Assembly: GCA_946612115.1 (NCBI GenBank)
Contig: CAMOEI010000003.1
Span: 81,718-145,717, forward strand
Length of the DNA: 64,000 nucleotides
Direction of reading: 5' to 3'
DNA from: an uncultured Caryophanales bacterium
Lineage (GTDB): Bacteria; Bacillota_I; Bacilli_A; RFN20; CAG-826
Below, piece after piece: positions 1 to 64,000 of the stretch. The translations under genes and the position numbers were made by a program. Numbering within the stretch: the first letter of the stretch is position 1; every line of letters begins with the position of its first letter. Under the pieces are notes generated by a model. That model did no database searches. It was not told where the DNA came from and saw only the letters and a program-made list of their open reading frames with translations.

Positions 1-798
1 TGGGTTAGTTGGATTACCATATTTATCATCCCCGATGATGTGATGACCAACATCTCCTAAATGCACTCTGATTTGATTTTTTCTACCGCTATCAATGTGG
101 ACATCTAATAAAGAATAATTACCTTCTTCAGCAATAACTTTATAGTGAGTAACTGAATATTGTCCATCACCTTTCTTCTTAGAAGAATACATCATATTTT
201 GTGCGTTCTTCTTTAAATAAGAAGTAATGGTGCCAGATTTCTCTTTTAAGATTCCATCAACAATTGCGTAATATCCTCTTAAAGAAACTAAATCATTCCA
301 TTTATCTTGTAATGCTTCTTGAAGTTTTTGGTTTTTAACAAACATCAAGACTCCAGATGTATCTTCATCAATACGGTGAACAACATAGATACGATTGTGT
401 TTATCTTTCTGTTGAACGTAATCAGTAACAATACGATAAGCGGTTGAACCTTTTTCTTTATCGCTAGCGATACTTAATAACCCTGAAGGTTTATTAATAA
501 CTAGCATTTCATTATTTTCAAAAATAATAGGTAAATTACTTCTAGCTTTTTGTCTAACAGGAGTCTTTGAAATGATGACAGTATCACCTTTACACAATTT
601 AAAATTAAATTGTGAAATAGGCGCACCATCAATGCTCACTCTGTGATTAGATAATAAAGATTTAACTGAATTGCGGCTTTGATCTTTTAAAGTTTCTAAA
701 AGAAATTCCAATAGTTCGCAGTCTTTATTAACTTTGAATTCTCTAGAACCAGAATAATCTTTGCTTCTATTTTCAAATCTCTTTTTATTTTTGTTCAT
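1..798 (-). CDS. RluA/RluD-family pseudouridine synthase, 3' end outside window
   Basis: Minus-strand reading gives MNKNKKRFENRSKDYSG...VVHRIDEDTSGVLMFVKN...SGRKNQIRVHLGDVGHHIIGDDKYGNPTNP; HRLD-type catalytic motif and NQIRVH motif. Overlaps the stop of the upstream gene. Confidence 0.88.
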   Translation of the reverse strand, partial: MNKNKKRFENRSKDYSGSREFKVNKDCELLEFLLETLKDQSRNSVKSLLSNHRVSIDGAPISQFNFKLCKGDTVIISKTPVRQKARSNLPIIFENNEMLVINKPSGLLSIASDKEKGSTAYRIVTDYVQQKDKHNRIYVVHRIDEDTSGVLMFVKNQKLQEALQDKWNDLVSLRGYYAIVDGILKEKSGTITSYLKKNAQNMMYSSKKKGDGQYSVTHYKVIAEEGNYSLLDVHIDSGRKNQIRVHLGDVGHHIIGDDKYGNPTNP

Positions 799-1666
799 AA
801 ATCTTTCTTATAACCATTTTGGCATAAATCTCAGCAACATTGATTTTAGTAACTTTCTCAAACTCTTCGAAAAAAGCATTAGAATTCATTTCACATAATA
901 CTGGTTCATCATTTTCTCCAAATAAGAAATCAAGCCCAGCGTATTCAATATGATATAGCTTAGCAATGTATTCAGAAACTTTTCTAATCTTATCAGTAAT
1001 CACTAAAGTTTTAGCGGAAGCAGTAGTGGAGAAATTACTTCTAAAATCTTCTCTATTATATCGTTCAAACCCACCGACAATTTGTTCATCAATAATAAGA
1101 ATTCTCATTGATCTTCCATCGCTAGTTTTAATATATTCTTGGAACTGCAATGGATTGCGACAATGCTCTTTATAGAGGTTAATTAATTCATCTTTAGATT
1201 TAACTAAAAACACCCCAGTTCCTAGTGAACCATAAACCTTTTTTAAAACAAGTGGGAGGCCTAATTCTTCAACAACATAATCAAGGAATTTGAAATTATC
1301 TTCTTTAAGTTCCTGAGAATAAAATAACGGCCCAGATATCGTTTTTGGCATCAAAATTCCTTTATTTGCTAAAGAAATATTTGTTAGACCTTTATCATCA
1401 CATAACTTAATAAAATCAGCGGAATCAAACATTCTAATTCCTTGCTTTTCAATCATTCTGGCAAGATAAATGTCCTTATCTAAGTAGATGACAAAATCGC
1501 ACTTAGGCAAATTCAGTTGTAGGTTGTTGTCTTTAATGATCGCTAAACTTCCATCATTAACGAAAACATCAAGGGTAACACCAAGTTTATTAAACTCTTC
1601 TGTAAACCTTTTGATCTTATATTCGTTATGACCTAATTCTTGGTTAACAATAATGATTCCGTTCAT
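785..1666 (-). CDS. RimK-like ATP-grasp ligase
   Basis: 293 aa; LPLVLKKVYGSLGTGVFLV, FQEYIKTSDGRSMRILIIDEQIVGGFER, AGLDFLFGENDEPVLCEMNSNAFFEEFEKVT are RimK-type ATP-grasp motifs. Confidence 0.85.
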   Translation of the reverse strand: MNGIIIVNQELGHNEYKIKRFTEEFNKLGVTLDVFVNDGSLAIIKDNNLQLNLPKCDFVIYLDKDIYLARMIEKQGIRMFDSADFIKLCDDKGLTNISLANKGILMPKTISGPLFYSQELKEDNFKFLDYVVEELGLPLVLKKVYGSLGTGVFLVKSKDELINLYKEHCRNPLQFQEYIKTSDGRSMRILIIDEQIVGGFERYNREDFRSNFSTTASAKTLVITDKIRKVSEYIAKLYHIEYAGLDFLFGENDEPVLCEMNSNAFFEEFEKVTKINVAEIYAKMVIRKIYEQK

Positions 1667-1721
1667 ATTGATTTATTATTTCATTTAATTAAAAAGAAAA
1701 CAACTTAATGTTGTTTCCTAA

Positions 1722-2228
1722 TTATTCAAATCTGAAGTTTTCTTTAACGATTCCTTCGATATAATTTTGTTTTGTTAATCGATAAGTTTCAAAGTCTGCT
1801 CCACATTTTTTGAGTAATTCTTCTCTAAAACGATTATACGCTCTTACTCGACTACGATCTTCCATGAGGTAGGTCTTAAAAGCTTTGAACTCATTATATC
1901 TTTGAGAAGCATATTGCACGATTCTTAATGTAATGCCATATCCTAATACTTTGGTTTTCTTCACTAAGACTAAACAATCGACATCAGAGTATTGAGGGAC
2001 AAGACGATATTCTCTATTACAAAGTAAATTTTGAACTGTCGTTGCATCGATAATGTCATTGATTGATAGAAGAATGTCGACATTTTTAGCAGACATACAT
2101 ACAGGTATTGATGTCGCACCAATATGCTCAATAGAAACTTTGATGTCTCCTAAGATAAATTTCAAATTTATCTTTTCTTGATTAAAGGCATCGCTCCATT
2201 TTTCTGGTTGATATTCAAAATTCGCCAT
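1722..2228 (-). CDS. GrpB/UPF0157-family protein (nucleotidyltransferase-like)
   Basis: VSIEHIGATSIPVCMSAKNVDILLSI resembles the GrpB IEHIGSTSVPGLxAKPxxDI signature. Confidence 0.75.
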   Translation of the reverse strand: MANFEYQPEKWSDAFNQEKINLKFILGDIKVSIEHIGATSIPVCMSAKNVDILLSINDIIDATTVQNLLCNREYRLVPQYSDVDCLVLVKKTKVLGYGITLRIVQYASQRYNEFKAFKTYLMEDRSRVRAYNRFREELLKKCGADFETYRLTKQNYIEGIVKENFRFE

Positions 2229-2230
2229 AA

Positions 2231-3517
2231 TTACGCTCCATCGATGTGAGTGTCACAAATATTTTCATATGAATTGCCATCTTTATTAAACATAGAAGAT
2301 TTCTTTTTACTTCCACTAGATGGTTCAACAAGTTTATTAACATAAGCATGGAAAACTTCCATATCTTTTTTATTAGAGAATTTTGCCATATAGAATTTAT
2401 TGCCCATACAGTCCGCTAAGACATCTGGATAGATTCCAGTATTACAAAGTTCTTTTTGAAAGGTTCTGAATATATCTTCATCAGTATAGAAGTAGTTCTT
2501 ACCCCATCTTCTACTAGCGGTTGCTAAGTAATATTTATCACCATTTGCTTTTTCAGGTTCGATCTCCGCCATAACATCAGCGTAAATTTGGTAGCAGTTT
2601 AAAGAATTACCAAAATTTATCATATCTGGAGTGTATCCTCCTGGTGGACGAATGTTAACCTCTAAACCAACAATATCACCAATTTGGAAAAAGCCTTCTC
2701 TTTCCATTGTGACTTTAAAGAATTCAAAGTGGAAAAATCTCTTTCTAATTCTAAATGCCTTAACAGCAGCGTGACCAGCTTTAACTAAATTAGGATCAGG
2801 TTTCTTATTCACATAATAGAACATATCTAATCCAGCTTTAGCGACATCACTAATTGAAGGTGGACAGACCATTGATGAATAGAAAACGACGTTGCTATCT
2901 TTATCGGCAACTCCGTCAAAAGTAACGATATCTCCAGTAACATATGTTTCGCAAATATATGAGATATTCGCGTCTTTTTCTGCGTAAAAAGCCTCTAAAT
3001 CTTCTAAATTCTTGATTTTATAACTGATTGCAGCGCCAACACCGATATCTGATTTAATAAATAAAGGATAGCCATGTTTTTTAGCGAAATTAACTAATTC
3101 GTTATGGTCTCCAACAAGGATATATGGAGCAACTTTAACACCAGCCTTTTCAAAGCTTTGTTTCATTTCAGATTTCTTTTGATAATGGTCTAATTCATGT
3201 TCTCTTAAACCAGTATCAATGTTAAAAATATCTCTTAAAATTGAGTCTTTTCTAAGCCAATATTCATTATTACTCTCTAAATAATCGATATGACCATATC
3301 TATCTTGGAAATAACCTACTGCTCTTTTTTCTTCATCAAAGTTATCAAGGTTATTCACCTTATAATATTCAGTTAGTGATTCTTTAAGTTCTGGGGCTAG
3401 TGAATCATATGGTTCATCCCCAACTCCAAGCACTCTAAAGCCGTCTTTTTTTAATGCTTGGGCGAATCTAAAGTAGGTCCTTGGAAAATTTGGTGAGATT
3501 AAAACGAAATTTTTCAT
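2231..3517 (-). CDS. ATP-grasp domain protein
   Basis: 428 aa; GYPLFIKSDIGVGAAISYKI..., CETYVTGDIVTFDGV, GLEVNIRPPGGYTPDMINFGNSLNCYQIYADVM typical of ATP-grasp carboxylate-amine ligases. Confidence 0.8.
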   Translation of the reverse strand: MKNFVLISPNFPRTYFRFAQALKKDGFRVLGVGDEPYDSLAPELKESLTEYYKVNNLDNFDEEKRAVGYFQDRYGHIDYLESNNEYWLRKDSILRDIFNIDTGLREHELDHYQKKSEMKQSFEKAGVKVAPYILVGDHNELVNFAKKHGYPLFIKSDIGVGAAISYKIKNLEDLEAFYAEKDANISYICETYVTGDIVTFDGVADKDSNVVFYSSMVCPPSISDVAKAGLDMFYYVNKKPDPNLVKAGHAAVKAFRIRKRFFHFEFFKVTMEREGFFQIGDIVGLEVNIRPPGGYTPDMINFGNSLNCYQIYADVMAEIEPEKANGDKYYLATASRRWGKNYFYTDEDIFRTFQKELCNTGIYPDVLADCMGNKFYMAKFSNKKDMEVFHAYVNKLVEPSSGSKKKSSMFNKDGNSYENICDTHIDGA

Positions 3518-3586
3518 ATATCACTATTATAAATAATTATTTTTTATATTCTATTGATTTTTCAATAGTGGGGCATTACACTTTTC

Positions 3587-3604
3587 ATTGACTAAATTGT
3601 CAAT
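3587..3604. promoter_or_regulatory. Inverted repeat ATTGAC-N6-GTCAAT just upstream of TetR gene; candidate autoregulatory operator
   Basis: Perfect 6-bp arms; ends 7 bp before the TetR ATG at 3611. A second IR (CTATTGA-TTTT-TCAATAG) lies at 3551-3568. Confidence 0.45.
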
Positions 3605-3610
3605 TAAACT

Positions 3611-4213
3611 ATGCCAAAGACTAAAGAACAATTCCAAGCCATCAAAGAAGAAAGAGCAGATTCCATCTTAAGAAGCGCTCTTCCTATTTTCACTATTAAA
3701 GGCTATGATGGGACTTCAATTGATGAGATTGCTAAAGCCGCTAATTGTTCCCATGGTCTTTTATATCACTATTACAAAAATAAAGATGACTTATTCCATG
3801 AAATGATGGAATTGATTGTCGTTCCATATGTTAGGTCAGTTAGAGAGTCAGTGGATCTTAATCAAAAAGCTTCATATGCATTACATGATTTGATAAACGC
3901 TCACCTTAATGCTTTAAAAAGCGATAATGATGAGCTTTGCATGTCGATATATCTAATTCTCAATATGCACTTGCAAAGAACTGTGAATCTAAAAAGAAGA
4001 CCCACAAATCGGAAACGATTAGGTGAATACATTATGGACCTCATTGAGCGAGGTCAATACGAAGGAGATTTCACCAAAGAATACTCTTCTAGAGAGATCA
4101 CAATGATATTAATGACAAGCCTTAAAGGCTTATCATATAACAGAATAATGCTCGGCAGTAAGAAATTCTACTGCCCTCATAGCGAACCGTTTATGAGAAT
4201 GATTTATAAGTAA
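3611..4213 (+). CDS. TetR/AcrR-family transcriptional regulator
   Basis: N-terminal HTH: ILRSALPIFTIKGYDGTSIDEIAKAANCSHGLLYHYYKNKDDLF. Confidence 0.92.
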   Translation: MPKTKEQFQAIKEERADSILRSALPIFTIKGYDGTSIDEIAKAANCSHGLLYHYYKNKDDLFHEMMELIVVPYVRSVRESVDLNQKASYALHDLINAHLNALKSDNDELCMSIYLILNMHLQRTVNLKRRPTNRKRLGEYIMDLIERGQYEGDFTKEYSSREITMILMTSLKGLSYNRIMLGSKKFYCPHSEPFMRMIYK

Positions 4214-4222
4214 GGAGGAAAT

Positions 4223-6052
4223 ATGCTTAAGAATATTAAATTAATACTTCAAAGTGTTAGACAATATAAAAAATACGCGATTATTACTCCTTTATTTATG
4301 GTAGGAGAAGCAGGTTTAGAATGTGCGATGCCATTTATCATGGGTATGTTTGTTGATGGAATTAAACTTCTCAACACTCCAAATGATTTCTTCTCTTCAA
4401 GTAGTGGAATTCCTGTTTTCTATTTAGCGTTAATCTTATTAACGATGGCAATTTTCTCCTTAGTGTTTGGAATTTTAGGAGGAAAATATGCCTCAATTGC
4501 CTCTGTTGGGCTTGCCACTAATTTAAGAAGTGATTTATATAAGAAATTAACTAGTTTCTCTTTTGAGAACATTGATAAATTCTCCTCATCTAGTTTAGTT
4601 ACTAGAATGACTACTGATATCAATAATGTTCAAATGGCGTTCCAAATGATGATTCGTATCGTTGTTAGAGCACCTTTAATGCTTATTTTCTCCGCAATTA
4701 TGACATTCGTTGGTGGAGGAGTGATGGGCTTTATTTTCATCGCGATGATTCCAATTGTCACTTTCGGAATGATTCTCATCGTTAAACACGCGATGGGTGT
4801 CTTCATGAAGGTCTTCAAAAGATATGATAGACTCAATGAGTCTGTTCAAGAAAACGTCAGCGGCATTAGAGTGGTTAAATCTTATGTTAGAGAAGATTAT
4901 GAAAAACATAAATTTAACACAGCGAGTAATAACATCACCAAAGAATTCATTAAAGGTGAAAAGATTGTTGCCTTAGGCAATCCTCTTTTAAACACTTCAA
5001 TTCACTTATCTAATATCTTAATTATTGGTATTGGAACATGCTTGATTTACACAACAGGTGTATGGACAGAAAAATATGACGAAGCAACTGGAACTTATGT
5101 TGGAGACTGGATTGGTGGAGCCTTAACTTTAGGCCAATTATCCGCTCTTATCACATACGGCATTCAAATATTAATGTCCTTGATGATGATTTCAATGATT
5201 ATGGTCATGTTGACATTATCTTTAGAAGCTATCAAACGTATCAGTGAAGTTTTAATGGAAAAGCCAACCATTAGGAATCCAAAAGATCCAGTTATGGAAG
5301 TAAAAAATGGTGATGTAACATTTAAAAATGTTAACTTCAAATATAAAAAAGATGCTGAAAAGAACACTCTTAGTAATATCAATCTCAACATTAAAAGTGG
5401 CCAATTCGTTGGTATTTTAGGTTCAACTGGTTCTGGAAAGACTTCTGTTGTTAACTTAATTTCTAGACTATACGATGTAAACGAAGGAGAAGTCCTTGTT
5501 GGAGATGTTAATGTCAAAGATTATGACATAGAAACATTGAGAACAAACGTCGCAGTTGTCTTACAAAAGAATGTTTTATTCTCCGGAACAATTGAATCAA
5601 ACCTCAAATGGGGTAATTTAAACGCTACAGAAGAAGAGATGATGAAAGCGTGTAAAATTGCTCAAGCTGAAGAAATAGTTAACGCAAAACCTGAAGGACT
5701 CAAATCAAGAGTGGAGCAAGGTGGAGCGAATTTCTCTGGTGGACAAAAGCAAAGGCTTTGTATTGCTAGAGCAATTATGAGCCAACCTAAAATTTTAATT
5801 TTAGATGACTCCACCAGTGCGGTCGACACTAAAACCGATCGCTTAATTAGAAAAGGATTAAAAGAAGAGCTACCAAATATGACTAAAATCGTCATTGCTC
5901 AACGTATTTCTTCCATTGAAGACGCTGATCAAATCGTCATTCTTGATAACGGAGTAATTAATGATATTGGAACTCATGATGAATTATTAAAACGCAACCA
6001 TATTTATCAAGAAATCTATCAAACCCAAAACAGAGTAGGAGGTGATAAATAA
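4223..6052 (+). CDS. ABC transporter, fused permease/ATP-binding protein
   Basis: Walker A GSTGSGKTS, signature FSGGQKQRLCIARA, Walker B ILILDDSTSAVD; N-terminal TM region. Confidence 0.95.
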   Translation: MLKNIKLILQSVRQYKKYAIITPLFMVGEAGLECAMPFIMGMFVDGIKLLNTPNDFFSSSSGIPVFYLALILLTMAIFSLVFGILGGKYASIASVGLATNLRSDLYKKLTSFSFENIDKFSSSSLVTRMTTDINNVQMAFQMMIRIVVRAPLMLIFSAIMTFVGGGVMGFIFIAMIPIVTFGMILIVKHAMGVFMKVFKRYDRLNESVQENVSGIRVVKSYVREDYEKHKFNTASNNITKEFIKGEKIVALGNPLLNTSIHLSNILIIGIGTCLIYTTGVWTEKYDEATGTYVGDWIGGALTLGQLSALITYGIQILMSLMMISMIMVMLTLSLEAIKRISEVLMEKPTIRNPKDPVMEVKNGDVTFKNVNFKYKKDAEKNTLSNINLNIKSGQFVGILGSTGSGKTSVVNLISRLYDVNEGEVLVGDVNVKDYDIETLRTNVAVVLQKNVLFSGTIESNLKWGNLNATEEEMMKACKIAQAEEIVNAKPEGLKSRVEQGGANFSGGQKQRLCIARAIMSQPKILILDDSTSAVDTKTDRLIRKGLKEELPNMTKIVIAQRISSIEDADQIVILDNGVINDIGTHDELLKRNHIYQEIYQTQNRVGGDK

Positions 6053-8022
6053 TGCCTCCAGTTCGTATTAGAGAAAGAGGAAGAGCCAAAAAGGGTACAA
6101 TGAAACGTTTGCTTAAGCAACTTTTCAAACTTTACCCAGGTCAACTCATCCTCTCATTAATATGTTTAATCTTTAACGTCTTTGGAAATCTTTCCAGTTC
6201 AATCTTTGTCTCACTTGCGACAAATACTTTAACTGCAGCAGGGCCTATTCACGCTAATCCATTTACTGACACATTCCCAGTCAGCACAACTTTTGGATTT
6301 ACCGTTAATACAAATGTCACCACCTTATTAATCATTCTCGGTTCAATTTATATCGTTGGTATTTTTGCTAGCTGGACTTGGAATAGAACAATGGCAATCG
6401 TCACTCAAAAATTCATGAATGAATTTAGAAAAGCGATGTTCAACCACATGCAAGATTTACCAATCAAATATTTTGACACACACGCTCATGGAGCGATCAT
6501 GTCAATGTATACAAATGATATCGACACCATTAGACAATTCATTTCTCAAGCTTTACCAAGTTTAATTCAAACTGGTTTAGTTTCAATCTTTGTCTTCTTT
6601 ATCATGCTCTATACCAGTGTTTGGATGACCTTAGTAGTGGTTATCGGTTTCTTCTTCATGCTTGGAGTGGTTAAAGGAGTGGGAGGAAAAGCCTCGACAT
6701 ACTTTATCAAACAGCAATCCACACTTGCCCAAGTTGAAGGAGCGATTGAAGAATCAATTAATGGCCTTAAGGTCATTAAAGTCTTCTCTCATGAAGAAAA
6801 GAGTGAAGAAGAGTTTAATGTCTTAAATGAAGAGTTATATCATAACGCTTCTCAAGCCAATATCCACGGTAACATCATGATGCCAGTCATGGGTAATATC
6901 GGTAACTTCTTATATATCTTATGTGGAGTTATGGGAGCGTTTATCTATATCTTTGGTTGGAGAAATCTCTCCTTCTCTGGATTTGAAGTCATTAAAGGTG
7001 ATGCGCCTAGATTCGCTGGTATGATCGCTTTATTCTTAATGATGAGCAGAATGTTTGCGAATAACGTTAACCAATTCTCTCAACAAGTGATCTTTATCGT
7101 TCAAGGTATGGCGGGTGCCTCTAGATGTTTAGATTTAATCGATGAAGAAAAAGAAAAAGATGAAGGCTATGTTTACTTGTGTAACATCATCTATCATGAA
7201 GATGGAACATTTGAAGAAACTAGTGAGCACACAAGAGACTATGCTTGGAAATATCGTCATAAAGATGGCACTCTTGAATATCGTGAATTAAAAGGTGATA
7301 TCTTACTTGATAATGTTGATTTCTCTTACGACGGTAAAAAGCTTGTTTTACAAGGGGTCAATATTTACGCTCACCCAGGACAAAAAATTGCCTTTGTTGG
7401 CGCAACCGGAGCAGGTAAAACCACAATCACTAACTTAATTAATAGATTCTATGACTTAGCGGATGGAAAGATTCGTTATGACGGAATCAATATTAATAAA
7501 ATTAAAAAAGCAGATTTAAGAAAATCATTAGGTATTGTTTTACAAGACACTAATTTATTTACTGGAACCGTTATGGATAACATTCGTTATGGTCGATTAG
7601 AGGCCACAGATGAAGAATGTATCGAAGCTGCTAAGATTGCTAATGCCCATGACTTTATTGAAAGACTTCCAGAAGGTTATAACACCATGTTAAATGGAGA
7701 TGGAAGTAATTTATCTCAAGGTCAAAGACAACTTCTTGCTATTGCAAGAGCAGCGGTTGCGGACGCTCCAGTGATGATTTTAGATGAAGCAACTTCCTCA
7801 ATTGATACGAGAACTGAAAAGCTCGTTCAACAAGGAACAGATAAATTGATGGAGGGAAGAACTGTCTTTGTTATCGCACATAGACTTTCCACTGTCCAAA
7901 ATAGTAATGCAATTATGGTGTTAGACCACGGACATATTATTGAACGTGGCACTCATACTGATTTGATTAATCAAAAAGGTGTCTACTATAAACTTTATAC
8001 CGGCGCCTTTGAATTAGAATAG
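6052..8022 (+). CDS. ABC transporter, fused permease/ATP-binding protein
   Basis: Walker A GATGAGKTT, signature LSQGQRQLLAIARA, Walker B VMILDEATSSID; 1-nt overlap with the preceding gene, probable heterodimeric exporter. Confidence 0.95.
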   Translation: MPPVRIRERGRAKKGTMKRLLKQLFKLYPGQLILSLICLIFNVFGNLSSSIFVSLATNTLTAAGPIHANPFTDTFPVSTTFGFTVNTNVTTLLIILGSIYIVGIFASWTWNRTMAIVTQKFMNEFRKAMFNHMQDLPIKYFDTHAHGAIMSMYTNDIDTIRQFISQALPSLIQTGLVSIFVFFIMLYTSVWMTLVVVIGFFFMLGVVKGVGGKASTYFIKQQSTLAQVEGAIEESINGLKVIKVFSHEEKSEEEFNVLNEELYHNASQANIHGNIMMPVMGNIGNFLYILCGVMGAFIYIFGWRNLSFSGFEVIKGDAPRFAGMIALFLMMSRMFANNVNQFSQQVIFIVQGMAGASRCLDLIDEEKEKDEGYVYLCNIIYHEDGTFEETSEHTRDYAWKYRHKDGTLEYRELKGDILLDNVDFSYDGKKLVLQGVNIYAHPGQKIAFVGATGAGKTTITNLINRFYDLADGKIRYDGININKIKKADLRKSLGIVLQDTNLFTGTVMDNIRYGRLEATDEECIEAAKIANAHDFIERLPEGYNTMLNGDGSNLSQGQRQLLAIARAAVADAPVMILDEATSSIDTRTEKLVQQGTDKLMEGRTVFVIAHRLSTVQNSNAIMVLDHGHIIERGTHTDLINQKGVYYKLYTGAFELE

Positions 8023-8031
8023 GAGTTTGTT

Positions 8032-9333
8032 ATGGATTACGTAAAAGGAATGTTTGAATTTATAACCAAAAGTCCAAATAGTTTCTTCGCTATCGCTAAT
8101 GCGAGTAAAGAATTAGAAGAAGCAGGATATGTTTGGCAAGATGAAGTTGATGATTTCAAAATCAAATTAGGAGATAAGTTATATTTCACTAGAAACGATA
8201 GTGCACTTATCGCTTTAAATATTGGCAAAAACTGTTCTAAAGATGATGTTGTTTTTCACATCATTGTCTCTCACGCGGACAGTCCAGGTTTTAAAGTTAA
8301 ACCTGTCAGTGACAGCACTAAAGACATCTATAACAAAGTTAACATTGAAAACTATGGAGGACTTATCAAACCATCCTGGTTAGATCGTCCACTAAGCGTT
8401 GCAGGTAGAGTAATGGTGAAAGAAAACGATAAAGTCGTTACTAAACTAGTTAATATCGATAAAGATATCATTAGAATTCCTAATCTCTGTATTCATTTCT
8501 CTAAAGACATCAATGATGGACATGTTTATGACAATGTTAAAGACATGCAAGCCTTTATCGCTCAAGAACTAGAAGGAGATGTTTTAAAAGAACAACTCGC
8601 TAAAGAAGTTAACGCTAAATTAGAAGATATTGTCAGTTTTGACTTATTTGTTTATAACAGAGAAAAACCAATCTTATGGGGATTAAATGATGAATATATC
8701 TCTTCTCCTAGATTAGATGACCTCGCCTGTTTATATCCTTCTTTAGAAGCATTTAAAGAAAGTGAAAATGATAAAGTTGTTAATGTTTTATATATTGCAG
8801 ATAATGAAGAAGTTGGTTCTTCTTCTAGACAAGGCGCAGCTAGTGAATTTCTAAAATCCATTCTTAAAAGAGTCACTAAAGAACTCGGATGGAATAGATT
8901 TAGAAGAATCATCGCTAATTCATATTTAATAAGCGCAGATAACGCTCATGCGGTTCATCCAAATCAACCAAAGATTACTGACCCACATAACAAGGCCTAT
9001 ATGAACAAAGGATTAGTGATTAAATTTAACGCTTCTCAAAGTTACACAACTGATTCATTCTCTAGCGCTATCTTCCAAGAGATTTGTAAGAAAGCTGGAG
9101 AGCCATATCAATTCTACTCAAATAGTTCAAAATTAAGAGGTGGCTCAACTTTGGGAAACATCTTAATTAGATCTCTTCCATTTATTTCAGTAGATGTTGG
9201 ATTAGCTCAACTTGCGATGCATTCATCTAACGAAACAATGGGTGCTAAAGACATTGAAAGCGCGATTAAAGTATTCAAAACCTTCTATACATCTAGCATC
9301 AAAATTAGAGCGAAAGAATTTACAGTAAAATAG
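8032..9333 (+). CDS. M18 family aminopeptidase
   Basis: VSHADSPGFKVKP, YIADNEEVGSSSRQGAAS, SADNAHAVHPNQP, GGSTLGNI motifs of aspartyl aminopeptidase family. Confidence 0.92.
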   Translation: MDYVKGMFEFITKSPNSFFAIANASKELEEAGYVWQDEVDDFKIKLGDKLYFTRNDSALIALNIGKNCSKDDVVFHIIVSHADSPGFKVKPVSDSTKDIYNKVNIENYGGLIKPSWLDRPLSVAGRVMVKENDKVVTKLVNIDKDIIRIPNLCIHFSKDINDGHVYDNVKDMQAFIAQELEGDVLKEQLAKEVNAKLEDIVSFDLFVYNREKPILWGLNDEYISSPRLDDLACLYPSLEAFKESENDKVVNVLYIADNEEVGSSSRQGAASEFLKSILKRVTKELGWNRFRRIIANSYLISADNAHAVHPNQPKITDPHNKAYMNKGLVIKFNASQSYTTDSFSSAIFQEICKKAGEPYQFYSNSSKLRGGSTLGNILIRSLPFISVDVGLAQLAMHSSNETMGAKDIESAIKVFKTFYTSSIKIRAKEFTVK

Positions 9334-9335
9334 AT

Positions 9336-9375
9336 AAAAAAACCGGGAAATTAACGACAAATCCCGGTTTTCTTT
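9336..9375. terminator. Bidirectional intrinsic terminator between convergent genes
   Basis: AAACCGGGA ... TCCCGGTTT stem flanked by A-run and T-run. Confidence 0.85.
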
Positions 9376-9391
9376 ATGTTTTTTTAAAAAA

Positions 9392-10948
9392 TTAATAACG
9401 TTTTGTGAACTTATTTAAGTGACGATAAACATGCTTCAATCTTGGGAACATTTTTAGATACACCTTTCGATAAAGTTCTTCATATTGTTGATGAGCAACT
9501 TCATTAGGAGAGAAGGTATCAGTTTTATGACTCATCGCCTCCATTGCTTCTTGGATATTATTAAATTCTCCAGCAGCGGTAAAGACACTGATAGCCTCAC
9601 CTAAAGATGTTGTTTCATAGGTTTGCACTCTACTAACTGGAAGGCCAAAGATATCCGCGGTAATTTGACAAATCGCATCGCTTTGACTACCTCCTCCTGA
9701 AATTCTTAATTCTTTAACTTTATGTCTTTGAGAATGTTCAATGGACTCCAATCCTTCTTTTAAGGCATAGCCAATTCCTTCAATAATTGCGCGATATAAG
9801 TGTTCACGAGTGTGGATATCGCTAAATCCGATGATTCCACCTTTTGCTAAAGGTCTTCTTAGTCCTGGTCCCCAATATGGTTGAAGGACTAATCCATCAC
9901 TTCCTGGTGGAATCTTGGATAAGTTTTTATTCAATAATTCCTCAACCGCCATACTTTGGATTTTGGATTCATCAATTAATTCACTAGCGAAGTTTTTGCT
10001 AAACCATGAAAGCATCCAATATCCTCGATAGACTTGAACCTCCATGTTATACCATCCTTTTGTGGCAGCTGGATAAGCTGGTAAGAATGGTTCTGGTTCA
10101 TGATATTTTTGATTACTTACTTCAATGGTGGATGCGGTTCCATAAGAAATCGCTCCAATAGATTTATCTAGAGCGCCTAATCCTAATGTTTCACAAGCTT
10201 TATCACTACCAGAAGCATAGAGCTTAATTCCTTCTGGTAAACCAGTTTCCTTACAAATCTCACTAGAAATATTTCCGATTACTTCTCCTGGTTGTTTTAA
10301 TTCAAAGAGCATTCTTTTTGGAATTCCAAAAATACATCCTTTAAGAGCTTTTTCTCCATACCATTTTCTAGATTTGAAATTAATTGGATAGTGACCAGTC
10401 AAGTTAGCAGCGGAATCCACTAGTTGACCAGTTAACTTATAAGTTAAATATGTAGAAATATTGACGTATTTATCAACTTTAGACCAAACTTCTGGTTCAT
10501 TTTCTTTAATCCAGTGCGCCATAGTGCGGCTACGATTTAATTTAATCGTATCGCCCATACCAACTAATCTAAATAATGCGCGATAAGTTAAAGGAATTCT
10601 CTCTTTTGCTTTCGCCATTCTTTGATCTAGCCAGAGAATTGAATCTCTAACTGGTTTCATCTCTTTATCTAATTGAACAGAAGAATCTCTAAATGTCGAA
10701 ATAGTGGAACCGATAATTCTATCTAGTTTATCTTTATTTGATTTCACTAATTCTTTTAAACATTCAACAAGGTTTTTATAGTAAAAATCTGGATCTTGTT
10801 CAGCATAACCTTTTTCCTTTGAAAAATATGGTGGGTCATATTTTCTTTTAACAATACCTTCGCACTCTCCTTTTTTGTTAAAAAGAGCGGTTCTTAATGA
10901 TTGTGTACCAAAATCAATTGTTAACACTAAAGGGGATTTTTCGCTCAT
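9392..10948 (-). CDS. FGGY-family carbohydrate kinase
   Basis: LVLTIDFGTQSLRTALFNKKGE, GAISYGTASTIEVSN, LRISGGGSQSDAICQITADIFGLPVSRVQTYETTSLGEA. The start is more likely the internal ATG at 10948 (MSEKSPLV, preceded by a GAGG-type SD) than the ORF-track start at 11014. Confidence 0.88.
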   Translation of the reverse strand: MSEKSPLVLTIDFGTQSLRTALFNKKGECEGIVKRKYDPPYFSKEKGYAEQDPDFYYKNLVECLKELVKSNKDKLDRIIGSTISTFRDSSVQLDKEMKPVRDSILWLDQRMAKAKERIPLTYRALFRLVGMGDTIKLNRSRTMAHWIKENEPEVWSKVDKYVNISTYLTYKLTGQLVDSAANLTGHYPINFKSRKWYGEKALKGCIFGIPKRMLFELKQPGEVIGNISSEICKETGLPEGIKLYASGSDKACETLGLGALDKSIGAISYGTASTIEVSNQKYHEPEPFLPAYPAATKGWYNMEVQVYRGYWMLSWFSKNFASELIDESKIQSMAVEELLNKNLSKIPPGSDGLVLQPYWGPGLRRPLAKGGIIGFSDIHTREHLYRAIIEGIGYALKEGLESIEHSQRHKVKELRISGGGSQSDAICQITADIFGLPVSRVQTYETTSLGEAISVFTAAGEFNNIQEAMEAMSHKTDTFSPNEVAHQQYEELYRKVYLKMFPRLKHVYRHLNKFTKRY

Positions 10949-11016
10949 AGTAATTTCCTCACTATCTATTATTTTACACGCAAATAGACGAAAACTTTGA
11001 AAAATTATTACCAAAC

Positions 11017-11030
11017 TAGAACTAGTTCTA
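11017..11030. repeat. Perfect 14-bp palindrome TAGAACTAGTTCTA; candidate operator
   Basis: Self-complementary sequence upstream of the FGGY kinase gene. Confidence 0.45.
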
Positions 11031-11078
11031 AATATTTAATAGAAAAATATTTTTTAAATTTTCCCAAAAATCTCCCTA

Positions 11079-11099
11079 GGAAATCTTTATAAGATTTCC
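11079..11099. repeat. Perfect inverted repeat GGAAATCTT-TAT-AAGATTTCC upstream of the ATA-start ORF
   Basis: 9-bp arms, 3-nt centre; just upstream of AGGAGG. Confidence 0.5.
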
Positions 11100-11120
11100 A
11101 TTATATATAGGAGGACATTT

Positions 11121-11657
11121 ATAATAAAAACACTAAATATCAAATCTAGAAAAAACTGTATTGACTATCTTTTTAAGCTAAAAAATCGAAGGAAAAACGT
11201 ACCTATCGACATAAGAATCAAAAACACCAACTTAATCCAATTAAACGATTTACTAAACAAGAAAATATTTAGGAAAAACGACCTCTTTGTTAATTCAGAT
11301 ACACTGTGGCAAATAACGCAACCCAAGGGAAAGACAAGATCCCACAATCCGCACAATTTAAGCCCTGAAGAAATAATTGATGCCCTATCATCCATGAATA
11401 ATCTTTTTGCAATGTTTAAAAGCAATAATAGATATGGATTATTGACTAGTATTATAGCGAAAAACGGTCAACCGATTTTATTAGTTATCGAAATAGGAGC
11501 TGGATTAATAGGGGATTTAAATGCAAATATAAATAAATTTGTTACAATGTATCAAATCAAAGATTTAAAACAAAAACTAAACTCAATTAATAAAGATGAT
11601 TTTTTATATCTAAATAATTCACTAAAATCAATTATAAACAAAAAGCCTCTTAACTAA
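11121..11657 (+). CDS. MuF-C/PBECR-like (BECR-fold nuclease-like) protein, apparently with non-canonical ATA start
   Basis: Frame is open from 11121 to 11657; AGGAGG at 11108-11113 gives good SD spacing to ATA at 11121; no ATG/GTG/TTG available before 11394 in this frame. C-terminal pattern HNLSPEEIIDALSSMNNLFAMFKSNNRYGLLTSIIAKNGQPILLVIEIG...FVTMYQIKDLKQKLNSI resembles MuF-C type domains. Confidence 0.5.
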   Translation: MIKTLNIKSRKNCIDYLFKLKNRRKNVPIDIRIKNTNLIQLNDLLNKKIFRKNDLFVNSDTLWQITQPKGKTRSHNPHNLSPEEIIDALSSMNNLFAMFKSNNRYGLLTSIIAKNGQPILLVIEIGAGLIGDLNANINKFVTMYQIKDLKQKLNSINKDDFLYLNNSLKSIINKKPLN

Positions 11658-11812
11658 GAGATTGTTTAACGGAATGCTGACCGATACGAAGGGCCAATCC
11701 CAGCTACCTGATATCAGCTAACGTGAGGGAAACATTATCAATGCCATCTCATCGCTACTTATCTCGAAGCATCTAGTTAAGTGACCGTGACTCACGGTTT
11801 TGCCTAGCTAAA
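11638..11812 (-). ncRNA. Standalone structured ncRNA, copy 1 of a tandem pair, class not recognised
   Basis: Minus-strand promoter TTTACA-17bp-TATTAT (plus coordinates 11839-11844 / 11816-11821). Shares conserved blocks with copy 2 (CGTGANTCACGG hairpin, GATGCTYC-AGATRAGTAGC, GCTGATATCAGG, CGTATCGGTCAGCATTC). Ends in an intrinsic terminator CTCTTAGTTAAGAGGCTTTTTG. Confidence 0.75.
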
Positions 11813-11845
11813 AATATAATATAACGCTCAAAAAATTTTGTAAAC

Positions 11846-12026
11846 AAAAAGCCTCTCAATTGAGAGACTTGTTGGTTAGAATGCTGACCGATACGGGGCT
11901 CCAATTGCCCTAACCTGATATCAGCTGACACGGAGCAGGCACGATTGGTTACGTGTACACCCCCGAGCTACTCATCTAGGAGCATCCTTCAAATTCGCCG
12001 TGAATCACGACCTTATCCGGCTAATT
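11846..12026 (-). ncRNA. Standalone structured ncRNA, copy 2 of a tandem pair, class not recognised
   Basis: Minus-strand promoter TTGATT-17bp-TATGAT (plus 12053-12058 / 12030-12035); same conserved blocks as copy 1; terminator GTCTCTCAATTGAGAGGCTTTTTG. Confidence 0.75.
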
Positions 12027-12192
12027 CTCATCATAGATGATTCTTTTTTTCTAATCAACAGTTATGAATAAAAATAGAAAGATTTTCAATTTTTTTCATT
12101 TGTGTTTTTTTCTCAATGTGTATGTGTGATAAAATATATGACGCTGGTGAGCGAACGTAATGCTCACTTTCTCGCCTATTAGGAGGAAAATT

Positions 12193-14838
12193 ATGGCTGA
12201 AAAGAAATACGTTTACCCCTTTGATGAAGCTTATGGTTTAGGTAAGGAACTCTTAGGAGGTAAAGGTGCTGGTTTAGCTGAAATGATTCACATTGGTGTC
12301 CCAGTCCCAGAAGGATTCACCATCACAACAGAAGCCTGCACACTCTATTATGAAAGTGGAAAACAAATCCCTGAATTCGTCCAAAAACAAATCTTCACCG
12401 CAATCGAAGGTGTTGAAAAGAAAACTGGAAAGAAATTCGGTGGAGACCACAACCCATTATTAGTTTCCGTCCGTTCTGGTGCTAGAGTCTCTATGCCAGG
12501 TATGATGGACACCATCTTAAACTTAGGTTTAAATGAACAAACATGTGCTGCATTAGCAAAAGAAACTAACAATGAAAGATTTGCGATGGATTCCTATCGT
12601 AGATTCATCCTTATGTTCACAAACATCGCCAAAGGTCACCCAAGAACTGACATGGATAAGATGCTTGATGATCTTAAGAAATCCAGAGGTTACAAATTAG
12701 ATACAGAAGTAACCACAGAAGAATTAAAAGACTTAGTTAAGAGATACAAGGAATACTACAAGAAAGTCTTCGGTGAAGAATTCCCAAGTGATCCACGTGT
12801 CCAATTAATGGAAGCTGTTGCTGCGGTCTTCAGATCCTGGGACAACCCAAGAGCGAACATCTACCGTATGCAATACTCAATCCCATATTCATGGGGAACC
12901 GCTGTTAACGTTCAATCAATGGCGTTCGGTAATAAAGGCGAAACTTCCGGTACCGGTGTTGCTTTCTCAAGAAACGCTGCTACTGGTGAAAAGGAAATCT
13001 CTGCTGAATATTTACCAAATGCACAAGGTGAAGACGTTGTCGCAGGTATTCGTACTCCATTACACATCGACGAACTCAAAAGACGTATGCCAGAAGTATA
13101 CGAACAATTCGTCAAAACAATTAAAAACATGGAACTCCATTATCGCGATATGCAAGATATGGAATTCACCGTTGAAGAAGGAAAACTCTACTTCTTACAA
13201 ACTAGAAGTGGTAAGAGAACTCCTGCCGCAGCCTTAAAAATGGCCTGTGATATGGTCGATGAAGGCTTAATCACCAAAGAAGAAGCCGTCTTAAGAATTG
13301 ACCCAGTTTCCTTCGACAAATTATTATTACCAAACTTCGATAAAGACGAATTAGCCGCTGCTCAAGCTAGATTAATTGCCAAAGGCAACCCAGCTGGCCC
13401 AGGAGCAGGAACAGGTGCTATCGCCTTCACTGCTGAAGAAGCAGAACAAAGACACGCTGCCGGAGAAAAAGTTGTTCTCGTTAGAGCAGAAACCTCTCCA
13501 GAAGACTTAGCAGGTATGATCGCTTGTGAAGGTATTCTCACCATGAGAGGTGGCATGACTTCTCACGCTGCTGTCGTTGCTAGAGGTATGGGTAAATGCT
13601 GTATCACCGGTTGTGCTGCTGCATTAATCGATGAAGAAGCAAGAACCTTAACAATCAATGGTAAGGTTTACACCGATAAGGATGTCTTATCCTTAGATGG
13701 TTCCACAGGTAGTGTCTACGCTGGTGATATTAAGAAAGTTGCACCAGACCTCTCCAGTGGTAACTTCGGAAGACTCATGAAATGGGTTGATGATGCTAGA
13801 CAAATGAAAGTCAGAACTAACGCTGATACTCCAAGAGATGCACATCAAGCCAAACTCTTCGGTGCTGAAGGTATTGGACTTTGCCGTACAGAACATATGT
13901 TCTTCGATAAAGACAAGATCTTCTCCTTCAGAAAGATGATTCTTGCTGAAACCAAAGAAGAAAGAGTTGCCGCTTTAGCGGAAATCGAACCATTACAACA
14001 AAAAGACTTTGAAGGTTTATTCGAAGAAATGAACGGATTAAATGTTAACGTTCGTTTACTCGATCCACCTCTACACGAATTCTTACCTCAAGAAGAAGAC
14101 AAGATTGAAGAACTTGCTAAAGCAACAGGCCACTCAGTCGAATTCATTCACAAGAGAATTGAAGAATTACATGAATTCAACCCAATGATGGGTCATAGAG
14201 GATGCCGTTTAGACGTCTCCTATCCAGAAATTGGTGAAATGCAAACCCGCGCTATCGTTAAAGCTGCTATTGCAGTTAATGCTAGAAAAGGTTTACACAT
14301 CGAACCAGAAATCATGATTCCATTAACCTTAGACCTCAAGGAATTCAAATTCGTTAAAGCGATTGTCACAAAGACCGCTGATGAAGTCATTAAGGAAGCT
14401 GGAGTTAACATGAAATATCATGTCGGTACCATGATTGAAATTCCACGTGCTGCTCTTCTTTCTGGAGAGATTGCCGAGGAAGCTGAATTCTTCTCATTTG
14501 GTACAAATGACTTAACTCAAATGACCTTTGGATTCTCTAGAGATGACGCTAGTAAATTCTTACCAGAATACTACAGCAACAAAATCTTTGAAGAAGATCC
14601 ATTCAAGACCTTAGATACCCATGGTGTTGGACGTCTTATCAAACTCTCCGTTAAAGAGGGTAGAGAAACTAGACCAGAACTCCACGTTGGTGTCTGTGGT
14701 GAAACTGGTGGAGAACCAAATTCCATCCAATTCTATCATGACGTTGGATTAGACTATGTCTCCTGTTCACCATTCCGTGTCCCAGTCGCTAGATTAGCCG
14801 CTGCTCAAGCTGCGATTAGACACCCAAGAAATAAATAG
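12193..14838 (+). CDS. ppdK: Pyruvate, phosphate dikinase
   Basis: VYPFDEAYGLGKELLGGKGAGLAEM, GGMTSHAAVVARGMGKCCITGC, GICRTEHMFF-like GLCRTEHMFF, GVCGETGGEP. AGGAGG precedes ATG at 12193, so the ORF-track start at 12160 is probably too early. Confidence 0.97.
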   Translation: MAEKKYVYPFDEAYGLGKELLGGKGAGLAEMIHIGVPVPEGFTITTEACTLYYESGKQIPEFVQKQIFTAIEGVEKKTGKKFGGDHNPLLVSVRSGARVSMPGMMDTILNLGLNEQTCAALAKETNNERFAMDSYRRFILMFTNIAKGHPRTDMDKMLDDLKKSRGYKLDTEVTTEELKDLVKRYKEYYKKVFGEEFPSDPRVQLMEAVAAVFRSWDNPRANIYRMQYSIPYSWGTAVNVQSMAFGNKGETSGTGVAFSRNAATGEKEISAEYLPNAQGEDVVAGIRTPLHIDELKRRMPEVYEQFVKTIKNMELHYRDMQDMEFTVEEGKLYFLQTRSGKRTPAAALKMACDMVDEGLITKEEAVLRIDPVSFDKLLLPNFDKDELAAAQARLIAKGNPAGPGAGTGAIAFTAEEAEQRHAAGEKVVLVRAETSPEDLAGMIACEGILTMRGGMTSHAAVVARGMGKCCITGCAAALIDEEARTLTINGKVYTDKDVLSLDGSTGSVYAGDIKKVAPDLSSGNFGRLMKWVDDARQMKVRTNADTPRDAHQAKLFGAEGIGLCRTEHMFFDKDKIFSFRKMILAETKEERVAALAEIEPLQQKDFEGLFEEMNGLNVNVRLLDPPLHEFLPQEEDKIEELAKATGHSVEFIHKRIEELHEFNPMMGHRGCRLDVSYPEIGEMQTRAIVKAAIAVNARKGLHIEPEIMIPLTLDLKEFKFVKAIVTKTADEVIKEAGVNMKYHVGTMIEIPRAALLSGEIAEEAEFFSFGTNDLTQMTFGFSRDDASKFLPEYYSNKIFEEDPFKTLDTHGVGRLIKLSVKEGRETRPELHVGVCGETGGEPNSIQFYHDVGLDYVSCSPFRVPVARLAAAQAAIRHPRNK

Positions 14839-14862
14839 TTTCTTTAAGCCAATTTATAAACT

Positions 14863-14893
14863 AACAGCCGCCTAAACCGCGGCTGTTTTTTTA
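14863..14893 (+). terminator. Intrinsic terminator of ppdK
   Basis: AACAGCCGC...GCGGCTGTT followed by T-run. Confidence 0.9.
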
Positions 14894-15039
14894 TATTTTA
14901 ATTAGGTATTTCAAGTGCAAATACACGCATTTCGCATACATAATTTTTAGCAAACTTGTTAAAAATTTATTTACACATGTGTGAGAAAGATTTATATTAA
15001 AAACAAATTTTTATTTTTCACGAAAGGAGAAAACAAGAC

Positions 15040-18000
15040 ATGAAAAAGAAATTTATCGTTCCAGTTGTCGCGTTAGCTCTTGGTACATCTTCGTTAGCAG
15101 GATGTAAGCAAAGTCCAGCTAAACCAAAAGCTCCAACACTAAGTTCGTTAAAATTTGATACGACAAGCGTACAAATGGAATATGTCTATGAAGCTACAGC
15201 TGTCTCTTTAGACGGATTAAAAGTTTACGCTGTTTATTCCGACGAGAGTGAAGTTGAAGTTTCAGATTACGTCTATGAACCGTCAGATTTAGTAATCACT
15301 AATGAAGATCGCGCAGGCGCAAAATTTGGTACAAAGAAGAAGGTCGCAATCACCTATCAAACCAAATCAAAGAACCTAGAGTTTACAATCAAACCAGAAG
15401 TCGTTGATTGGACAGAAGAAGAAAAAGCTCTTATGACTTCAAATCTTTTAGGAGTCGCGTTACCATTCAACCGCGCTCTTAAAAACAAAACTTACACAGT
15501 TGAATGGGATGCTACAGAAGAAACGCTTTATATTGATGCAGAAGGAACTTATGATCAAGACTCCTTAACTGCCTATAAAGCAACATTCTTATCCACAGAA
15601 GGATGGCAAACATCTACCCAAACATATGGAAACGGCAAAATCGTTAACTTCCAAAAAGAAGTTGCAAGAGAAGGCGAAGCTCCTGCAGTAGTTACTGGTG
15701 CATTCTCTGTTGTTGACAGAACAACAGGCACACCAGCAGAATCAGGCGACTTCGATTTATACGCTCGCGTTGAAGAACCATATGTTAAGGATTGGCCAGC
15801 TGCGACAGCATTAGATTATTCTAAAAAATATAGTAGTGATGCGGATCCTGATGTCTTACCAGCAGCAATCGCAGATTACTATGAAATCTATAGTGAAGCT
15901 GATCAAGGATTTGACGCTATTATTGGTTATACTTCAACCGATCCACAATATGCCCCAGCGGGATGGGGTGTCGGATTATCAGACCCAAGTGGATTCCAAC
16001 AATATATTTCGCCAAAAGAAAATTACGCTGTTTGGTATAAATTCAATGAAGCATCTAAATACTTTGTTGTTCAATTTGACAATTATTACAAACCAGCCAC
16101 AGAATGGCCAGCAGAACAAATCGCTGCATTAGTTGATGATTTTGCTTCTCAAGATTCAATTCCAGCATGGAATGGTGAAGCCAGCGAATACATGGTTAAC
16201 ACCGATGCAAAGCAAATTAGAGTCACTATGCCAGAAGGTACAACCACTGAACAATTATCAGCTGCCGCTACTGCATATAATGCCTACTTAGTGAGCGATG
16301 GACATTACGCACAAAGAACAAAAACTAATGGTTATGTTTCTGAACACTATGAATTAAGCGCTTACGCCGTTGCCTCTAATGGTTACGTCTTTATTATTGT
16401 TAACGCTGTTCAACCTAATGATTTATTTAAAGCAAAAGGTTTCTTCGGACAAGGTTCAACTGAATTATTACCAGAGGCCCTTGGAATTAATAACGTTGCT
16501 GACTATGCATCATTCTATGCAAATCAAGCCGGCACTGATTATGATTACGAGGCACCATATATCAAATTCTATGCAGAAGATGTTGCAACAAAGGTTGCCG
16601 AATTACAAAACACCTTATTAAATAACGGATACTTCTTATCCTATGTTGATGAATATAATGATAATCACTACTATTCACCAGCCCAAGAACTCGATATTTG
16701 TGTCTGGGCATCCTCAGCTGATGCAAGATTAGATATCGTTCATGTTGATAGCGAAGATAAATTATCAACAAGCGAATCGTTCCCAGCAGAAGAAGTCGCC
16801 GCTTTCTTAGGCGAAGGACACGCCAGTGTTCCTGCCCTTAGCGGTGCTTCAAATTACTTATATTCTGATAGTGAAACTTCATTTGAAGTCTTAGCGAGAT
16901 TTGAAAATGCTGAAGCTGCTGCGACTGCATTAGCAACTTATGGAAGTGGCTTATCAGATTACACCGCCAAAGGTGAAAACGTCTTTGTTTCTAATGACGG
17001 TTCAGTCACATTAACTTTATCCACCAACGGATCTTATGTTTCTATCGTTGTTGCAGATAGTGCGGTCTTCCCACTTGCTGGAATTAACGCATTCTTAGAC
17101 GAGGAATTTACAGAAGAACAAGTTCCAGTGATTGCTAAAGGAGAAGGAATCTTATTCTCCAGTAGTGAAGACGAATCAACTGGTGTTTACACTGTTTCAG
17201 TTACCTATGCAGCTGGAGCAGAAGCTGCCAGCGCTGCTAAAACAGCATATGAGGCTGCTTTAGTTGAAAAAGGATTTGCTGAAGCAAATGCTGGTAGTGG
17301 AGTTTATGGAAATACTTCTCTTGCTTTGAAAGTTGAAGTTTCTGTTGAAGGCGCTGTCTTAACAATTAAGTTCTCTTCTATCCTTGTTAATGCAATTAGT
17401 TCAACCTTCATTAACGAACAAGCAAAACTTACTTTCTCCCACTTACCATCAGTTTTAGTGAAATCAAAATATAGCGTTTCTAATGTCACATTTAATGATG
17501 GTTCATTCGGAGTAAAGATAGTTGCAAATGACGATTACAGTTCGGTTGGAGCTGTTGTTTCCGACGCCTTTGGCTCCGATACAGATAATTGGAATTATCG
17601 TGGAACTGATAGTTCTTACAAAACTTGGTATGTTTGTGATCAATTCCATAATGTTCATGTTGCTATTTATGCAGGATATGATTCGAGTAGCAACATCTGT
17701 GTCTTTATTAGATTCTATGTTTATTCAGTAGCTCAAGAAGCATTAAAAACTCTTGGAAAGACCATTCCTGAATTTGATGAATCAACAGCACTTAACAAAT
17801 ATGTCATGGACTATACCTTATATAACTATAAATTAGTCGATACAATGGTTTTATACCAAAATCAAGCTAGCGCTCAGGCTGCTTATGATGCATATATGTT
17901 GTTATTGACGGCCACCGAAGGTTATACAGTTATTGACGCCGATAAAGGTTTGTACACAAATACAGCCCTAGGAGAAGACTATGGCATCATAGTCAAAGTT

Positions 18001-18066
18001 ACAGAAGATGATGGAGACTATTATGTCGAAATCACAGTCGGTTTGCTTTCACTTCTCCAAGCATAA
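15040..18066 (+). CDS. Large lipoprotein with N-terminal bacterial Ig-like domain and divergent internal repeats
   Basis: Signal peptide with lipobox LAGC; LSSLKFDTTSVQMEYVYEATAVSLDGLKVYAVYSDESEVEVSDY resembles Big_3-type Ig-like domain; repeated ~100-aa units. Confidence 0.8.
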   Translation: MKKKFIVPVVALALGTSSLAGCKQSPAKPKAPTLSSLKFDTTSVQMEYVYEATAVSLDGLKVYAVYSDESEVEVSDYVYEPSDLVITNEDRAGAKFGTKKKVAITYQTKSKNLEFTIKPEVVDWTEEEKALMTSNLLGVALPFNRALKNKTYTVEWDATEETLYIDAEGTYDQDSLTAYKATFLSTEGWQTSTQTYGNGKIVNFQKEVAREGEAPAVVTGAFSVVDRTTGTPAESGDFDLYARVEEPYVKDWPAATALDYSKKYSSDADPDVLPAAIADYYEIYSEADQGFDAIIGYTSTDPQYAPAGWGVGLSDPSGFQQYISPKENYAVWYKFNEASKYFVVQFDNYYKPATEWPAEQIAALVDDFASQDSIPAWNGEASEYMVNTDAKQIRVTMPEGTTTEQLSAAATAYNAYLVSDGHYAQRTKTNGYVSEHYELSAYAVASNGYVFIIVNAVQPNDLFKAKGFFGQGSTELLPEALGINNVADYASFYANQAGTDYDYEAPYIKFYAEDVATKVAELQNTLLNNGYFLSYVDEYNDNHYYSPAQELDICVWASSADARLDIVHVDSEDKLSTSESFPAEEVAAFLGEGHASVPALSGASNYLYSDSETSFEVLARFENAEAAATALATYGSGLSDYTAKGENVFVSNDGSVTLTLSTNGSYVSIVVADSAVFPLAGINAFLDEEFTEEQVPVIAKGEGILFSSSEDESTGVYTVSVTYAAGAEAASAAKTAYEAALVEKGFAEANAGSGVYGNTSLALKVEVSVEGAVLTIKFSSILVNAISSTFINEQAKLTFSHLPSVLVKSKYSVSNVTFNDGSFGVKIVANDDYSSVGAVVSDAFGSDTDNWNYRGTDSSYKTWYVCDQFHNVHVAIYAGYDSSSNICVFIRFYVYSVAQEALKTLGKTIPEFDESTALNKYVMDYTLYNYKLVDTMVLYQNQASAQAAYDAYMLLLTATEGYTVIDADKGLYTNTALGEDYGIIVKVTEDDGDYYVEITVGLLSLLQA
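15780..17400 (+). repeat. About five divergent protein-level repeats of ~100 aa (~320 nt)
   Basis: Recurrent pattern (F/W)PAEqIaAfL...vPa..g.as.y......f.v......a.aa...Y...L...gy.........y.s......l......v.I.v at roughly 320-nt spacing. Confidence 0.55.
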
Positions 18067-18087
18067 TCTCTTATATTCAAACAATTA

Positions 18088-18115
18088 GACCAAGACCTCA
18101 AATCTTGGTCTTTTT
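18088..18115 (+). terminator. Intrinsic terminator
   Basis: GACCAAGA-CCTCAAA-TCTTGGTC followed by TTTTT. Confidence 0.9.
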
Positions 18116-18195
18116 ATATGCGCATGTAATACGAGCATTTGACAAAATATGTTCTAGTCATTTAGACTTTAAACATATTTTTGAGGTCAATTAAT

Positions 18196-19941
18196 ATGAA
18201 AAAGACACTATTATCCGGACTTGTTCTTACCTTTTTAGGTTTTATAGCGGTCTCTTGTACATCTAAACAAGAACCTAAACCAATTCCCGCAGTTAAAGTA
18301 TTAACTGGTATTTCAATTACTCAAGATGCTAATCAAAAAGAATTTGATCTCAATAGTGAATTTAATTATGAAGGATTAAAAGTTTCTGCATCTTTTATTA
18401 CTGGAGATGTCTCTAGTAGTGAAGATGTCACAAGCGACATTGTGGTTTCTTCTCCAGATATGAGTAGCAAAGGAGAAAAAGATGCCAATATTTCCTATAC
18501 ATATAATGAAGTAGTTAAAACCACTAGTTATAAGATTACTGTTAATGAAGTAGTTAGTAAAAAAGCAAAGCTAACTGCTTTAGCGGCAGCGCCTAATAAT
18601 TACATCAATTTCTCTGGTGTAACATTAGATCAAGAATATGATGTTGGCAGTGAACTAGTTATCACATTAGATTTAGTTCGTCCTTTAGCGGGGTCTGCCA
18701 CTATTGATCACTATCATTTATTTGTTAATAATACTGAACTATCTTTATCTCAAGTTGGAACAGAACAAAAATTAAAGGCTACTTATGTAGTGGAAGATAA
18801 AGATTTCACTATTTATGGCTTTTATAATGACATGGTGGAAGATCAAAACGGATACACACTTACATTAGATAACCCTTCTACCGATTTAGCGGTCTTTGGA
18901 TTTGATACTTCAAAGAAGTACACGAAGATGTATGGCTTTGTCACTTTAAAAGAAGGCTACACAATGAACGGTATCAAATGGAAATATGAAGGTGAAGAAG
19001 AGTATCGTAATGGAGCGCTTAATAATAATTTTCAACCCACTAATGTTACTCAACTAGCGAATCACCCAGAATTATATACATTTAAAATTAGAGAAACTGG
19101 TAACCAAGCGGTAACTGGAAACGTACATGTCTTATTTGATGTTGTAGAAGAAACTAAATACACGATTACTTATACATACGATAATGAAGAATTAGTTAAT
19201 AAAACTAGTTCAGTTTTACCAAGTGAATCCACTGCAGGTAAAAAGAACTATCTCACTATTGTGACTAAATCAAATAATGACAAATTCGTAGTCAGTAGTG
19301 ATGATATTGAATTAGAAGAAACGTTTAACTATGGCCAATATGGTTTCACTATGCCAAAAAAGAATATTGAAATTCATATCTCATTAACAGAAGCTACATT
19401 AAACATTTCTTGGAATAAACCTGATGGAGTGAGTGCGTTTATTAAAAAAGATGGAGATTATTATTCCTCAACAATTACTAAACTCATCCCAGGAGAAACC
19501 TATCATCTAATGGCGGCTTCCACCCAAAAGGTCATTGATTACGCAAATCTAAATAATGTTAAAGTTGATTTAAATATGACTTCTAAAAGCGATGATGATG
19601 GAAATGTTATTTTTGAAACAACATTCGTTGCCTCTGATATAGGTAGTAATCAGATGAATATTGAAATTGTTTTAACTGATTCATTTATCAATATTTCTTT
19701 AGATTCTTCTTTCTCAGATAATGCGACAATCTCATCTCCAAGATGCAAGATTGGTGTTAATTATCTTGTTAAAGCAACATTTGAAAAAGAAATGACAATT
19801 GTCATTAAAGATAGTGATGGAAATGAAAAGGATATCGAAGTTACCTCTTCTCATAGAGAAACTGAAGGATTCCACGTCTATGAATTCAGTTTTGTTACCC
19901 CATCTTACGATATAACTATTTCCTTTAAGGAGGCTAATTAA
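18196..19941 (+). CDS. Lipoprotein with bacterial Ig-like domain
   Basis: MKKTLLSGLVLTFLGFIAVSCTSK lipobox; VLTGISITQDANQKEFDLNSEFNYEGLKVSASF Ig-like. ATG at 18196 preferred over TTG at 18181. Confidence 0.75.
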   Translation: MKKTLLSGLVLTFLGFIAVSCTSKQEPKPIPAVKVLTGISITQDANQKEFDLNSEFNYEGLKVSASFITGDVSSSEDVTSDIVVSSPDMSSKGEKDANISYTYNEVVKTTSYKITVNEVVSKKAKLTALAAAPNNYINFSGVTLDQEYDVGSELVITLDLVRPLAGSATIDHYHLFVNNTELSLSQVGTEQKLKATYVVEDKDFTIYGFYNDMVEDQNGYTLTLDNPSTDLAVFGFDTSKKYTKMYGFVTLKEGYTMNGIKWKYEGEEEYRNGALNNNFQPTNVTQLANHPELYTFKIRETGNQAVTGNVHVLFDVVEETKYTITYTYDNEELVNKTSSVLPSESTAGKKNYLTIVTKSNNDKFVVSSDDIELEETFNYGQYGFTMPKKNIEIHISLTEATLNISWNKPDGVSAFIKKDGDYYSSTITKLIPGETYHLMAASTQKVIDYANLNNVKVDLNMTSKSDDDGNVIFETTFVASDIGSNQMNIEIVLTDSFINISLDSSFSDNATISSPRCKIGVNYLVKATFEKEMTIVIKDSDGNEKDIEVTSSHRETEGFHVYEFSFVTPSYDITISFKEAN

Positions 19942-21479
19942 TGAAAAAGATTTTGTTCTTACCTTTATGCGCATTACTATTAGCGGGGTGTAATTCCTCT
20001 AGTGGTGGTTATTCCAAGCAAAACCTTAAAGAAATTCAAGATTTCATCTCTTCGTTACAATCTCATAACTACACCGCAAAGATGAGTGATGATTACTATT
20101 ATTTTTTAAATGATCATGCTTTTATCACAAAGTTTAAAGATCAAACCGTTGAAGGTGGATATATCAAAAAAGATAATGCTGGAATCTTTGATTATGTCGT
20201 TTCTAATAATGTATTAGAAGTTCAGGGAATGATTTCTTTAGATTCAACTTCTTCTCCTTATGATTATGTCTCTACTCCAGAATATATCGCGAGAATCGAT
20301 AGCAAATATTGGGTTGGCGATAAAGAAAAAGGAGTCGCACATCTAGATTTAAGCAAAATGACTTCTTCAAGAAACAATATCGCTTGGGCTTTTATCATTG
20401 AAAATGAAATCGTCAATAATAACGCAATTAAAGAAGTAACTGCATCTATAGGTAATACAGTAACTTTTAAAGTTAAATATCAAAACAAAGCTAAAAAGAC
20501 TGTTAGTAAATCATTCTCTATTTCTAATGTAGGAACTACTTCAAATAGTTTAGTCACCGATTATGTCACAAGTGGAGATTTCTCCCCTAAAACTGATTGG
20601 ACTAATTATCAAAAACAAATGTTTACTAAATATGAATTGGACACTCCATTTTTCTTTTCAGGGTATACTTTAGGATTATCTTTATCTTTCAGCTATGCTG
20701 AATCATATAAAATCTTAATGGCGTATGACATTATGTCTAGCAAAGCCAAAGAAGATGAATTTAAACAGGAGTTATTAGAAAATCATTATGATATCACTGT
20801 CACTCCTGAAAATATGATTGTCGCGTTAAAGAAAGTTGAAAGCGAAGAAGGAACTTATGGAGATCAAATCCAATTTAAATATCTTTCAGTAGATGAAATT
20901 GATCCTAGAGAAAGAAAAAGTTGTCCAAATGGATATCTACAAGTTGTCTATAATTCTTCTTTATATTATGACGGAAGTACAATCGAGGCCGTTAACTCCA
21001 CAATTGGAACTCAAAACATCCCGCCTGTTAGTGATAGTGAGATGATTGATAAAGTTGCTTTGAGCAATCACACTGAGTTATATAACGAGCAATATAAAGA
21101 AGCAATTAAAGAGGAAGAACCTGAAGAAGATGTTCAAAATGTCATCTTAGGAGCGTATATCGCTAGATTTACTCCAGTAAGTGGTACATCTTTACAAGAT
21201 GTTAATACTTATATCAAAGCATACTTAGCAGGTTTAGACGCATTAGGATGGGTGGACGCTCAAAAAGCGATGAACGATTTAATCGGTGATACTTCAGAAA
21301 TTGAATATCCTAAAGATTTTGATGAAATCAATTATGGTAGAAGAGGGAAGATTGCCAGTGATGAAAATTCAGTAGTCTGGTTAGAATTCTATTCCTATGA
21401 TTATTTAGAAAAAGGGTACTTCGAATTAAACATTGAAATCTTCACTAAATACGGTGTTTCTAAATTATCTAATTTCTAA
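19941..21479 (+). CDS. Lipoprotein of unknown function
   Basis: MKKILFLPLCALLLAGCNSSSGG lipobox; 1-nt overlap with the preceding lipoprotein gene. Confidence 0.75.
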   Translation: MKKILFLPLCALLLAGCNSSSGGYSKQNLKEIQDFISSLQSHNYTAKMSDDYYYFLNDHAFITKFKDQTVEGGYIKKDNAGIFDYVVSNNVLEVQGMISLDSTSSPYDYVSTPEYIARIDSKYWVGDKEKGVAHLDLSKMTSSRNNIAWAFIIENEIVNNNAIKEVTASIGNTVTFKVKYQNKAKKTVSKSFSISNVGTTSNSLVTDYVTSGDFSPKTDWTNYQKQMFTKYELDTPFFFSGYTLGLSLSFSYAESYKILMAYDIMSSKAKEDEFKQELLENHYDITVTPENMIVALKKVESEEGTYGDQIQFKYLSVDEIDPRERKSCPNGYLQVVYNSSLYYDGSTIEAVNSTIGTQNIPPVSDSEMIDKVALSNHTELYNEQYKEAIKEEEPEEDVQNVILGAYIARFTPVSGTSLQDVNTYIKAYLAGLDALGWVDAQKAMNDLIGDTSEIEYPKDFDEINYGRRGKIASDENSVVWLEFYSYDYLEKGYFELNIEIFTKYGVSKLSNF

Positions 21480-21500
21480 TTTTTTCATTTCAATTTATTT

Positions 21501-22745
21501 TTAACTCAAAAAATTTTTAAGCGAAATTACATTTATTTGGTAACCATTTTTTTCAATTATCTTATCTTCGTCAAATGTAATAAGTGTCAATTTAAGTTTT
21601 TCTTTACTAGCCTTAGCAAAATTCATCAAGGATTCAATTTCCCTGTCGCTATCGGAATCGTCTAATCGATACGCAACTTGAATTGCGTTTTTTTCTTCTG
21701 GAATATAAAAATCTATTTCTGCTTTATCATTTTTAACATAATAGAGCTTGTCTTTGAATTGCTTATGTAGTTGGATTGCAACGATATTTTCGATTAAAGA
21801 ACTCTTTTTATCGTCGAGGAACAGATTCAAAATACCATTATCAATAAAATAGAATTTTAATTTGCTTTTCTTATCCACAAAGGCCGAATAATAGTTCTCC
21901 AGTGAGAACAAAAGGAAAGCGTCTTCACAATATCCACAGTAATTAATAATAATATCTTTAGATATTTTATAACCAATACCTGTAACAGCATTAGTTAGCC
22001 TGGTATAAGAAACATCTGTTTTTACTGTTTCAGCAATTTTTGAAATAAGAAGCTTTAAACCATTTTCGTTTCTAATCGAATTCCTAACGACGATATCTCC
22101 ATAAAGCACTTTGAGATAAATATTAGACAAATATTCGCGTTTATTCGTAAAATTAATAGACTCAGGAAAGCCACCATTAACAAAATATTGCTCTAAGGCA
22201 TTATTGAATTCAGCAATCTCTTTTGTTGAAATTGGATTTGATTTAACTTTTATCGCTCTTAAGTATTCTTTGAAAGAATATGGATAAACTTCTTTAGTTA
22301 AATATCGACCACCTAAAGTTTTTTCAATATCTTTAGAAAGCATTTTTGCGTTGCTTCCAGTTATATCAACTTTTAATCCCTGGTTAGCAACTCTAATTGC
22401 AAATAATTCCCAGTTATCTATATTTTGAATTTCGTCAAAGAAATAATAATGTTTTTCACCACTCATTTCTTGTGACACAGTAATAATGTCTTCAAAATCG
22501 GAAGAAGAAAAGCCCACTAATCGTTCATCGTCAAAATTTATATATATGATTTGATTCCAACTGACTCCACTAGCAATCAAATCTTGAACTCTTTTATATA
22601 AAATAGTTGATTTACCTGCACGACGAGGACCAACGATAACATAATTGCCATTGGTTTCTAGAAAAATATCTCTATTAACAATAATAGTGTTCCTTATTAC
22701 TTCGTGTTGGTCATATATTACTCTTTTTAAGATATCGTGATTCAT
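21501..22745 (-). CDS. AAA ATPase with DUF4143-like C-terminus
   Basis: Walker A VGPRRAGKSTILYKRVQDL, YYFFDEIQNIDNWELFAIRVANQG, DITGSNAKMLSKDIEKTLGGRYLTKEVYPYSFKEYL, C-terminal YYVKNDKAEIDFYIPEEKNAIQVAYRL. Confidence 0.92.
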   Translation of the reverse strand: MNHDILKRVIYDQHEVIRNTIIVNRDIFLETNGNYVIVGPRRAGKSTILYKRVQDLIASGVSWNQIIYINFDDERLVGFSSSDFEDIITVSQEMSGEKHYYFFDEIQNIDNWELFAIRVANQGLKVDITGSNAKMLSKDIEKTLGGRYLTKEVYPYSFKEYLRAIKVKSNPISTKEIAEFNNALEQYFVNGGFPESINFTNKREYLSNIYLKVLYGDIVVRNSIRNENGLKLLISKIAETVKTDVSYTRLTNAVTGIGYKISKDIIINYCGYCEDAFLLFSLENYYSAFVDKKSKLKFYFIDNGILNLFLDDKKSSLIENIVAIQLHKQFKDKLYYVKNDKAEIDFYIPEEKNAIQVAYRLDDSDSDREIESLMNFAKASKEKLKLTLITFDEDKIIEKNGYQINVISLKNFLS

Positions 22746-22758
22746 ACTTATTCTCCTA

Positions 22759-22808
22759 TTTTTGTCGAGTATATTCTACAAAATGTATATATTTTTGTCG
22801 AGTATATT
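22759..22808. repeat. Two 17-bp direct repeats TTTTTGTCGAGTATATT at the DUF4143 ATPase promoter
   Basis: Copies at 22759-22775 and 22792-22808, 33 bp start-to-start. Confidence 0.7.
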
Positions 22809-22862
22809 TGACATTTTTAATATGCTTTGCGATTCAATTACAAAAAAACATCCAAAGGATGT

Positions 22863-23381
22863 TTATTCTATATATGTAACTAAACAAGTTTCTATATCGT
22901 AAATTGCAGATTCAACCACTCCATCATAGTGAGGAAATTTAGATTTAAGATATTCTGCAGTTTTCTTGGCGTTAATCTCACTAGCGGTTTTCTCATCAAC
23001 TTCATTAACAATATTAAGTTTAATTCTATTAAGAATTGGATCTAGATATTTGCCTTTTTCATTATGAATAGAAGCGTGAATCGCTCCACAGTGAGTGTGG
23101 CCTAACACTAAAACATATTTGATGTTTAGATGTTCTATTCCATATTCAATAGAGGCGAGTTCTCCTTCATTTATCACATTACCCGCGGTTCTTATAATAA
23201 ATAATTCGCCTGCGTGTACATGAAAGATTTCTTCAGGAACCACTCTAGAATCGCTACAGCAAATAATTAAAGCGTAAGGAGATTGTCCTTTAGATAATGA
23301 AGAATAGTATTCTTTCTTATCTTTAGATAAACTAGAAACAAATTCTTTATTTCCGTTAATTAATTTAGTTTTGATATCCAT
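22863..23381 (-). CDS. Beta-class carbonic anhydrase
   Basis: ALIICCSDSRVVPE, RTAGNVI, VLVLGHTHCGAIHA. Confidence 0.93.
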   Translation of the reverse strand: MDIKTKLINGNKEFVSSLSKDKKEYYSSLSKGQSPYALIICCSDSRVVPEEIFHVHAGELFIIRTAGNVINEGELASIEYGIEHLNIKYVLVLGHTHCGAIHASIHNEKGKYLDPILNRIKLNIVNEVDEKTASEINAKKTAEYLKSKFPHYDGVVESAIYDIETCLVTYIE

Positions 23382-24388
23382 TATCTTTTTTCAAATGGTC
23401 CGATATGCTCATTATCACCAACAGTGACATTTCTTAATGTTGAGCATTCAATTTCATTATCATGACCAACTTTAACGTTTTCTAAAACGGTGTTAGGACC
23501 GATGAAATTACCTTCTCCAATAACTGAAGAACCTAAAATAGTGGTGTTAGGTCTAATTACTGTATCTTTTCCAATAGATACTTCAGGAGAAATATAGGCA
23601 GTGTCTGGATCTTCAATAGATACACCTTCTAACATTAATCTATGATTAACTCTTTTTCTAATGATTTTAGCAGCATAGCTGAGTTGGAAGCGGTCACTGA
23701 CAGAGAAGATATCAACAGCGTCTTCTAAAACATACGCTTCAGCACGTAAACCGTCTTGATTAAATAATTTCACAAGTTCAGATAAGTAATATTCTTTTTT
23801 AGCGTTTTCTCTAGAGAGTTTTGGTAAATAGCTTTGAAGAATCTTATTATCGATGATATACACTCCAGCGTTAACTTCGTTATATTCTTTTTCTTCAGTG
23901 TTACAATCAGCGTTTTCTCTAATATCTAATAAACGATAAGAACCTTTTTCTCTAATGATTCTTCCATATCCTTTAGGATTTTCTAAAACAGATGTACAAA
24001 TAGTTAAGGCGTTACCGTTTTTCTCATGCTTATGATAAACCTTTTTTAAGGTTTCATAAGTTAATAGTGGGAGTTCTCCTCCAACGATAATGATATCTCC
24101 TTCTTTATCTATAAGTTCTTTTACTTGCATTAAAGCGTGACCAGTACCTAAGGTTTCTTTTTGCCAGACGACTTTAGATTCTTTTTCAACACACTTTTTT
24201 GTGTGTTCTCCTCCATAGCCAACCACTGTATAGATTTCTTTTGGCTCAAAAGGTTTAACCGCATCAATTACATAGTTAATTAATGGTTTACCTAAAATTG
24301 GGTAAGCAACTTTGGAGTGATTTGGGTCTCTAGAATTCATTCTAGAACCTCTACCTGCTCCTAAAACGACAATATATTTATCTTTCAT
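23381..24388 (-). CDS. GlmU-like UDP-N-acetylglucosamine pyrophosphorylase, C-terminally truncated
   Basis: VLGAGRGSRMNSRDPNHSKVAYPILGKPLI N-terminal nucleotidyltransferase; left-handed beta-helix begins (ISPEVSIGKDTVIRPNTTILGSSVIGEGNFIGPNTVLENVKVG) but ends after ~80 aa. Confidence 0.85.
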   Translation of the reverse strand: MKDKYIVVLGAGRGSRMNSRDPNHSKVAYPILGKPLINYVIDAVKPFEPKEIYTVVGYGGEHTKKCVEKESKVVWQKETLGTGHALMQVKELIDKEGDIIIVGGELPLLTYETLKKVYHKHEKNGNALTICTSVLENPKGYGRIIREKGSYRLLDIRENADCNTEEKEYNEVNAGVYIIDNKILQSYLPKLSRENAKKEYYLSELVKLFNQDGLRAEAYVLEDAVDIFSVSDRFQLSYAAKIIRKRVNHRLMLEGVSIEDPDTAYISPEVSIGKDTVIRPNTTILGSSVIGEGNFIGPNTVLENVKVGHDNEIECSTLRNVTVGDNEHIGPFEKR

Positions 24389-24399
24389 TTTATCTCTCC

Positions 24400-25251
24400 T
24401 TATTTCTTGATGACTTTAGCGATTTCCGCAAAATATTCATCCTCTAATACTTTTCTAGCTTTCTTTAATAAACCGACATCAGTAGATAAGGCAAATACAG
24501 CGCTTCCACTTCCGGTCATAAGAACAATCTTTAATCCTAATTCTTTTAATGTATCTTTGATAGTTTGAATCTCAGGCACTAATGAAATAGCGGCTTCTTC
24601 TAAAGAATTACCAATAAGCTCTGCTAAAAGATCATCATCTCCATTAGCTAAAGCTTCTTTAACTTTATCAATATCGATTTGTTTATACGGCACTTTATCT
24701 GTGATAGCGAAGACTTCTTTAGTGGAGCAACCTGATTTAGGTTTAACAATTAAAACGTAGTAGTTGTTTTTTACTTCAACATTTTCAATTTGTTCTCCGA
24801 TTCCTTTACATCTAGCAGGTTTACAGTTGATAAAGAACGGGATATCCGCTCCTAAAGGAGTGGCGATTTTGATTAATTCTTCATCACTAGCGTTCAGTTT
24901 TAACATTTGATTAACCGCTTTTAATGTGAAGGCCGCATTACTACTTCCTCCACCTAATCCCGCTTGCATTGGAATGACTTTATGAATAAAGACTCTAAAG
25001 CGATCATTAAATTTATATTTCTTTGCTAAAGCGTTAATCGCTGTGCTCACTAAGTTATAATGGATTAATCCATTAGAGAAATCATCAATAGTGACGAAGT
25101 TATCTTCATTTTTTAATTTAGAAATAATTAAAGTATCGTGAAGTTCGATAGGAAGCATAATCCCATCTAGTTCATGATATCCATCTTCTCTTTTTTTAGT
25201 GATTGATAATGATAAATTGATTTTCGCGTAACTTTTAACACTTCTAGCCAT
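24400..25251 (-). CDS. ispE: 4-diphosphocytidyl-2-C-methyl-D-erythritol kinase
   Basis: KSYAKINLSLSITKKREDGYHELDGIM, IPMQAGLGGGSSNAAF, MTGSGSAVFAL. Confidence 0.93.
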   Translation of the reverse strand: MARSVKSYAKINLSLSITKKREDGYHELDGIMLPIELHDTLIISKLKNEDNFVTIDDFSNGLIHYNLVSTAINALAKKYKFNDRFRVFIHKVIPMQAGLGGGSSNAAFTLKAVNQMLKLNASDEELIKIATPLGADIPFFINCKPARCKGIGEQIENVEVKNNYYVLIVKPKSGCSTKEVFAITDKVPYKQIDIDKVKEALANGDDDLLAELIGNSLEEAAISLVPEIQTIKDTLKELGLKIVLMTGSGSAVFALSTDVGLLKKARKVLEDEYFAEIAKVIKK

Positions 25252-25253
25252 AA

Positions 25254-26063
25254 TTAACTTCTTTCTTTGATGAGTTGATACATTTTTAAATAATCTAAAT
25301 AGGCGATGTTTTCTGGTCTAGTCATTTCATTAATATTAAGAGTCTCTAAAATCGATTTCGTTTTTAGAGAATCATTAAGATAGACCTTAAGATTATTATA
25401 GATTGTTTTTCTTCTATTTATAAATAAGCTTTTACATAGCTTATAGGTTCCTAAGATATCTTCTTCACTGGCTTTTAAGCTTTTGATATAGGTAAACACC
25501 ACTGAAGAACATTTAGGAACTGGATAAAAACTACCAGCTTTAACAACAAACTCTTTTTTAACTTCTCCAAGTAAATGAATCAAAACACTTACTGGTCCAT
25601 AATTTTCTCCACTAAAATCATTAAAGCGATCAAAGGCTTCTAGTTGAATCATTAACACCATCTTTTTAACTTCTTTAGCGTGTAGTAGTAAATAGGTCAC
25701 TAATTCAGTTGTAATGTTATATGGAAGATTACCAATAATCTTATCGTAACTAGAAACATCAACTTTTCTAATATCGTTATAGATGTATTCGATATCTTTA
25801 CCATAAATAGTGCCTAAATAATTAATCATTCTAATATCAATATCACAAACAGAGAGATGTCCTTCTTTTTCATTTAAGTAGTGGGTAAGGCTTCCTAAGC
25901 CTGGTCCAATCTCTAAAACTTCTTCATCTTTTTGAATGTCTAATAGATCCACAATTTTAGAAGAAACACTTGGTTCCACAAGAAAATTTTGGCCATAATC
26001 TTTATCTGGTCTAACATTATTCAAATTGACGATTGGGATGATGTTGTTTCTTGTAATTTCCAT
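25254..26063 (-). CDS. rsmA: 16S rRNA dimethyladenosine transferase
   Basis: KDYGQNFLVEPSVSSKIVD, VLEIGPGLGSLT, IIGNLPYNITTELVTYLL, KAGSFYPVPKCSSVVF. Confidence 0.95.
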   Translation of the reverse strand: MEITRNNIIPIVNLNNVRPDKDYGQNFLVEPSVSSKIVDLLDIQKDEEVLEIGPGLGSLTHYLNEKEGHLSVCDIDIRMINYLGTIYGKDIEYIYNDIRKVDVSSYDKIIGNLPYNITTELVTYLLLHAKEVKKMVLMIQLEAFDRFNDFSGENYGPVSVLIHLLGEVKKEFVVKAGSFYPVPKCSSVVFTYIKSLKASEEDILGTYKLCKSLFINRRKTIYNNLKVYLNDSLKTKSILETLNINEMTRPENIAYLDYLKMYQLIKERS

Positions 26064-26571
26064 ATAGTTCTTCTTTGTTAATTCCTAAGATGTTTAATTG
26101 GTTTTCAATACTTTTATTGCTACCTTCTAATAGGTGATATTTTTGGATGATTTCTTCTTTAATTTTGCTTGGGTTTTCATTTAAAGAAATTAATGTGCTT
26201 AATTCATAATCAACGATTTCAAAATCAGTAGAAGTGGAGAATGGTTTTAATAGAGTAGTGATTTCTTCTATTGAGGACTCTGCGACCCCTCTTTTTTTGT
26301 AATTTTTCCTACTAAAACCACTTATTTTTATATTTTTTGCAGTTTTTATTACCGAATTAATCTTATTTCTAATTCTTTCTCCTGCTTCATCATTATCGGT
26401 TAAAACGATGATTTCTTTTTGTTTACTTGCTAGAGATAAAAACTCTAATTTTTCTTTTGAAATATCTAATCCGTTAGTTACAAAAAAATACGCTTTTATA
26501 AACGAAGATAAGAAAGCCTTATCACTTTCTCCTTCAACAACAATAATAGATGGGACAATTAATTTATTCAT
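26017..26571 (-). CDS. rnmV: Ribonuclease M5 (TOPRIM)
   Basis: IIVVEGESDKAFLSSF, IIVLTDNDEAGERIRNKIN, KKRGVAESS. Likely start at 26571 (MNKLIVPS), not 26610. Confidence 0.9.
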   Translation of the reverse strand: MNKLIVPSIIVVEGESDKAFLSSFIKAYFFVTNGLDISKEKLEFLSLASKQKEIIVLTDNDEAGERIRNKINSVIKTAKNIKISGFSRKNYKKRGVAESSIEEITTLLKPFSTSTDFEIVDYELSTLISLNENPSKIKEEIIQKYHLLEGSNKSIENQLNILGINKEELYGNYKKQHHPNRQFE

Positions 26572-27337
26572 CGATGTTAAATAAGTGACATGTATTTTTA
26601 TAAAGAACATCCTCTAAATGCTTTTTAGACATGTCTTTTAATCGCGCAATTTCCTCTAAGACTAAACAGAGATATTTAGGTTCATTTTTCTCCCCTCGAT
26701 GTGGATGAGGAGTTAAATAAGGACAATCGGTTTCGATAATTAATTTATCTAATGGAACTTCTTCTGCAACCTCTTTTGGAGTTTTCGCATTAGTGAATGT
26801 TACTGGTCCACCTAAGGCGATCATCAAGTTACAAGAGAAGATGTCATTTAGCATTTCCACACTTCCAGAATAGCAGTGCATCACTCCTCCTGAAGTTGGT
26901 TTATGTTCTTTTAGAATTTTTAAACAATCTTCATTACTGTCTCGGTTATGAATAGAGATTGGTAAGCCTAATTTATTCGCATCTAAGATTTGTTTAATAA
27001 ACCATTCTTTTTGTTTTTCTCTTTGAAGAGGGTCTTTGACCCAGTGATAATCTAATCCAATTTCTCCAATCGCTTTGACTTTTGGGTGTCTCGCTAAAGA
27101 TAGGAGTTCTTGATATTGTTCTTCGCTAACTTTATCAATTTCAGTTGGATGCACTCCAATAGCGGCGTAGCACTCTTCATATTTCTCACTTATTTCAATC
27201 GCGAGTTTACTAGATTCATAGTCATATCCAATCACTAGAAAACGTTTAACGCCTGTTTTTTTAGCGTCTTCAATAACTCTATCGATTTCTGGATAGAGAA
27301 TTGGATCATTTAGATGACAATGTGAATCAAATAGCAT
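26564..27337 (-). CDS. TatD-family hydrolase
   Basis: MLFDSHCHLNDP, AIGEIGLDYHW, ISIHNRDSNEDCLKIL, IIETDCPYLTPHPHRGEKNEP. Confidence 0.95.
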   Translation of the reverse strand: MLFDSHCHLNDPILYPEIDRVIEDAKKTGVKRFLVIGYDYESSKLAIEISEKYEECYAAIGVHPTEIDKVSEEQYQELLSLARHPKVKAIGEIGLDYHWVKDPLQREKQKEWFIKQILDANKLGLPISIHNRDSNEDCLKILKEHKPTSGGVMHCYSGSVEMLNDIFSCNLMIALGGPVTFTNAKTPKEVAEEVPLDKLIIETDCPYLTPHPHRGEKNEPKYLCLVLEEIARLKDMSKKHLEDVLYKNTCHLFNIDE

Positions 27338-27339
27338 TT

Positions 27340-27951
27340 TTATTCTCCTTGCTCTAACTCTGCTAATGTTTCAATACGAACATTGAATATAGCCGCCAAT
27401 TTGCTAAGCGTGGCAATATTTAAACTGCTAATTTTTCTTCTTCTATTTTTTAAACTAATTAATGAATCATAAGGGATATTTGTTTTCTCAGAAATATCTT
27501 TCATAGAATATTTGTATTTTTTAGCAAGGATAGAAAGAACTGTATTCTTTTCTTTTCTTTCACAAAATAGTTCTACAATATGAGAAAAATCCATTTCATG
27601 ATAAACATTAAATAAAACAAGCATCTCTTTAATAGGAATATAAATAAAGATTGCCTCAAATGTTAAATGAGTTTTTTGTTGAATCCAAAGATAAGCTTCA
27701 GACGCCCAAAGCGACGTATTATAAACAGGTATTTCTAAATCATCTATTTTTTCAAACGGAAACAAAGATTTAATAAGCTGCCCATCACTAATTAGTGATA
27801 CAGGCGTGTAATCATCTATTTCAATTCCTCTAAAAAAAGAAGAATATGAGATTCTTTTCTCAACAAAATCTAAAGAGAATTTGCGGTCAATAGCAAACGA
27901 CAACACTCTTTCAAACAATTCAGCAAAGTCGTAGAAAAGCTCATCCCTCAT
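27340..27951 (-). CDS. Antitoxin-like protein with C-terminal XRE-type HTH
   Basis: C-terminal AKKYKYSMKDISEKTNIPYDSLISLKNRRRKISSLNIATLSKLAAIFNVRIETLAEL; starts inside the DUF3990-like gene (ATGAGGGATGA overlap). Confidence 0.7.
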   Translation of the reverse strand: MRDELFYDFAELFERVLSFAIDRKFSLDFVEKRISYSSFFRGIEIDDYTPVSLISDGQLIKSLFPFEKIDDLEIPVYNTSLWASEAYLWIQQKTHLTFEAIFIYIPIKEMLVLFNVYHEMDFSHIVELFCERKEKNTVLSILAKKYKYSMKDISEKTNIPYDSLISLKNRRRKISSLNIATLSKLAAIFNVRIETLAELEQGE

Positions 27952-28603
27952 AATTTTCCCTCATTAAATCGATGATATATTTTTTATTTATATCAACAGG
28001 CTGGTCAATAATATCTCTTGCCTTATTAGAAGCTTCTTTGACCACTGAGTGATATATGCCTAAAAATGTTTCATCACATTCAATTATTTCTTTAAAATGC
28101 AATAACGCTATAGCTCTTTGTGATTTGAAAACATATTGAGTTCCTAAATTTCCTAACAAATAGATTTCTTCCAAATCATTAAACGATAGTCTTCCTTCTA
28201 CAAAACTTAATGGGAATCTGAAATATGAATCGTCCGCACGATAACCAATAATGACATCATATTGTTCAACATCAATATAGAATTTATCTAACCATTCAAG
28301 GAAATTACTGCGGCCTTTTTTAAATGTAGACGTTAATTCGTGGTGATGCATTAATATTGCTACCCAATTAAGAACAGAATATTTATTCTTATCAGTCAGA
28401 TCTAATATTTTTAGTTCTTTATACCTTCTGTCATCAATAAAGTATTTATTAACAACGCCTAATTCATTTTGCTTACACGCCCAAACCTTTGCGGATGTTA
28501 AATCTTTTGTCAAATAAAAAGCTGGCCCATAGTCATTATGTATCTGAGAGCCCCTATATATAGGATTTTGAATTAGCTTTTTACTTCCGTGATAAAAAAT
28601 CAT
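27941..28603 (-). CDS. DUF3990-like (ADP-ribosyltransferase-fold) protein, candidate toxin
   Basis: MIFYHGSKKLIQNPIYRGSQIHNDYGPAFYLTKDLTSAKVWACKQNE matches the DUF3990 N-terminal pattern. Confidence 0.78.
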   Translation of the reverse strand: MIFYHGSKKLIQNPIYRGSQIHNDYGPAFYLTKDLTSAKVWACKQNELGVVNKYFIDDRRYKELKILDLTDKNKYSVLNWVAILMHHHELTSTFKKGRSNFLEWLDKFYIDVEQYDVIIGYRADDSYFRFPLSFVEGRLSFNDLEEIYLLGNLGTQYVFKSQRAIALLHFKEIIECDETFLGIYHSVVKEASNKARDIIDQPVDINKKYIIDLMRENYEG

Positions 28604-28643
28604 ACTTTAATTATATTCTATTCGTTCAAAATTTCAATTTTTA

Positions 28644-28657
28644 TGTACAATTGTACA
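28644..28657. promoter_or_regulatory. Perfect 14-bp palindrome TGTACAATTGTACA upstream of the DUF3990-HTH operon
   Basis: Lies just upstream of a minus-strand TTGAAA-16bp-TATAAT promoter (TATAAT at plus 28610-28615). Confidence 0.6.
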
Positions 28658-28685
28658 AACTTTTCGCGTTTTTGAGCGAATTTGA

Positions 28686-30020
28686 CTACTTCCCAACACA
28701 GAATCTTGAGAAGATTTCTTTAGAGAGATCGTTTTGATTGTTCTCCCCTAAAATTTCTAAACAAGTATTATAAGCATCTAAGATAGAAACACTGACGAGA
28801 TCGATTGGTAAATCATTATTCGCATCTTCTTTAGCCTTTAATAAACTTTCTTTGATATGTCTAAGCAAACCTAATTGTCTAACATTATTTAAAGAAGGTG
28901 TTTTAAAGGTTTCTTCTTTAATACCAAGTTTTTCATAGACTGCGTTTTTTAAAGAAGTTAAATCATTATTAAGTGCGGAAACATAGATTTTAGATTTATC
29001 TAATGTTCCATTTAATTTATCCGCTTTGTTGTAGATGATTAAATGTGGTTTATCTTTTACTAAATCTAAGATTTGTTTATCTTCCTCTTCTAATTCTTTA
29101 GAGGAATCTAAGACCACCAAGGTGAGATCTGCTTTATTAATCGCGTCAAGAGATTTATTAACTCCTATTGCCTCGATTTTATCTTCGCTTTCTCTAATAC
29201 CCGCAGTGTCTAATAAATGTAAAACGATACCGTTAAGATTAACTTCGCCTTCTACAACATCTCTAGTCGTACCTGCGATATCAGTAACAATCGCTTTTGA
29301 TTCTCCTAATAAAGCGTTAAGTAAAGATGATTTACCAACATTAGGTTTTCCCGCGATAGCGACTTTAATACCTTCTTTAACAATTAATCCTTTTTCTCCA
29401 GATTCCACTAGAGAGTCGATTAACGGAACTAAAGCATCCACCATGTCAACGACATGTCCTTTATTAGCGACTTCGATATCTTCATATTCTGGATAATCGA
29501 TATTAACTTCAATTAGAGATAAAACATCAGCGATTTTAGTTTTGATTGGTAAAATCAATTTAGATGTTTCTCCTTTTAAAGAAAGGATAGATAGTTCTTT
29601 AGCTTCTTTAGTGGTGGCGTTAATGACATCATTAATCGCTTCAGCTTGAATTAAATCAATCTTTTGATGAAGGAACGCTCTAGAGGAATATTCTCCATTA
29701 GTTGCGTATCTTGCTCCATGTTTAATCAACAATTCGATAATCTCGTTAGCGATAAGGACGCTTCCATGACAAATAATTTCAACAAGGTCTTCTCCAGTAA
29801 ATGATTTAGGGCCTTTATAAATACATAAAACAACTTGGTCGATGACTTTGTCATTATCAACGATGTTGCCCACTAAAAGGGTTCTTTCTTTAATATCTCT
29901 AATATCCTTAGAAAAGCATTTAGAAACAATCTCAAAACAATCATCACCAGACACTCTAATGATGGCAAGCGCACTTTTAAGTGGTGCGGTAGCTAAAGCG
30001 ACAATTGTTTCAAACACCAT
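28686..30020 (-). CDS. mnmE: tRNA uridine-5-carboxymethylaminomethyl modification GTPase
   Basis: ETIVALATAPLKSALAIIRVSG, GKPNVGKSSLLNALLGE, TDIAGTTRDVVEG, C-terminal IFSRFCVGK. Likely start ATG at 30020. Confidence 0.96.
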   Translation of the reverse strand: MVFETIVALATAPLKSALAIIRVSGDDCFEIVSKCFSKDIRDIKERTLLVGNIVDNDKVIDQVVLCIYKGPKSFTGEDLVEIICHGSVLIANEIIELLIKHGARYATNGEYSSRAFLHQKIDLIQAEAINDVINATTKEAKELSILSLKGETSKLILPIKTKIADVLSLIEVNIDYPEYEDIEVANKGHVVDMVDALVPLIDSLVESGEKGLIVKEGIKVAIAGKPNVGKSSLLNALLGESKAIVTDIAGTTRDVVEGEVNLNGIVLHLLDTAGIRESEDKIEAIGVNKSLDAINKADLTLVVLDSSKELEEEDKQILDLVKDKPHLIIYNKADKLNGTLDKSKIYVSALNNDLTSLKNAVYEKLGIKEETFKTPSLNNVRQLGLLRHIKESLLKAKEDANNDLPIDLVSVSILDAYNTCLEILGENNQNDLSKEIFSRFCVGK

Positions 30021-30069
30021 AATCTTTTTCTTTAGAAAAGCACCCATGTGGGTGCATGTTTTCTATAAA

Positions 30070-30669
30070 TTATTCAACGTAAATGATTTGGACTTGTCTA
30101 TGTGTGCCTTCACCGATAGATTCAGTGCGAACATTTCTCCATCCGCTTAAAGCATTATGGATTGCTCTTCTTTCATCCGCTGGCATTGGTTCAAAAGTGT
30201 AAGTTGTTTTAGTTTTTTGAACATCTTTTGCACACTTTCTAGCGAGTCTTTCTAATCGATAATATTTATTATCTTTATAGCCATTAATATCGAGAAGAAT
30301 TCTAAATCTCTTATGGAAGTGATTGTTAGTGGCTAACTTCACTAATTCGTTAAGAGCTTGAAGAGTGACACCGTTTTTTCCAATTAAAATTGGATTATGA
30401 GTGCTATCGATAGTGATTCTAATAACATCATTATCTAATTTGCTCTTCACTGAGCTTTCGATTCCTAAGGAATCAATCGCATTTAGAAGGTAATCTTCTG
30501 CGTATAAAATAACATCAGAAAGATCATAGACTTCAATTTGTACTTTCTTTGAGAAAAGTCCGACAGTTTTTCCATAATCAAGGAAGATTAAATCTTGAAT
30601 TGGGGTGCCAGTCTCTTCTGAAGCTTTTTGGAGAGCTTCATCCACTGTTTTTCCTAAATAAACTTGCAT
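30070..30669 (-). CDS. jag: Jag/KhpB-like RNA-binding protein (Jag-N, KH, R3H)
   Basis: NPILIGKNGVTLQALNELV KH motif; R3H-like PMPADERRAIHNALSGWRNVRTESIGEGTHRQV. Confidence 0.92.
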   Translation of the reverse strand: MQVYLGKTVDEALQKASEETGTPIQDLIFLDYGKTVGLFSKKVQIEVYDLSDVILYAEDYLLNAIDSLGIESSVKSKLDNDVIRITIDSTHNPILIGKNGVTLQALNELVKLATNNHFHKRFRILLDINGYKDNKYYRLERLARKCAKDVQKTKTTYTFEPMPADERRAIHNALSGWRNVRTESIGEGTHRQVQIIYVE

Positions 30670-30684
30670 AGTATTATGCTCCTA

Positions 30685-32274
30685 TTAAATCTTTTTCTTT
30701 TTGTGGTGAGCGGTAACTGCTTGAGTGATAACAGTTTGAATGACAGAAATAACCGCACCAATGAACCAATAAACACCCATTGCAGAAGCAAGGGAGAATC
30801 CCATGAAGATAATCATCGCAAGCATGACATAGGTGAAAATCTTCATTTGGTTATTTTGAGATTTTTGTGCTGGGTTTTTACCTAATTTAGCAACTTCTTT
30901 AGCTTTCTTCTTTTGATACCATTGAGGTAAAAGCATACTGACTGTTTGCGCTCCTGCCATTAAAAGGAATAAGAATAGTGCAGTAACTGCGCTATATCCT
31001 CCAGCAGGACCCCAGTTTGCTTGATTAAATAATGCATCTCTAATTGTGACTGAAAGTTTTAAACCTAAAACGGAACCATTTGCTAAAGCAGCAGATCCAC
31101 TTAAAGCACCCCAGACACAGATGAAGACTGGGAATTGAACAATCATTACAATGATAGTGGTGAAAGGATTAATCTTATTCTTCTTATAAAGACGATTCAT
31201 CTCTTCCGCCATACGTTGCTTTTCAACTTGAGATGTATTGCTATTTGGGTATTTGGCTTGAATCTTTTGAATTTCAGGTTGAAGTTCAGTCATTTTCGCA
31301 TTAGAGCTATTTTGTTTAAATGTTGCAAGTAACATTAAACCTCTAACGATTAAAGTGACAAAAACAATAGCAAGAAGCGCAGCTACTCCAGCGGACGCTC
31401 CTGTTCCTCTAAATCCTGAAGAGATTTGGTCGATTAACCAACCGATTGGATAGACGAGTAAGCCTTCGAATAATCCAAGGCTCCAGGCTCTAGACCAACT
31501 TTGTCCATCTAAATAGACACCTTCTGTGGAATAACCATAAGATCCATATTTATCTGTTTTTGTTGTTAAACAAGTTCTCGCACTAGCAACATAACTATTC
31601 AACTTAGCTTTATAGGCTGCAACGAAGTCTGTACTTGGACACTTGTTAAAATCTTCGACTTTTCCTCTTGCTTCGGCGTCGATAAGAGTCCAGTTATCCC
31701 ATTTCTTACCAGCTTCGCTTGAGAAATATTTAAGGAAGGAGAGTTTACTTAAAATACGATTAAATTTCGCTAAATCTTCACTTTTACTTAAGTCTAACGA
31801 ATCACCATCAGAAATTTCAGAGGTGTGATCTAGACCATAATAAATCACTTCCCTTAGAAGAATTTTATCGAATGTAGCGAAATATAACTCTGAACCAGCA
31901 TCAACGGTTACATAGCCACTTTTACCAACAGATGAGATGATGGAATTAAGATAAGTTAGTTTATCAACATTAATGTTGGTCTTCTTTTCTTTTTCCTTTA
32001 TTTCATTCCCAAATCTAAATCCGCCTATTTCATCATCAAAGTGAGCGGTAGTTATGGAATAGTTTTTAAGTGTAAAAGTGCTTCCTGTTTCAGGAGAAGT
32101 GAAATCAAGTGGTGCTTCACTTCCTGCTTCATAACGTGTAATTCCTGGATCGAATGCATACATCATTCGCCCAACATCGACTCTGGTACAAAAGTTTGCG
32201 GTACAGCTAGATAATGTCACCAAACCCAAAATTGTGACACCTAAACTTAGTCCAATTTTTGTTCTTTTTTTCAT
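30685..32274 (-). CDS. yidC: YidC/Oxa1-family membrane insertase, lipoprotein form
   Basis: Lipobox LSSC; VFVTLIVRGLMLLATFKQNSSNAKMTELQPEIQKIQAKYPN; gene order with rnpA. Confidence 0.93.
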   Translation of the reverse strand: MKKRTKIGLSLGVTILGLVTLSSCTANFCTRVDVGRMMYAFDPGITRYEAGSEAPLDFTSPETGSTFTLKNYSITTAHFDDEIGGFRFGNEIKEKEKKTNINVDKLTYLNSIISSVGKSGYVTVDAGSELYFATFDKILLREVIYYGLDHTSEISDGDSLDLSKSEDLAKFNRILSKLSFLKYFSSEAGKKWDNWTLIDAEARGKVEDFNKCPSTDFVAAYKAKLNSYVASARTCLTTKTDKYGSYGYSTEGVYLDGQSWSRAWSLGLFEGLLVYPIGWLIDQISSGFRGTGASAGVAALLAIVFVTLIVRGLMLLATFKQNSSNAKMTELQPEIQKIQAKYPNSNTSQVEKQRMAEEMNRLYKKNKINPFTTIIVMIVQFPVFICVWGALSGSAALANGSVLGLKLSVTIRDALFNQANWGPAGGYSAVTALFLFLLMAGAQTVSMLLPQWYQKKKAKEVAKLGKNPAQKSQNNQMKIFTYVMLAMIIFMGFSLASAMGVYWFIGAVISVIQTVITQAVTAHHKKKKI

Positions 32275-32606
32275 TCTTTTGTTCCTATTCTACTCAACAA
32301 ATTGTTGAGACTACTTTTGTTATTATCAAAGGATTGATCTAAAAATTCTTTTTTGACGACAATAACGATATCGAATGTGTGAGAAGAGTAATTAAATAAC
32401 GAGTCACACATAGCTCGGACCTGCCTCTTAATACGATTTCTAGTCACTGCGTCTCCAATTTTCTTTGAAACGCTTAACCCTATACGGCTATAGGTCAAAC
32501 CATTTGAAATGTAATGGATGATATAGGGCGACTCTTTTAAGACTTTCCCTGTTTTAACCGTAACTCCAAATTCTTCGTTTGATTTGATACGATTAATGGT
32601 TTTCAT
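32271..32606 (-). CDS. rnpA: Ribonuclease P protein component
   Basis: RIGLSVSKKIGDAVTRNRIKRQVRAM. Confidence 0.95.
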   Translation of the reverse strand: MKTINRIKSNEEFGVTVKTGKVLKESPYIIHYISNGLTYSRIGLSVSKKIGDAVTRNRIKRQVRAMCDSLFNYSSHTFDIVIVVKKEFLDQSFDNNKSSLNNLLSRIGTKE

Positions 32607-32624
32607 TATTTCTCCAAAGGGAAA

Positions 32625-32759
32625 TTAGGCTGCTAATTGTTTGCGGCCTTTTGCTCTTCTTCTGGCTAAGACTTTACGTCCGTTAGCGGTTTTCATTCTT
32701 GCTCTAAAACCAGCCTTGTGAGAGTGTTTTACTTTACTTGGTTGATAAGTTCTTTTCAT
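32625..32759 (-). CDS. rpmH: 50S ribosomal protein L34
   Basis: [44 protein letters not shown]; the ORF-track N-terminal extension to 32933 is spurious and covers oriC-side DNA. Confidence 0.97.
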
Positions 32760-32875
32760 AATACGTGTTCCTCCAAATTTTACGCAATAAAGATTATAAA
32801 GGCATTTATTTATAAATGTCAAAGAAATAAGCGCGCGACACACTTGGGCGAGACTTTTTTTCGACAAATTGAGCG

Positions 32876-33140
32876 TGTGGAAAAGTAGAACACCAGGAAA
32901 AGTTGCAAAAATCGATTTTTTGGTTATCCACATTCCACTTTAGGCTAAAAAAATGAAAAAATAGGTTAAAATCAATGAATAAAATTCATTGATGGATTAT
33001 GGATAAACCTACATTTATTTTTATCAACCAAAATCCACATTTTCACACATTTATCCACTTATTATCCACATTTTAAAATTGTGGAAAACTTGATTTTTTG
33101 ACCTATATAAAATATGTTTCTATTTTTCATGTGTGGAAAA
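32876..33140. other. oriC: Chromosomal replication origin (oriC) DnaA-box cluster
   Basis: TTATCCACA at 32924-32932 and 33062-33070; TTATCCACT at 33051-33059; TGTGGAAAA at 32876-32884, 33080-33088 and 33132-33140. Lies between rpmH and dnaA. Confidence 0.88.
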
Positions 33141-33219
33141 GTAAAAAGTATGTATTTTTCTATTAAAGAAATAAGCAAATTATTCTATAATTAATCGCAA
33201 TTAAAAGGACTACAACATT

Positions 33220-34614
33220 ATGGTAAGCACAATATCTGAAATAACAAAACTCTGGACGAAATGTCAAAAAAGATTAAAGGAAAGAATCGATGAAGAATAT
33301 TCATATGATTACTTTATTTCAGGTAGCTATATCCATGAAGTCAAAAACGGCCAAATTGTTTTGGTAGTGAAATCTCCTTTTATCAAATCTGTTGTAAATT
33401 CCAAATATAGAGACTTAATTTTGGATGTAATCCAAGAATTTGAAGACGATCCTTATACTTTAGAGGTCATTTCTTCTGATGAATTAGCCAAAAAGGGTCA
33501 AGAAGAAGTAATTGGAAAAAATGAAGAGAAAATTGTTTCTGATGAAACAAAACCTCAATTCTTTGAAGGCGCGGTAGTCAAACCAGAATTAACTTTCGAG
33601 AAGTTTGTTGTTGGTGAATTTAATAAAGAAGCTTATAAGGCTGCTTTATATGTCGCTGAAAACGGAGGAACTTTATTTAATCCATTGTTCATCTACTCTA
33701 GAAGTGGATTAGGAAAGACTCACTTACTCCACGCGATTGGCAATAAAATCATCGAAAAGAGAATGCCAAACGCGAAGATCTTATATATCACTGCGAATGA
33801 CTTTGTTGAAGAATACATTAGATATGTCAGAGGAGAAAAAGAGTTAGAAACTCTTAAAAGCTATATCAAAGGTGTTGACGTCTTATTATTGGACGATGTT
33901 CAATTCCTTGCCGGGAAGGTTAAAACCGAAGAGATGTTCTTCTACATTTACCAAGATTTAATTAACAAAGGTAAACGAATTATCATCACTTCTGATAGAG
34001 AACCAAATGAACTCAAAGGATTAGAAGATCGACTAATCACTAGATTCACTCAAGGCTTAACAGTAAAAATTAAAGAACCAGATTTAGACACTTGTGTCGA
34101 AATCTTAAAGCAAAAATTAACTCAAGCTGGTATTGATTTAAATAAGTTTGATGATAATGTTCTCATCTTCTTAGCAGAAAAGTTCTCTAGAGATGTAAGA
34201 GAAATTGAAGGTGTAGTTAATAGCTTAACATTCTCTTGCCTCAACCTCATGGATGAAGAAAGATTCACAATGGATGTCGCAATTAAAGCAGTAGGTTCAA
34301 TTAAAGGTGGCAAAAACATCGCTACTCAATTAAGTGAACAAAAGATTATCAATGTTGTTGCGGATTATTACAATTTGACTCCTTCTCAAATCACTGGAAA
34401 AGAAAGAACCAATCAAATTGCTTTAGCAAGACACATCGCAATGTACCTAATTAAGAAACATTTAGATCTTCCATTTAAGAAAATTGGACAAATGTTTGGA
34501 GGTAAAGATCACACAACTGTTATGAGTGGTATCTCGAAAGTGGAAAAAGAGTTGAAAACTAACGATCAACTAATCGCCGCGATTAACGAACTAGAAGCAA
34601 GGCTTTCTAAATAA
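33220..34614 (+). CDS. dnaA: Chromosomal replication initiator protein DnaA
   Basis: NPLFIYSRSGLGKTHLLHAIGN, DVLLLDDVQFLAGK, GGKDHTTVMSGISKVEKEL. Confidence 0.98.
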   Translation: MVSTISEITKLWTKCQKRLKERIDEEYSYDYFISGSYIHEVKNGQIVLVVKSPFIKSVVNSKYRDLILDVIQEFEDDPYTLEVISSDELAKKGQEEVIGKNEEKIVSDETKPQFFEGAVVKPELTFEKFVVGEFNKEAYKAALYVAENGGTLFNPLFIYSRSGLGKTHLLHAIGNKIIEKRMPNAKILYITANDFVEEYIRYVRGEKELETLKSYIKGVDVLLLDDVQFLAGKVKTEEMFFYIYQDLINKGKRIIITSDREPNELKGLEDRLITRFTQGLTVKIKEPDLDTCVEILKQKLTQAGIDLNKFDDNVLIFLAEKFSRDVREIEGVVNSLTFSCLNLMDEERFTMDVAIKAVGSIKGGKNIATQLSEQKIINVVADYYNLTPSQITGKERTNQIALARHIAMYLIKKHLDLPFKKIGQMFGGKDHTTVMSGISKVEKELKTNDQLIAAINELEARLSK

Positions 34615-34682
34615 TTTATTAAAAATAAATAGTTTAGACCTACATCAATGTGGTAGAATGAATTTAAATAAGGATTAATGAG

Positions 34683-34700
34683 TTTTCCACATTATCCACA
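34683..34700. other. Second DnaA-box pair between dnaA and dnaN
   Basis: TTTTCCACA (34683-34691) and TTATCCACA (34692-34700) directly abutting. Confidence 0.7.
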
Positions 34701-34751
34701 TGACCAATTATTATTATAAATAATATATAAATATAAAAAGGGATTTTAAAA

Positions 34752-35876
34752 ATGAGATTCATAATTAAAAGAGACGAATTATTAAAAGGATTGTTAATTG
34801 CTGGTAGAGCAGTTAACTCAAAATCTGCTGCTAATCCAGTTTTATCTAACTTCAAACTTGAGTTAGCGGATGAAGGACTTTTTATTACAGGTAGTAACTA
34901 CGAATTAACTATTAGAACATGTATCCCTTATTCAAGAGATGATGTTGAAATTATTCGTAATGTAAAACAAGGTTCAACCTTAGTTAACGCTAAAATCATT
35001 TCTGATATGGCTAGAAAGATCGATACTGATGAAATCAGTTTTGAAGTTATCGATTCCACAATTGCAGTCATTACAGCAGGAAAGATTAAATATAATTTAA
35101 ATTGCATTAGAGCGGAAGAGTACGCTGACATTGATTTAGAACCAACAGGTATCCAAATCTCTTTGAGCAAAGTAGAATTCTCTTCTTTAGTCAGTCAAAC
35201 AGCCTTCGCAGCATCTTTAAAAGAGCAAAGACCAATTCTTACCGCAATCAATTTAGAAGCTAGTGATGGCTATTTAACTGCAACCGCAACCGATAGTGCT
35301 AGATTAGCAAAGAAAACTATTTCAATCTCCACAGATTTGAAATTCACTGCTAATGTTCCAGCAAAGATGATGGTGGAAGTTGATCACTTATTAGAAGGTT
35401 CCGAATCTGTTAAGGTTGCCTTAAGTGATAAGAAAGCCTTATTTAGCTTTGAAAACACCGTCATTGCGACACGTTTAATCGCTGGTGAATATCCTAACAC
35501 TAAAAACATCGTTCCACGCATTACAAACTATTCTTTAGAAGTTAACGCTGCTGATTTCATGAAAGCTATCGATAGAGTTAACATTCTATCATTAGATAGA
35601 GAAAATGTTGTTGACCTCTTATTAAGCGAAGATAACGTCGAGATTAGTGTTAAGTCATCTCAAGTTGGATCTGCAAGTGAGAAAATGGATGTCTTCAAGT
35701 TCGAAGGCAATAACCTACAAATCAGTTTCAACAGTGAGTTTGTTCTCTCTGCAATTAAAGCTTTAAATAGTGAAGATGTGACCTTCTTGTTCGTTGGAGA
35801 AATGAAACCATTTATCATTAAAAATCCAGCTGATGAGAGTGTAGTTCAAATTGTCACTCCAGTTAGAACTTATTAA
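34752..35876 (+). CDS. dnaN: DNA polymerase III subunit beta
   Basis: Start MRFIIKRDELLKGLLIAGRAVNSKSAANPVLSNFKLE...; end KPFIIKNPADESVVQIVTPVRTY. Confidence 0.97.
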   Translation: MRFIIKRDELLKGLLIAGRAVNSKSAANPVLSNFKLELADEGLFITGSNYELTIRTCIPYSRDDVEIIRNVKQGSTLVNAKIISDMARKIDTDEISFEVIDSTIAVITAGKIKYNLNCIRAEEYADIDLEPTGIQISLSKVEFSSLVSQTAFAASLKEQRPILTAINLEASDGYLTATATDSARLAKKTISISTDLKFTANVPAKMMVEVDHLLEGSESVKVALSDKKALFSFENTVIATRLIAGEYPNTKNIVPRITNYSLEVNAADFMKAIDRVNILSLDRENVVDLLLSEDNVEISVKSSQVGSASEKMDVFKFEGNNLQISFNSEFVLSAIKALNSEDVTFLFVGEMKPFIIKNPADESVVQIVTPVRTY

Positions 35877-35898
35877 TTAAAACAAATATTCAAAATTA

Positions 35899-35925
35899 GC
35901 GGGTCAATCGACCTGCTTTTTTGAT
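35899..35925 (+). terminator. Intrinsic terminator after dnaN
   Basis: GCGGGTC-AATC-GACCTGC then TTTTTT. Confidence 0.85.
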
Positions 35926-35968
35926 TTTAATCAAATCTAGAGCGCTGTTTTAAAGCACAAAAACGCCT

Positions 35969-36020
35969 ATTTTAAGCCTATAAAACTTTATGGAATAATA
36001 TATTCCATTTTAAGCCTATA
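35969..36020. promoter_or_regulatory. Composite regulatory element: 14-bp direct repeats flanking a palindrome upstream of yaaA-recF-gyrBA
   Basis: ATTTTAAGCCTATA at 35969-35982 and 36007-36020; TGGAATA-ATA-TATTCCA at 35991-36007; followed by TATAAT -10-like sequence. Confidence 0.55.
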
Positions 36021-36050
36021 TACTGTATAATACCCTCATAGGAGCGTCAA

Positions 36051-36269
36051 ATGGCAAAAGAAGTGATTAAAATCCGTGATGATGAAGAATATATCACCTT
36101 AAATGTTCTTCTTAAAATCACTGATCTCATCTCTACCGGTGGGATGGCAAAGATTTTTCTCGCTGAAAATGTCGTTTACGTCAACGAGGAAGCGGAAAAT
36201 CGTCGAGGCCGTAAATTATATCGAGGCGATGTTATTCGCTTTAAAAACAGGGAATTTATCATCGAATAA
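36051..36269 (+). CDS. yaaA: YaaA-like S4 domain RNA-binding protein
   Basis: ISTGGMAKIFLAENVVYVNEEAENRRGRKLYRGDVIRF; position between dnaN and recF. Confidence 0.92.
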   Translation: MAKEVIKIRDDEEYITLNVLLKITDLISTGGMAKIFLAENVVYVNEEAENRRGRKLYRGDVIRFKNREFIIE

Positions 36270-36271
36270 CT

Positions 36272-37324
36272 ATGATTGTAACTTCCCTCAATCTTCACAA
36301 CTTTCGTAATCACACTTCTAAAAACCTTGATTTCAATCCGGGAATAAACGTTATCACTGGATTAAATGCGAGTGGCAAAACCAATATTGTTGAAGCCATT
36401 TACTATCTCTCATTAGCAAGGAGTTTCAAAGGAGTGGACGACGAAGATCTCATTAAGCATTTATGTGAGTATTCTGAAATCCATGCGACAGTCAAGGAAG
36501 GTAAACTCAGTAAAGAGATTCACATTCTAATCACCAAAAAAGGCCGTTCTGTTCTTGTAAACGGGAAAAAGGTATCTAGAGTCAGCGACCTCTCTAAAAA
36601 TGTGAATGTCCTCCTATTTGAGCCTAAAGATGTCCTATTATTCAAAGGACCACCAAAGGAAAGAAGGAATTTCCTAGATATCAATTTATCAAAGCAGTTC
36701 CCTCTATATCTTGAATATATCTCTAGATACGAGAAGGCTCTAAAAGAAAGAAATGAGATTCTTAAAAGCGGAAAAATTGATGAAAATCACCTTTCCGCGG
36801 TTACTGAAATTCTCGTTAAATACGCTGGTCCAATTATCAATTATCGGGCCATGTATGTCAAGGATATCAATGATATCCTTATAAAAATAACGCGCGCACT
36901 CACGGGCGTGAATGATAAGGTGGAAGTTATCTATAAACCATTCGTTCAAATGAGTGAGAATTATGAGGCGGATGCAAAAGTCGCATTTGAAAAAAATCTT
37001 GAGAGCGACATCAAGCATCGAAACACCTCAGTCGGGATTCACAGAGAAGATATCCAAGTCAATTTTAATGACAAAGATATCGCCACCTATGGCTCTCAAG
37101 GGGAAAATAGGCTCGTGGCTTTAGCCTTAAAGATCGCTCCTTATTTCTTAATCAAGGATAGCGATAAAAAGCCAGTAGTGGTCCTTGATGATGTGATGTC
37201 TGAATTAGACAAAACTCATCAAAAGACCCTAATCGATTTTCTAAGAAAGTTTGAACAGGTATTTATTACTGACACCAAACTTCAAATAGATGGGGCAACC
37301 CATATTGAATTAACAAAAAACTAA
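36272..37324 (+). CDS. recF: DNA replication and repair protein RecF
   Basis: LHNFRNH, ITGLNASGKTNIVEAIYYLSLARSF, YGSQGENRLVALALKIAPY, VVVLDDVMSELD. Confidence 0.97.
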   Translation: MIVTSLNLHNFRNHTSKNLDFNPGINVITGLNASGKTNIVEAIYYLSLARSFKGVDDEDLIKHLCEYSEIHATVKEGKLSKEIHILITKKGRSVLVNGKKVSRVSDLSKNVNVLLFEPKDVLLFKGPPKERRNFLDINLSKQFPLYLEYISRYEKALKERNEILKSGKIDENHLSAVTEILVKYAGPIINYRAMYVKDINDILIKITRALTGVNDKVEVIYKPFVQMSENYEADAKVAFEKNLESDIKHRNTSVGIHREDIQVNFNDKDIATYGSQGENRLVALALKIAPYFLIKDSDKKPVVVLDDVMSELDKTHQKTLIDFLRKFEQVFITDTKLQIDGATHIELTKN

Positions 37325-39394
<2,070 letters not shown>

Positions 39395-39413
39395 TCAAAG
39401 GAGGTAATTGACG

Positions 39414-42029
39414 ATGTTATTCGAAGAAGAAAAAGTTGAATCTGAAGTTTCTAAATCTGAAGAAAACGAAGAAGAAGTCGATGAAAGCAAACTAGAAGAA
39501 ATCGAATCCGGTATTGTTGCTGGATTACAAGATGTCAACACTGTTGATTTAGTCAAAGAATCCTTCCTTGATTATGCCATGAGTGTTATCGTCTCTCGTG
39601 CTATTCCAGATGCAAGAGACGGATTAAAACCAGTACATAGAAGAATTATCTATGGAATGCATGAGTCTGGAATGACCCCTGATAAGCCACATAGAAAATG
39701 TGCGAAAATCGTTGGTGATGTCATGGGTAAATATCACCCACACGGTGACTCTGCAATTTACTTATCTTTAGCAAGATTTGCTCAAGATTGGAATATGAGA
39801 CACTGCTTAGTTGATGGACATGGTAACTTTGGTAGTATCGACGGCGATGAACCTGCTGCGATGCGTTATACCGAAAGTAGAATGACCAAGATCGCTTTAG
39901 AGATGGTCAGAGACATCAACTGTGATGTTGTCGACTTTGTCGACAATTATGATGGCACTGAACAAGAACCAAGCGTTTTACCATCTAGATTCCCTAACTT
40001 ATTAGTCAATGGTTCTAGCGGTATCGCTGTTGGTATGGCCACTAACATTCCACCACACAATTTAGGTGAAGTTATCGATGGAGTTGTCGCTATTGCGAGA
40101 AATCCAGAAATCACTAACCTTGAATTAATGCAATATGTTAAAGGACCAGATTTCCCTACAGGTGCTTTAATATTAGGAAGAAGTGGAATTAGAGATGCTT
40201 ATGAAACTGGTTCAGGAAGTATCGCTATTCGTGCAAAATGCCATATTGAAGAAAGAGGCGAACACGGATTAAAAAGAATCGTTGTCGATGAAGTTCCTTA
40301 TGGAATTAACAAAGCGACAATGGTCGAAAATATTGCCTCTTTAGCAAGAGACAAGATCATCGACGGTATTACCGAAGTTAGAGATGAAACCAATAAAAAC
40401 GGTATTCGTGTTGTTATCGAAGTTAGAAGAGACATCATTCCTGAAGTCTTATTAAATCAACTTTATAAGAATACTTCCTTACAAACTAGCTATGGCATTA
40501 TCATGCTTTGCTTAATCGATGGAGCACCAAAAATCGCTCCACTTAATGTCTTGCTTCAAACCTATCTTGATTTCCAAGTTGAAGTCATTGAAAGAAGAAC
40601 CAAATTCTTACTTAGAAAAGATGAAGATAGGCATCATATCGTTGTTGGTTTAATTAAGTGTCATGACAATATTGATGATATCGTTGATATCATCAAAGAG
40701 AGTAAAACTCCAGAAGATGCGACTGTTAAATTAATGAACAAATACGATTTCTCAGAAGCTCAAGTCCAAGCTATTTTAGCGATGACTTTAAGAAGATTAA
40801 CTGGTATTGAAGAAGATAAACTTGAAGCTGAAAAAGTTCAACTTGAAGCCAATATCAAAGAATACAATAGAATCCTTTCTTCTAGAGAAAACGAAATTGA
40901 AGTTGTTATTAAAGAATTATTAGAAATTAAAGAAAGATATGCGGATGCGCGTAGAACTGAAATCACTAACGATGCAGCCAGTATTGACGATGAAGATTTA
41001 ATTCCTCAAGAAAATATTGTTGTCGCTATTACTCGTGGAGGATATGTCAAACGTTTAACTTCTGATTCCTTCAAAGCCCAAAATAGAGGTGGAAGAGGTG
41101 TTAGAGGTATGTCCACAAACGAAAACGACATCGTTGATAATATGGTTTATACCAAAACCCACACCGACTTATTATTCTTTACCGATTTCGGAAAAGTTTA
41201 TAAGATTCGTGGTTATATGATTCCAGAATTCTCCAAATCAAGTAAGGGAGTCCCTGTTATCAACTTAATCAACATCGAAAAAGGTGAAAATGTTAAAGCA
41301 ATCATCGCTTGCGATGATTATAACGAAGATCATTACTTAATGTTCTTCTCTAAAAACGGTGTTGTTAAGAAAACTCCATTATCTGAATACGAATCAATCC
41401 GTCAAAACGGTAAGATCGCTATTACATTAAGAGAAGGAGATACCTTATTCGCTGTTAAGGAAGTTAAAGAAGATACAATTATTGGAATTGCTGCCAATAA
41501 TTCCAAGATGGTTAACTTCCCAGCCACAGAAGTTAGACCAATGGGTCGTACCGCAAGTGGTGTTAAAGGTATTGAATTAGCTGATGATGAATTCGTTGTT
41601 GGTGTTACCACTTCCTTAGAAGGTCAACATATCTTAGCGATGACCTCTAAAGGATTTGGTAAATTAACTCCTGTATTTGATCCAGATGGTGGATTAACTT
41701 ATCGTGTTACAAAACGTGGTGCGAAAGGTGTTACAACCTTAAAGGCTAACGATAAAGTTGGTGATTTAATCGCTGTCACTGCGGTCAATTTAGAAGATGA
41801 CTTAATGTGTATCACCAGCGCTGGAATTGTCATTAGAACTCCACTTGCTCAAATTAGAATTTGTGGAAGAAATACTTCAGGTGTCAAAGTTATGAACCTC
41901 GAAGGAAGACAAAAGATTGTTTCTATCGCGATTGTTCCTCATGAAGAAGAAAGCGAAGAACCAGTCGAATCTGAAGAAGTTGAGACTGCTCAAGTCGATG
42001 ACGATCCAGTAGTCATCCCACAAGAATAG
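39414..42029 (+). CDS. gyrA: DNA gyrase subunit A
   Basis: SFLDYAMSVIVSRAIPDARDGLKPVHRRIIYGMHESGM, KYHPHGDSAIYLSLARFAQDW. ATG at 39414 after AAAGGAGG. Confidence 0.98.
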   Translation: MLFEEEKVESEVSKSEENEEEVDESKLEEIESGIVAGLQDVNTVDLVKESFLDYAMSVIVSRAIPDARDGLKPVHRRIIYGMHESGMTPDKPHRKCAKIVGDVMGKYHPHGDSAIYLSLARFAQDWNMRHCLVDGHGNFGSIDGDEPAAMRYTESRMTKIALEMVRDINCDVVDFVDNYDGTEQEPSVLPSRFPNLLVNGSSGIAVGMATNIPPHNLGEVIDGVVAIARNPEITNLELMQYVKGPDFPTGALILGRSGIRDAYETGSGSIAIRAKCHIEERGEHGLKRIVVDEVPYGINKATMVENIASLARDKIIDGITEVRDETNKNGIRVVIEVRRDIIPEVLLNQLYKNTSLQTSYGIIMLCLIDGAPKIAPLNVLLQTYLDFQVEVIERRTKFLLRKDEDRHHIVVGLIKCHDNIDDIVDIIKESKTPEDATVKLMNKYDFSEAQVQAILAMTLRRLTGIEEDKLEAEKVQLEANIKEYNRILSSRENEIEVVIKELLEIKERYADARRTEITNDAASIDDEDLIPQENIVVAITRGGYVKRLTSDSFKAQNRGGRGVRGMSTNENDIVDNMVYTKTHTDLLFFTDFGKVYKIRGYMIPEFSKSSKGVPVINLINIEKGENVKAIIACDDYNEDHYLMFFSKNGVVKKTPLSEYESIRQNGKIAITLREGDTLFAVKEVKEDTIIGIAANNSKMVNFPATEVRPMGRTASGVKGIELADDEFVVGVTTSLEGQHILAMTSKGFGKLTPVFDPDGGLTYRVTKRGAKGVTTLKANDKVGDLIAVTAVNLEDDLMCITSAGIVIRTPLAQIRICGRNTSGVKVMNLEGRQKIVSIAIVPHEEESEEPVESEEVETAQVDDDPVVIPQE

Positions 42030-42087
42030 TTAACCTATTTTTGAGAGATAAATTTAATCTAAATATAGATTAGGATGGATTAATAAA

Positions 42088-43368
42088 ATGATTGATATTA
42101 ATTTAATTAGAGAAAATCCAGAATACGTTAAAAAAGCTTTAGCCAAAAAACTTTGGGACGCTGATTTTACTGAATTACTTTCTTGGGACAAAGAAAAAAG
42201 AGAACTCATGCAAATCGTGGAATCTAACAAGGCTGAAATGAATAAATTATCAGCCTCTGTTCCAGCCGCGAAAAAAGCTGGAGAAGATGTTTCTAAAATC
42301 TTTGTTAAAGTTAAAGAAATTGCCAAAAAGAACGCCGAATTTGAGGCAAAATTAAAGGAATTAGACCAAAGAATTACTGATTATGTTGCTTGCCTTCCTA
42401 ACATCCCAGACGATGATTTAGTCGGTGGAGGAAAAGAGAACAACAAAGTCATTCACACCTTTGGTAAAAAACCAGAATTTGCTTTCAAAGCTAAAGATCA
42501 TGTTGAACTCGCTACCTCTTTAGGTTTAGTCGATTATGATCGCGGCGCGAAAATCGCTGGAAGAGGAAGTTGGATCTATACAAATCTAGGTGCTAGACTT
42601 GAATGGGCTTTATTAAACTTCTTCATTTCTGAACACTTAAAAGACGGATATGAGTTTATCCTACCACCTCACTTATTAAACGAAGAAAGTGGTTATGTCG
42701 CTGGTCAATTTCCAAAATTTAGAGAAGATGTTTTCTGGCTTGACGGATTAGAACCAAAAAGATTCCTCTTACCAACCGCTGAAACTGCGTTAGTAAATCT
42801 TCATAGAAACGAAATTTTAACTGAAGATCAATTACCTCGTAAGTACTTCGCCTACACTCCATGTTATAGAAGAGAAGCGGGCAGCTATCGTACTGAAGAA
42901 AGAGGTATGATTAGAGGCTATCAATTCGATAAAGTTGAAATGGTTCAATATACTAAACCAGAAGAAAGCGATAAAGCTTTTGAAGAATTAGTCACTAAAG
43001 CCGCTAACTTAGTGGAAAAACTTGGATTACATTTCCAAATTTCTAAATTAGCTGCTGGAGATATTTCTCACTCCATGGCGAGAACCTATGATATTGAAGT
43101 TTATATTCCATCAATTGGAATTTATAAAGAAGTATCTAGTGCTTCTAACGCTAGAGATTATCAAGCTAGACGCGGAATGGTTAGATATAGAGATTTAGCA
43201 ACAGGAAAAACAAGATTTGTTCATACCCTTAACGCTAGTGGACTTGCCACTTCTAGAATCTTCCCTGCTATCTTAGAACAATATCAACAAGAAGATGGTA
43301 GTGTCTTAGTCCCTGAAGTCTTACAACCATTCATGGGTGGAATTAAGGTTTTAAAGCCAGTTAAATAA
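42088..43368 (+). CDS. serS: Seryl-tRNA synthetase
   Basis: MIDINLIRENPEYVKKAL, FRREAGSYRTEERGMIRGYQFDKVEMV-like motif 2, LNASGLATSRIFPAILEQYQQEDGSVLVPEVLQPFMGG. Confidence 0.98.
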   Translation: MIDINLIRENPEYVKKALAKKLWDADFTELLSWDKEKRELMQIVESNKAEMNKLSASVPAAKKAGEDVSKIFVKVKEIAKKNAEFEAKLKELDQRITDYVACLPNIPDDDLVGGGKENNKVIHTFGKKPEFAFKAKDHVELATSLGLVDYDRGAKIAGRGSWIYTNLGARLEWALLNFFISEHLKDGYEFILPPHLLNEESGYVAGQFPKFREDVFWLDGLEPKRFLLPTAETALVNLHRNEILTEDQLPRKYFAYTPCYRREAGSYRTEERGMIRGYQFDKVEMVQYTKPEESDKAFEELVTKAANLVEKLGLHFQISKLAAGDISHSMARTYDIEVYIPSIGIYKEVSSASNARDYQARRGMVRYRDLATGKTRFVHTLNASGLATSRIFPAILEQYQQEDGSVLVPEVLQPFMGGIKVLKPVK

Positions 43369-43385
43369 TTTATTATTTAAAAATA

Positions 43386-43412
43386 AAGAGCGATTAATTA
43401 TCGCTCTTTTTC
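43386..43412. terminator. Bidirectional intrinsic terminator
   Basis: AAAGAGCGAT-TAATT-ATCGCTCTTT with flanking A/T runs, between convergent genes. Confidence 0.85.
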
Positions 43413-44416
43413 TTTTTCCAAGGAATGATTATTCCGACTGTTGTTGATAATAGAAGCACTCCAAGAGATATTAATACACTAAATAAGATTAGCTTTCCTA
43501 ATGGAGGTAAGTTCGCTGGAACTTCTTTTTGAGTGACATTAAAGATCGCTAATGCACCTACACCTGCTCCTATACCTAATAAGTCAGTTAAGATGACCAT
43601 CGAATAAATTCGATAATCCATAATGATATTTTTAATATCTTTAATAACAAAATAGTTGAGTACCGCACCCACTAAAGAGACAACAAAGAAGAAAATTAAT
43701 AACATCTTCCCGGCGTAGCAGTGATATAGGCCAACAGAAATAGTGAATTCAATCAAGAAAGAAGAGACAAAGATAAATAAGAAATAGAATTTCTTTTTAT
43801 TAAATGGTTCAAAGAAGAACGTTAAAACAGCTTTTACTTTGCCAAATGTTTCTTTAACTAATTCCTTAAACGGAACCTTTTCTTTTTTCTCTTTAATAAC
43901 TTTTGGAGCTTTTTCTTTTTTAATCTTTGGTAATTTTTGAACAACGATTTCTTCTTCCTCTTTGTGTTCATGATATAAAAGAGCGAAATTGTGTTCTAAA
44001 GAACATAGTTCTTCACTAGTTAATGAATACTTTTCTTTTTTAGATTTATACACCGAAAATAATGGAGAAACTTCATTAAGAATTTCGAACAAAGATTTAA
44101 CTTTTTCGGTTGCAGTAGCTTTATCAATTACTTTAATTTCTCTTAAATTAGCGATTTTTTGAATGAGCTCTTCTTTATTAAACGAATCAACTACAAAGAA
44201 TGAGGAAAGACTTCCAACATATTTGATATTGACCTTTAAATGAAATAGTTGAGTTATCTCTTTAGGCTCTTCTTCGTCCACTTTAAAGAGATGTCCTTCT
44301 AACTCTTCTTGCCTTAACAACTTATTTAAAATCGACTCATTGGTGTCGATAACTTTAAAGCCTTCTGAGATTTCAAGTTCGAGATTTTCTTTATTAAAGA
44401 AGCTAATCTTGTTCAT
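43394..44416 (-). CDS. Hypothetical membrane protein with Lys/Glu-rich linker
   Basis: 340 aa; several hydrophobic segments in the C-terminal half; KIKKEKAPKVIKEKKEKVPF linker. Confidence 0.7.
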   Translation of the reverse strand: MNKISFFNKENLELEISEGFKVIDTNESILNKLLRQEELEGHLFKVDEEEPKEITQLFHLKVNIKYVGSLSSFFVVDSFNKEELIQKIANLREIKVIDKATATEKVKSLFEILNEVSPLFSVYKSKKEKYSLTSEELCSLEHNFALLYHEHKEEEEIVVQKLPKIKKEKAPKVIKEKKEKVPFKELVKETFGKVKAVLTFFFEPFNKKKFYFLFIFVSSFLIEFTISVGLYHCYAGKMLLIFFFVVSLVGAVLNYFVIKDIKNIIMDYRIYSMVILTDLLGIGAGVGALAIFNVTQKEVPANLPPLGKLILFSVLISLGVLLLSTTVGIIIPWKKKKSDN

Positions 44417-44433
44417 ATCGTATCTATATTATC

Positions 44434-44450
44434 ACAACAATATTTGTTGT
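44434..44450. promoter_or_regulatory. Perfect inverted repeat ACAACAA-TAT-TTGTTGT in divergent intergenic region
   Basis: Sits between the minus-strand membrane gene start and the plus-strand superoxide reductase gene. Confidence 0.5.
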
Positions 44451-44495
44451 AATCTACCTAAATTTAAAGGAGACTAATAGTAGAGGAACAAATTT

Positions 44496-44864
44496 ATGAA
44501 ATTTTATCGTTGCAAAGTTTGCGGCAAAATTATCGCCGTGGTAGAAGAAAGAGCAGTCCCAACAATGTGTTGTGGTCAACCAATGGAATATTTACAACCA
44601 AACACACAAGATGGAGCGCATGAAAAACACATTCCAGTTTATGAAGTGAAAGATAATGTTGTCACTGTTAAAGTTGGAGAAGTGGAACATCCAATGATGG
44701 AAGCTCATTATATCCAGTGGATTATGTTAAAAACAAATTTAGGTAATCAAAGAAAGGTCTTGAAGCCAGGAGAAAAACCAGAAGCCAGATTTGCGTTACT
44801 TCCTGGAGAGAAGGTTGAAGCTGTTTTAGAATACTGCAACCTTCACGGATTATATCAAGGCTAA
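44496..44864 (+). CDS. Desulfoferrodoxin-type superoxide reductase
   Basis: FYRCKVCGKIIAVVEERAVPTMCCGQPM rubredoxin-like Dx domain; HEKHIPVYE, EHPMMEAHYIQWI, EYCNLHGLY SOR ligands. Confidence 0.93.
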   Translation: MKFYRCKVCGKIIAVVEERAVPTMCCGQPMEYLQPNTQDGAHEKHIPVYEVKDNVVTVKVGEVEHPMMEAHYIQWIMLKTNLGNQRKVLKPGEKPEARFALLPGEKVEAVLEYCNLHGLYQG

Positions 44865-44879
44865 TTAAATGTATTAAGA

Positions 44880-44902
44880 AAAGAGGCTTTGCCTCTTTTT
44901 AT
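44880..44902. terminator. Intrinsic terminator
   Basis: AAAAGAGGC-TTT-GCCTCTTTTT. Confidence 0.85.
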
Positions 44903-44907
44903 TTTGA

Positions 44908-45126
44908 TTATTCTTCAATTAATTGATAGTTATCTTCGCTTTTAACATAGATTAACTCATAGTAAGGATAAAAATTGCAGAGAAACGCTCTGATTTCCTG
45001 AATATATCTTAGAAATGTAATATTTGGGATTTCTATTTCTGATAATACATCTTCCTTTCTAAGTCTTTTTGTTTTGAATAACTCTGTAACCATCCATAAG
45101 ACAGCTTGTGTTTTGTTAACTCTCAT
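44908..45126 (-). CDS. Small winged-helix/HTH protein, copy A
   Basis: MRVNKTQAVLWMVTELFKTKRLRKEDVLSEIEIPNITFLRYIQEIRAFL... resembles an isolated WYL-type N-terminal HTH; good SD (AAGGAG). Close paralogue of 50504..50740. Confidence 0.7.
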   Translation of the reverse strand: MRVNKTQAVLWMVTELFKTKRLRKEDVLSEIEIPNITFLRYIQEIRAFLCNFYPYYELIYVKSEDNYQLIEE

Positions 45127-45154
45127 TGTTATCTCCTTTTATCAAGAAAATGAA

Positions 45155-45168
45155 CAATAACGTTATTG
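45155..45168. promoter_or_regulatory. Perfect 14-bp palindrome CAATAACGTTATTG upstream of small wHTH copy A
   Basis: Self-complementary; 29 bp upstream of the start codon at 45126. Confidence 0.45.
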
Positions 45169-45277
45169 AGGCTAATGGCCTTTTGTTGTGCACACTCTCA
45201 TTATTCGATATCCATAACAAAAACAGTTATCAATCAATTGGGATTTATCTCAAAAATTTTGGACTTTTTATGTTTTT

Positions 45278-46816
45278 CTATTCGGAAACAATAGTAAATG
45301 TCTTTAAAGGAACATCATAAATGTTTGATCCGCTTTTGATTTTAGTAATAGTGAATTTATATGTATCTCGATTCGCGTAAGATGGTTGAGTATCAAAATG
45401 CTCTTTTATTAAAACAAGATGAGCATATGTTGAATCGGTTGGATATACGAATCCGCCAGAAGTAGTAAAGAATCCGTGTTCATATCCATCAAATGAATCA
45501 TAGCCAATCTTAATAAAGATTTGATCAATATCTAAATCATTTTTGTTGAGTAAATAAATATGAATATCTTCAAATGCTCCAGCAACAAAAATGTTATCTC
45601 CGTCATTATCTGTTAAATCCAATACTTCAAACGGAAGAGTCTGAGTATATGAATAACTACATCCTGAGCAGGTATAAATAGCCTCACTACCAGTAATCTC
45701 TTTTTCAAATGTGTGTTTTCCTTTATCAATATATAAATCTTCAAAACCTTCATCAGTGCAAGCATGCCAGTGATGTGTTTCGTTTTTTGACCAAGTATCA
45801 GAATAGTGGTGGACTAATTGAGGAAGAATAACTTCATAAGAATGATTACACTTTGCACATGTATAAACTTCTTTTCCAGGAGCCTCATAAGTTGCTGTAG
45901 TGGTTACTACTGAATAAATATGTTCCTCATATTCTGCTTTCAAATCCTCATATCCTTCGTCAAGACATTCTCTCCAGTGATGAGCCTCATCATACTTATA
46001 AGTAGTGGAATATGTATGTTCTAAATGCGATACGGGTGTGTCGTTAAAAGTATATCCACATATATCGCATGTATGAGATGTATATCCATCTAATTCATAT
46101 GTTGGATTAACAACAACGTCTGTATATGTATGTGGAACAACTTCTGTCCTTAGATGAGAATATCCTTCATCTATACACACATGCCAGTGACCGGTTGAAT
46201 CAAAACTATATTCTTCTGAATAGTGATGTTCTATCTCTACTGGTTTTCTATTTTTAATCGAAATAGGAATAATTATTGCAGCGGTCACTACTGCAGCGGA
46301 TGTAATTAAACTGGGCAAAATTATTGGCAAAAATACCCTTTTTTTGCGCAAAGGCTTGTTCTTTTTATTTTTTTCATCAATATACGCAAAGTATAGTTCG
46401 TTATAACTTAGCTTGTATAATTTGCATAGCGCAACAAAGTTAGCAATTGTTGGAGTGGAGGTTCCATTTTCCCAAGATCCTACAGTTTTCTTATTAACTG
46501 AAATCTTTTTAGCAATATCACTTTGAAGAAGATTATTTTTCTTTCTTAGAGTTTTAAGATTTAACGCAAACTTAGTGATATCAAATTGTTTATTGTCGCA
46601 AATATCATTGTCTTTAGAAACTTCACAATTTATGAATCCGTCTAAGTCCAAACCTAATAAAGAAGCATATTTTCCTGCCACAATTAAATCAGGAGAACTT
46701 TTAGATAATTCCCATGATGAAATTAGTTGAGGTGAATACCCTAACTCATTAGCGATATCAGCTTGAGATAAACCTCTTTCTGTTCTTCTTTTGAGAAGAA
46801 ATTTTCCTCTATCCAC
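45278..46816 (-). CDS. Membrane-anchored tandem-XRE regulator with external Cys/His-rich repeats
   Basis: Two XRE HTHs (KRRTERGLSQADIANELGYSPQLISSWE; LRKKNNLLQSDIAKKISVNKKTVGSWENG), TM segment VFLPIILPSLITSAAVVTAAIIIPISI, then three repeats of the type HHYS...HHWHxCxDEGYxDL...HTY...TYE...YTCxxCxYSY. Confidence 0.82.
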   Translation of the reverse strand: MDRGKFLLKRRTERGLSQADIANELGYSPQLISSWELSKSSPDLIVAGKYASLLGLDLDGFINCEVSKDNDICDNKQFDITKFALNLKTLRKKNNLLQSDIAKKISVNKKTVGSWENGTSTPTIANFVALCKLYKLSYNELYFAYIDEKNKKNKPLRKKRVFLPIILPSLITSAAVVTAAIIIPISIKNRKPVEIEHHYSEEYSFDSTGHWHVCIDEGYSHLRTEVVPHTYTDVVVNPTYELDGYTSHTCDICGYTFNDTPVSHLEHTYSTTYKYDEAHHWRECLDEGYEDLKAEYEEHIYSVVTTTATYEAPGKEVYTCAKCNHSYEVILPQLVHHYSDTWSKNETHHWHACTDEGFEDLYIDKGKHTFEKEITGSEAIYTCSGCSYSYTQTLPFEVLDLTDNDGDNIFVAGAFEDIHIYLLNKNDLDIDQIFIKIGYDSFDGYEHGFFTTSGGFVYPTDSTYAHLVLIKEHFDTQPSYANRDTYKFTITKIKSGSNIYDVPLKTFTIVSE

Positions 46817-46836
46817 ACAACCATTATACTTTTATT

Positions 46837-47640
46837 TTACTTTTTGTTGCTTTTGTAATTTACATTTCCTATTTGTTTTACAAAATGGCGGTCAATATTA
46901 TGTTTGTCTTTCAAATATTTGACTATGTCTCTCTTTATTTTTTCTTTAATTATTATTTTCTTGGATATGGATTTTTCAGGAAGTTCGAATATCATTTCCC
47001 CATATTTAGGGAACAAAATAAAACAACCTTGCTGGTTTTTTATTCGTGTCGAACTGTTTGGGTCTGGTTTTATAAAAACAAAATCATTTAAATTTTTCGC
47101 TTTTACTTTGTCTGTTCCTACGATAATTGAAGTCTCGTCTTCTAGAAAAAAAGATTCAAAAGTTAAGTTATTTGACTCATTAAAATTCATAAGATTAATT
47201 TGCTGCATTTTAGAGACATCAACAATATCAATAACTCCATCTTCTTTATATAAATCTTCTGAGTTAGAAGGACATTCCCAATCAATGCAGGCAAATAATA
47301 AGGCTATCCATGGCGAGAATGTGAAATCCAATAATTTTGTCTTAAAACCAATGTGCTGCAGATTGATATAAATATTGAATTTTTTTCTGAATGATTTCTT
47401 TTTAGCTTTAAATAATCTATACAATTCCCTCGCTTCATCTAAGTGATAATCAACATCTAAATCTATTTCATTTGCAACACCATCATCAGGATTTAAAGCC
47501 CTGATTCTATAGGCGCTTGGAGATAATAAGAAATCAGTAGATTTCTGACCTCTAAAAACGAACTGGTCACGCGGTAATTGTTCTAATTTTCTTATCTCTT
47601 CTATGACAGTTTCTAAATTATCACATGCTACGCAGTCCAT
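46837..47640 (-). CDS. FRG domain-containing protein
   Basis: LETVIEEIRKLEQLPRDQFVFRGQKSTDFLLSPSAYRIRAL ... FNIYINLQHIGFKTKLLDFTFSPWIALLFACID are FRG-domain hallmarks. Confidence 0.88.
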   Translation of the reverse strand: MDCVACDNLETVIEEIRKLEQLPRDQFVFRGQKSTDFLLSPSAYRIRALNPDDGVANEIDLDVDYHLDEARELYRLFKAKKKSFRKKFNIYINLQHIGFKTKLLDFTFSPWIALLFACIDWECPSNSEDLYKEDGVIDIVDVSKMQQINLMNFNESNNLTFESFFLEDETSIIVGTDKVKAKNLNDFVFIKPDPNSSTRIKNQQGCFILFPKYGEMIFELPEKSISKKIIIKEKIKRDIVKYLKDKHNIDRHFVKQIGNVNYKSNKK

Positions 47641-50507
47641 ATTGTTGGTTCTCCGTTTACATAATGCCAGTAATGACCATCAGTAGCAGGTTCTGTTTCT
47701 GAATAGTAATAAATTATAAAACCATATTCCTCATCGTATTCTTTTTGATCGTCTCGAATTTGACTTTCAGTGCCTTTGTAAAAAATATTGCTTAGATTTT
47801 CGCAAGTTGTGAATATACTAAAATTGCTAACAACATTACTATGGACGACTATATGTTCTAGATATTTGCATTTATTAAAAGCGCCCTCTTTAATATAATT
47901 AATATCTTCTGGTATTTCGTAAGTAAGATCAGGTCTTGACGCTGGATATGCAACCAGACTTGAAGTTGAAGCGAAAAGTACGCCATTATTAGATGAAATA
48001 TAGTCATCGTCATCTTCAACAATTATTCTTTTTAGATTTAAACAATTTGCAAAAGGGTTATATTTTATGGTGATGTCGGAAATCATGTTGGTGAGATGTA
48101 TTGTCTCAATAGTTGTATCTAAATAATCACCATAAAAGAAATTAACTATGCAGTCAGTTAATGTAATATCTGTTAATGGACTATCATTTCCTGCTTCTAC
48201 AAAAACAAGATTACCGTAAGTAGTAATTCCTTCAAAATAACTGTCAAAGGACGATAATGTTCCGTTATTACATTCCGCGATAATATTAATGGCGTTGAGG
48301 CAAGCACCGGGACGTATTTTGACATTGCTTTTTATATAAATGTTTTCGAATCTGCTCGAGTTTATACTCATTGAGATTTTTGATTGCTTCCAAACACCTA
48401 CACCTAAGCTTCCTTCAAAGTCGAGTGTTACATTTTTTATGCCGATATAACCAGATTGGCCTCCAAGACAGAAAAACTCATCAATCATATAAGATCGGTT
48501 GTCTTTTTGGCTGTATCCTTGAATGACTGGTTGCGTAGTTATAGTAATTTGTTCAAGGCTCACTGGAATGTAGTAATTCATAGAGTCTGATTGCGGACTT
48601 CCAGGTGGGGCAACTACAACACCCCAGACGGTATCTGTTGTTTTTAATTCTCGTGAAGATTGAGGGTAACCAGGGTAACAATGATTACTTTTGTCACTAA
48701 AGAATGAACAAAATTTTGCATAATATCTAGAATATGAATAGTAGTTATAACCACTGACCTTGATTTTGTAGTGTGGCGCCGGTGCGGATAATATTTTTAA
48801 AGAAATACAATTTTGGAAATAGGAATAAGTACGATCAAGATTTTTTGATAACTTAACTTGAACTAAGGCTTTGCAATTATAAAAGGCTTTTTCTTTTAAA
48901 TTGGTAACTGTTTCCGGAATGTCTATAGACAAAAGCGATTTGCAATTTTCAAAAGCGTTACTACCAATTGATGTGATGTTTGTAGGAATTGTTATCCCTT
49001 TTAATTCTTGATAGTTCGCAAAGGCATAATCTGGTAAAGCGGATAACAATGAAGATACGCGTATTTCATCAATTTCTTCATCGCTTGAATCGACTAGATG
49101 CTTTATATATTTATAATTTTTGAATGTATTGGAATAAGGTTCAAAAAGATAGTGATAGTCTTCCTGTGAATTAATTCTAATGTAGATGTTGACTAGATCG
49201 TTGCAATTCTTAAATGCTTCTTCTTCTATGTTTTTAATACAACTTGGCAATACTAATGATTGCAATTCTGTGCATGATTCAAAAGCCGCCGCGCTAATTC
49301 TGGTGATTTTTAGGCCATTTAATGAGTCAGGTATACTCACATATTTTGCATCCTTTAAAAGGCAATCTTTAATTGTGTATTCCCCATCGTTTTCTTCGAG
49401 TTCAAATATTATTTTTGGAGTGAATTGAGCGTAATACACCATGTCTTGAGATATTTGGCTTAATTCCGGACTCCAGCCCAGGAACGAATAAGTGTAGGTA
49501 CCATCTGTTTCTTTAGTTGGGATAGCTTTGTTATAATTTGGAACAGAACCATTTCTGACATAGTCAGTTGATAGTATATCCCCATTATAATTTACCCATG
49601 TAACTTTATAACCAATATCGAATACTGCTGTGTATTCTACATCTTGTGTTACAGGTTCGATAGATTTGTCCCATCCAATAAAAACATAATAATTGTCATC
49701 TTTTGGCTTTTCGGGGACTGCCGCGTCGTATGATGGAATATCCCCATATGTATACTCCGAAGATAAAAGAATAGAAGAATCATAATTTTTCCAAACAACA
49801 TTATATTTTCTTGGCGAATATGAATAGTGGGCTCTATATGTGATATCACATGTAACTTTTGATAACTCCGGCATCCAATAATCAAACTGATAAACATAGT
49901 GTTTGTCTTCTTTTGTTTGTTCTATTTCCCCACTAAAGAAAGGCATTTCCCCATATGAAAAATAACTAACATCCAATAGGTTCCCTATATTATCTAGCCA
50001 AGTAACTTTATATTTTCTAATTGTAGTATCATAAAGCGCAGTGTATGTCTCGTCTTGATAAACAGTATGTAATTCTGGAAACCAACCAGAGAATGGATAT
50101 TCATGCTCTTTATCTGGTGATTTGGTTGGGGTACTTTTTTTGTATGAAGGCATTTGCCCATATTCATATGTTTCATAATCCAATACGAAGCCTGTATTGC
50201 TGTCTTTCCACATAATGGAATATTTTCGTGGATGTGTGTCGTATGTGGCAGTATAAGTAGTGTCTTGTTCGGCTTTTGCTATTTCAGGAGACCAACCGGC
50301 AAAGGAGTATGTGTGTTCTCTGTCTTCAGATTTTCTTGGGAAAGCCCCTTTATATTCTGGCAATGCCCCCTTTTTTACTTTGGTGGTTGATAAAAGAGTA
50401 TTATCAAAATTCAACCACGTAATTGTGAATGTCTGGGTTTGTTTAGAACATCCATTTAAAAGTGACGGCAAAAATAGAAGCGCTATTGTGACAAATAATT
50501 TTTTCAT
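47628..50507 (-). CDS. Surface lipoprotein with five InlB-type (Listeria-Bacteroides) repeats and BspA-like leucine-rich repeats
   Basis: Lipobox LLNGC; repeated VTWxNxDGxxLxxxxxxYGxxPxYxxxxPxKxxDxxYxYxFxGWxPExxxVxxDxTYTAxY; LRR_5-like ISAAAFESCTELQSLVLPSCIKNIEEEAFKNCNDL. Confidence 0.87.
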   Translation of the reverse strand: MKKLFVTIALLFLPSLLNGCSKQTQTFTITWLNFDNTLLSTTKVKKGALPEYKGAFPRKSEDREHTYSFAGWSPEIAKAEQDTTYTATYDTHPRKYSIMWKDSNTGFVLDYETYEYGQMPSYKKSTPTKSPDKEHEYPFSGWFPELHTVYQDETYTALYDTTIRKYKVTWLDNIGNLLDVSYFSYGEMPFFSGEIEQTKEDKHYVYQFDYWMPELSKVTCDITYRAHYSYSPRKYNVVWKNYDSSILLSSEYTYGDIPSYDAAVPEKPKDDNYYVFIGWDKSIEPVTQDVEYTAVFDIGYKVTWVNYNGDILSTDYVRNGSVPNYNKAIPTKETDGTYTYSFLGWSPELSQISQDMVYYAQFTPKIIFELEENDGEYTIKDCLLKDAKYVSIPDSLNGLKITRISAAAFESCTELQSLVLPSCIKNIEEEAFKNCNDLVNIYIRINSQEDYHYLFEPYSNTFKNYKYIKHLVDSSDEEIDEIRVSSLLSALPDYAFANYQELKGITIPTNITSIGSNAFENCKSLLSIDIPETVTNLKEKAFYNCKALVQVKLSKNLDRTYSYFQNCISLKILSAPAPHYKIKVSGYNYYSYSRYYAKFCSFFSDKSNHCYPGYPQSSRELKTTDTVWGVVVAPPGSPQSDSMNYYIPVSLEQITITTQPVIQGYSQKDNRSYMIDEFFCLGGQSGYIGIKNVTLDFEGSLGVGVWKQSKISMSINSSRFENIYIKSNVKIRPGACLNAINIIAECNNGTLSSFDSYFEGITTYGNLVFVEAGNDSPLTDITLTDCIVNFFYGDYLDTTIETIHLTNMISDITIKYNPFANCLNLKRIIVEDDDDYISSNNGVLFASTSSLVAYPASRPDLTYEIPEDINYIKEGAFNKCKYLEHIVVHSNVVSNFSIFTTCENLSNIFYKGTESQIRDDQKEYDEEYGFIIYYYSETEPATDGHYWHYVNGEPTIWTA

Positions 50508-50740
50508 ATTTTTCCTTGCCTTGTTTGTGATAATAAACGATATTCATTTTTGTCTCTTGAGTAAATCAATTCGAAATATGGATAAAAATTAGCGAGAAAC
50601 GCTCTAATTTCTTGAATGTATCTCAAAAATGTGATGTCTGTTAATTCTAGTTCTGACACAACATCTTGTTTTCTTAATTGATGATTGGTAACCAACAAAG
50701 TTGCCATATAAATAACAGCCTGTGTTTTGTTAACTTTCAT
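50504..50740 (-). CDS. Small winged-helix/HTH protein, copy B
   Basis: MKVNKTQAVIYMATLLVTNHQLRKQDVVSELELTDITFLRYIQEIRAFLANFYPYFELIY; about 44 of 72 aligned residues identical to copy A by eye. 4-nt overlap with the downstream lipoprotein gene. Confidence 0.7.
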   Translation of the reverse strand: MKVNKTQAVIYMATLLVTNHQLRKQDVVSELELTDITFLRYIQEIRAFLANFYPYFELIYSRDKNEYRLLSQTRQGKI

Positions 50741-50776
50741 ATTTATATTTATGATATATAGGCACACTAACAAAAA

Positions 50777-50805
50777 ATGATAGTCTGACTATTTTTGACT
50801 ATCAT
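50777..50805. promoter_or_regulatory. Operator-like repeat array upstream of the accessory cassette
   Basis: ATGATAGTC-N11-GACTATCAT (9-bp perfect arms) containing an internal ATAGTC-T-GACTAT palindrome: three copies of a GACTAT half-site in 29 bp. Confidence 0.6.
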
Positions 50806-50833
50806 CTATTGTTTCTTTAATAAATTTATTGTT

Positions 50834-51709
50834 CTAACAAGGCAAATATTCGTTCATCCATTTCTTGATGAACTTCAATTGACCAGGTGTGTGGAAGTAG
50901 TGTTTTGTGTTTTTCATAATCGTTAATGAAGAGTTATGATGAGCGGCAAATTCAAATATTGAATCTTTATCTACAATATTGTCTTTTTCTCCATAAAGAA
51001 TATGTGTTTTTGTGTTCCAAGTATCTTTATTAGAAAGAGATTCATAGAAATCATAAGAAAGAGTTTGTCCATCCTCTAAGGTAATCAACTTTTCTTCTTT
51101 TAATCTTTTCATAGAGATACGATTGGTTCTCATTAACTTTTCTATAACTTTTTTCATGTTCACTAAAGGTGAAATAAAGAACGCTAGTTGGATTTTGAAG
51201 CTAGAAAGATACATATATGTATAAAACGCCCCAATTGAATTAGCGATGACATAAATCTTTTTGTATTTATTTGATATTTCTGTAAATTCTTTAATGATTT
51301 GATCTTTTACTTCCCATGGATTACCGTCTTTATAATCTAGTCCAATAACATCATATTTATTTGAATAGAATGTGTAGAAATTTTCTTCTTCTTTGTTTCC
51401 ATATAGTCCATGAATATAAACTAAACAAGAATCGTGATTAGGGTTTTTAGATTCTTCTACCAGTTGATCTAATCTATTTATATCTTCTTCTGGAAAATCG
51501 AATAAGTCACGCGCGCTCAACATATATTCTTTTAATAAAATAATAATCTTTTGATAGGACATATCTTCTTGCCCTGATTCAATCTTATTAATAGTGGATT
51601 TGTGCGCGTAGCCTAAAGAATCCGCAAATTCTTGCTGGGTTAAGCCTTTTGCTTTTCTAATTTTTTTGATTCTTTCTCCAAATTCGTTGCTCATACTCTC
51701 TAACTCCAT
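50834..51709 (-). CDS. XRE HTH fused to alpha/beta hydrolase
   Basis: N-terminal FGERIKKIRKAKGLTQQEFADSLGYAHKSTINKIESGQ; C-terminal VYIHGLYGNKEEENFYTFYSNKYDVIGLDYKDG, YVIANSIGAFYTYMYLSS, LYGEKDNIVDKDS, KHYFHTPG. Confidence 0.85.
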   Translation of the reverse strand: MELESMSNEFGERIKKIRKAKGLTQQEFADSLGYAHKSTINKIESGQEDMSYQKIIILLKEYMLSARDLFDFPEEDINRLDQLVEESKNPNHDSCLVYIHGLYGNKEEENFYTFYSNKYDVIGLDYKDGNPWEVKDQIIKEFTEISNKYKKIYVIANSIGAFYTYMYLSSFKIQLAFFISPLVNMKKVIEKLMRTNRISMKRLKEEKLITLEDGQTLSYDFYESLSNKDTWNTKTHILYGEKDNIVDKDSIFEFAAHHNSSLTIMKNTKHYFHTPGQLKFIKKWMNEYLPC

Positions 51710-51760
51710 TTTGATTCTGTATTTATTGTATTTAATTCGTGTTTTTGTTTAAATAATCAC

Positions 51761-51805
51761 ATAACCGGTACGCGTTGGCTTAATAGGCCCATCGGTTATT
51801 TTTTT
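51761..51805 (+). terminator. Hairpin ATAACCG...CGGTTAT followed by T-run; terminator-like
   Basis: 7-bp perfect outer stem, 25-nt interior, then TTTTTTT. Confidence 0.5.
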
Positions 51806-51842
51806 ATTTGACAAGAATGAATAGCCACTGTATCTTATTATT

Positions 51843-51911
51843 GTCATGTAGGGCCCTTATGGGTCGGACAATTGCCCTTGAAAAAGGGACGCCCGTCTTC
51901 GGACGGTTTTT
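51843..51911 (+). ncRNA. Candidate standalone small RNA (~70 nt), three hairpins
   Basis: Promoter TTGACA (51808-51813)-17bp-TATCTT (51831-51836). Hairpins GGCCC-TTAT-GGGTC, CCCTT-GAAA-AAGGG, CCGTC-TTCG-GACGG; the last is followed by TTTTT. Confidence 0.65.
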
Positions 51912-52290
51912 ATTTTTTTAAGCGATTAAAGTGTCGTTTGTCTTTTCTGTTAATACTCGAGGAACAAGCGAAATTATTAAACTGAATAGACATTACAAAT
52001 GTAATATCCTCTTCGTTAATCGCCATATCTACAATTAGTTCTTTTCCAATATCTCTTCTTTTACAAAGAAGCGGTCGTTTATATACATAACTTTTATTAA
52101 CGTTTGTGCTGATAGGGTGCTTGAGTGGGACATTATCGATGTTGTTTGTTGAACCAAATTTGATAATCAAATATAAATTACAGAGATCATCTTTCCAGAC
52201 AACAATTCCAGGGTGTCCGGTTTTGCTACCATCGTGAATTAAATAAAACTTACCAACTTCAATTTTCTTGATAGATGTTGTGATTTCCAT
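51910..52290 (-). CDS. Hypothetical protein, possibly PemK/MazF-like
   Basis: GKFYLIHDGSKTGHPGIVVWKDDLCNLYLIIKFGS...KSYVYKRPLLCKRRDIG...SSSINRKDKRHFNRL; fold assignment tentative. Start either 52308 or 52290. Confidence 0.45.
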   Translation of the reverse strand: MEITTSIKKIEVGKFYLIHDGSKTGHPGIVVWKDDLCNLYLIIKFGSTNNIDNVPLKHPISTNVNKSYVYKRPLLCKRRDIGKELIVDMAINEEDITFVMSIQFNNFACSSSINRKDKRHFNRLKK

Positions 52291-52392
52291 ATCAAAATCA
52301 TAACACATGAAGATGCATATTTGTAGTGTTTAAGGAAACTTTTTTCAATAAAAAAACAGCCATGATTTTCATCCTAACTGCTATTAACTATT

Positions 52393-52469
52393 TGGTAGCT
52401 GAGGACGGATTTGAACCGCCGACCTTGAAGGTATGAACTTCCTGCTCTAGCCAACTGAGCTACTCAGCC
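52393..52469 (-). tRNA. tRNA-Met (CAT), elongator-like
   Basis: Reverse complement GGCTGAGTAGCTCAGTTGGCTAGAGCAGGAAGTTCATACCTTCAAGGTCGGCGGTTCAAATCCGTCCTCAGCTACCA; anticodon CAT, encoded CCA. Confidence 0.93.
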
Positions 52470-52476
52470 ATATAAA

Positions 52477-52552
52477 TGGTGGATCTAAAGAGACTCGAAC
52501 TCTCGACCCCCTGAATGCAAATCAGGTGCTCTCCCAACTGAGCTATAGACCC
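52477..52552 (-). tRNA. tRNA-Ala (TGC)
   Basis: Reverse complement GGGTCTATAGCTCAGTTGGGAGAGCACCTGATTTGCATTCAGGGGGTCGAGAGTTCGAGTCTCTTTAGATCCACCA; anticodon TGC, encoded CCA. Confidence 0.95.
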
Positions 52553-52694
52553 ATGTGCTGTTTTCACCGCAAGATAGATTATATATATTTTTGAATTTTT
52601 AGACAACATATCTTTTTTATTATTTATAAGTGTCCGCAATACAAAACTTAAATAAGTATTGTATTTATTTATCTTAAGAGAATAAAATAGTTTT

Positions 52695-52775
52695 GCCGTC
52701 GCGATGGCTAACTATGAACCAGGTCAGGACAGGAATGTAGCAGCCTTAAATATCTTACTCATGTGCGACGGTTTT
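52695..52775 (+). ncRNA. ffs: Signal recognition particle RNA, small bacterial type (4.5S-like)
   Basis: GCCGTCGC...GAACCAGGTCAGGACAGGAATGTAGCAGCCTTAAA...GCGACGG-TTTT; canonical domain IV core and closing stem. Confidence 0.93.
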
Positions 52776-52781
52776 CTAATA

Positions 52782-53264
52782 ATGAAGAAGTTAACTAGAG
52801 AAGAAAAATTTATGAAACTTGCTCTAAAAGAAGCAAGAAAAGCGTCTTTAAAAGATGAAGTCCCAATTGGATGCGTTATCGTTAAAGATGACAAAGTCAT
52901 TTCTAGAGGTTTTAACAAAAGAGAAACTAAAAAAGATGTTACTTCTCACGCAGAAATTGAAGCGATTAGAAATGCGAATAAGAAACTAGATAATTGGAGA
53001 CTAGTGGACTGTGAATTATTTGTCACAGTGGAACCTTGTATCATGTGTATGGGAGCGATAGTTCAATCTCATATCAAGAAAGTCTATTATGGATCTAGTG
53101 ATCCAAAAGGTGGTGCGGTCTCTTCTTCAATCAACATCTTAGAGGCAAAGAATTTAAATCATTATCCTTCTATTGAAGGAGGAATATTAGAAGAGGAATG
53201 TTCTACAATTGTTAAAGAATATTTCAAATCTAAAAGGGAAAGTAAGAAAATAAAACTTGGTTAA
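52782..53264 (+). CDS. tadA: tRNA-specific adenosine deaminase
   Basis: MKKLTREEKFMKLALKEARKASLKDEVPIGCVIVKDDKVISRGFNKRE, HAEIEAIRNA, TVEPCIMCMGAIVQSHI. The ORF-track start at 52704 lies inside the SRP RNA and is rejected. Confidence 0.95.
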   Translation: MKKLTREEKFMKLALKEARKASLKDEVPIGCVIVKDDKVISRGFNKRETKKDVTSHAEIEAIRNANKKLDNWRLVDCELFVTVEPCIMCMGAIVQSHIKKVYYGSSDPKGGAVSSSINILEAKNLNHYPSIEGGILEEECSTIVKEYFKSKRESKKIKLG

Positions 53265-53279
53265 TTCCAAGTTTTTTTC
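53252..53279 (+). terminator. Intrinsic terminator overlapping tadA stop
   Basis: AAACTTGG-TTAATT-CCAAGTTTTTTT. Confidence 0.8.
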
Positions 53280-53291
53280 TATTATATCTAT

Positions 53292-55805
53292 ATGCGTATG
53301 CACAAGAAGAATATTGAAAATATCGAAAGATTTAATCCCGCGATTAATAATGGATTAACTAAAGAACAAGTTGAATTAAGAAAATCTCAAGGATTGACTA
53401 ATAAGACTAAGATTATTGCTGGTAAATCGACTTGGGAAATTTTAAAGACCAATGTCTTTTCATTTTTTAATATTCTCTTATTCATTATCGCTGGATTATT
53501 AATTTATGGAAATATCAATGACGGAAACCCTACCACAAAGTGGTATAGTGGTTTATTTTTCTGTTTCATTCTTATTTCAAATATCATTTTAGGTTTATAT
53601 CAAGATATCAAAGCTAAAATCTTGATGAGCAAATTAAAAATTGTCACAACAAGTGCGGTTAATGCGATTAGAGATCATGAAGAAGTTTCTTTATCAGTAG
53701 ATGAAATAGTGTTAGATGATGTTGTGATTGTTGGAGCAGGAGAACAAATCGCTGCGGATTCAATCATCATCAAAGGACAAGTCTCAGTCAACGAATCAAT
53801 GTTAACTGGAGAAAGTCAAAACATCGAGAAAAAAGAAGGCGATATTCTTTATGCGGGTAGTTTCATCACTTCTGGTAAAGTCACCACTAAAGTGGACGCG
53901 GTTGGTAATGATAACTACATTCAAAAGATTTCCAATCAGGCTAAATCATTTAAAAGAAATCCATCTCATATCTTAAAGTCGTTAAATAGATTATTTAAGT
54001 CATTAGGTATCATTGTTATTTCTATAGAAATAGTGGTCTTAGGAACATATGCGATTATGGGACAACTTAATTCCTTTAAAGGATTTGTTTCGATTATTCC
54101 TCCTACCGCTGGACAAATGGTCGCGATGATTCCATCAGGATTATATTTATTAACTTCCTTCACTTTAGCAACAGGTGTTCTTTCTTTATATAAGAAAAAG
54201 GCTAATGTTCAAGATTTCTACTCAATTGAAATGCTCGCTAGAAGTGATGTTTTATGCGTTGATAAAACCGGAACAATCACTGATGGCAATATGGTGGTTA
54301 ATGAAGTTGTCTCTTTAGACAATATGAAAGAAGAAGAGGTTGCTTTAGTGGTCTCTAGTATTGTTAACGCGACTGGAGATAATAACGTCACTGCGATTGC
54401 TTTAAAAAACAAATTTGATAAAGGCAACTATTTAGAGGCTAATAAAGTTTTAGCGTTTAATAGTAACAATAAATATTCAGGAGCCAGCTTTGCTGGAGGA
54501 TTAACATATTTAATCGGCGCCCCTGAAATGATGAACATCAAAAACAAAGAACTTCTTTTAGAAAAGAGTCAAAGCTACGCTGCTAAAGGATATCGTGTTT
54601 TACTCCTTGCCAAAGGCAAAGATTTAATTAAAGAAGAATCTTATTTAGGAGTGGTAACACCAATTGCTTTAATTGTTGTTCAAGATCATGTCAAAGAAGA
54701 TGCTAAACAAACATTTGAATGGTTTAAAGAAAATAATGTCTCTATTAGAGTTATCTCTGGAGATAACGCTTTAACTGTTAGCGAAATTGCTAAATCCGCT
54801 GGAATTGATGGAGCGGAACGTTACATCTCACTAGACGGGATGAGCCTAGAAGAAGTGAAAAAGATTGCTAACGACTATGTCGTTTTTGGAAGAGTTACTC
54901 CAGAACAAAAAGAAGCTTTAGTTATCGCTTTAAAAGAAAATGGACATACGGTTGCGATGTGTGGAGACGGAGTTAATGATATTCTTGCTTTAAAACGCGC
55001 AGATTGTTCGATTGCGATGAATAGTGGATCTAGCTCCGCTAAAAACGTTTCTCATGTTGTTTTACTTGAGAATAATTTCTCTACGATGCCAGATGTTGTT
55101 GCTCAAGGAAGAAGAGTTATTAATAACTTAACTAGAACAGGCTCTTTATTCTTAGTAAAAACCTTATTTGCAATGGTTATGGCCTTAGGATTCTTCTTCG
55201 TCTTTATTGGAAGTAATAAATCTGTGGCGTACCCTTTCTCCACTAATAATCTATTAGTGTGGGAGACATTTGGAATTGGATTGAGTGCTTTCTTTGTTTC
55301 GTTAGAACCTGATAGCAAACAAATTAAAAGAGGCTTCTTAAGACAAATTCTTATTAACGCAGTACCTGCCGCTATTATGGTGTGTTCTAGTGTACTAGTA
55401 ATCATGCTTTTATACGTATTTAACAAATACGGAATTATGTATACAGGAATTAATGATTTCGGATTCTCGATGTTTAATTCTAACGCCCCAAGAGGTGGAG
55501 CCACTGCGATAAGTGTCATGGTGTTCTCTATCTTATCAATTGTCGCCTTATATCAAATTTGTTCTCCGCTTACTAAATATCGTTTAGTCATAGTTGTTGG
55601 TGCGAGCCTAGCCTGTATTTTATGTTTCTTAATCGCTTGGATTAAAGGTGGAAAGAATATCTTTAATATCAACTTTGAATCCTTAACGATGGAAAATCTT
55701 ATGACAATTTTAATTGTCGCAATTATTATTGGAGCGATTTATTTATTTGCCACATATATTACAAAATTAATCTTAAAAGAGAGAGGTAAAAAAGATGAAG
55801 ATTAA
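53292..55805 (+). CDS. HAD-IC family P-type cation-transporting ATPase
   Basis: SVNESMLTGESQNIEK, CVDKTGTITDGNM, VAMCGDGVNDILALKRADCSIAM. Confidence 0.95.
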   Translation: MRMHKKNIENIERFNPAINNGLTKEQVELRKSQGLTNKTKIIAGKSTWEILKTNVFSFFNILLFIIAGLLIYGNINDGNPTTKWYSGLFFCFILISNIILGLYQDIKAKILMSKLKIVTTSAVNAIRDHEEVSLSVDEIVLDDVVIVGAGEQIAADSIIIKGQVSVNESMLTGESQNIEKKEGDILYAGSFITSGKVTTKVDAVGNDNYIQKISNQAKSFKRNPSHILKSLNRLFKSLGIIVISIEIVVLGTYAIMGQLNSFKGFVSIIPPTAGQMVAMIPSGLYLLTSFTLATGVLSLYKKKANVQDFYSIEMLARSDVLCVDKTGTITDGNMVVNEVVSLDNMKEEEVALVVSSIVNATGDNNVTAIALKNKFDKGNYLEANKVLAFNSNNKYSGASFAGGLTYLIGAPEMMNIKNKELLLEKSQSYAAKGYRVLLLAKGKDLIKEESYLGVVTPIALIVVQDHVKEDAKQTFEWFKENNVSIRVISGDNALTVSEIAKSAGIDGAERYISLDGMSLEEVKKIANDYVVFGRVTPEQKEALVIALKENGHTVAMCGDGVNDILALKRADCSIAMNSGSSSAKNVSHVVLLENNFSTMPDVVAQGRRVINNLTRTGSLFLVKTLFAMVMALGFFFVFIGSNKSVAYPFSTNNLLVWETFGIGLSAFFVSLEPDSKQIKRGFLRQILINAVPAAIMVCSSVLVIMLLYVFNKYGIMYTGINDFGFSMFNSNAPRGGATAISVMVFSILSIVALYQICSPLTKYRLVIVVGASLACILCFLIAWIKGGKNIFNINFESLTMENLMTILIVAIIIGAIYLFATYITKLILKERGKKDED

Positions 55806-56700
55806 TCCAGAAGTTAAAAAAGCTTTAGAGGAAGGTCGTCCAGTTGTCGCTTTAGAAAGCACAATTATTTCACACGGCATGCCTTATCCAAAAAATGTTA
55901 AAACAGCTTTAGAAGTTGAAAATGTTATCAGATCTCATGGAGCGGTTCCTGCCACTATTGGAATTATCGATGGAGAACCAATTGTGGGAATGACTCCAGA
56001 AGAAATTGAAGAATTTGGAAAAAGAAAGGGTGTTTTAAAAGTTTCTAGAAGAGACTTACCGGTTGTTTACGCTAAAAAGTTATGGGGTGCAACTACAGTA
56101 GCCACTACGATGATTATCGCTAATCAAGCTGGTATAGAAGTATTTGTTACTGGCGGCATTGGTGGAGTTCATAGAGGAGCAACTGAAACTATGGATATCT
56201 CCGCAGATTTACAAGAACTCGCTAAGACTAATGTGACAGTGGTTTGCGCTGGAGCAAAAGCTATATTAGATTTACCACTTACTTTAGAATATTTAGAGAC
56301 AATGGGTGTACCTGTTTTAGGATATAAAACAAATGAATTACCAGCGTTTTATACGTCAAAAAGCGGCTTAAAAGTTGATTATCAAGTTGATAATGCCTCC
56401 GAAATGGCCAATATTATCAAAGCTAAAAGAGATAATAAATTACAAGGTGGAATTCTTTTAACTAACCCAATTCCACATGAATATGAAATGGATCCAAAAG
56501 TGATTAATGAAGCGATTGAAACCGCTCTTAAGAAGATGGAAAAAGAAGGAGTCAAAGGAAAAGAATGCACTCCATATTTATTAAAGACCATCGTTGAACT
56601 CACTGGTGGAGATTCATTAGAAAGTAATATCAAATTAGTTTTAAATAATGCGGCGGTCGGAAGTGAAGTCGCTAAAGAATACGCAAAATTAAGAAAGTAA
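55795..56700 (+). CDS. psuG: Pseudouridine-5'-phosphate glycosidase
   Basis: RPVVALESTIISHGMPYPKN, VFVTGGIGGVHRGATETMDISADLQELAKT, GGILLTNPIPHEYEM. Confidence 0.95.
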   Translation: MKINPEVKKALEEGRPVVALESTIISHGMPYPKNVKTALEVENVIRSHGAVPATIGIIDGEPIVGMTPEEIEEFGKRKGVLKVSRRDLPVVYAKKLWGATTVATTMIIANQAGIEVFVTGGIGGVHRGATETMDISADLQELAKTNVTVVCAGAKAILDLPLTLEYLETMGVPVLGYKTNELPAFYTSKSGLKVDYQVDNASEMANIIKAKRDNKLQGGILLTNPIPHEYEMDPKVINEAIETALKKMEKEGVKGKECTPYLLKTIVELTGGDSLESNIKLVLNNAAVGSEVAKEYAKLRK

Positions 56701-56707
56701 AAGTTTT

Positions 56708-57268
56708 ATGAAAACCCAACACGCTTTAACTGTTGCTTTAAAAGAAATGATGGCCTCTCAACCACTTAATACCATCTCTGTTTTAGAATTGGCAACAAAG
56801 TGTGGGATTTCTCGTAAAACGTTTTATTATCACTATCACGATATCTACGATTTATTAACTCAATTATTTTTAGAAGAAAAAGTTCCTAACTCCGCTAATG
56901 CTGAAAACTTTAACGATTTAGTCGTATGTGTTTTTAAGTATTACAAGGAAAATGAAAAGTTTATCGATGCAACACTTAATAGTGCAGGTAAAGAATTATT
57001 CTCTGAATTTATTTATAACATCTTCTATTCAGGAGCGATGAAGTTTATCAATCGATTAGATGTTGATCGTGTTTTATCTTTAAACACTAAAAAAGCGATT
57101 GCAAGATTTTATGCTTACGGATATAGCAGCAGTGAAGTTTATTACTTAAGCACATATAAACACAAATCCCTTGAGGGATTAGTGAATACATATATGTTCT
57201 TAGATAAGAAAGCCTTCAACCTCAGTGTTTCTAATGCGATAAGGATGGCGAAAAAAGACAATGAATAA
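56708..57268 (+). CDS. TetR/AcrR-family regulator
   Basis: VLELATKCGISRKTFYYHYHDIYDLLTQLF. Confidence 0.88.
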   Translation: MKTQHALTVALKEMMASQPLNTISVLELATKCGISRKTFYYHYHDIYDLLTQLFLEEKVPNSANAENFNDLVVCVFKYYKENEKFIDATLNSAGKELFSEFIYNIFYSGAMKFINRLDVDRVLSLNTKKAIARFYAYGYSSSEVYYLSTYKHKSLEGLVNTYMFLDKKAFNLSVSNAIRMAKKDNE

Positions 57269-58439
57269 CTCATTTTATTTCGAATCAAAAACTGAACTAT
57301 ATTTTGGAAGCGATTACCTTCAGGAAGTTGGGAAAATTTTAAAGTCTAAATCCGCGAAGAAGGTTCTTATTGTTATCGGGATGAATTCAGTTATCAAAAG
57401 TGGTTTATTAGATAGAGTCATTAAATCTTTAGCCTCTGAAGGAATTGAATTTGAAATCTTAAAAGGTATTAGAGCCAATCCAACTTTTGAAAAAGTTAAT
57501 GAAGGATTAGAGATTGTTAATAAAAATCAAATTGATTATCTTCTCCCTATTGGTGGAGGTAGTGTTATCGACACCGCTAAATGTATTGCGGTCAATTATT
57601 ATTACCCAGGTGATATTAAAGACATCAATTATCACTTAGCTAAACCAACTAAAGCATTACCAATTGGAGTTATCTTAACTATCTCAGCAGCGGGAAGCGA
57701 ACTATCAAATTCTTGTGTTATTCAAGATGATGAAGATAAGACAAAATCAGGTTTCAATAGTGATTTAGTTAGACCTCAATTTGTCATTGAAGATCCTAGT
57801 TTAACTTTCTCAGTTAATAAAGAACAAACTGCTTATGGAATCGTCGATATTATGATGCATTCTTTGGAGAGATATTTCTCACCAAGTGAAGAAAATGAAC
57901 TCGCTGATGATTTCGCTCTAGCAGTCATAAAAAATGTAAAAGAAGCGGGAATTGTCGCGTATTTTGAACCAAATGACTACAAATCGCGTGCAAAATTGAT
58001 GTTAGATAGTTCGTTATCTCATAACGGATTAACTAGTATTGGCAAGAACTATTCAATGCCTGTTCATCAATTAGAACACGCCTTAAGCGGAACGTTTCCT
58101 AACATCGCTCATGGACTAGGATTAGCGATACTTTTCCCCTCCTGGGCTAAGTACTATAAAAAGTATGATGTTTCTAAATTTGCTAGATTAGGAAAAGTGG
58201 TATTTGATGTTAAAGATGATAATGAAGAAATAGCCGCAACAAAGGCAATTGAAGAATTACAAAAATATTTTGATAAATTAAATCTTCCTCGAACTTTAAA
58301 AGAAGTTGGAGTTAAAAAAGAAGATATCAATAAATTAGTGGAAATAGTATCCAGAAAGGGAACAAGAGTTATCAAACATCCTTATGAAGATATGGATGAA
58401 AAAGTGATGAGAGAAATCTTTACTTCTTGTTTAGGTTAA
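57261..58439 (+). CDS. Iron-containing alcohol dehydrogenase
   Basis: YFGSDYLQEVG, LPIGGGSVIDTAKCIAV, ISAAGSELSNSCVI, HQLEHALSGTFPNIAHGLGLAILFPSWAKYY. Confidence 0.94.
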   Translation: MNNSFYFESKTELYFGSDYLQEVGKILKSKSAKKVLIVIGMNSVIKSGLLDRVIKSLASEGIEFEILKGIRANPTFEKVNEGLEIVNKNQIDYLLPIGGGSVIDTAKCIAVNYYYPGDIKDINYHLAKPTKALPIGVILTISAAGSELSNSCVIQDDEDKTKSGFNSDLVRPQFVIEDPSLTFSVNKEQTAYGIVDIMMHSLERYFSPSEENELADDFALAVIKNVKEAGIVAYFEPNDYKSRAKLMLDSSLSHNGLTSIGKNYSMPVHQLEHALSGTFPNIAHGLGLAILFPSWAKYYKKYDVSKFARLGKVVFDVKDDNEEIAATKAIEELQKYFDKLNLPRTLKEVGVKKEDINKLVEIVSRKGTRVIKHPYEDMDEKVMREIFTSCLG

Positions 58440-58443
58440 GAAT

Positions 58444-59592
58444 ATGAAAAAAGAAACGATTTTTGAATTATTAGTCTATTTAGTGATTTTTGGTATCGCT
58501 ATTGTATATGGATTAACAGTGTTACAAGTTCACTTCTCTAGTGGAGAAAGTGCTCTTGGGTCTGTTTTATTCTACGCTTTATTTATTATCGCTAGTGTTG
58601 TCGCCGGAGTACTCGCCGGAGCGTTATTAACTGAATTTGGTCATATCTTAGGCGCTAAAGTTGGAGGATACACCATCTTCTCAGTTAATATTCTTTATTT
58701 CACTTTCTATAAGGAAAAAGGAAAATCAAAATTTAAATTTTCTAATTTCGATGGAGTTACTGGAGAAACTAAAATCGTTCCAAATTTAGAAAAGAGGCCT
58801 AATCCAAATCCAATTCCATATTTATTATATGGAACAGTCTTTTTAGCAGCCTGGTTTGCGGGATGTTTAGTTATTTTCTATACCTATAGAGGTAACGCTG
58901 GATTTGATAGTGATCTTGCCTATTTCTTCTTAACTATGGGAGTGGTCGCTGGAGTCTTACTATTATATAACTTAGTCCCATTTAAATTAGAAACTGAAAC
59001 GGACGGCCATAAATTAACTAAATGTAGTAAGAAAGAAGACCGCGCTGCGTATAATCAATTTTTACTCGTTCAACATAAAGTTGAAAACGGAGATGAACAA
59101 GTTGAAGTAGAAGTGATGAAAGAAGAAACTAAATTCACTGCTGAACTTAACATGAATAAAGTCTATGAACTATTAGATAAAAAAGAATATGAAGAAGCTC
59201 AGAAACTTTTAGACTTAGTGTTTGAAAATGAAAAAGATGTTTCTAAAAAAGCTCTTCAACAAGCCCTTATCCAAAAGATTTATATCAACATAATGACTAT
59301 GTCATTAGAAGAAGCTAGTGAGTATTATGAAAAAGAAGTTCCTCTTTCAGTTAGAAGAGATATCGCTAACGATAACTCTTTACCTGCAATTAGAACTTAT
59401 ATCTTAATGGCGGGATTATTAGACCGCGCTAAAAACGAATGTTTAATCGCTATTGGAAAAGCGGAAAAAGCATATAAAAATACACCAACTAACAGAAAGC
59501 ATTCTGAATTGGTGCTTTATAATGATGCGATTGATTTAGTGAATAAGAATCACCCAAAATGGGAATTCGAAAAATATAAATTAACTGAGTAA
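58444..59592 (+). CDS. Hypothetical membrane protein, M50-like membrane topology possible
   Basis: N-terminal TM helices with LLTEFGHILGAKVGGYTIFSVNI (HExxH-like region degenerate); C-terminal helical repeat-like domain. Confidence 0.6.
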   Translation: MKKETIFELLVYLVIFGIAIVYGLTVLQVHFSSGESALGSVLFYALFIIASVVAGVLAGALLTEFGHILGAKVGGYTIFSVNILYFTFYKEKGKSKFKFSNFDGVTGETKIVPNLEKRPNPNPIPYLLYGTVFLAAWFAGCLVIFYTYRGNAGFDSDLAYFFLTMGVVAGVLLLYNLVPFKLETETDGHKLTKCSKKEDRAAYNQFLLVQHKVENGDEQVEVEVMKEETKFTAELNMNKVYELLDKKEYEEAQKLLDLVFENEKDVSKKALQQALIQKIYINIMTMSLEEASEYYEKEVPLSVRRDIANDNSLPAIRTYILMAGLLDRAKNECLIAIGKAEKAYKNTPTNRKHSELVLYNDAIDLVNKNHPKWEFEKYKLTE

Positions 59593-59593
59593 T

Positions 59594-61018
59594 TTAAATT
59601 CCTAATATTGGACCAACGATTTGAGTCCATAGTAAGAAATATGTAATTAAGCTAACGATGTCTACCATCGTTGTAGTAATTGGACCACACATAACTGCTG
59701 GGTCTAGTTTTACTAATTTAGCTAAAAATGGAAGAGAACAACCAACCATTCTAGAAATTAACATGGTGACAAATAATGTCCCTCCAACTAATCCAGCGAT
59801 CATACATAAGTGTCCCCAATAATTTCCGCCTAAGCTTCTAACTGAATCGGTATTAACAATACCGACAGACATTTCGAACATTAACCATCCAAAGGCAAAC
59901 ACTCCAACGATTGCTCCGATAATAGAAGCAACACGTAATTCTTTGAATAATACTTTTCCGTAGTCTTTTCCGCTGAATTCATCTAGGGATAATGATCTAA
60001 CAATCATTGTAGTGGTTTGTCCGCCAGAATTACCCCCAGCGTCCATAATAAGTGGAGTAAAGACCGCTAAGATGGCAAATTTGGTAATTTCAGCTTCAAA
60101 CGATGATAAAATCATCGTAGAGAAGACTTGTAAGACCATTAAGACTAAAATCCAAGGGAAACATTTTAAAACTAATTTGAAAATTGGAGTCTTTAAGTAT
60201 GGTTCCTCCATGTCAGTAATAGCCGCCATGTGAGCGATATCTTCACTGGCTTCTTGTTCCATAATATCGATGACATCGTCAACGGTAATGATACCGACAA
60301 TTTTATTTTCACTATTAACGACCGCCATAGCGGTTAAGTCATAACGTTTGAACATTTTAGCGACATCTTCTTGGTCATCGTTGACATTACAACAGACAAA
60401 GTCTTTGTTCATGATTTCGTTTAATACTTCGTCGTCTTTAGAGAAGATTAAATCATCTAAGTCAACAGTACCAATTAATGTTCTTTTGTTATCTCTAACA
60501 AAGATAGTGTAGACAGTTTCAGCATCTTTACCTTTTTCTCTAATGGTGTTGATCGCTTCTTTAACTGTGACATTATCTTTCATTTCGATGTATTCAGTAG
60601 TCATTACTGAACCAGCGGTGTTTTCTTTATAGTTTAGTAAGCGGTTAACGTCTCCTCTTATGTCCTTTGGACATGTCTTTAAAACTCTACTAACAATGTT
60701 AGCAGGCATTTCTTGAAGGGTATCAACGATATCGTCAGCGTAGGATTCGTTTAAAAGATCAACAAGTTCCTTATCAGAGAAGGCTGAAATGATTAATTCT
60801 TGTTGATCACTAGTGAGTTCTGCAAAAAATTCTGCAGTATATTCACTTTCAACCACTTTAAAAATATAGAGTAGTGATTTGACATCATCTACATCTTCGA
60901 TTGCTTCAGCGATATCGATGTTTGGAATTGTTTCAAAGATTTCTTTTAATTCCGCAGCATTACGATTTTTAATTGCTGAAAGGATCCATTGTTTTAAGAC
61001 GCTTTTGTTATCTTCCAT
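59594..61018 (-). CDS. mgtE: Magnesium transporter MgtE
   Basis: MgtE-N, CBS domains (AGSVMTTEYIEMKDNVTVKEAI), TM region with MDAGGNSGGQTTTMIVRSL. Likely start 61018 (MEDNKSV). Confidence 0.95.
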   Translation of the reverse strand: MEDNKSVLKQWILSAIKNRNAAELKEIFETIPNIDIAEAIEDVDDVKSLLYIFKVVESEYTAEFFAELTSDQQELIISAFSDKELVDLLNESYADDIVDTLQEMPANIVSRVLKTCPKDIRGDVNRLLNYKENTAGSVMTTEYIEMKDNVTVKEAINTIREKGKDAETVYTIFVRDNKRTLIGTVDLDDLIFSKDDEVLNEIMNKDFVCCNVNDDQEDVAKMFKRYDLTAMAVVNSENKIVGIITVDDVIDIMEQEASEDIAHMAAITDMEEPYLKTPIFKLVLKCFPWILVLMVLQVFSTMILSSFEAEITKFAILAVFTPLIMDAGGNSGGQTTTMIVRSLSLDEFSGKDYGKVLFKELRVASIIGAIVGVFAFGWLMFEMSVGIVNTDSVRSLGGNYWGHLCMIAGLVGGTLFVTMLISRMVGCSLPFLAKLVKLDPAVMCGPITTTMVDIVSLITYFLLWTQIVGPILGI

Positions 61019-61041
61019 ACTCGCGTTAATTATAAACAAAA

Positions 61042-61084
61042 AATAGCGAATTAATAAACAATAAAGTTTATTTTCTCCGCTATT
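61042..61084 (-). terminator. Nested inverted-repeat hairpin between pmbA stop and mgtE start
   Basis: AATAGCG...CGCTATT enclosing AATAAAC-AATAAA-GTTTATT, followed on the minus strand by TTTT. Confidence 0.65.
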
Positions 61085-61099
61085 AATTTTTTAAGTTAA

Positions 61100-62419
61100 T
61101 TATTTTCCTGAGACATTAAGTTTCTTAATGACCACTGATGGACATCTGGAACCAAAGAAGTCTTCACTATCATTACCTACGGTAATAATTGAATTGAATA
61201 AATCCTTTAAGTTACCAGAAACTGTGATGATATCTAAGCCTCTATCTCTTTTGCCGTTCTTAATTAAGAAGCCGGTAGATTGTAATGAGAAATCTCCGTT
61301 TCGAGGATTTAATCCAGCGTGCATTCCTTGTACATCGGTGATATAAACGCCTTCACCAACTTCTTCAAATAATTCATCTTTGCTCTTTTTACCTGGTTTC
61401 ATCATTAAGAACCAAGTAGAGGTGTAAACTTTAGAACCTCCTACTGCACCATTACCAGTGGATTCAACTCCATCTTTAGCAGCGGTGGTTAAGTTATATA
61501 AGTATGTTTGAAGAACTCCGTTTTTGATGATTGATCTATTTTCAGTTGCAACACCTTCATCATCAAACGATCTCGCAAAGACTGTTTTTTCTAATGGACG
61601 ATCTTCAATGGTGACTTTATTAGAGGCAACTTTTTGACCTAATTTCCCAATGAATAAGGAAGATTTCTTTTGAACTTCTTCAGCGACTGCGCTTGAAACA
61701 TACGCTTTCATAAATGTGTTAACAACATCTGGAGACAATACTGCTTTGTAGGTTGATGTCTCACAAGCCTCTCCACCTAATTGATCAACTGTATTAGTGA
61801 CAATCTTTTTGGCTAATGCATCAACATCAAATTTTGCAAAGTCGTTCCCAAAATACGAATCTCCACCTGTTTTAACTTGCTCTCCTTCTTTAGCAACAGC
61901 GCCGCCAAAGTAATAGAAGAAATTATTCTTTTGAGAAAGTTTTAATCCGTGTGAATTCATAATCACAGAACTTGCGCTGTCTTCACCAAATTGAACTGTT
62001 TGAACTTCAATGATTCTTTTATCACCGGTTCTAATTTTGTCTTCTAATTCATGTAATTTTTTTAACTTTTCTTCAACAGGAATTTTTGGTAAATCTCGGT
62101 TAAAAGTATTAATTCTCTTGTATTTTTTGCTTCCTTTGAAGATAAATACAGGATCATCATTTTCAATTACTGAAGCATTTTCAACGATCTTTTTAACAAA
62201 GAATGGAACAAGGGCGTTTGAGTAAACATCAGATATAACTGAACCCATTTTTCCTTTATAGATACCTCTTAACATATAAGACGCATCGTTAGCGTTATTG
62301 TATGAATCGATTTCTCCGTGGAACAAAGAAATACTTAATGAAGAAGATGTTGTATATGAGAGTTCTGCTTCTTCAATACCAGCTTCTTTTGCTAGTTCAA
62401 AAAACTTTTTGTAGTTCAT
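61100..62419 (-). CDS. pmbA: PmbA/TldE-family protein (metallopeptidase partner)
   Basis: TGNGAVGGSKVYTSTWFLMMKPG, GVYITDVQGMHAGLNPRNGDFSLQSTGFLIKNG. Confidence 0.92.
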   Translation of the reverse strand: MNYKKFFELAKEAGIEEAELSYTTSSSLSISLFHGEIDSYNNANDASYMLRGIYKGKMGSVISDVYSNALVPFFVKKIVENASVIENDDPVFIFKGSKKYKRINTFNRDLPKIPVEEKLKKLHELEDKIRTGDKRIIEVQTVQFGEDSASSVIMNSHGLKLSQKNNFFYYFGGAVAKEGEQVKTGGDSYFGNDFAKFDVDALAKKIVTNTVDQLGGEACETSTYKAVLSPDVVNTFMKAYVSSAVAEEVQKKSSLFIGKLGQKVASNKVTIEDRPLEKTVFARSFDDEGVATENRSIIKNGVLQTYLYNLTTAAKDGVESTGNGAVGGSKVYTSTWFLMMKPGKKSKDELFEEVGEGVYITDVQGMHAGLNPRNGDFSLQSTGFLIKNGKRDRGLDIITVSGNLKDLFNSIITVGNDSEDFFGSRCPSVVIKKLNVSGK

Positions 62420-63819
62420 TATTTAAGCTCGCCTCCTCTTCCTCCAACAAGGACTTCTGAAATTCTTAATGTAGGTTGTCCAACATTGGTGCGGATACTG
62501 CCACTTGCAGCGCCACACATACCTTGTGCTAAAGCAAGATCATTACCAACCATATCAATCTTTTTAAGGATTTCTTCACCCTTACCGATTAACATCGCAC
62601 CTTTAACTGGTTCACAAACTTTGCCATCCCTAATGATGTAAGCTTCTGAACAACCAAAGTTAAATTCTCCTGAGGCAGGATCAACTTGTCCCCCTAAGAA
62701 AGAAACTGCGTATAAACCTAATTTAGTGGCTTTGATAATTTCTTCAGGAGTGGATTTTCCGTTAGCGATATATGTATTGCTCATTCTACTTGTTGGGCAG
62801 AATTTATAACTTTCTCTACGGCAGGAACCATTTCCTTCTCTTCCCATTCTTCTTCCGTTAAAGTCATCAATCATAAAGTTGACTAGTTTACCATCTTTGA
62901 TGAGAACTCTTTTTGTTCCTGGGTTTCCTTCATCATCAATATCAATTGATCCCCAACCATTTTCTATGGTGGAATCATCTAAAGCAGTGACTAGTGGAGA
63001 AGCAATTAATTCTCCTTCTTTATCTGAGAAGACACTTAATCCTCTACTAACAGCGCTGGCTTCAAGTGGATGTCCACATGCTTCGTGGAATAATACTCCA
63101 CCCCAGCCATTTCCAATAACAACTGGCATTTTGCCGCTTGGGCATTCATCAGCAGTAAGCATTAATAATGCTTTTCTAACTGCTTCTTGAGCAGATTTTC
63201 TTGGAGAAACCACTCTTTTGAAATAGGAAATATCATCTTGACATCCTGGACCTTCAAATCCAGTTTCCATGCCGTGTTCATCAGCAGCGACAACTTGGAA
63301 GGCCAGACGAGCAAATTCTGTATCGCGCTTGAACCATTTTCCTTTTGAATTAAAAATGGCGACAAATCTATGAGTGTTACCAAAACTTCCAATATATCTG
63401 ACGATTCTAGGATCGTGATATTCTTCAATAGCGTCGACTCCTTCTTTTACAAGAGCGATTTTTTCACTTAATGGGACATCATCATAACTTCTTGAGATTT
63501 TGTTACGATTTTTTCCTTTGATGAAATCTAATTTTGTAACGGTGAGAATTCTTTCACCGGTAAAGGATTTATTTAAAGAATTCGCCAAAGCGAGTAAACC
63601 TTTTCTAGTTAAATCACTAGTAAAGCCGTACACACTTCGGTTCTCTTTTAAAATTCTTAGTCCTGCTCCAGAGGCAATTTTTTCTGTGCTACTAGAAACT
63701 TTCCCATTTTCAATCATCACACCTTCTGAGGTTGTGTTTTCATAGAAGATTTCTGCGTAGTCTCCTCCGGTAGAGAGCATTTCGTTTAATACTTCAATGG
63801 CTAGTTTTTTACTAATCAT
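62419..63819 (-). CDS. tldD: TldD-family metallopeptidase
   Basis: GGVLFHEACGHPLEASAVSRG (HExxxH), DDEGNPGTKRVLIKDGKLVNFMIDDFNGRRMG, MSNTYIANGK. Confidence 0.95.
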   Translation of the reverse strand: MISKKLAIEVLNEMLSTGGDYAEIFYENTTSEGVMIENGKVSSSTEKIASGAGLRILKENRSVYGFTSDLTRKGLLALANSLNKSFTGERILTVTKLDFIKGKNRNKISRSYDDVPLSEKIALVKEGVDAIEEYHDPRIVRYIGSFGNTHRFVAIFNSKGKWFKRDTEFARLAFQVVAADEHGMETGFEGPGCQDDISYFKRVVSPRKSAQEAVRKALLMLTADECPSGKMPVVIGNGWGGVLFHEACGHPLEASAVSRGLSVFSDKEGELIASPLVTALDDSTIENGWGSIDIDDEGNPGTKRVLIKDGKLVNFMIDDFNGRRMGREGNGSCRRESYKFCPTSRMSNTYIANGKSTPEEIIKATKLGLYAVSFLGGQVDPASGEFNFGCSEAYIIRDGKVCEPVKGAMLIGKGEEILKKIDMVGNDLALAQGMCGAASGSIRTNVGQPTLRISEVLVGGRGGELK

Positions 63820-63873
63820 TTTTCTACCTCCTTCGATGAGAATAAATAATACAATATTTATCCAAAATTTTAA

Positions 63874-63899
63874 ATCAATATGCTTCTACCCATATTGAT
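63874..63899. repeat. Inverted repeat ATCAATATG-N8-CATATTGAT upstream of tldD
   Basis: 9-bp perfect arms. Confidence 0.55.
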
Positions 63900-64000
63900 A
63901 AATAGAATTCAAAAAGAAACTAGAAGAAGTTAAAATTAAAGATAGCGAGGTAATTAACTATTAGAAATCAAGAAAAATATTAATTTGTATAACGAAAACA

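Follow-up and report, generated by a model that had tools for sequence, protein, structure and literature searches.

Transmembrane transcription regulators (TTRs) are ToxR/CadC-like one-component receptors defined by a DNA-binding domain and a transmembrane helix in a single polypeptide (PMC10269533). In ToxR/CadC-like members, a cytoplasmic helix-turn-helix (HTH) domain is joined through one transmembrane helix to a sensor domain outside the cell. A protein with this plan, XRE-TM, is encoded in a five-gene cassette in the window, which is the whole 64,000-nucleotide stretch of DNA that was analysed. XRE-TM carries two tandem XRE domains where ToxR/CadC-like TTRs have one OmpR-type winged helix, and its usual partner is a separate gene for a 72-aa winged-helix protein rather than a membrane helper such as ToxS. 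Unlike in ToxR/CadC-like TTRs, the ectodomain is freely exchanged, and the types found are DUF6273, InlB+LRR, M23 peptidase, and the H/CxxC repeats of the window.

The Mga/AtxA/MafR regulators may resemble the two small proteins of the cassette, wHTHa and wHTHb, in their winged-helix fold (structure 3sqn and a weak AcpB/EbpR/MafR model match), and surface-protein genes often adjoin them. However, they contain PRD and C-terminal EIIB-like domains, both of which are missing from the cassette proteins of only 72-77 aa, and the small protein here is paired with a membrane XRE protein. BspA-like LRR/InlB B-repeat lipoproteins have a lipobox, InlB-like repeats, and an LRR_5 region in common with the cassette lipoprotein, whose gene, unlike those of known BspA/InlB lipoproteins, is flanked and overlapped by the gene of a small winged-helix protein on one side and that of an FRG protein on the other.

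Frg has been described as a member of the ART superfamily and a candidate NADase/antiviral effector (PMC9503650), and candidates of the PDC-S15 type are termed uncharacterised (PMC12482510). PDC-S15 is a single-gene candidate; the FRG protein of the cassette is alike in matching PDC-S15, and Pfam above the cut-off, whereas its gene is set among regulator genes and overlaps that of a surface lipoprotein. New relative to these systems are the separate winged-helix partner, a putative operator at the transcription start site, and the exchange of both ectodomain and cargo. The cassette is best explained as one instance of a surface-gene module that recurs among uncultured gut and rumen Bacilli.

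Cassette organization and genomic site

All five genes lie on the minus strand and, in the ORF list, follow the transcription order wHTHb, lipoprotein, FRG, XRE-TM, wHTHa:

50769..50813, minus strand: terminator-like inverted repeat, then a T-rich run, upstream of wHTHb (sequence reading)
50504..50737, minus strand: wHTHb, predicted 77-aa free-standing winged-helix protein; first gene (ORF list, paralogue of wHTHa)
47628..50507, minus strand: InlB/LRR surface lipoprotein, 959 aa (ORF list, LRR_5, repeat alignments)
46837..47640, minus strand: FRG-domain protein, 267 aa, cytoplasmic (PF08867, PADLOC PDC-S15)
45278..46816, minus strand: XRE-XRE-TM putative regulator, 512 aa, GTG start (two HTH_3, transmembrane helix, ectodomain repeats)
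44908..45126, minus strand: wHTHa, predicted 72-aa free-standing winged-helix protein; last gene, with its own promoter-like region

The wHTHb frame is extendable to 50773 from a TTG start, and the terminator-like inverted repeat may mark the boundary against the preceding HTH-hydrolase gene. The wHTHb and lipoprotein genes overlap by 4 nt and the lipoprotein and FRG genes by 13 nt, while 20 nt separate FRG from XRE-TM; these genes may be co-transcribed. The ORF list reproduces these three values exactly as the initial annotation gave them, and together with Pfam it bears out the positions and domain assignments of the five genes. The two small HTH genes at the ends are paralogues, as had been proposed, with 62% amino acid identity (72% over 141 nt). 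The tiny gaps described throughout the cassette hold from wHTHb to XRE-TM and fail for wHTHa, which is 151 nt from XRE-TM and has its own promoter/operator-like region; a single five-gene unit or operon was thus too strong a claim.

The flanks of the cassette are kept in congeners, with desulfoferrodoxin on one side and tRNA-Met/tRNA-Ala and tadA on the other. The same site is occupied by three lipoproteins in G007, a glycosyltransferase-like gene in G001 and G017, a 640-aa secreted protein in G003, G011, and G014, an InlB-type lipoprotein in G006, and one lipoprotein with one other gene in G015. It is empty in G002, where desulfoferrodoxin and tRNA-Met are ~250 bp apart. A variable hotspot next to tRNA genes, often with surface genes, describes the site better than the interruption of housekeeping gene order suggested earlier. 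A prophage or plasmid origin was rejected, as the ORFs of the cassette and flanks include no integrase or phage genes.

The predicted membrane regulator

XRE-TM contains tandem HTH_3 domains (1.7e-24, Pfam), a single transmembrane helix at about residues 160-187, and an ectodomain of three ~69-aa H/CxxC repeats with a repeat spacing of 207-210 nt. With a DNA-binding domain and a transmembrane helix in one polypeptide, it has the structure that defines a TTR and is best read as a membrane transcription regulator of this kind, its regulatory role being predicted from sequence. In an alignment of 11 XRE-TM proteins, all invariant residues fall at or before residue 143, and the window protein is 50% identical to the XRE-TM of locus L017 (G012) over residues 1-187 and unrelated to it beyond. 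By these alignments, the cytoplasmic tandem HTH region is conserved and the ectodomain is swapped between loci. In G172, DUF6273 is common to the regulator and the lipoprotein.

The small winged-helix proteins and the lipoprotein

The small proteins have no above-cut-off match in Pfam or NCBIfam, and a weak AcpB/EbpR/MafR match (0.0012) falls under the cut-off. An AlphaFold model built from a 20-sequence alignment (pLDDT 95) contains three helices and a two-strand wing. Foldseek matches this model with probability 1.00 to Mga-family 3sqn and to SSV1 F-112; despite this probability, the E value for 3sqn is 0.028, and other winged helices score similarly, with a best E value of 0.025. The small proteins are therefore modelled as free-standing winged-helix proteins, perhaps Mga-like in fold. 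A scan of viral contigs found no wHTH, although phrog_10647 matches the small protein weakly over its full length.

The lipoprotein begins with a signal peptide containing the lipobox LLNGC, followed by five InlB-like repeats and a BspA-type LRR region (LRR_5 1e-35, Pfam). The InlB-like repeats are not called by Pfam; in alignment, they are 37% identical to the List_Bact_rpt (InlB B-repeat) lipoprotein of L018, and the InlB and LRR part together aligns to L017 at 28%. Its signal peptide with lipobox and its LRR_5 repeats place the protein among the BspA LRR/InlB surface lipoproteins.

The conserved regulator core

The 72-aa wHTH gene, the best marker of the module, is present in 41 of 224 genomes of the family, across 9 genera, and in further families of the same class. 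Of the 39 marker loci, 23 have XRE-TM within 2 kb of wHTH, compared with no case in 573 kb of other loci, a count that is partly circular, since the XRE-TM profile was built from wHTH-neighbouring proteins. The reverse search, from XRE-TM to wHTH, is less circular, and there wHTH adjoins 18 of the 20 XRE-TM matches above 200 bits. From these neighbourhood counts, the adjacency of the transmembrane regulator and wHTH is above chance. The conserved unit is this regulator core, a tandem-XRE single-pass protein and a ~72-aa wHTH, and not the five-gene set. The layout proposed in the initial annotation, signalling from the surface to the inside, is supported as an arrangement, and it recurs in relatives.

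In the usual gene order, XRE-TM comes first, one or sometimes two wHTHs follow, and the gene of a secreted or membrane protein comes next; surface proteins are often found 3' of wHTH. The window keeps both adjacencies in a permuted order, as wHTHb-lipoprotein and XRE-TM-wHTHa. In another family (G408 and G582), an XRE-TM with an InlB/LRR ectodomain occurs with a divergent wHTH and a lipoprotein, and wHTH loci lacking XRE-TM also exist (L019, L051). The two XRE-TM matches in G140 seem to be duplicate assemblies of a single locus, and the wHTH marker of G009 is cut by a contig end.

Promoter palindromes

The region upstream of wHTHa contains three promoter-associated elements:

45200..45205, minus strand: -10-like AATAAT in the wHTHa promoter, which aligns with its counterpart in relatives
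45187..45194, no strand assigned: op1, palindrome TGTGCACA over the predicted wHTHa transcription start, where relatives have TGTCGACA
45155..45168, no strand assigned: op2, palindrome CAATAACGTTATTG, 36-39 nt upstream of the wHTHa start

At wHTH promoters, an 8-bp palindrome follows a -10-like AATAAT or TATAAT, in most cases by 2-5 nt, a spacing at which it would cover the predicted transcription start. Thirteen wHTH promoters, from two families, carry the palindrome TGTCGACA, and three more have a GTCGAC core; all other copies of TGTCGACA in the searched loci fall inside coding frames. Three op1 variants, TGTGCACA in the window, TGCTAGCA, and TGCCGGCA, remain palindromic. TGTGCACA occurs four times in the genome of the window, three times inside genes, and op1 is its sole intergenic copy.

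Among close wHTHs, op1 is present at 16 of 17 with an adjacent tandem XRE-TM and at 0 of 8 without one, in a hand tally that was then tested; the P values are optimistic because the palindrome is a post hoc finding and the loci are related. The association is a lead for checking on fresh loci, its test having been designed after the pattern was seen. Both wHTH and XRE-TM are present in L064, where op1 is absent. The pattern points to action at this putative operator by XRE-TM, or by wHTH in autoregulation. Second wHTH copies, including wHTHb, have no op1, and because wHTHb heads the lipoprotein and FRG genes, XRE-TM control of these genes is put forward conditionally.

The op2 palindrome CAATAACGTTATTG is single-copy in the genome of the window. 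Its exact core occurs in three loci, with the same spacing in G006 and G140 (loci L016 and L053), and different palindromes lie near that position elsewhere; op2 was accordingly given no weight as a shared operator. RNA structure in the 5' UTR was also rejected as the cause of the palindromes: RNA folds are inconsistent among loci, and a DNA operator is preferred for this reason.

The FRG protein and exchangeable cargo

FRG matches PF08867 at 1.1e-13 (52.3 bits against a curated cut-off of 25, Pfam) and has the F/Y-R-G and QH..D motifs of the FRG family. Residues R30, G31, P41, H96, R199, Q203, and G205 are invariant among 15 relatives, and Q95 and D105 are near-invariant. A Foldseek search of the PDB with an AlphaFold model of the protein (pLDDT 67) found no match and leaves the ART fold unconfirmed; FRG is probably an NAD+-consuming effector of the ART superfamily, by the family assignment in PMC9503650. 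Homology between FRG and DUF2971 was rejected, as hhalign gave no match.

FRG occurs in 22 of 279 genomes of the order; within the genus, none of the 18 other genomes searched has it. A single-protein FRG scan of GTDB contigs found no relative, plasmids contained no FRG, and phages gave one weak match. In the order, a lipoprotein gene lies next to FRG at 4 of 21 loci, or at 5 if a truncated LRR gene is counted, versus 13 of 375 background genes, and these neighbours have InlB or LRR repeats. Beyond the order, no lipoprotein is found next to any of 34 FRG genes, which have AbiH, restriction genes, or comEC nearby. The neighbourhood search proposed with the initial annotation thus recovers FRG beside InlB/LRR lipoproteins in the order and not elsewhere, and FRG was rejected as a general lipoprotein partner. 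DUF2971, which sits mostly in restriction/defence loci, was rejected in that role too.

FRG could be an unrelated passenger, inserted in the hotspot next to a surface-protein cassette, its overlap incidental and its action independent. The hotspot cargo that differs per congener and is missing in G002 agrees with this, as does the lack of FRG-lipoprotein adjacency outside the order. Against this, FRG is enclosed by the lipoprotein gene, which it overlaps by 13 nt, and the XRE-TM gene, 20 nt away, and it recurs beside an InlB/LRR surface gene in G172, G148, G088, and G118. An independent passenger is quite improbable.

FRG is one of several exchangeable cargos with defence-type associations. 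FRG, wHTH, and XRE-TM occur together in one other locus found, G172/L055, and other loci have DUF2971, DUF3800, or neither; G012 has DUF3800 before XRE-TM. FRG as an integral part of the system and the single five-gene unit both drop out of the initial annotation, whose signalling layout and defence contexts for the FRG family are retained. The latter are supported by the PADLOC PDC-S15 profile match (PDLC04933, 1.6e-23), by the description of Frg as a candidate antiviral effector of the ART superfamily (PMC9503650), and by the proximity of FRG genes to AbiH (three loci) and to a SacI-type restriction enzyme. From these matches, a role of FRG and the cassette in defence is possible.

The same evidence, with the 13-nt coupling of lipoprotein and FRG, could be taken to indicate an anti-phage or abortive-infection locus, in which the lipoprotein or the XRE-TM ectodomain would sense phage adsorption and the small HTHs would silence the FRG effector until attack. 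G015 is comparable, with two wHTHs and then an InlB lipoprotein overlapped by 17 nt by DUF2971, a gene that elsewhere often neighbours type I restriction genes and in one case a TIR/NB-ARC gene. Such a locus is nonetheless unlikely, since most wHTH/XRE-TM loci have no defence-type gene and FRG is missing from the rest of the searched genus. To our knowledge, no defence system has a surface InlB/LRR lipoprotein, and a literature search likewise found none.

XRE proteins are often antitoxins and autorepressors, and the XRE part of XRE-TM is weakly similar to antitoxin profiles. A toxin-antitoxin-like unit, with FRG as self-toxin and the XRE or wHTH proteins as antitoxins, is highly improbable even so: the XRE/wHTH pair is common in loci that have no FRG, XRE-TM is anchored in the membrane and has a large ectodomain, and a tight FRG-XRE pair was not found elsewhere.

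Proposed function and implications

The favoured reading, of moderate confidence, is a transmembrane-regulator module that would control a surface lipoprotein and an FRG effector. The ectodomain would read an extracellular or surface state, and the cytoplasmic tandem XRE domains would bind the palindrome over the wHTH start (TGTCGACA in most loci, TGTGCACA here). This binding would set wHTH expression, whatever its sign. The winged-helix proteins may in turn tune the neighbouring gene for the surface lipoprotein, together with anything translationally coupled to that gene; the coupled cargo here is FRG, which would be used in phage defence or related conflict.

A bolder version, which must be considered doubtful, is an undescribed modular receptor comprised of a tandem-XRE receptor, a free wHTH, and a dedicated palindromic operator at the transcription start. 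Its ectodomain and cargo would be exchanged between species, some lineages would have captured effectors that are ART-like or otherwise of a defence type (FRG, DUF2971, or DUF3800), and a surface event would gate an intracellular NAD+/ADP-ribose effector.

If the module works as proposed, uncultured gut Bacilli would gain a compact means of linking what they display on the surface to an external cue, through a module whose core is recognizable from sequence, whose DNA site is defined, and whose sensor and output parts are interchangeable. In at least two loci, control of FRG, a poorly understood candidate defence family, would seem to be tied to the surface, and surface sensing that gates an ART-type effector would become a testable question in five short genes.

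Small winged-helix genes

The free-standing small winged-helix protein (wHTH) is matched over its full length by phrog_10647, a family of 72-amino acid phage proteins, with an E-value of 4e-4. The operator region 5′ of the wHTH genes can also be read as an in-frame N-terminal extension, MNN.DVDK.GAP... (loci L057, L058, L060, L062, and L066), and the true start of some of these genes is therefore uncertain.

Genes upstream of the cassette

The window also has these genes:

50834-51709, cassette's strand, directly upstream of the cassette: fusion of an XRE domain and an alpha/beta-hydrolase-like domain
51910-52308, in the variable site that holds the cassette: 132-amino acid protein without a Pfam match

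A terminator-like hairpin lies between the fusion gene and the cassette. By eye, the N-terminus of the 132-amino acid protein somewhat resembles PemK/MazF.

FRG genes and DUF6273 in other loci

Another family, f27, has a comEC-FRG pair in five or more genomes (L351, L354, L372, L389, and L390), with the FRG gene directly after a ComEC-like gene; in the two loci whose domains were checked (L351 and L354), the ComEC-like gene encodes competence and metallo-beta-lactamase domains. AbiH (PF14253) genes lie no more than a few kilobases from FRG genes in three unrelated loci (L130, L353, and L360).

In one cassette, that of genome G172 (L055, 4230-12204), DUF6273 stands at the end of both the lipoprotein and the membrane regulator, as though the regulator and the displayed lipoprotein might read one common ligand.
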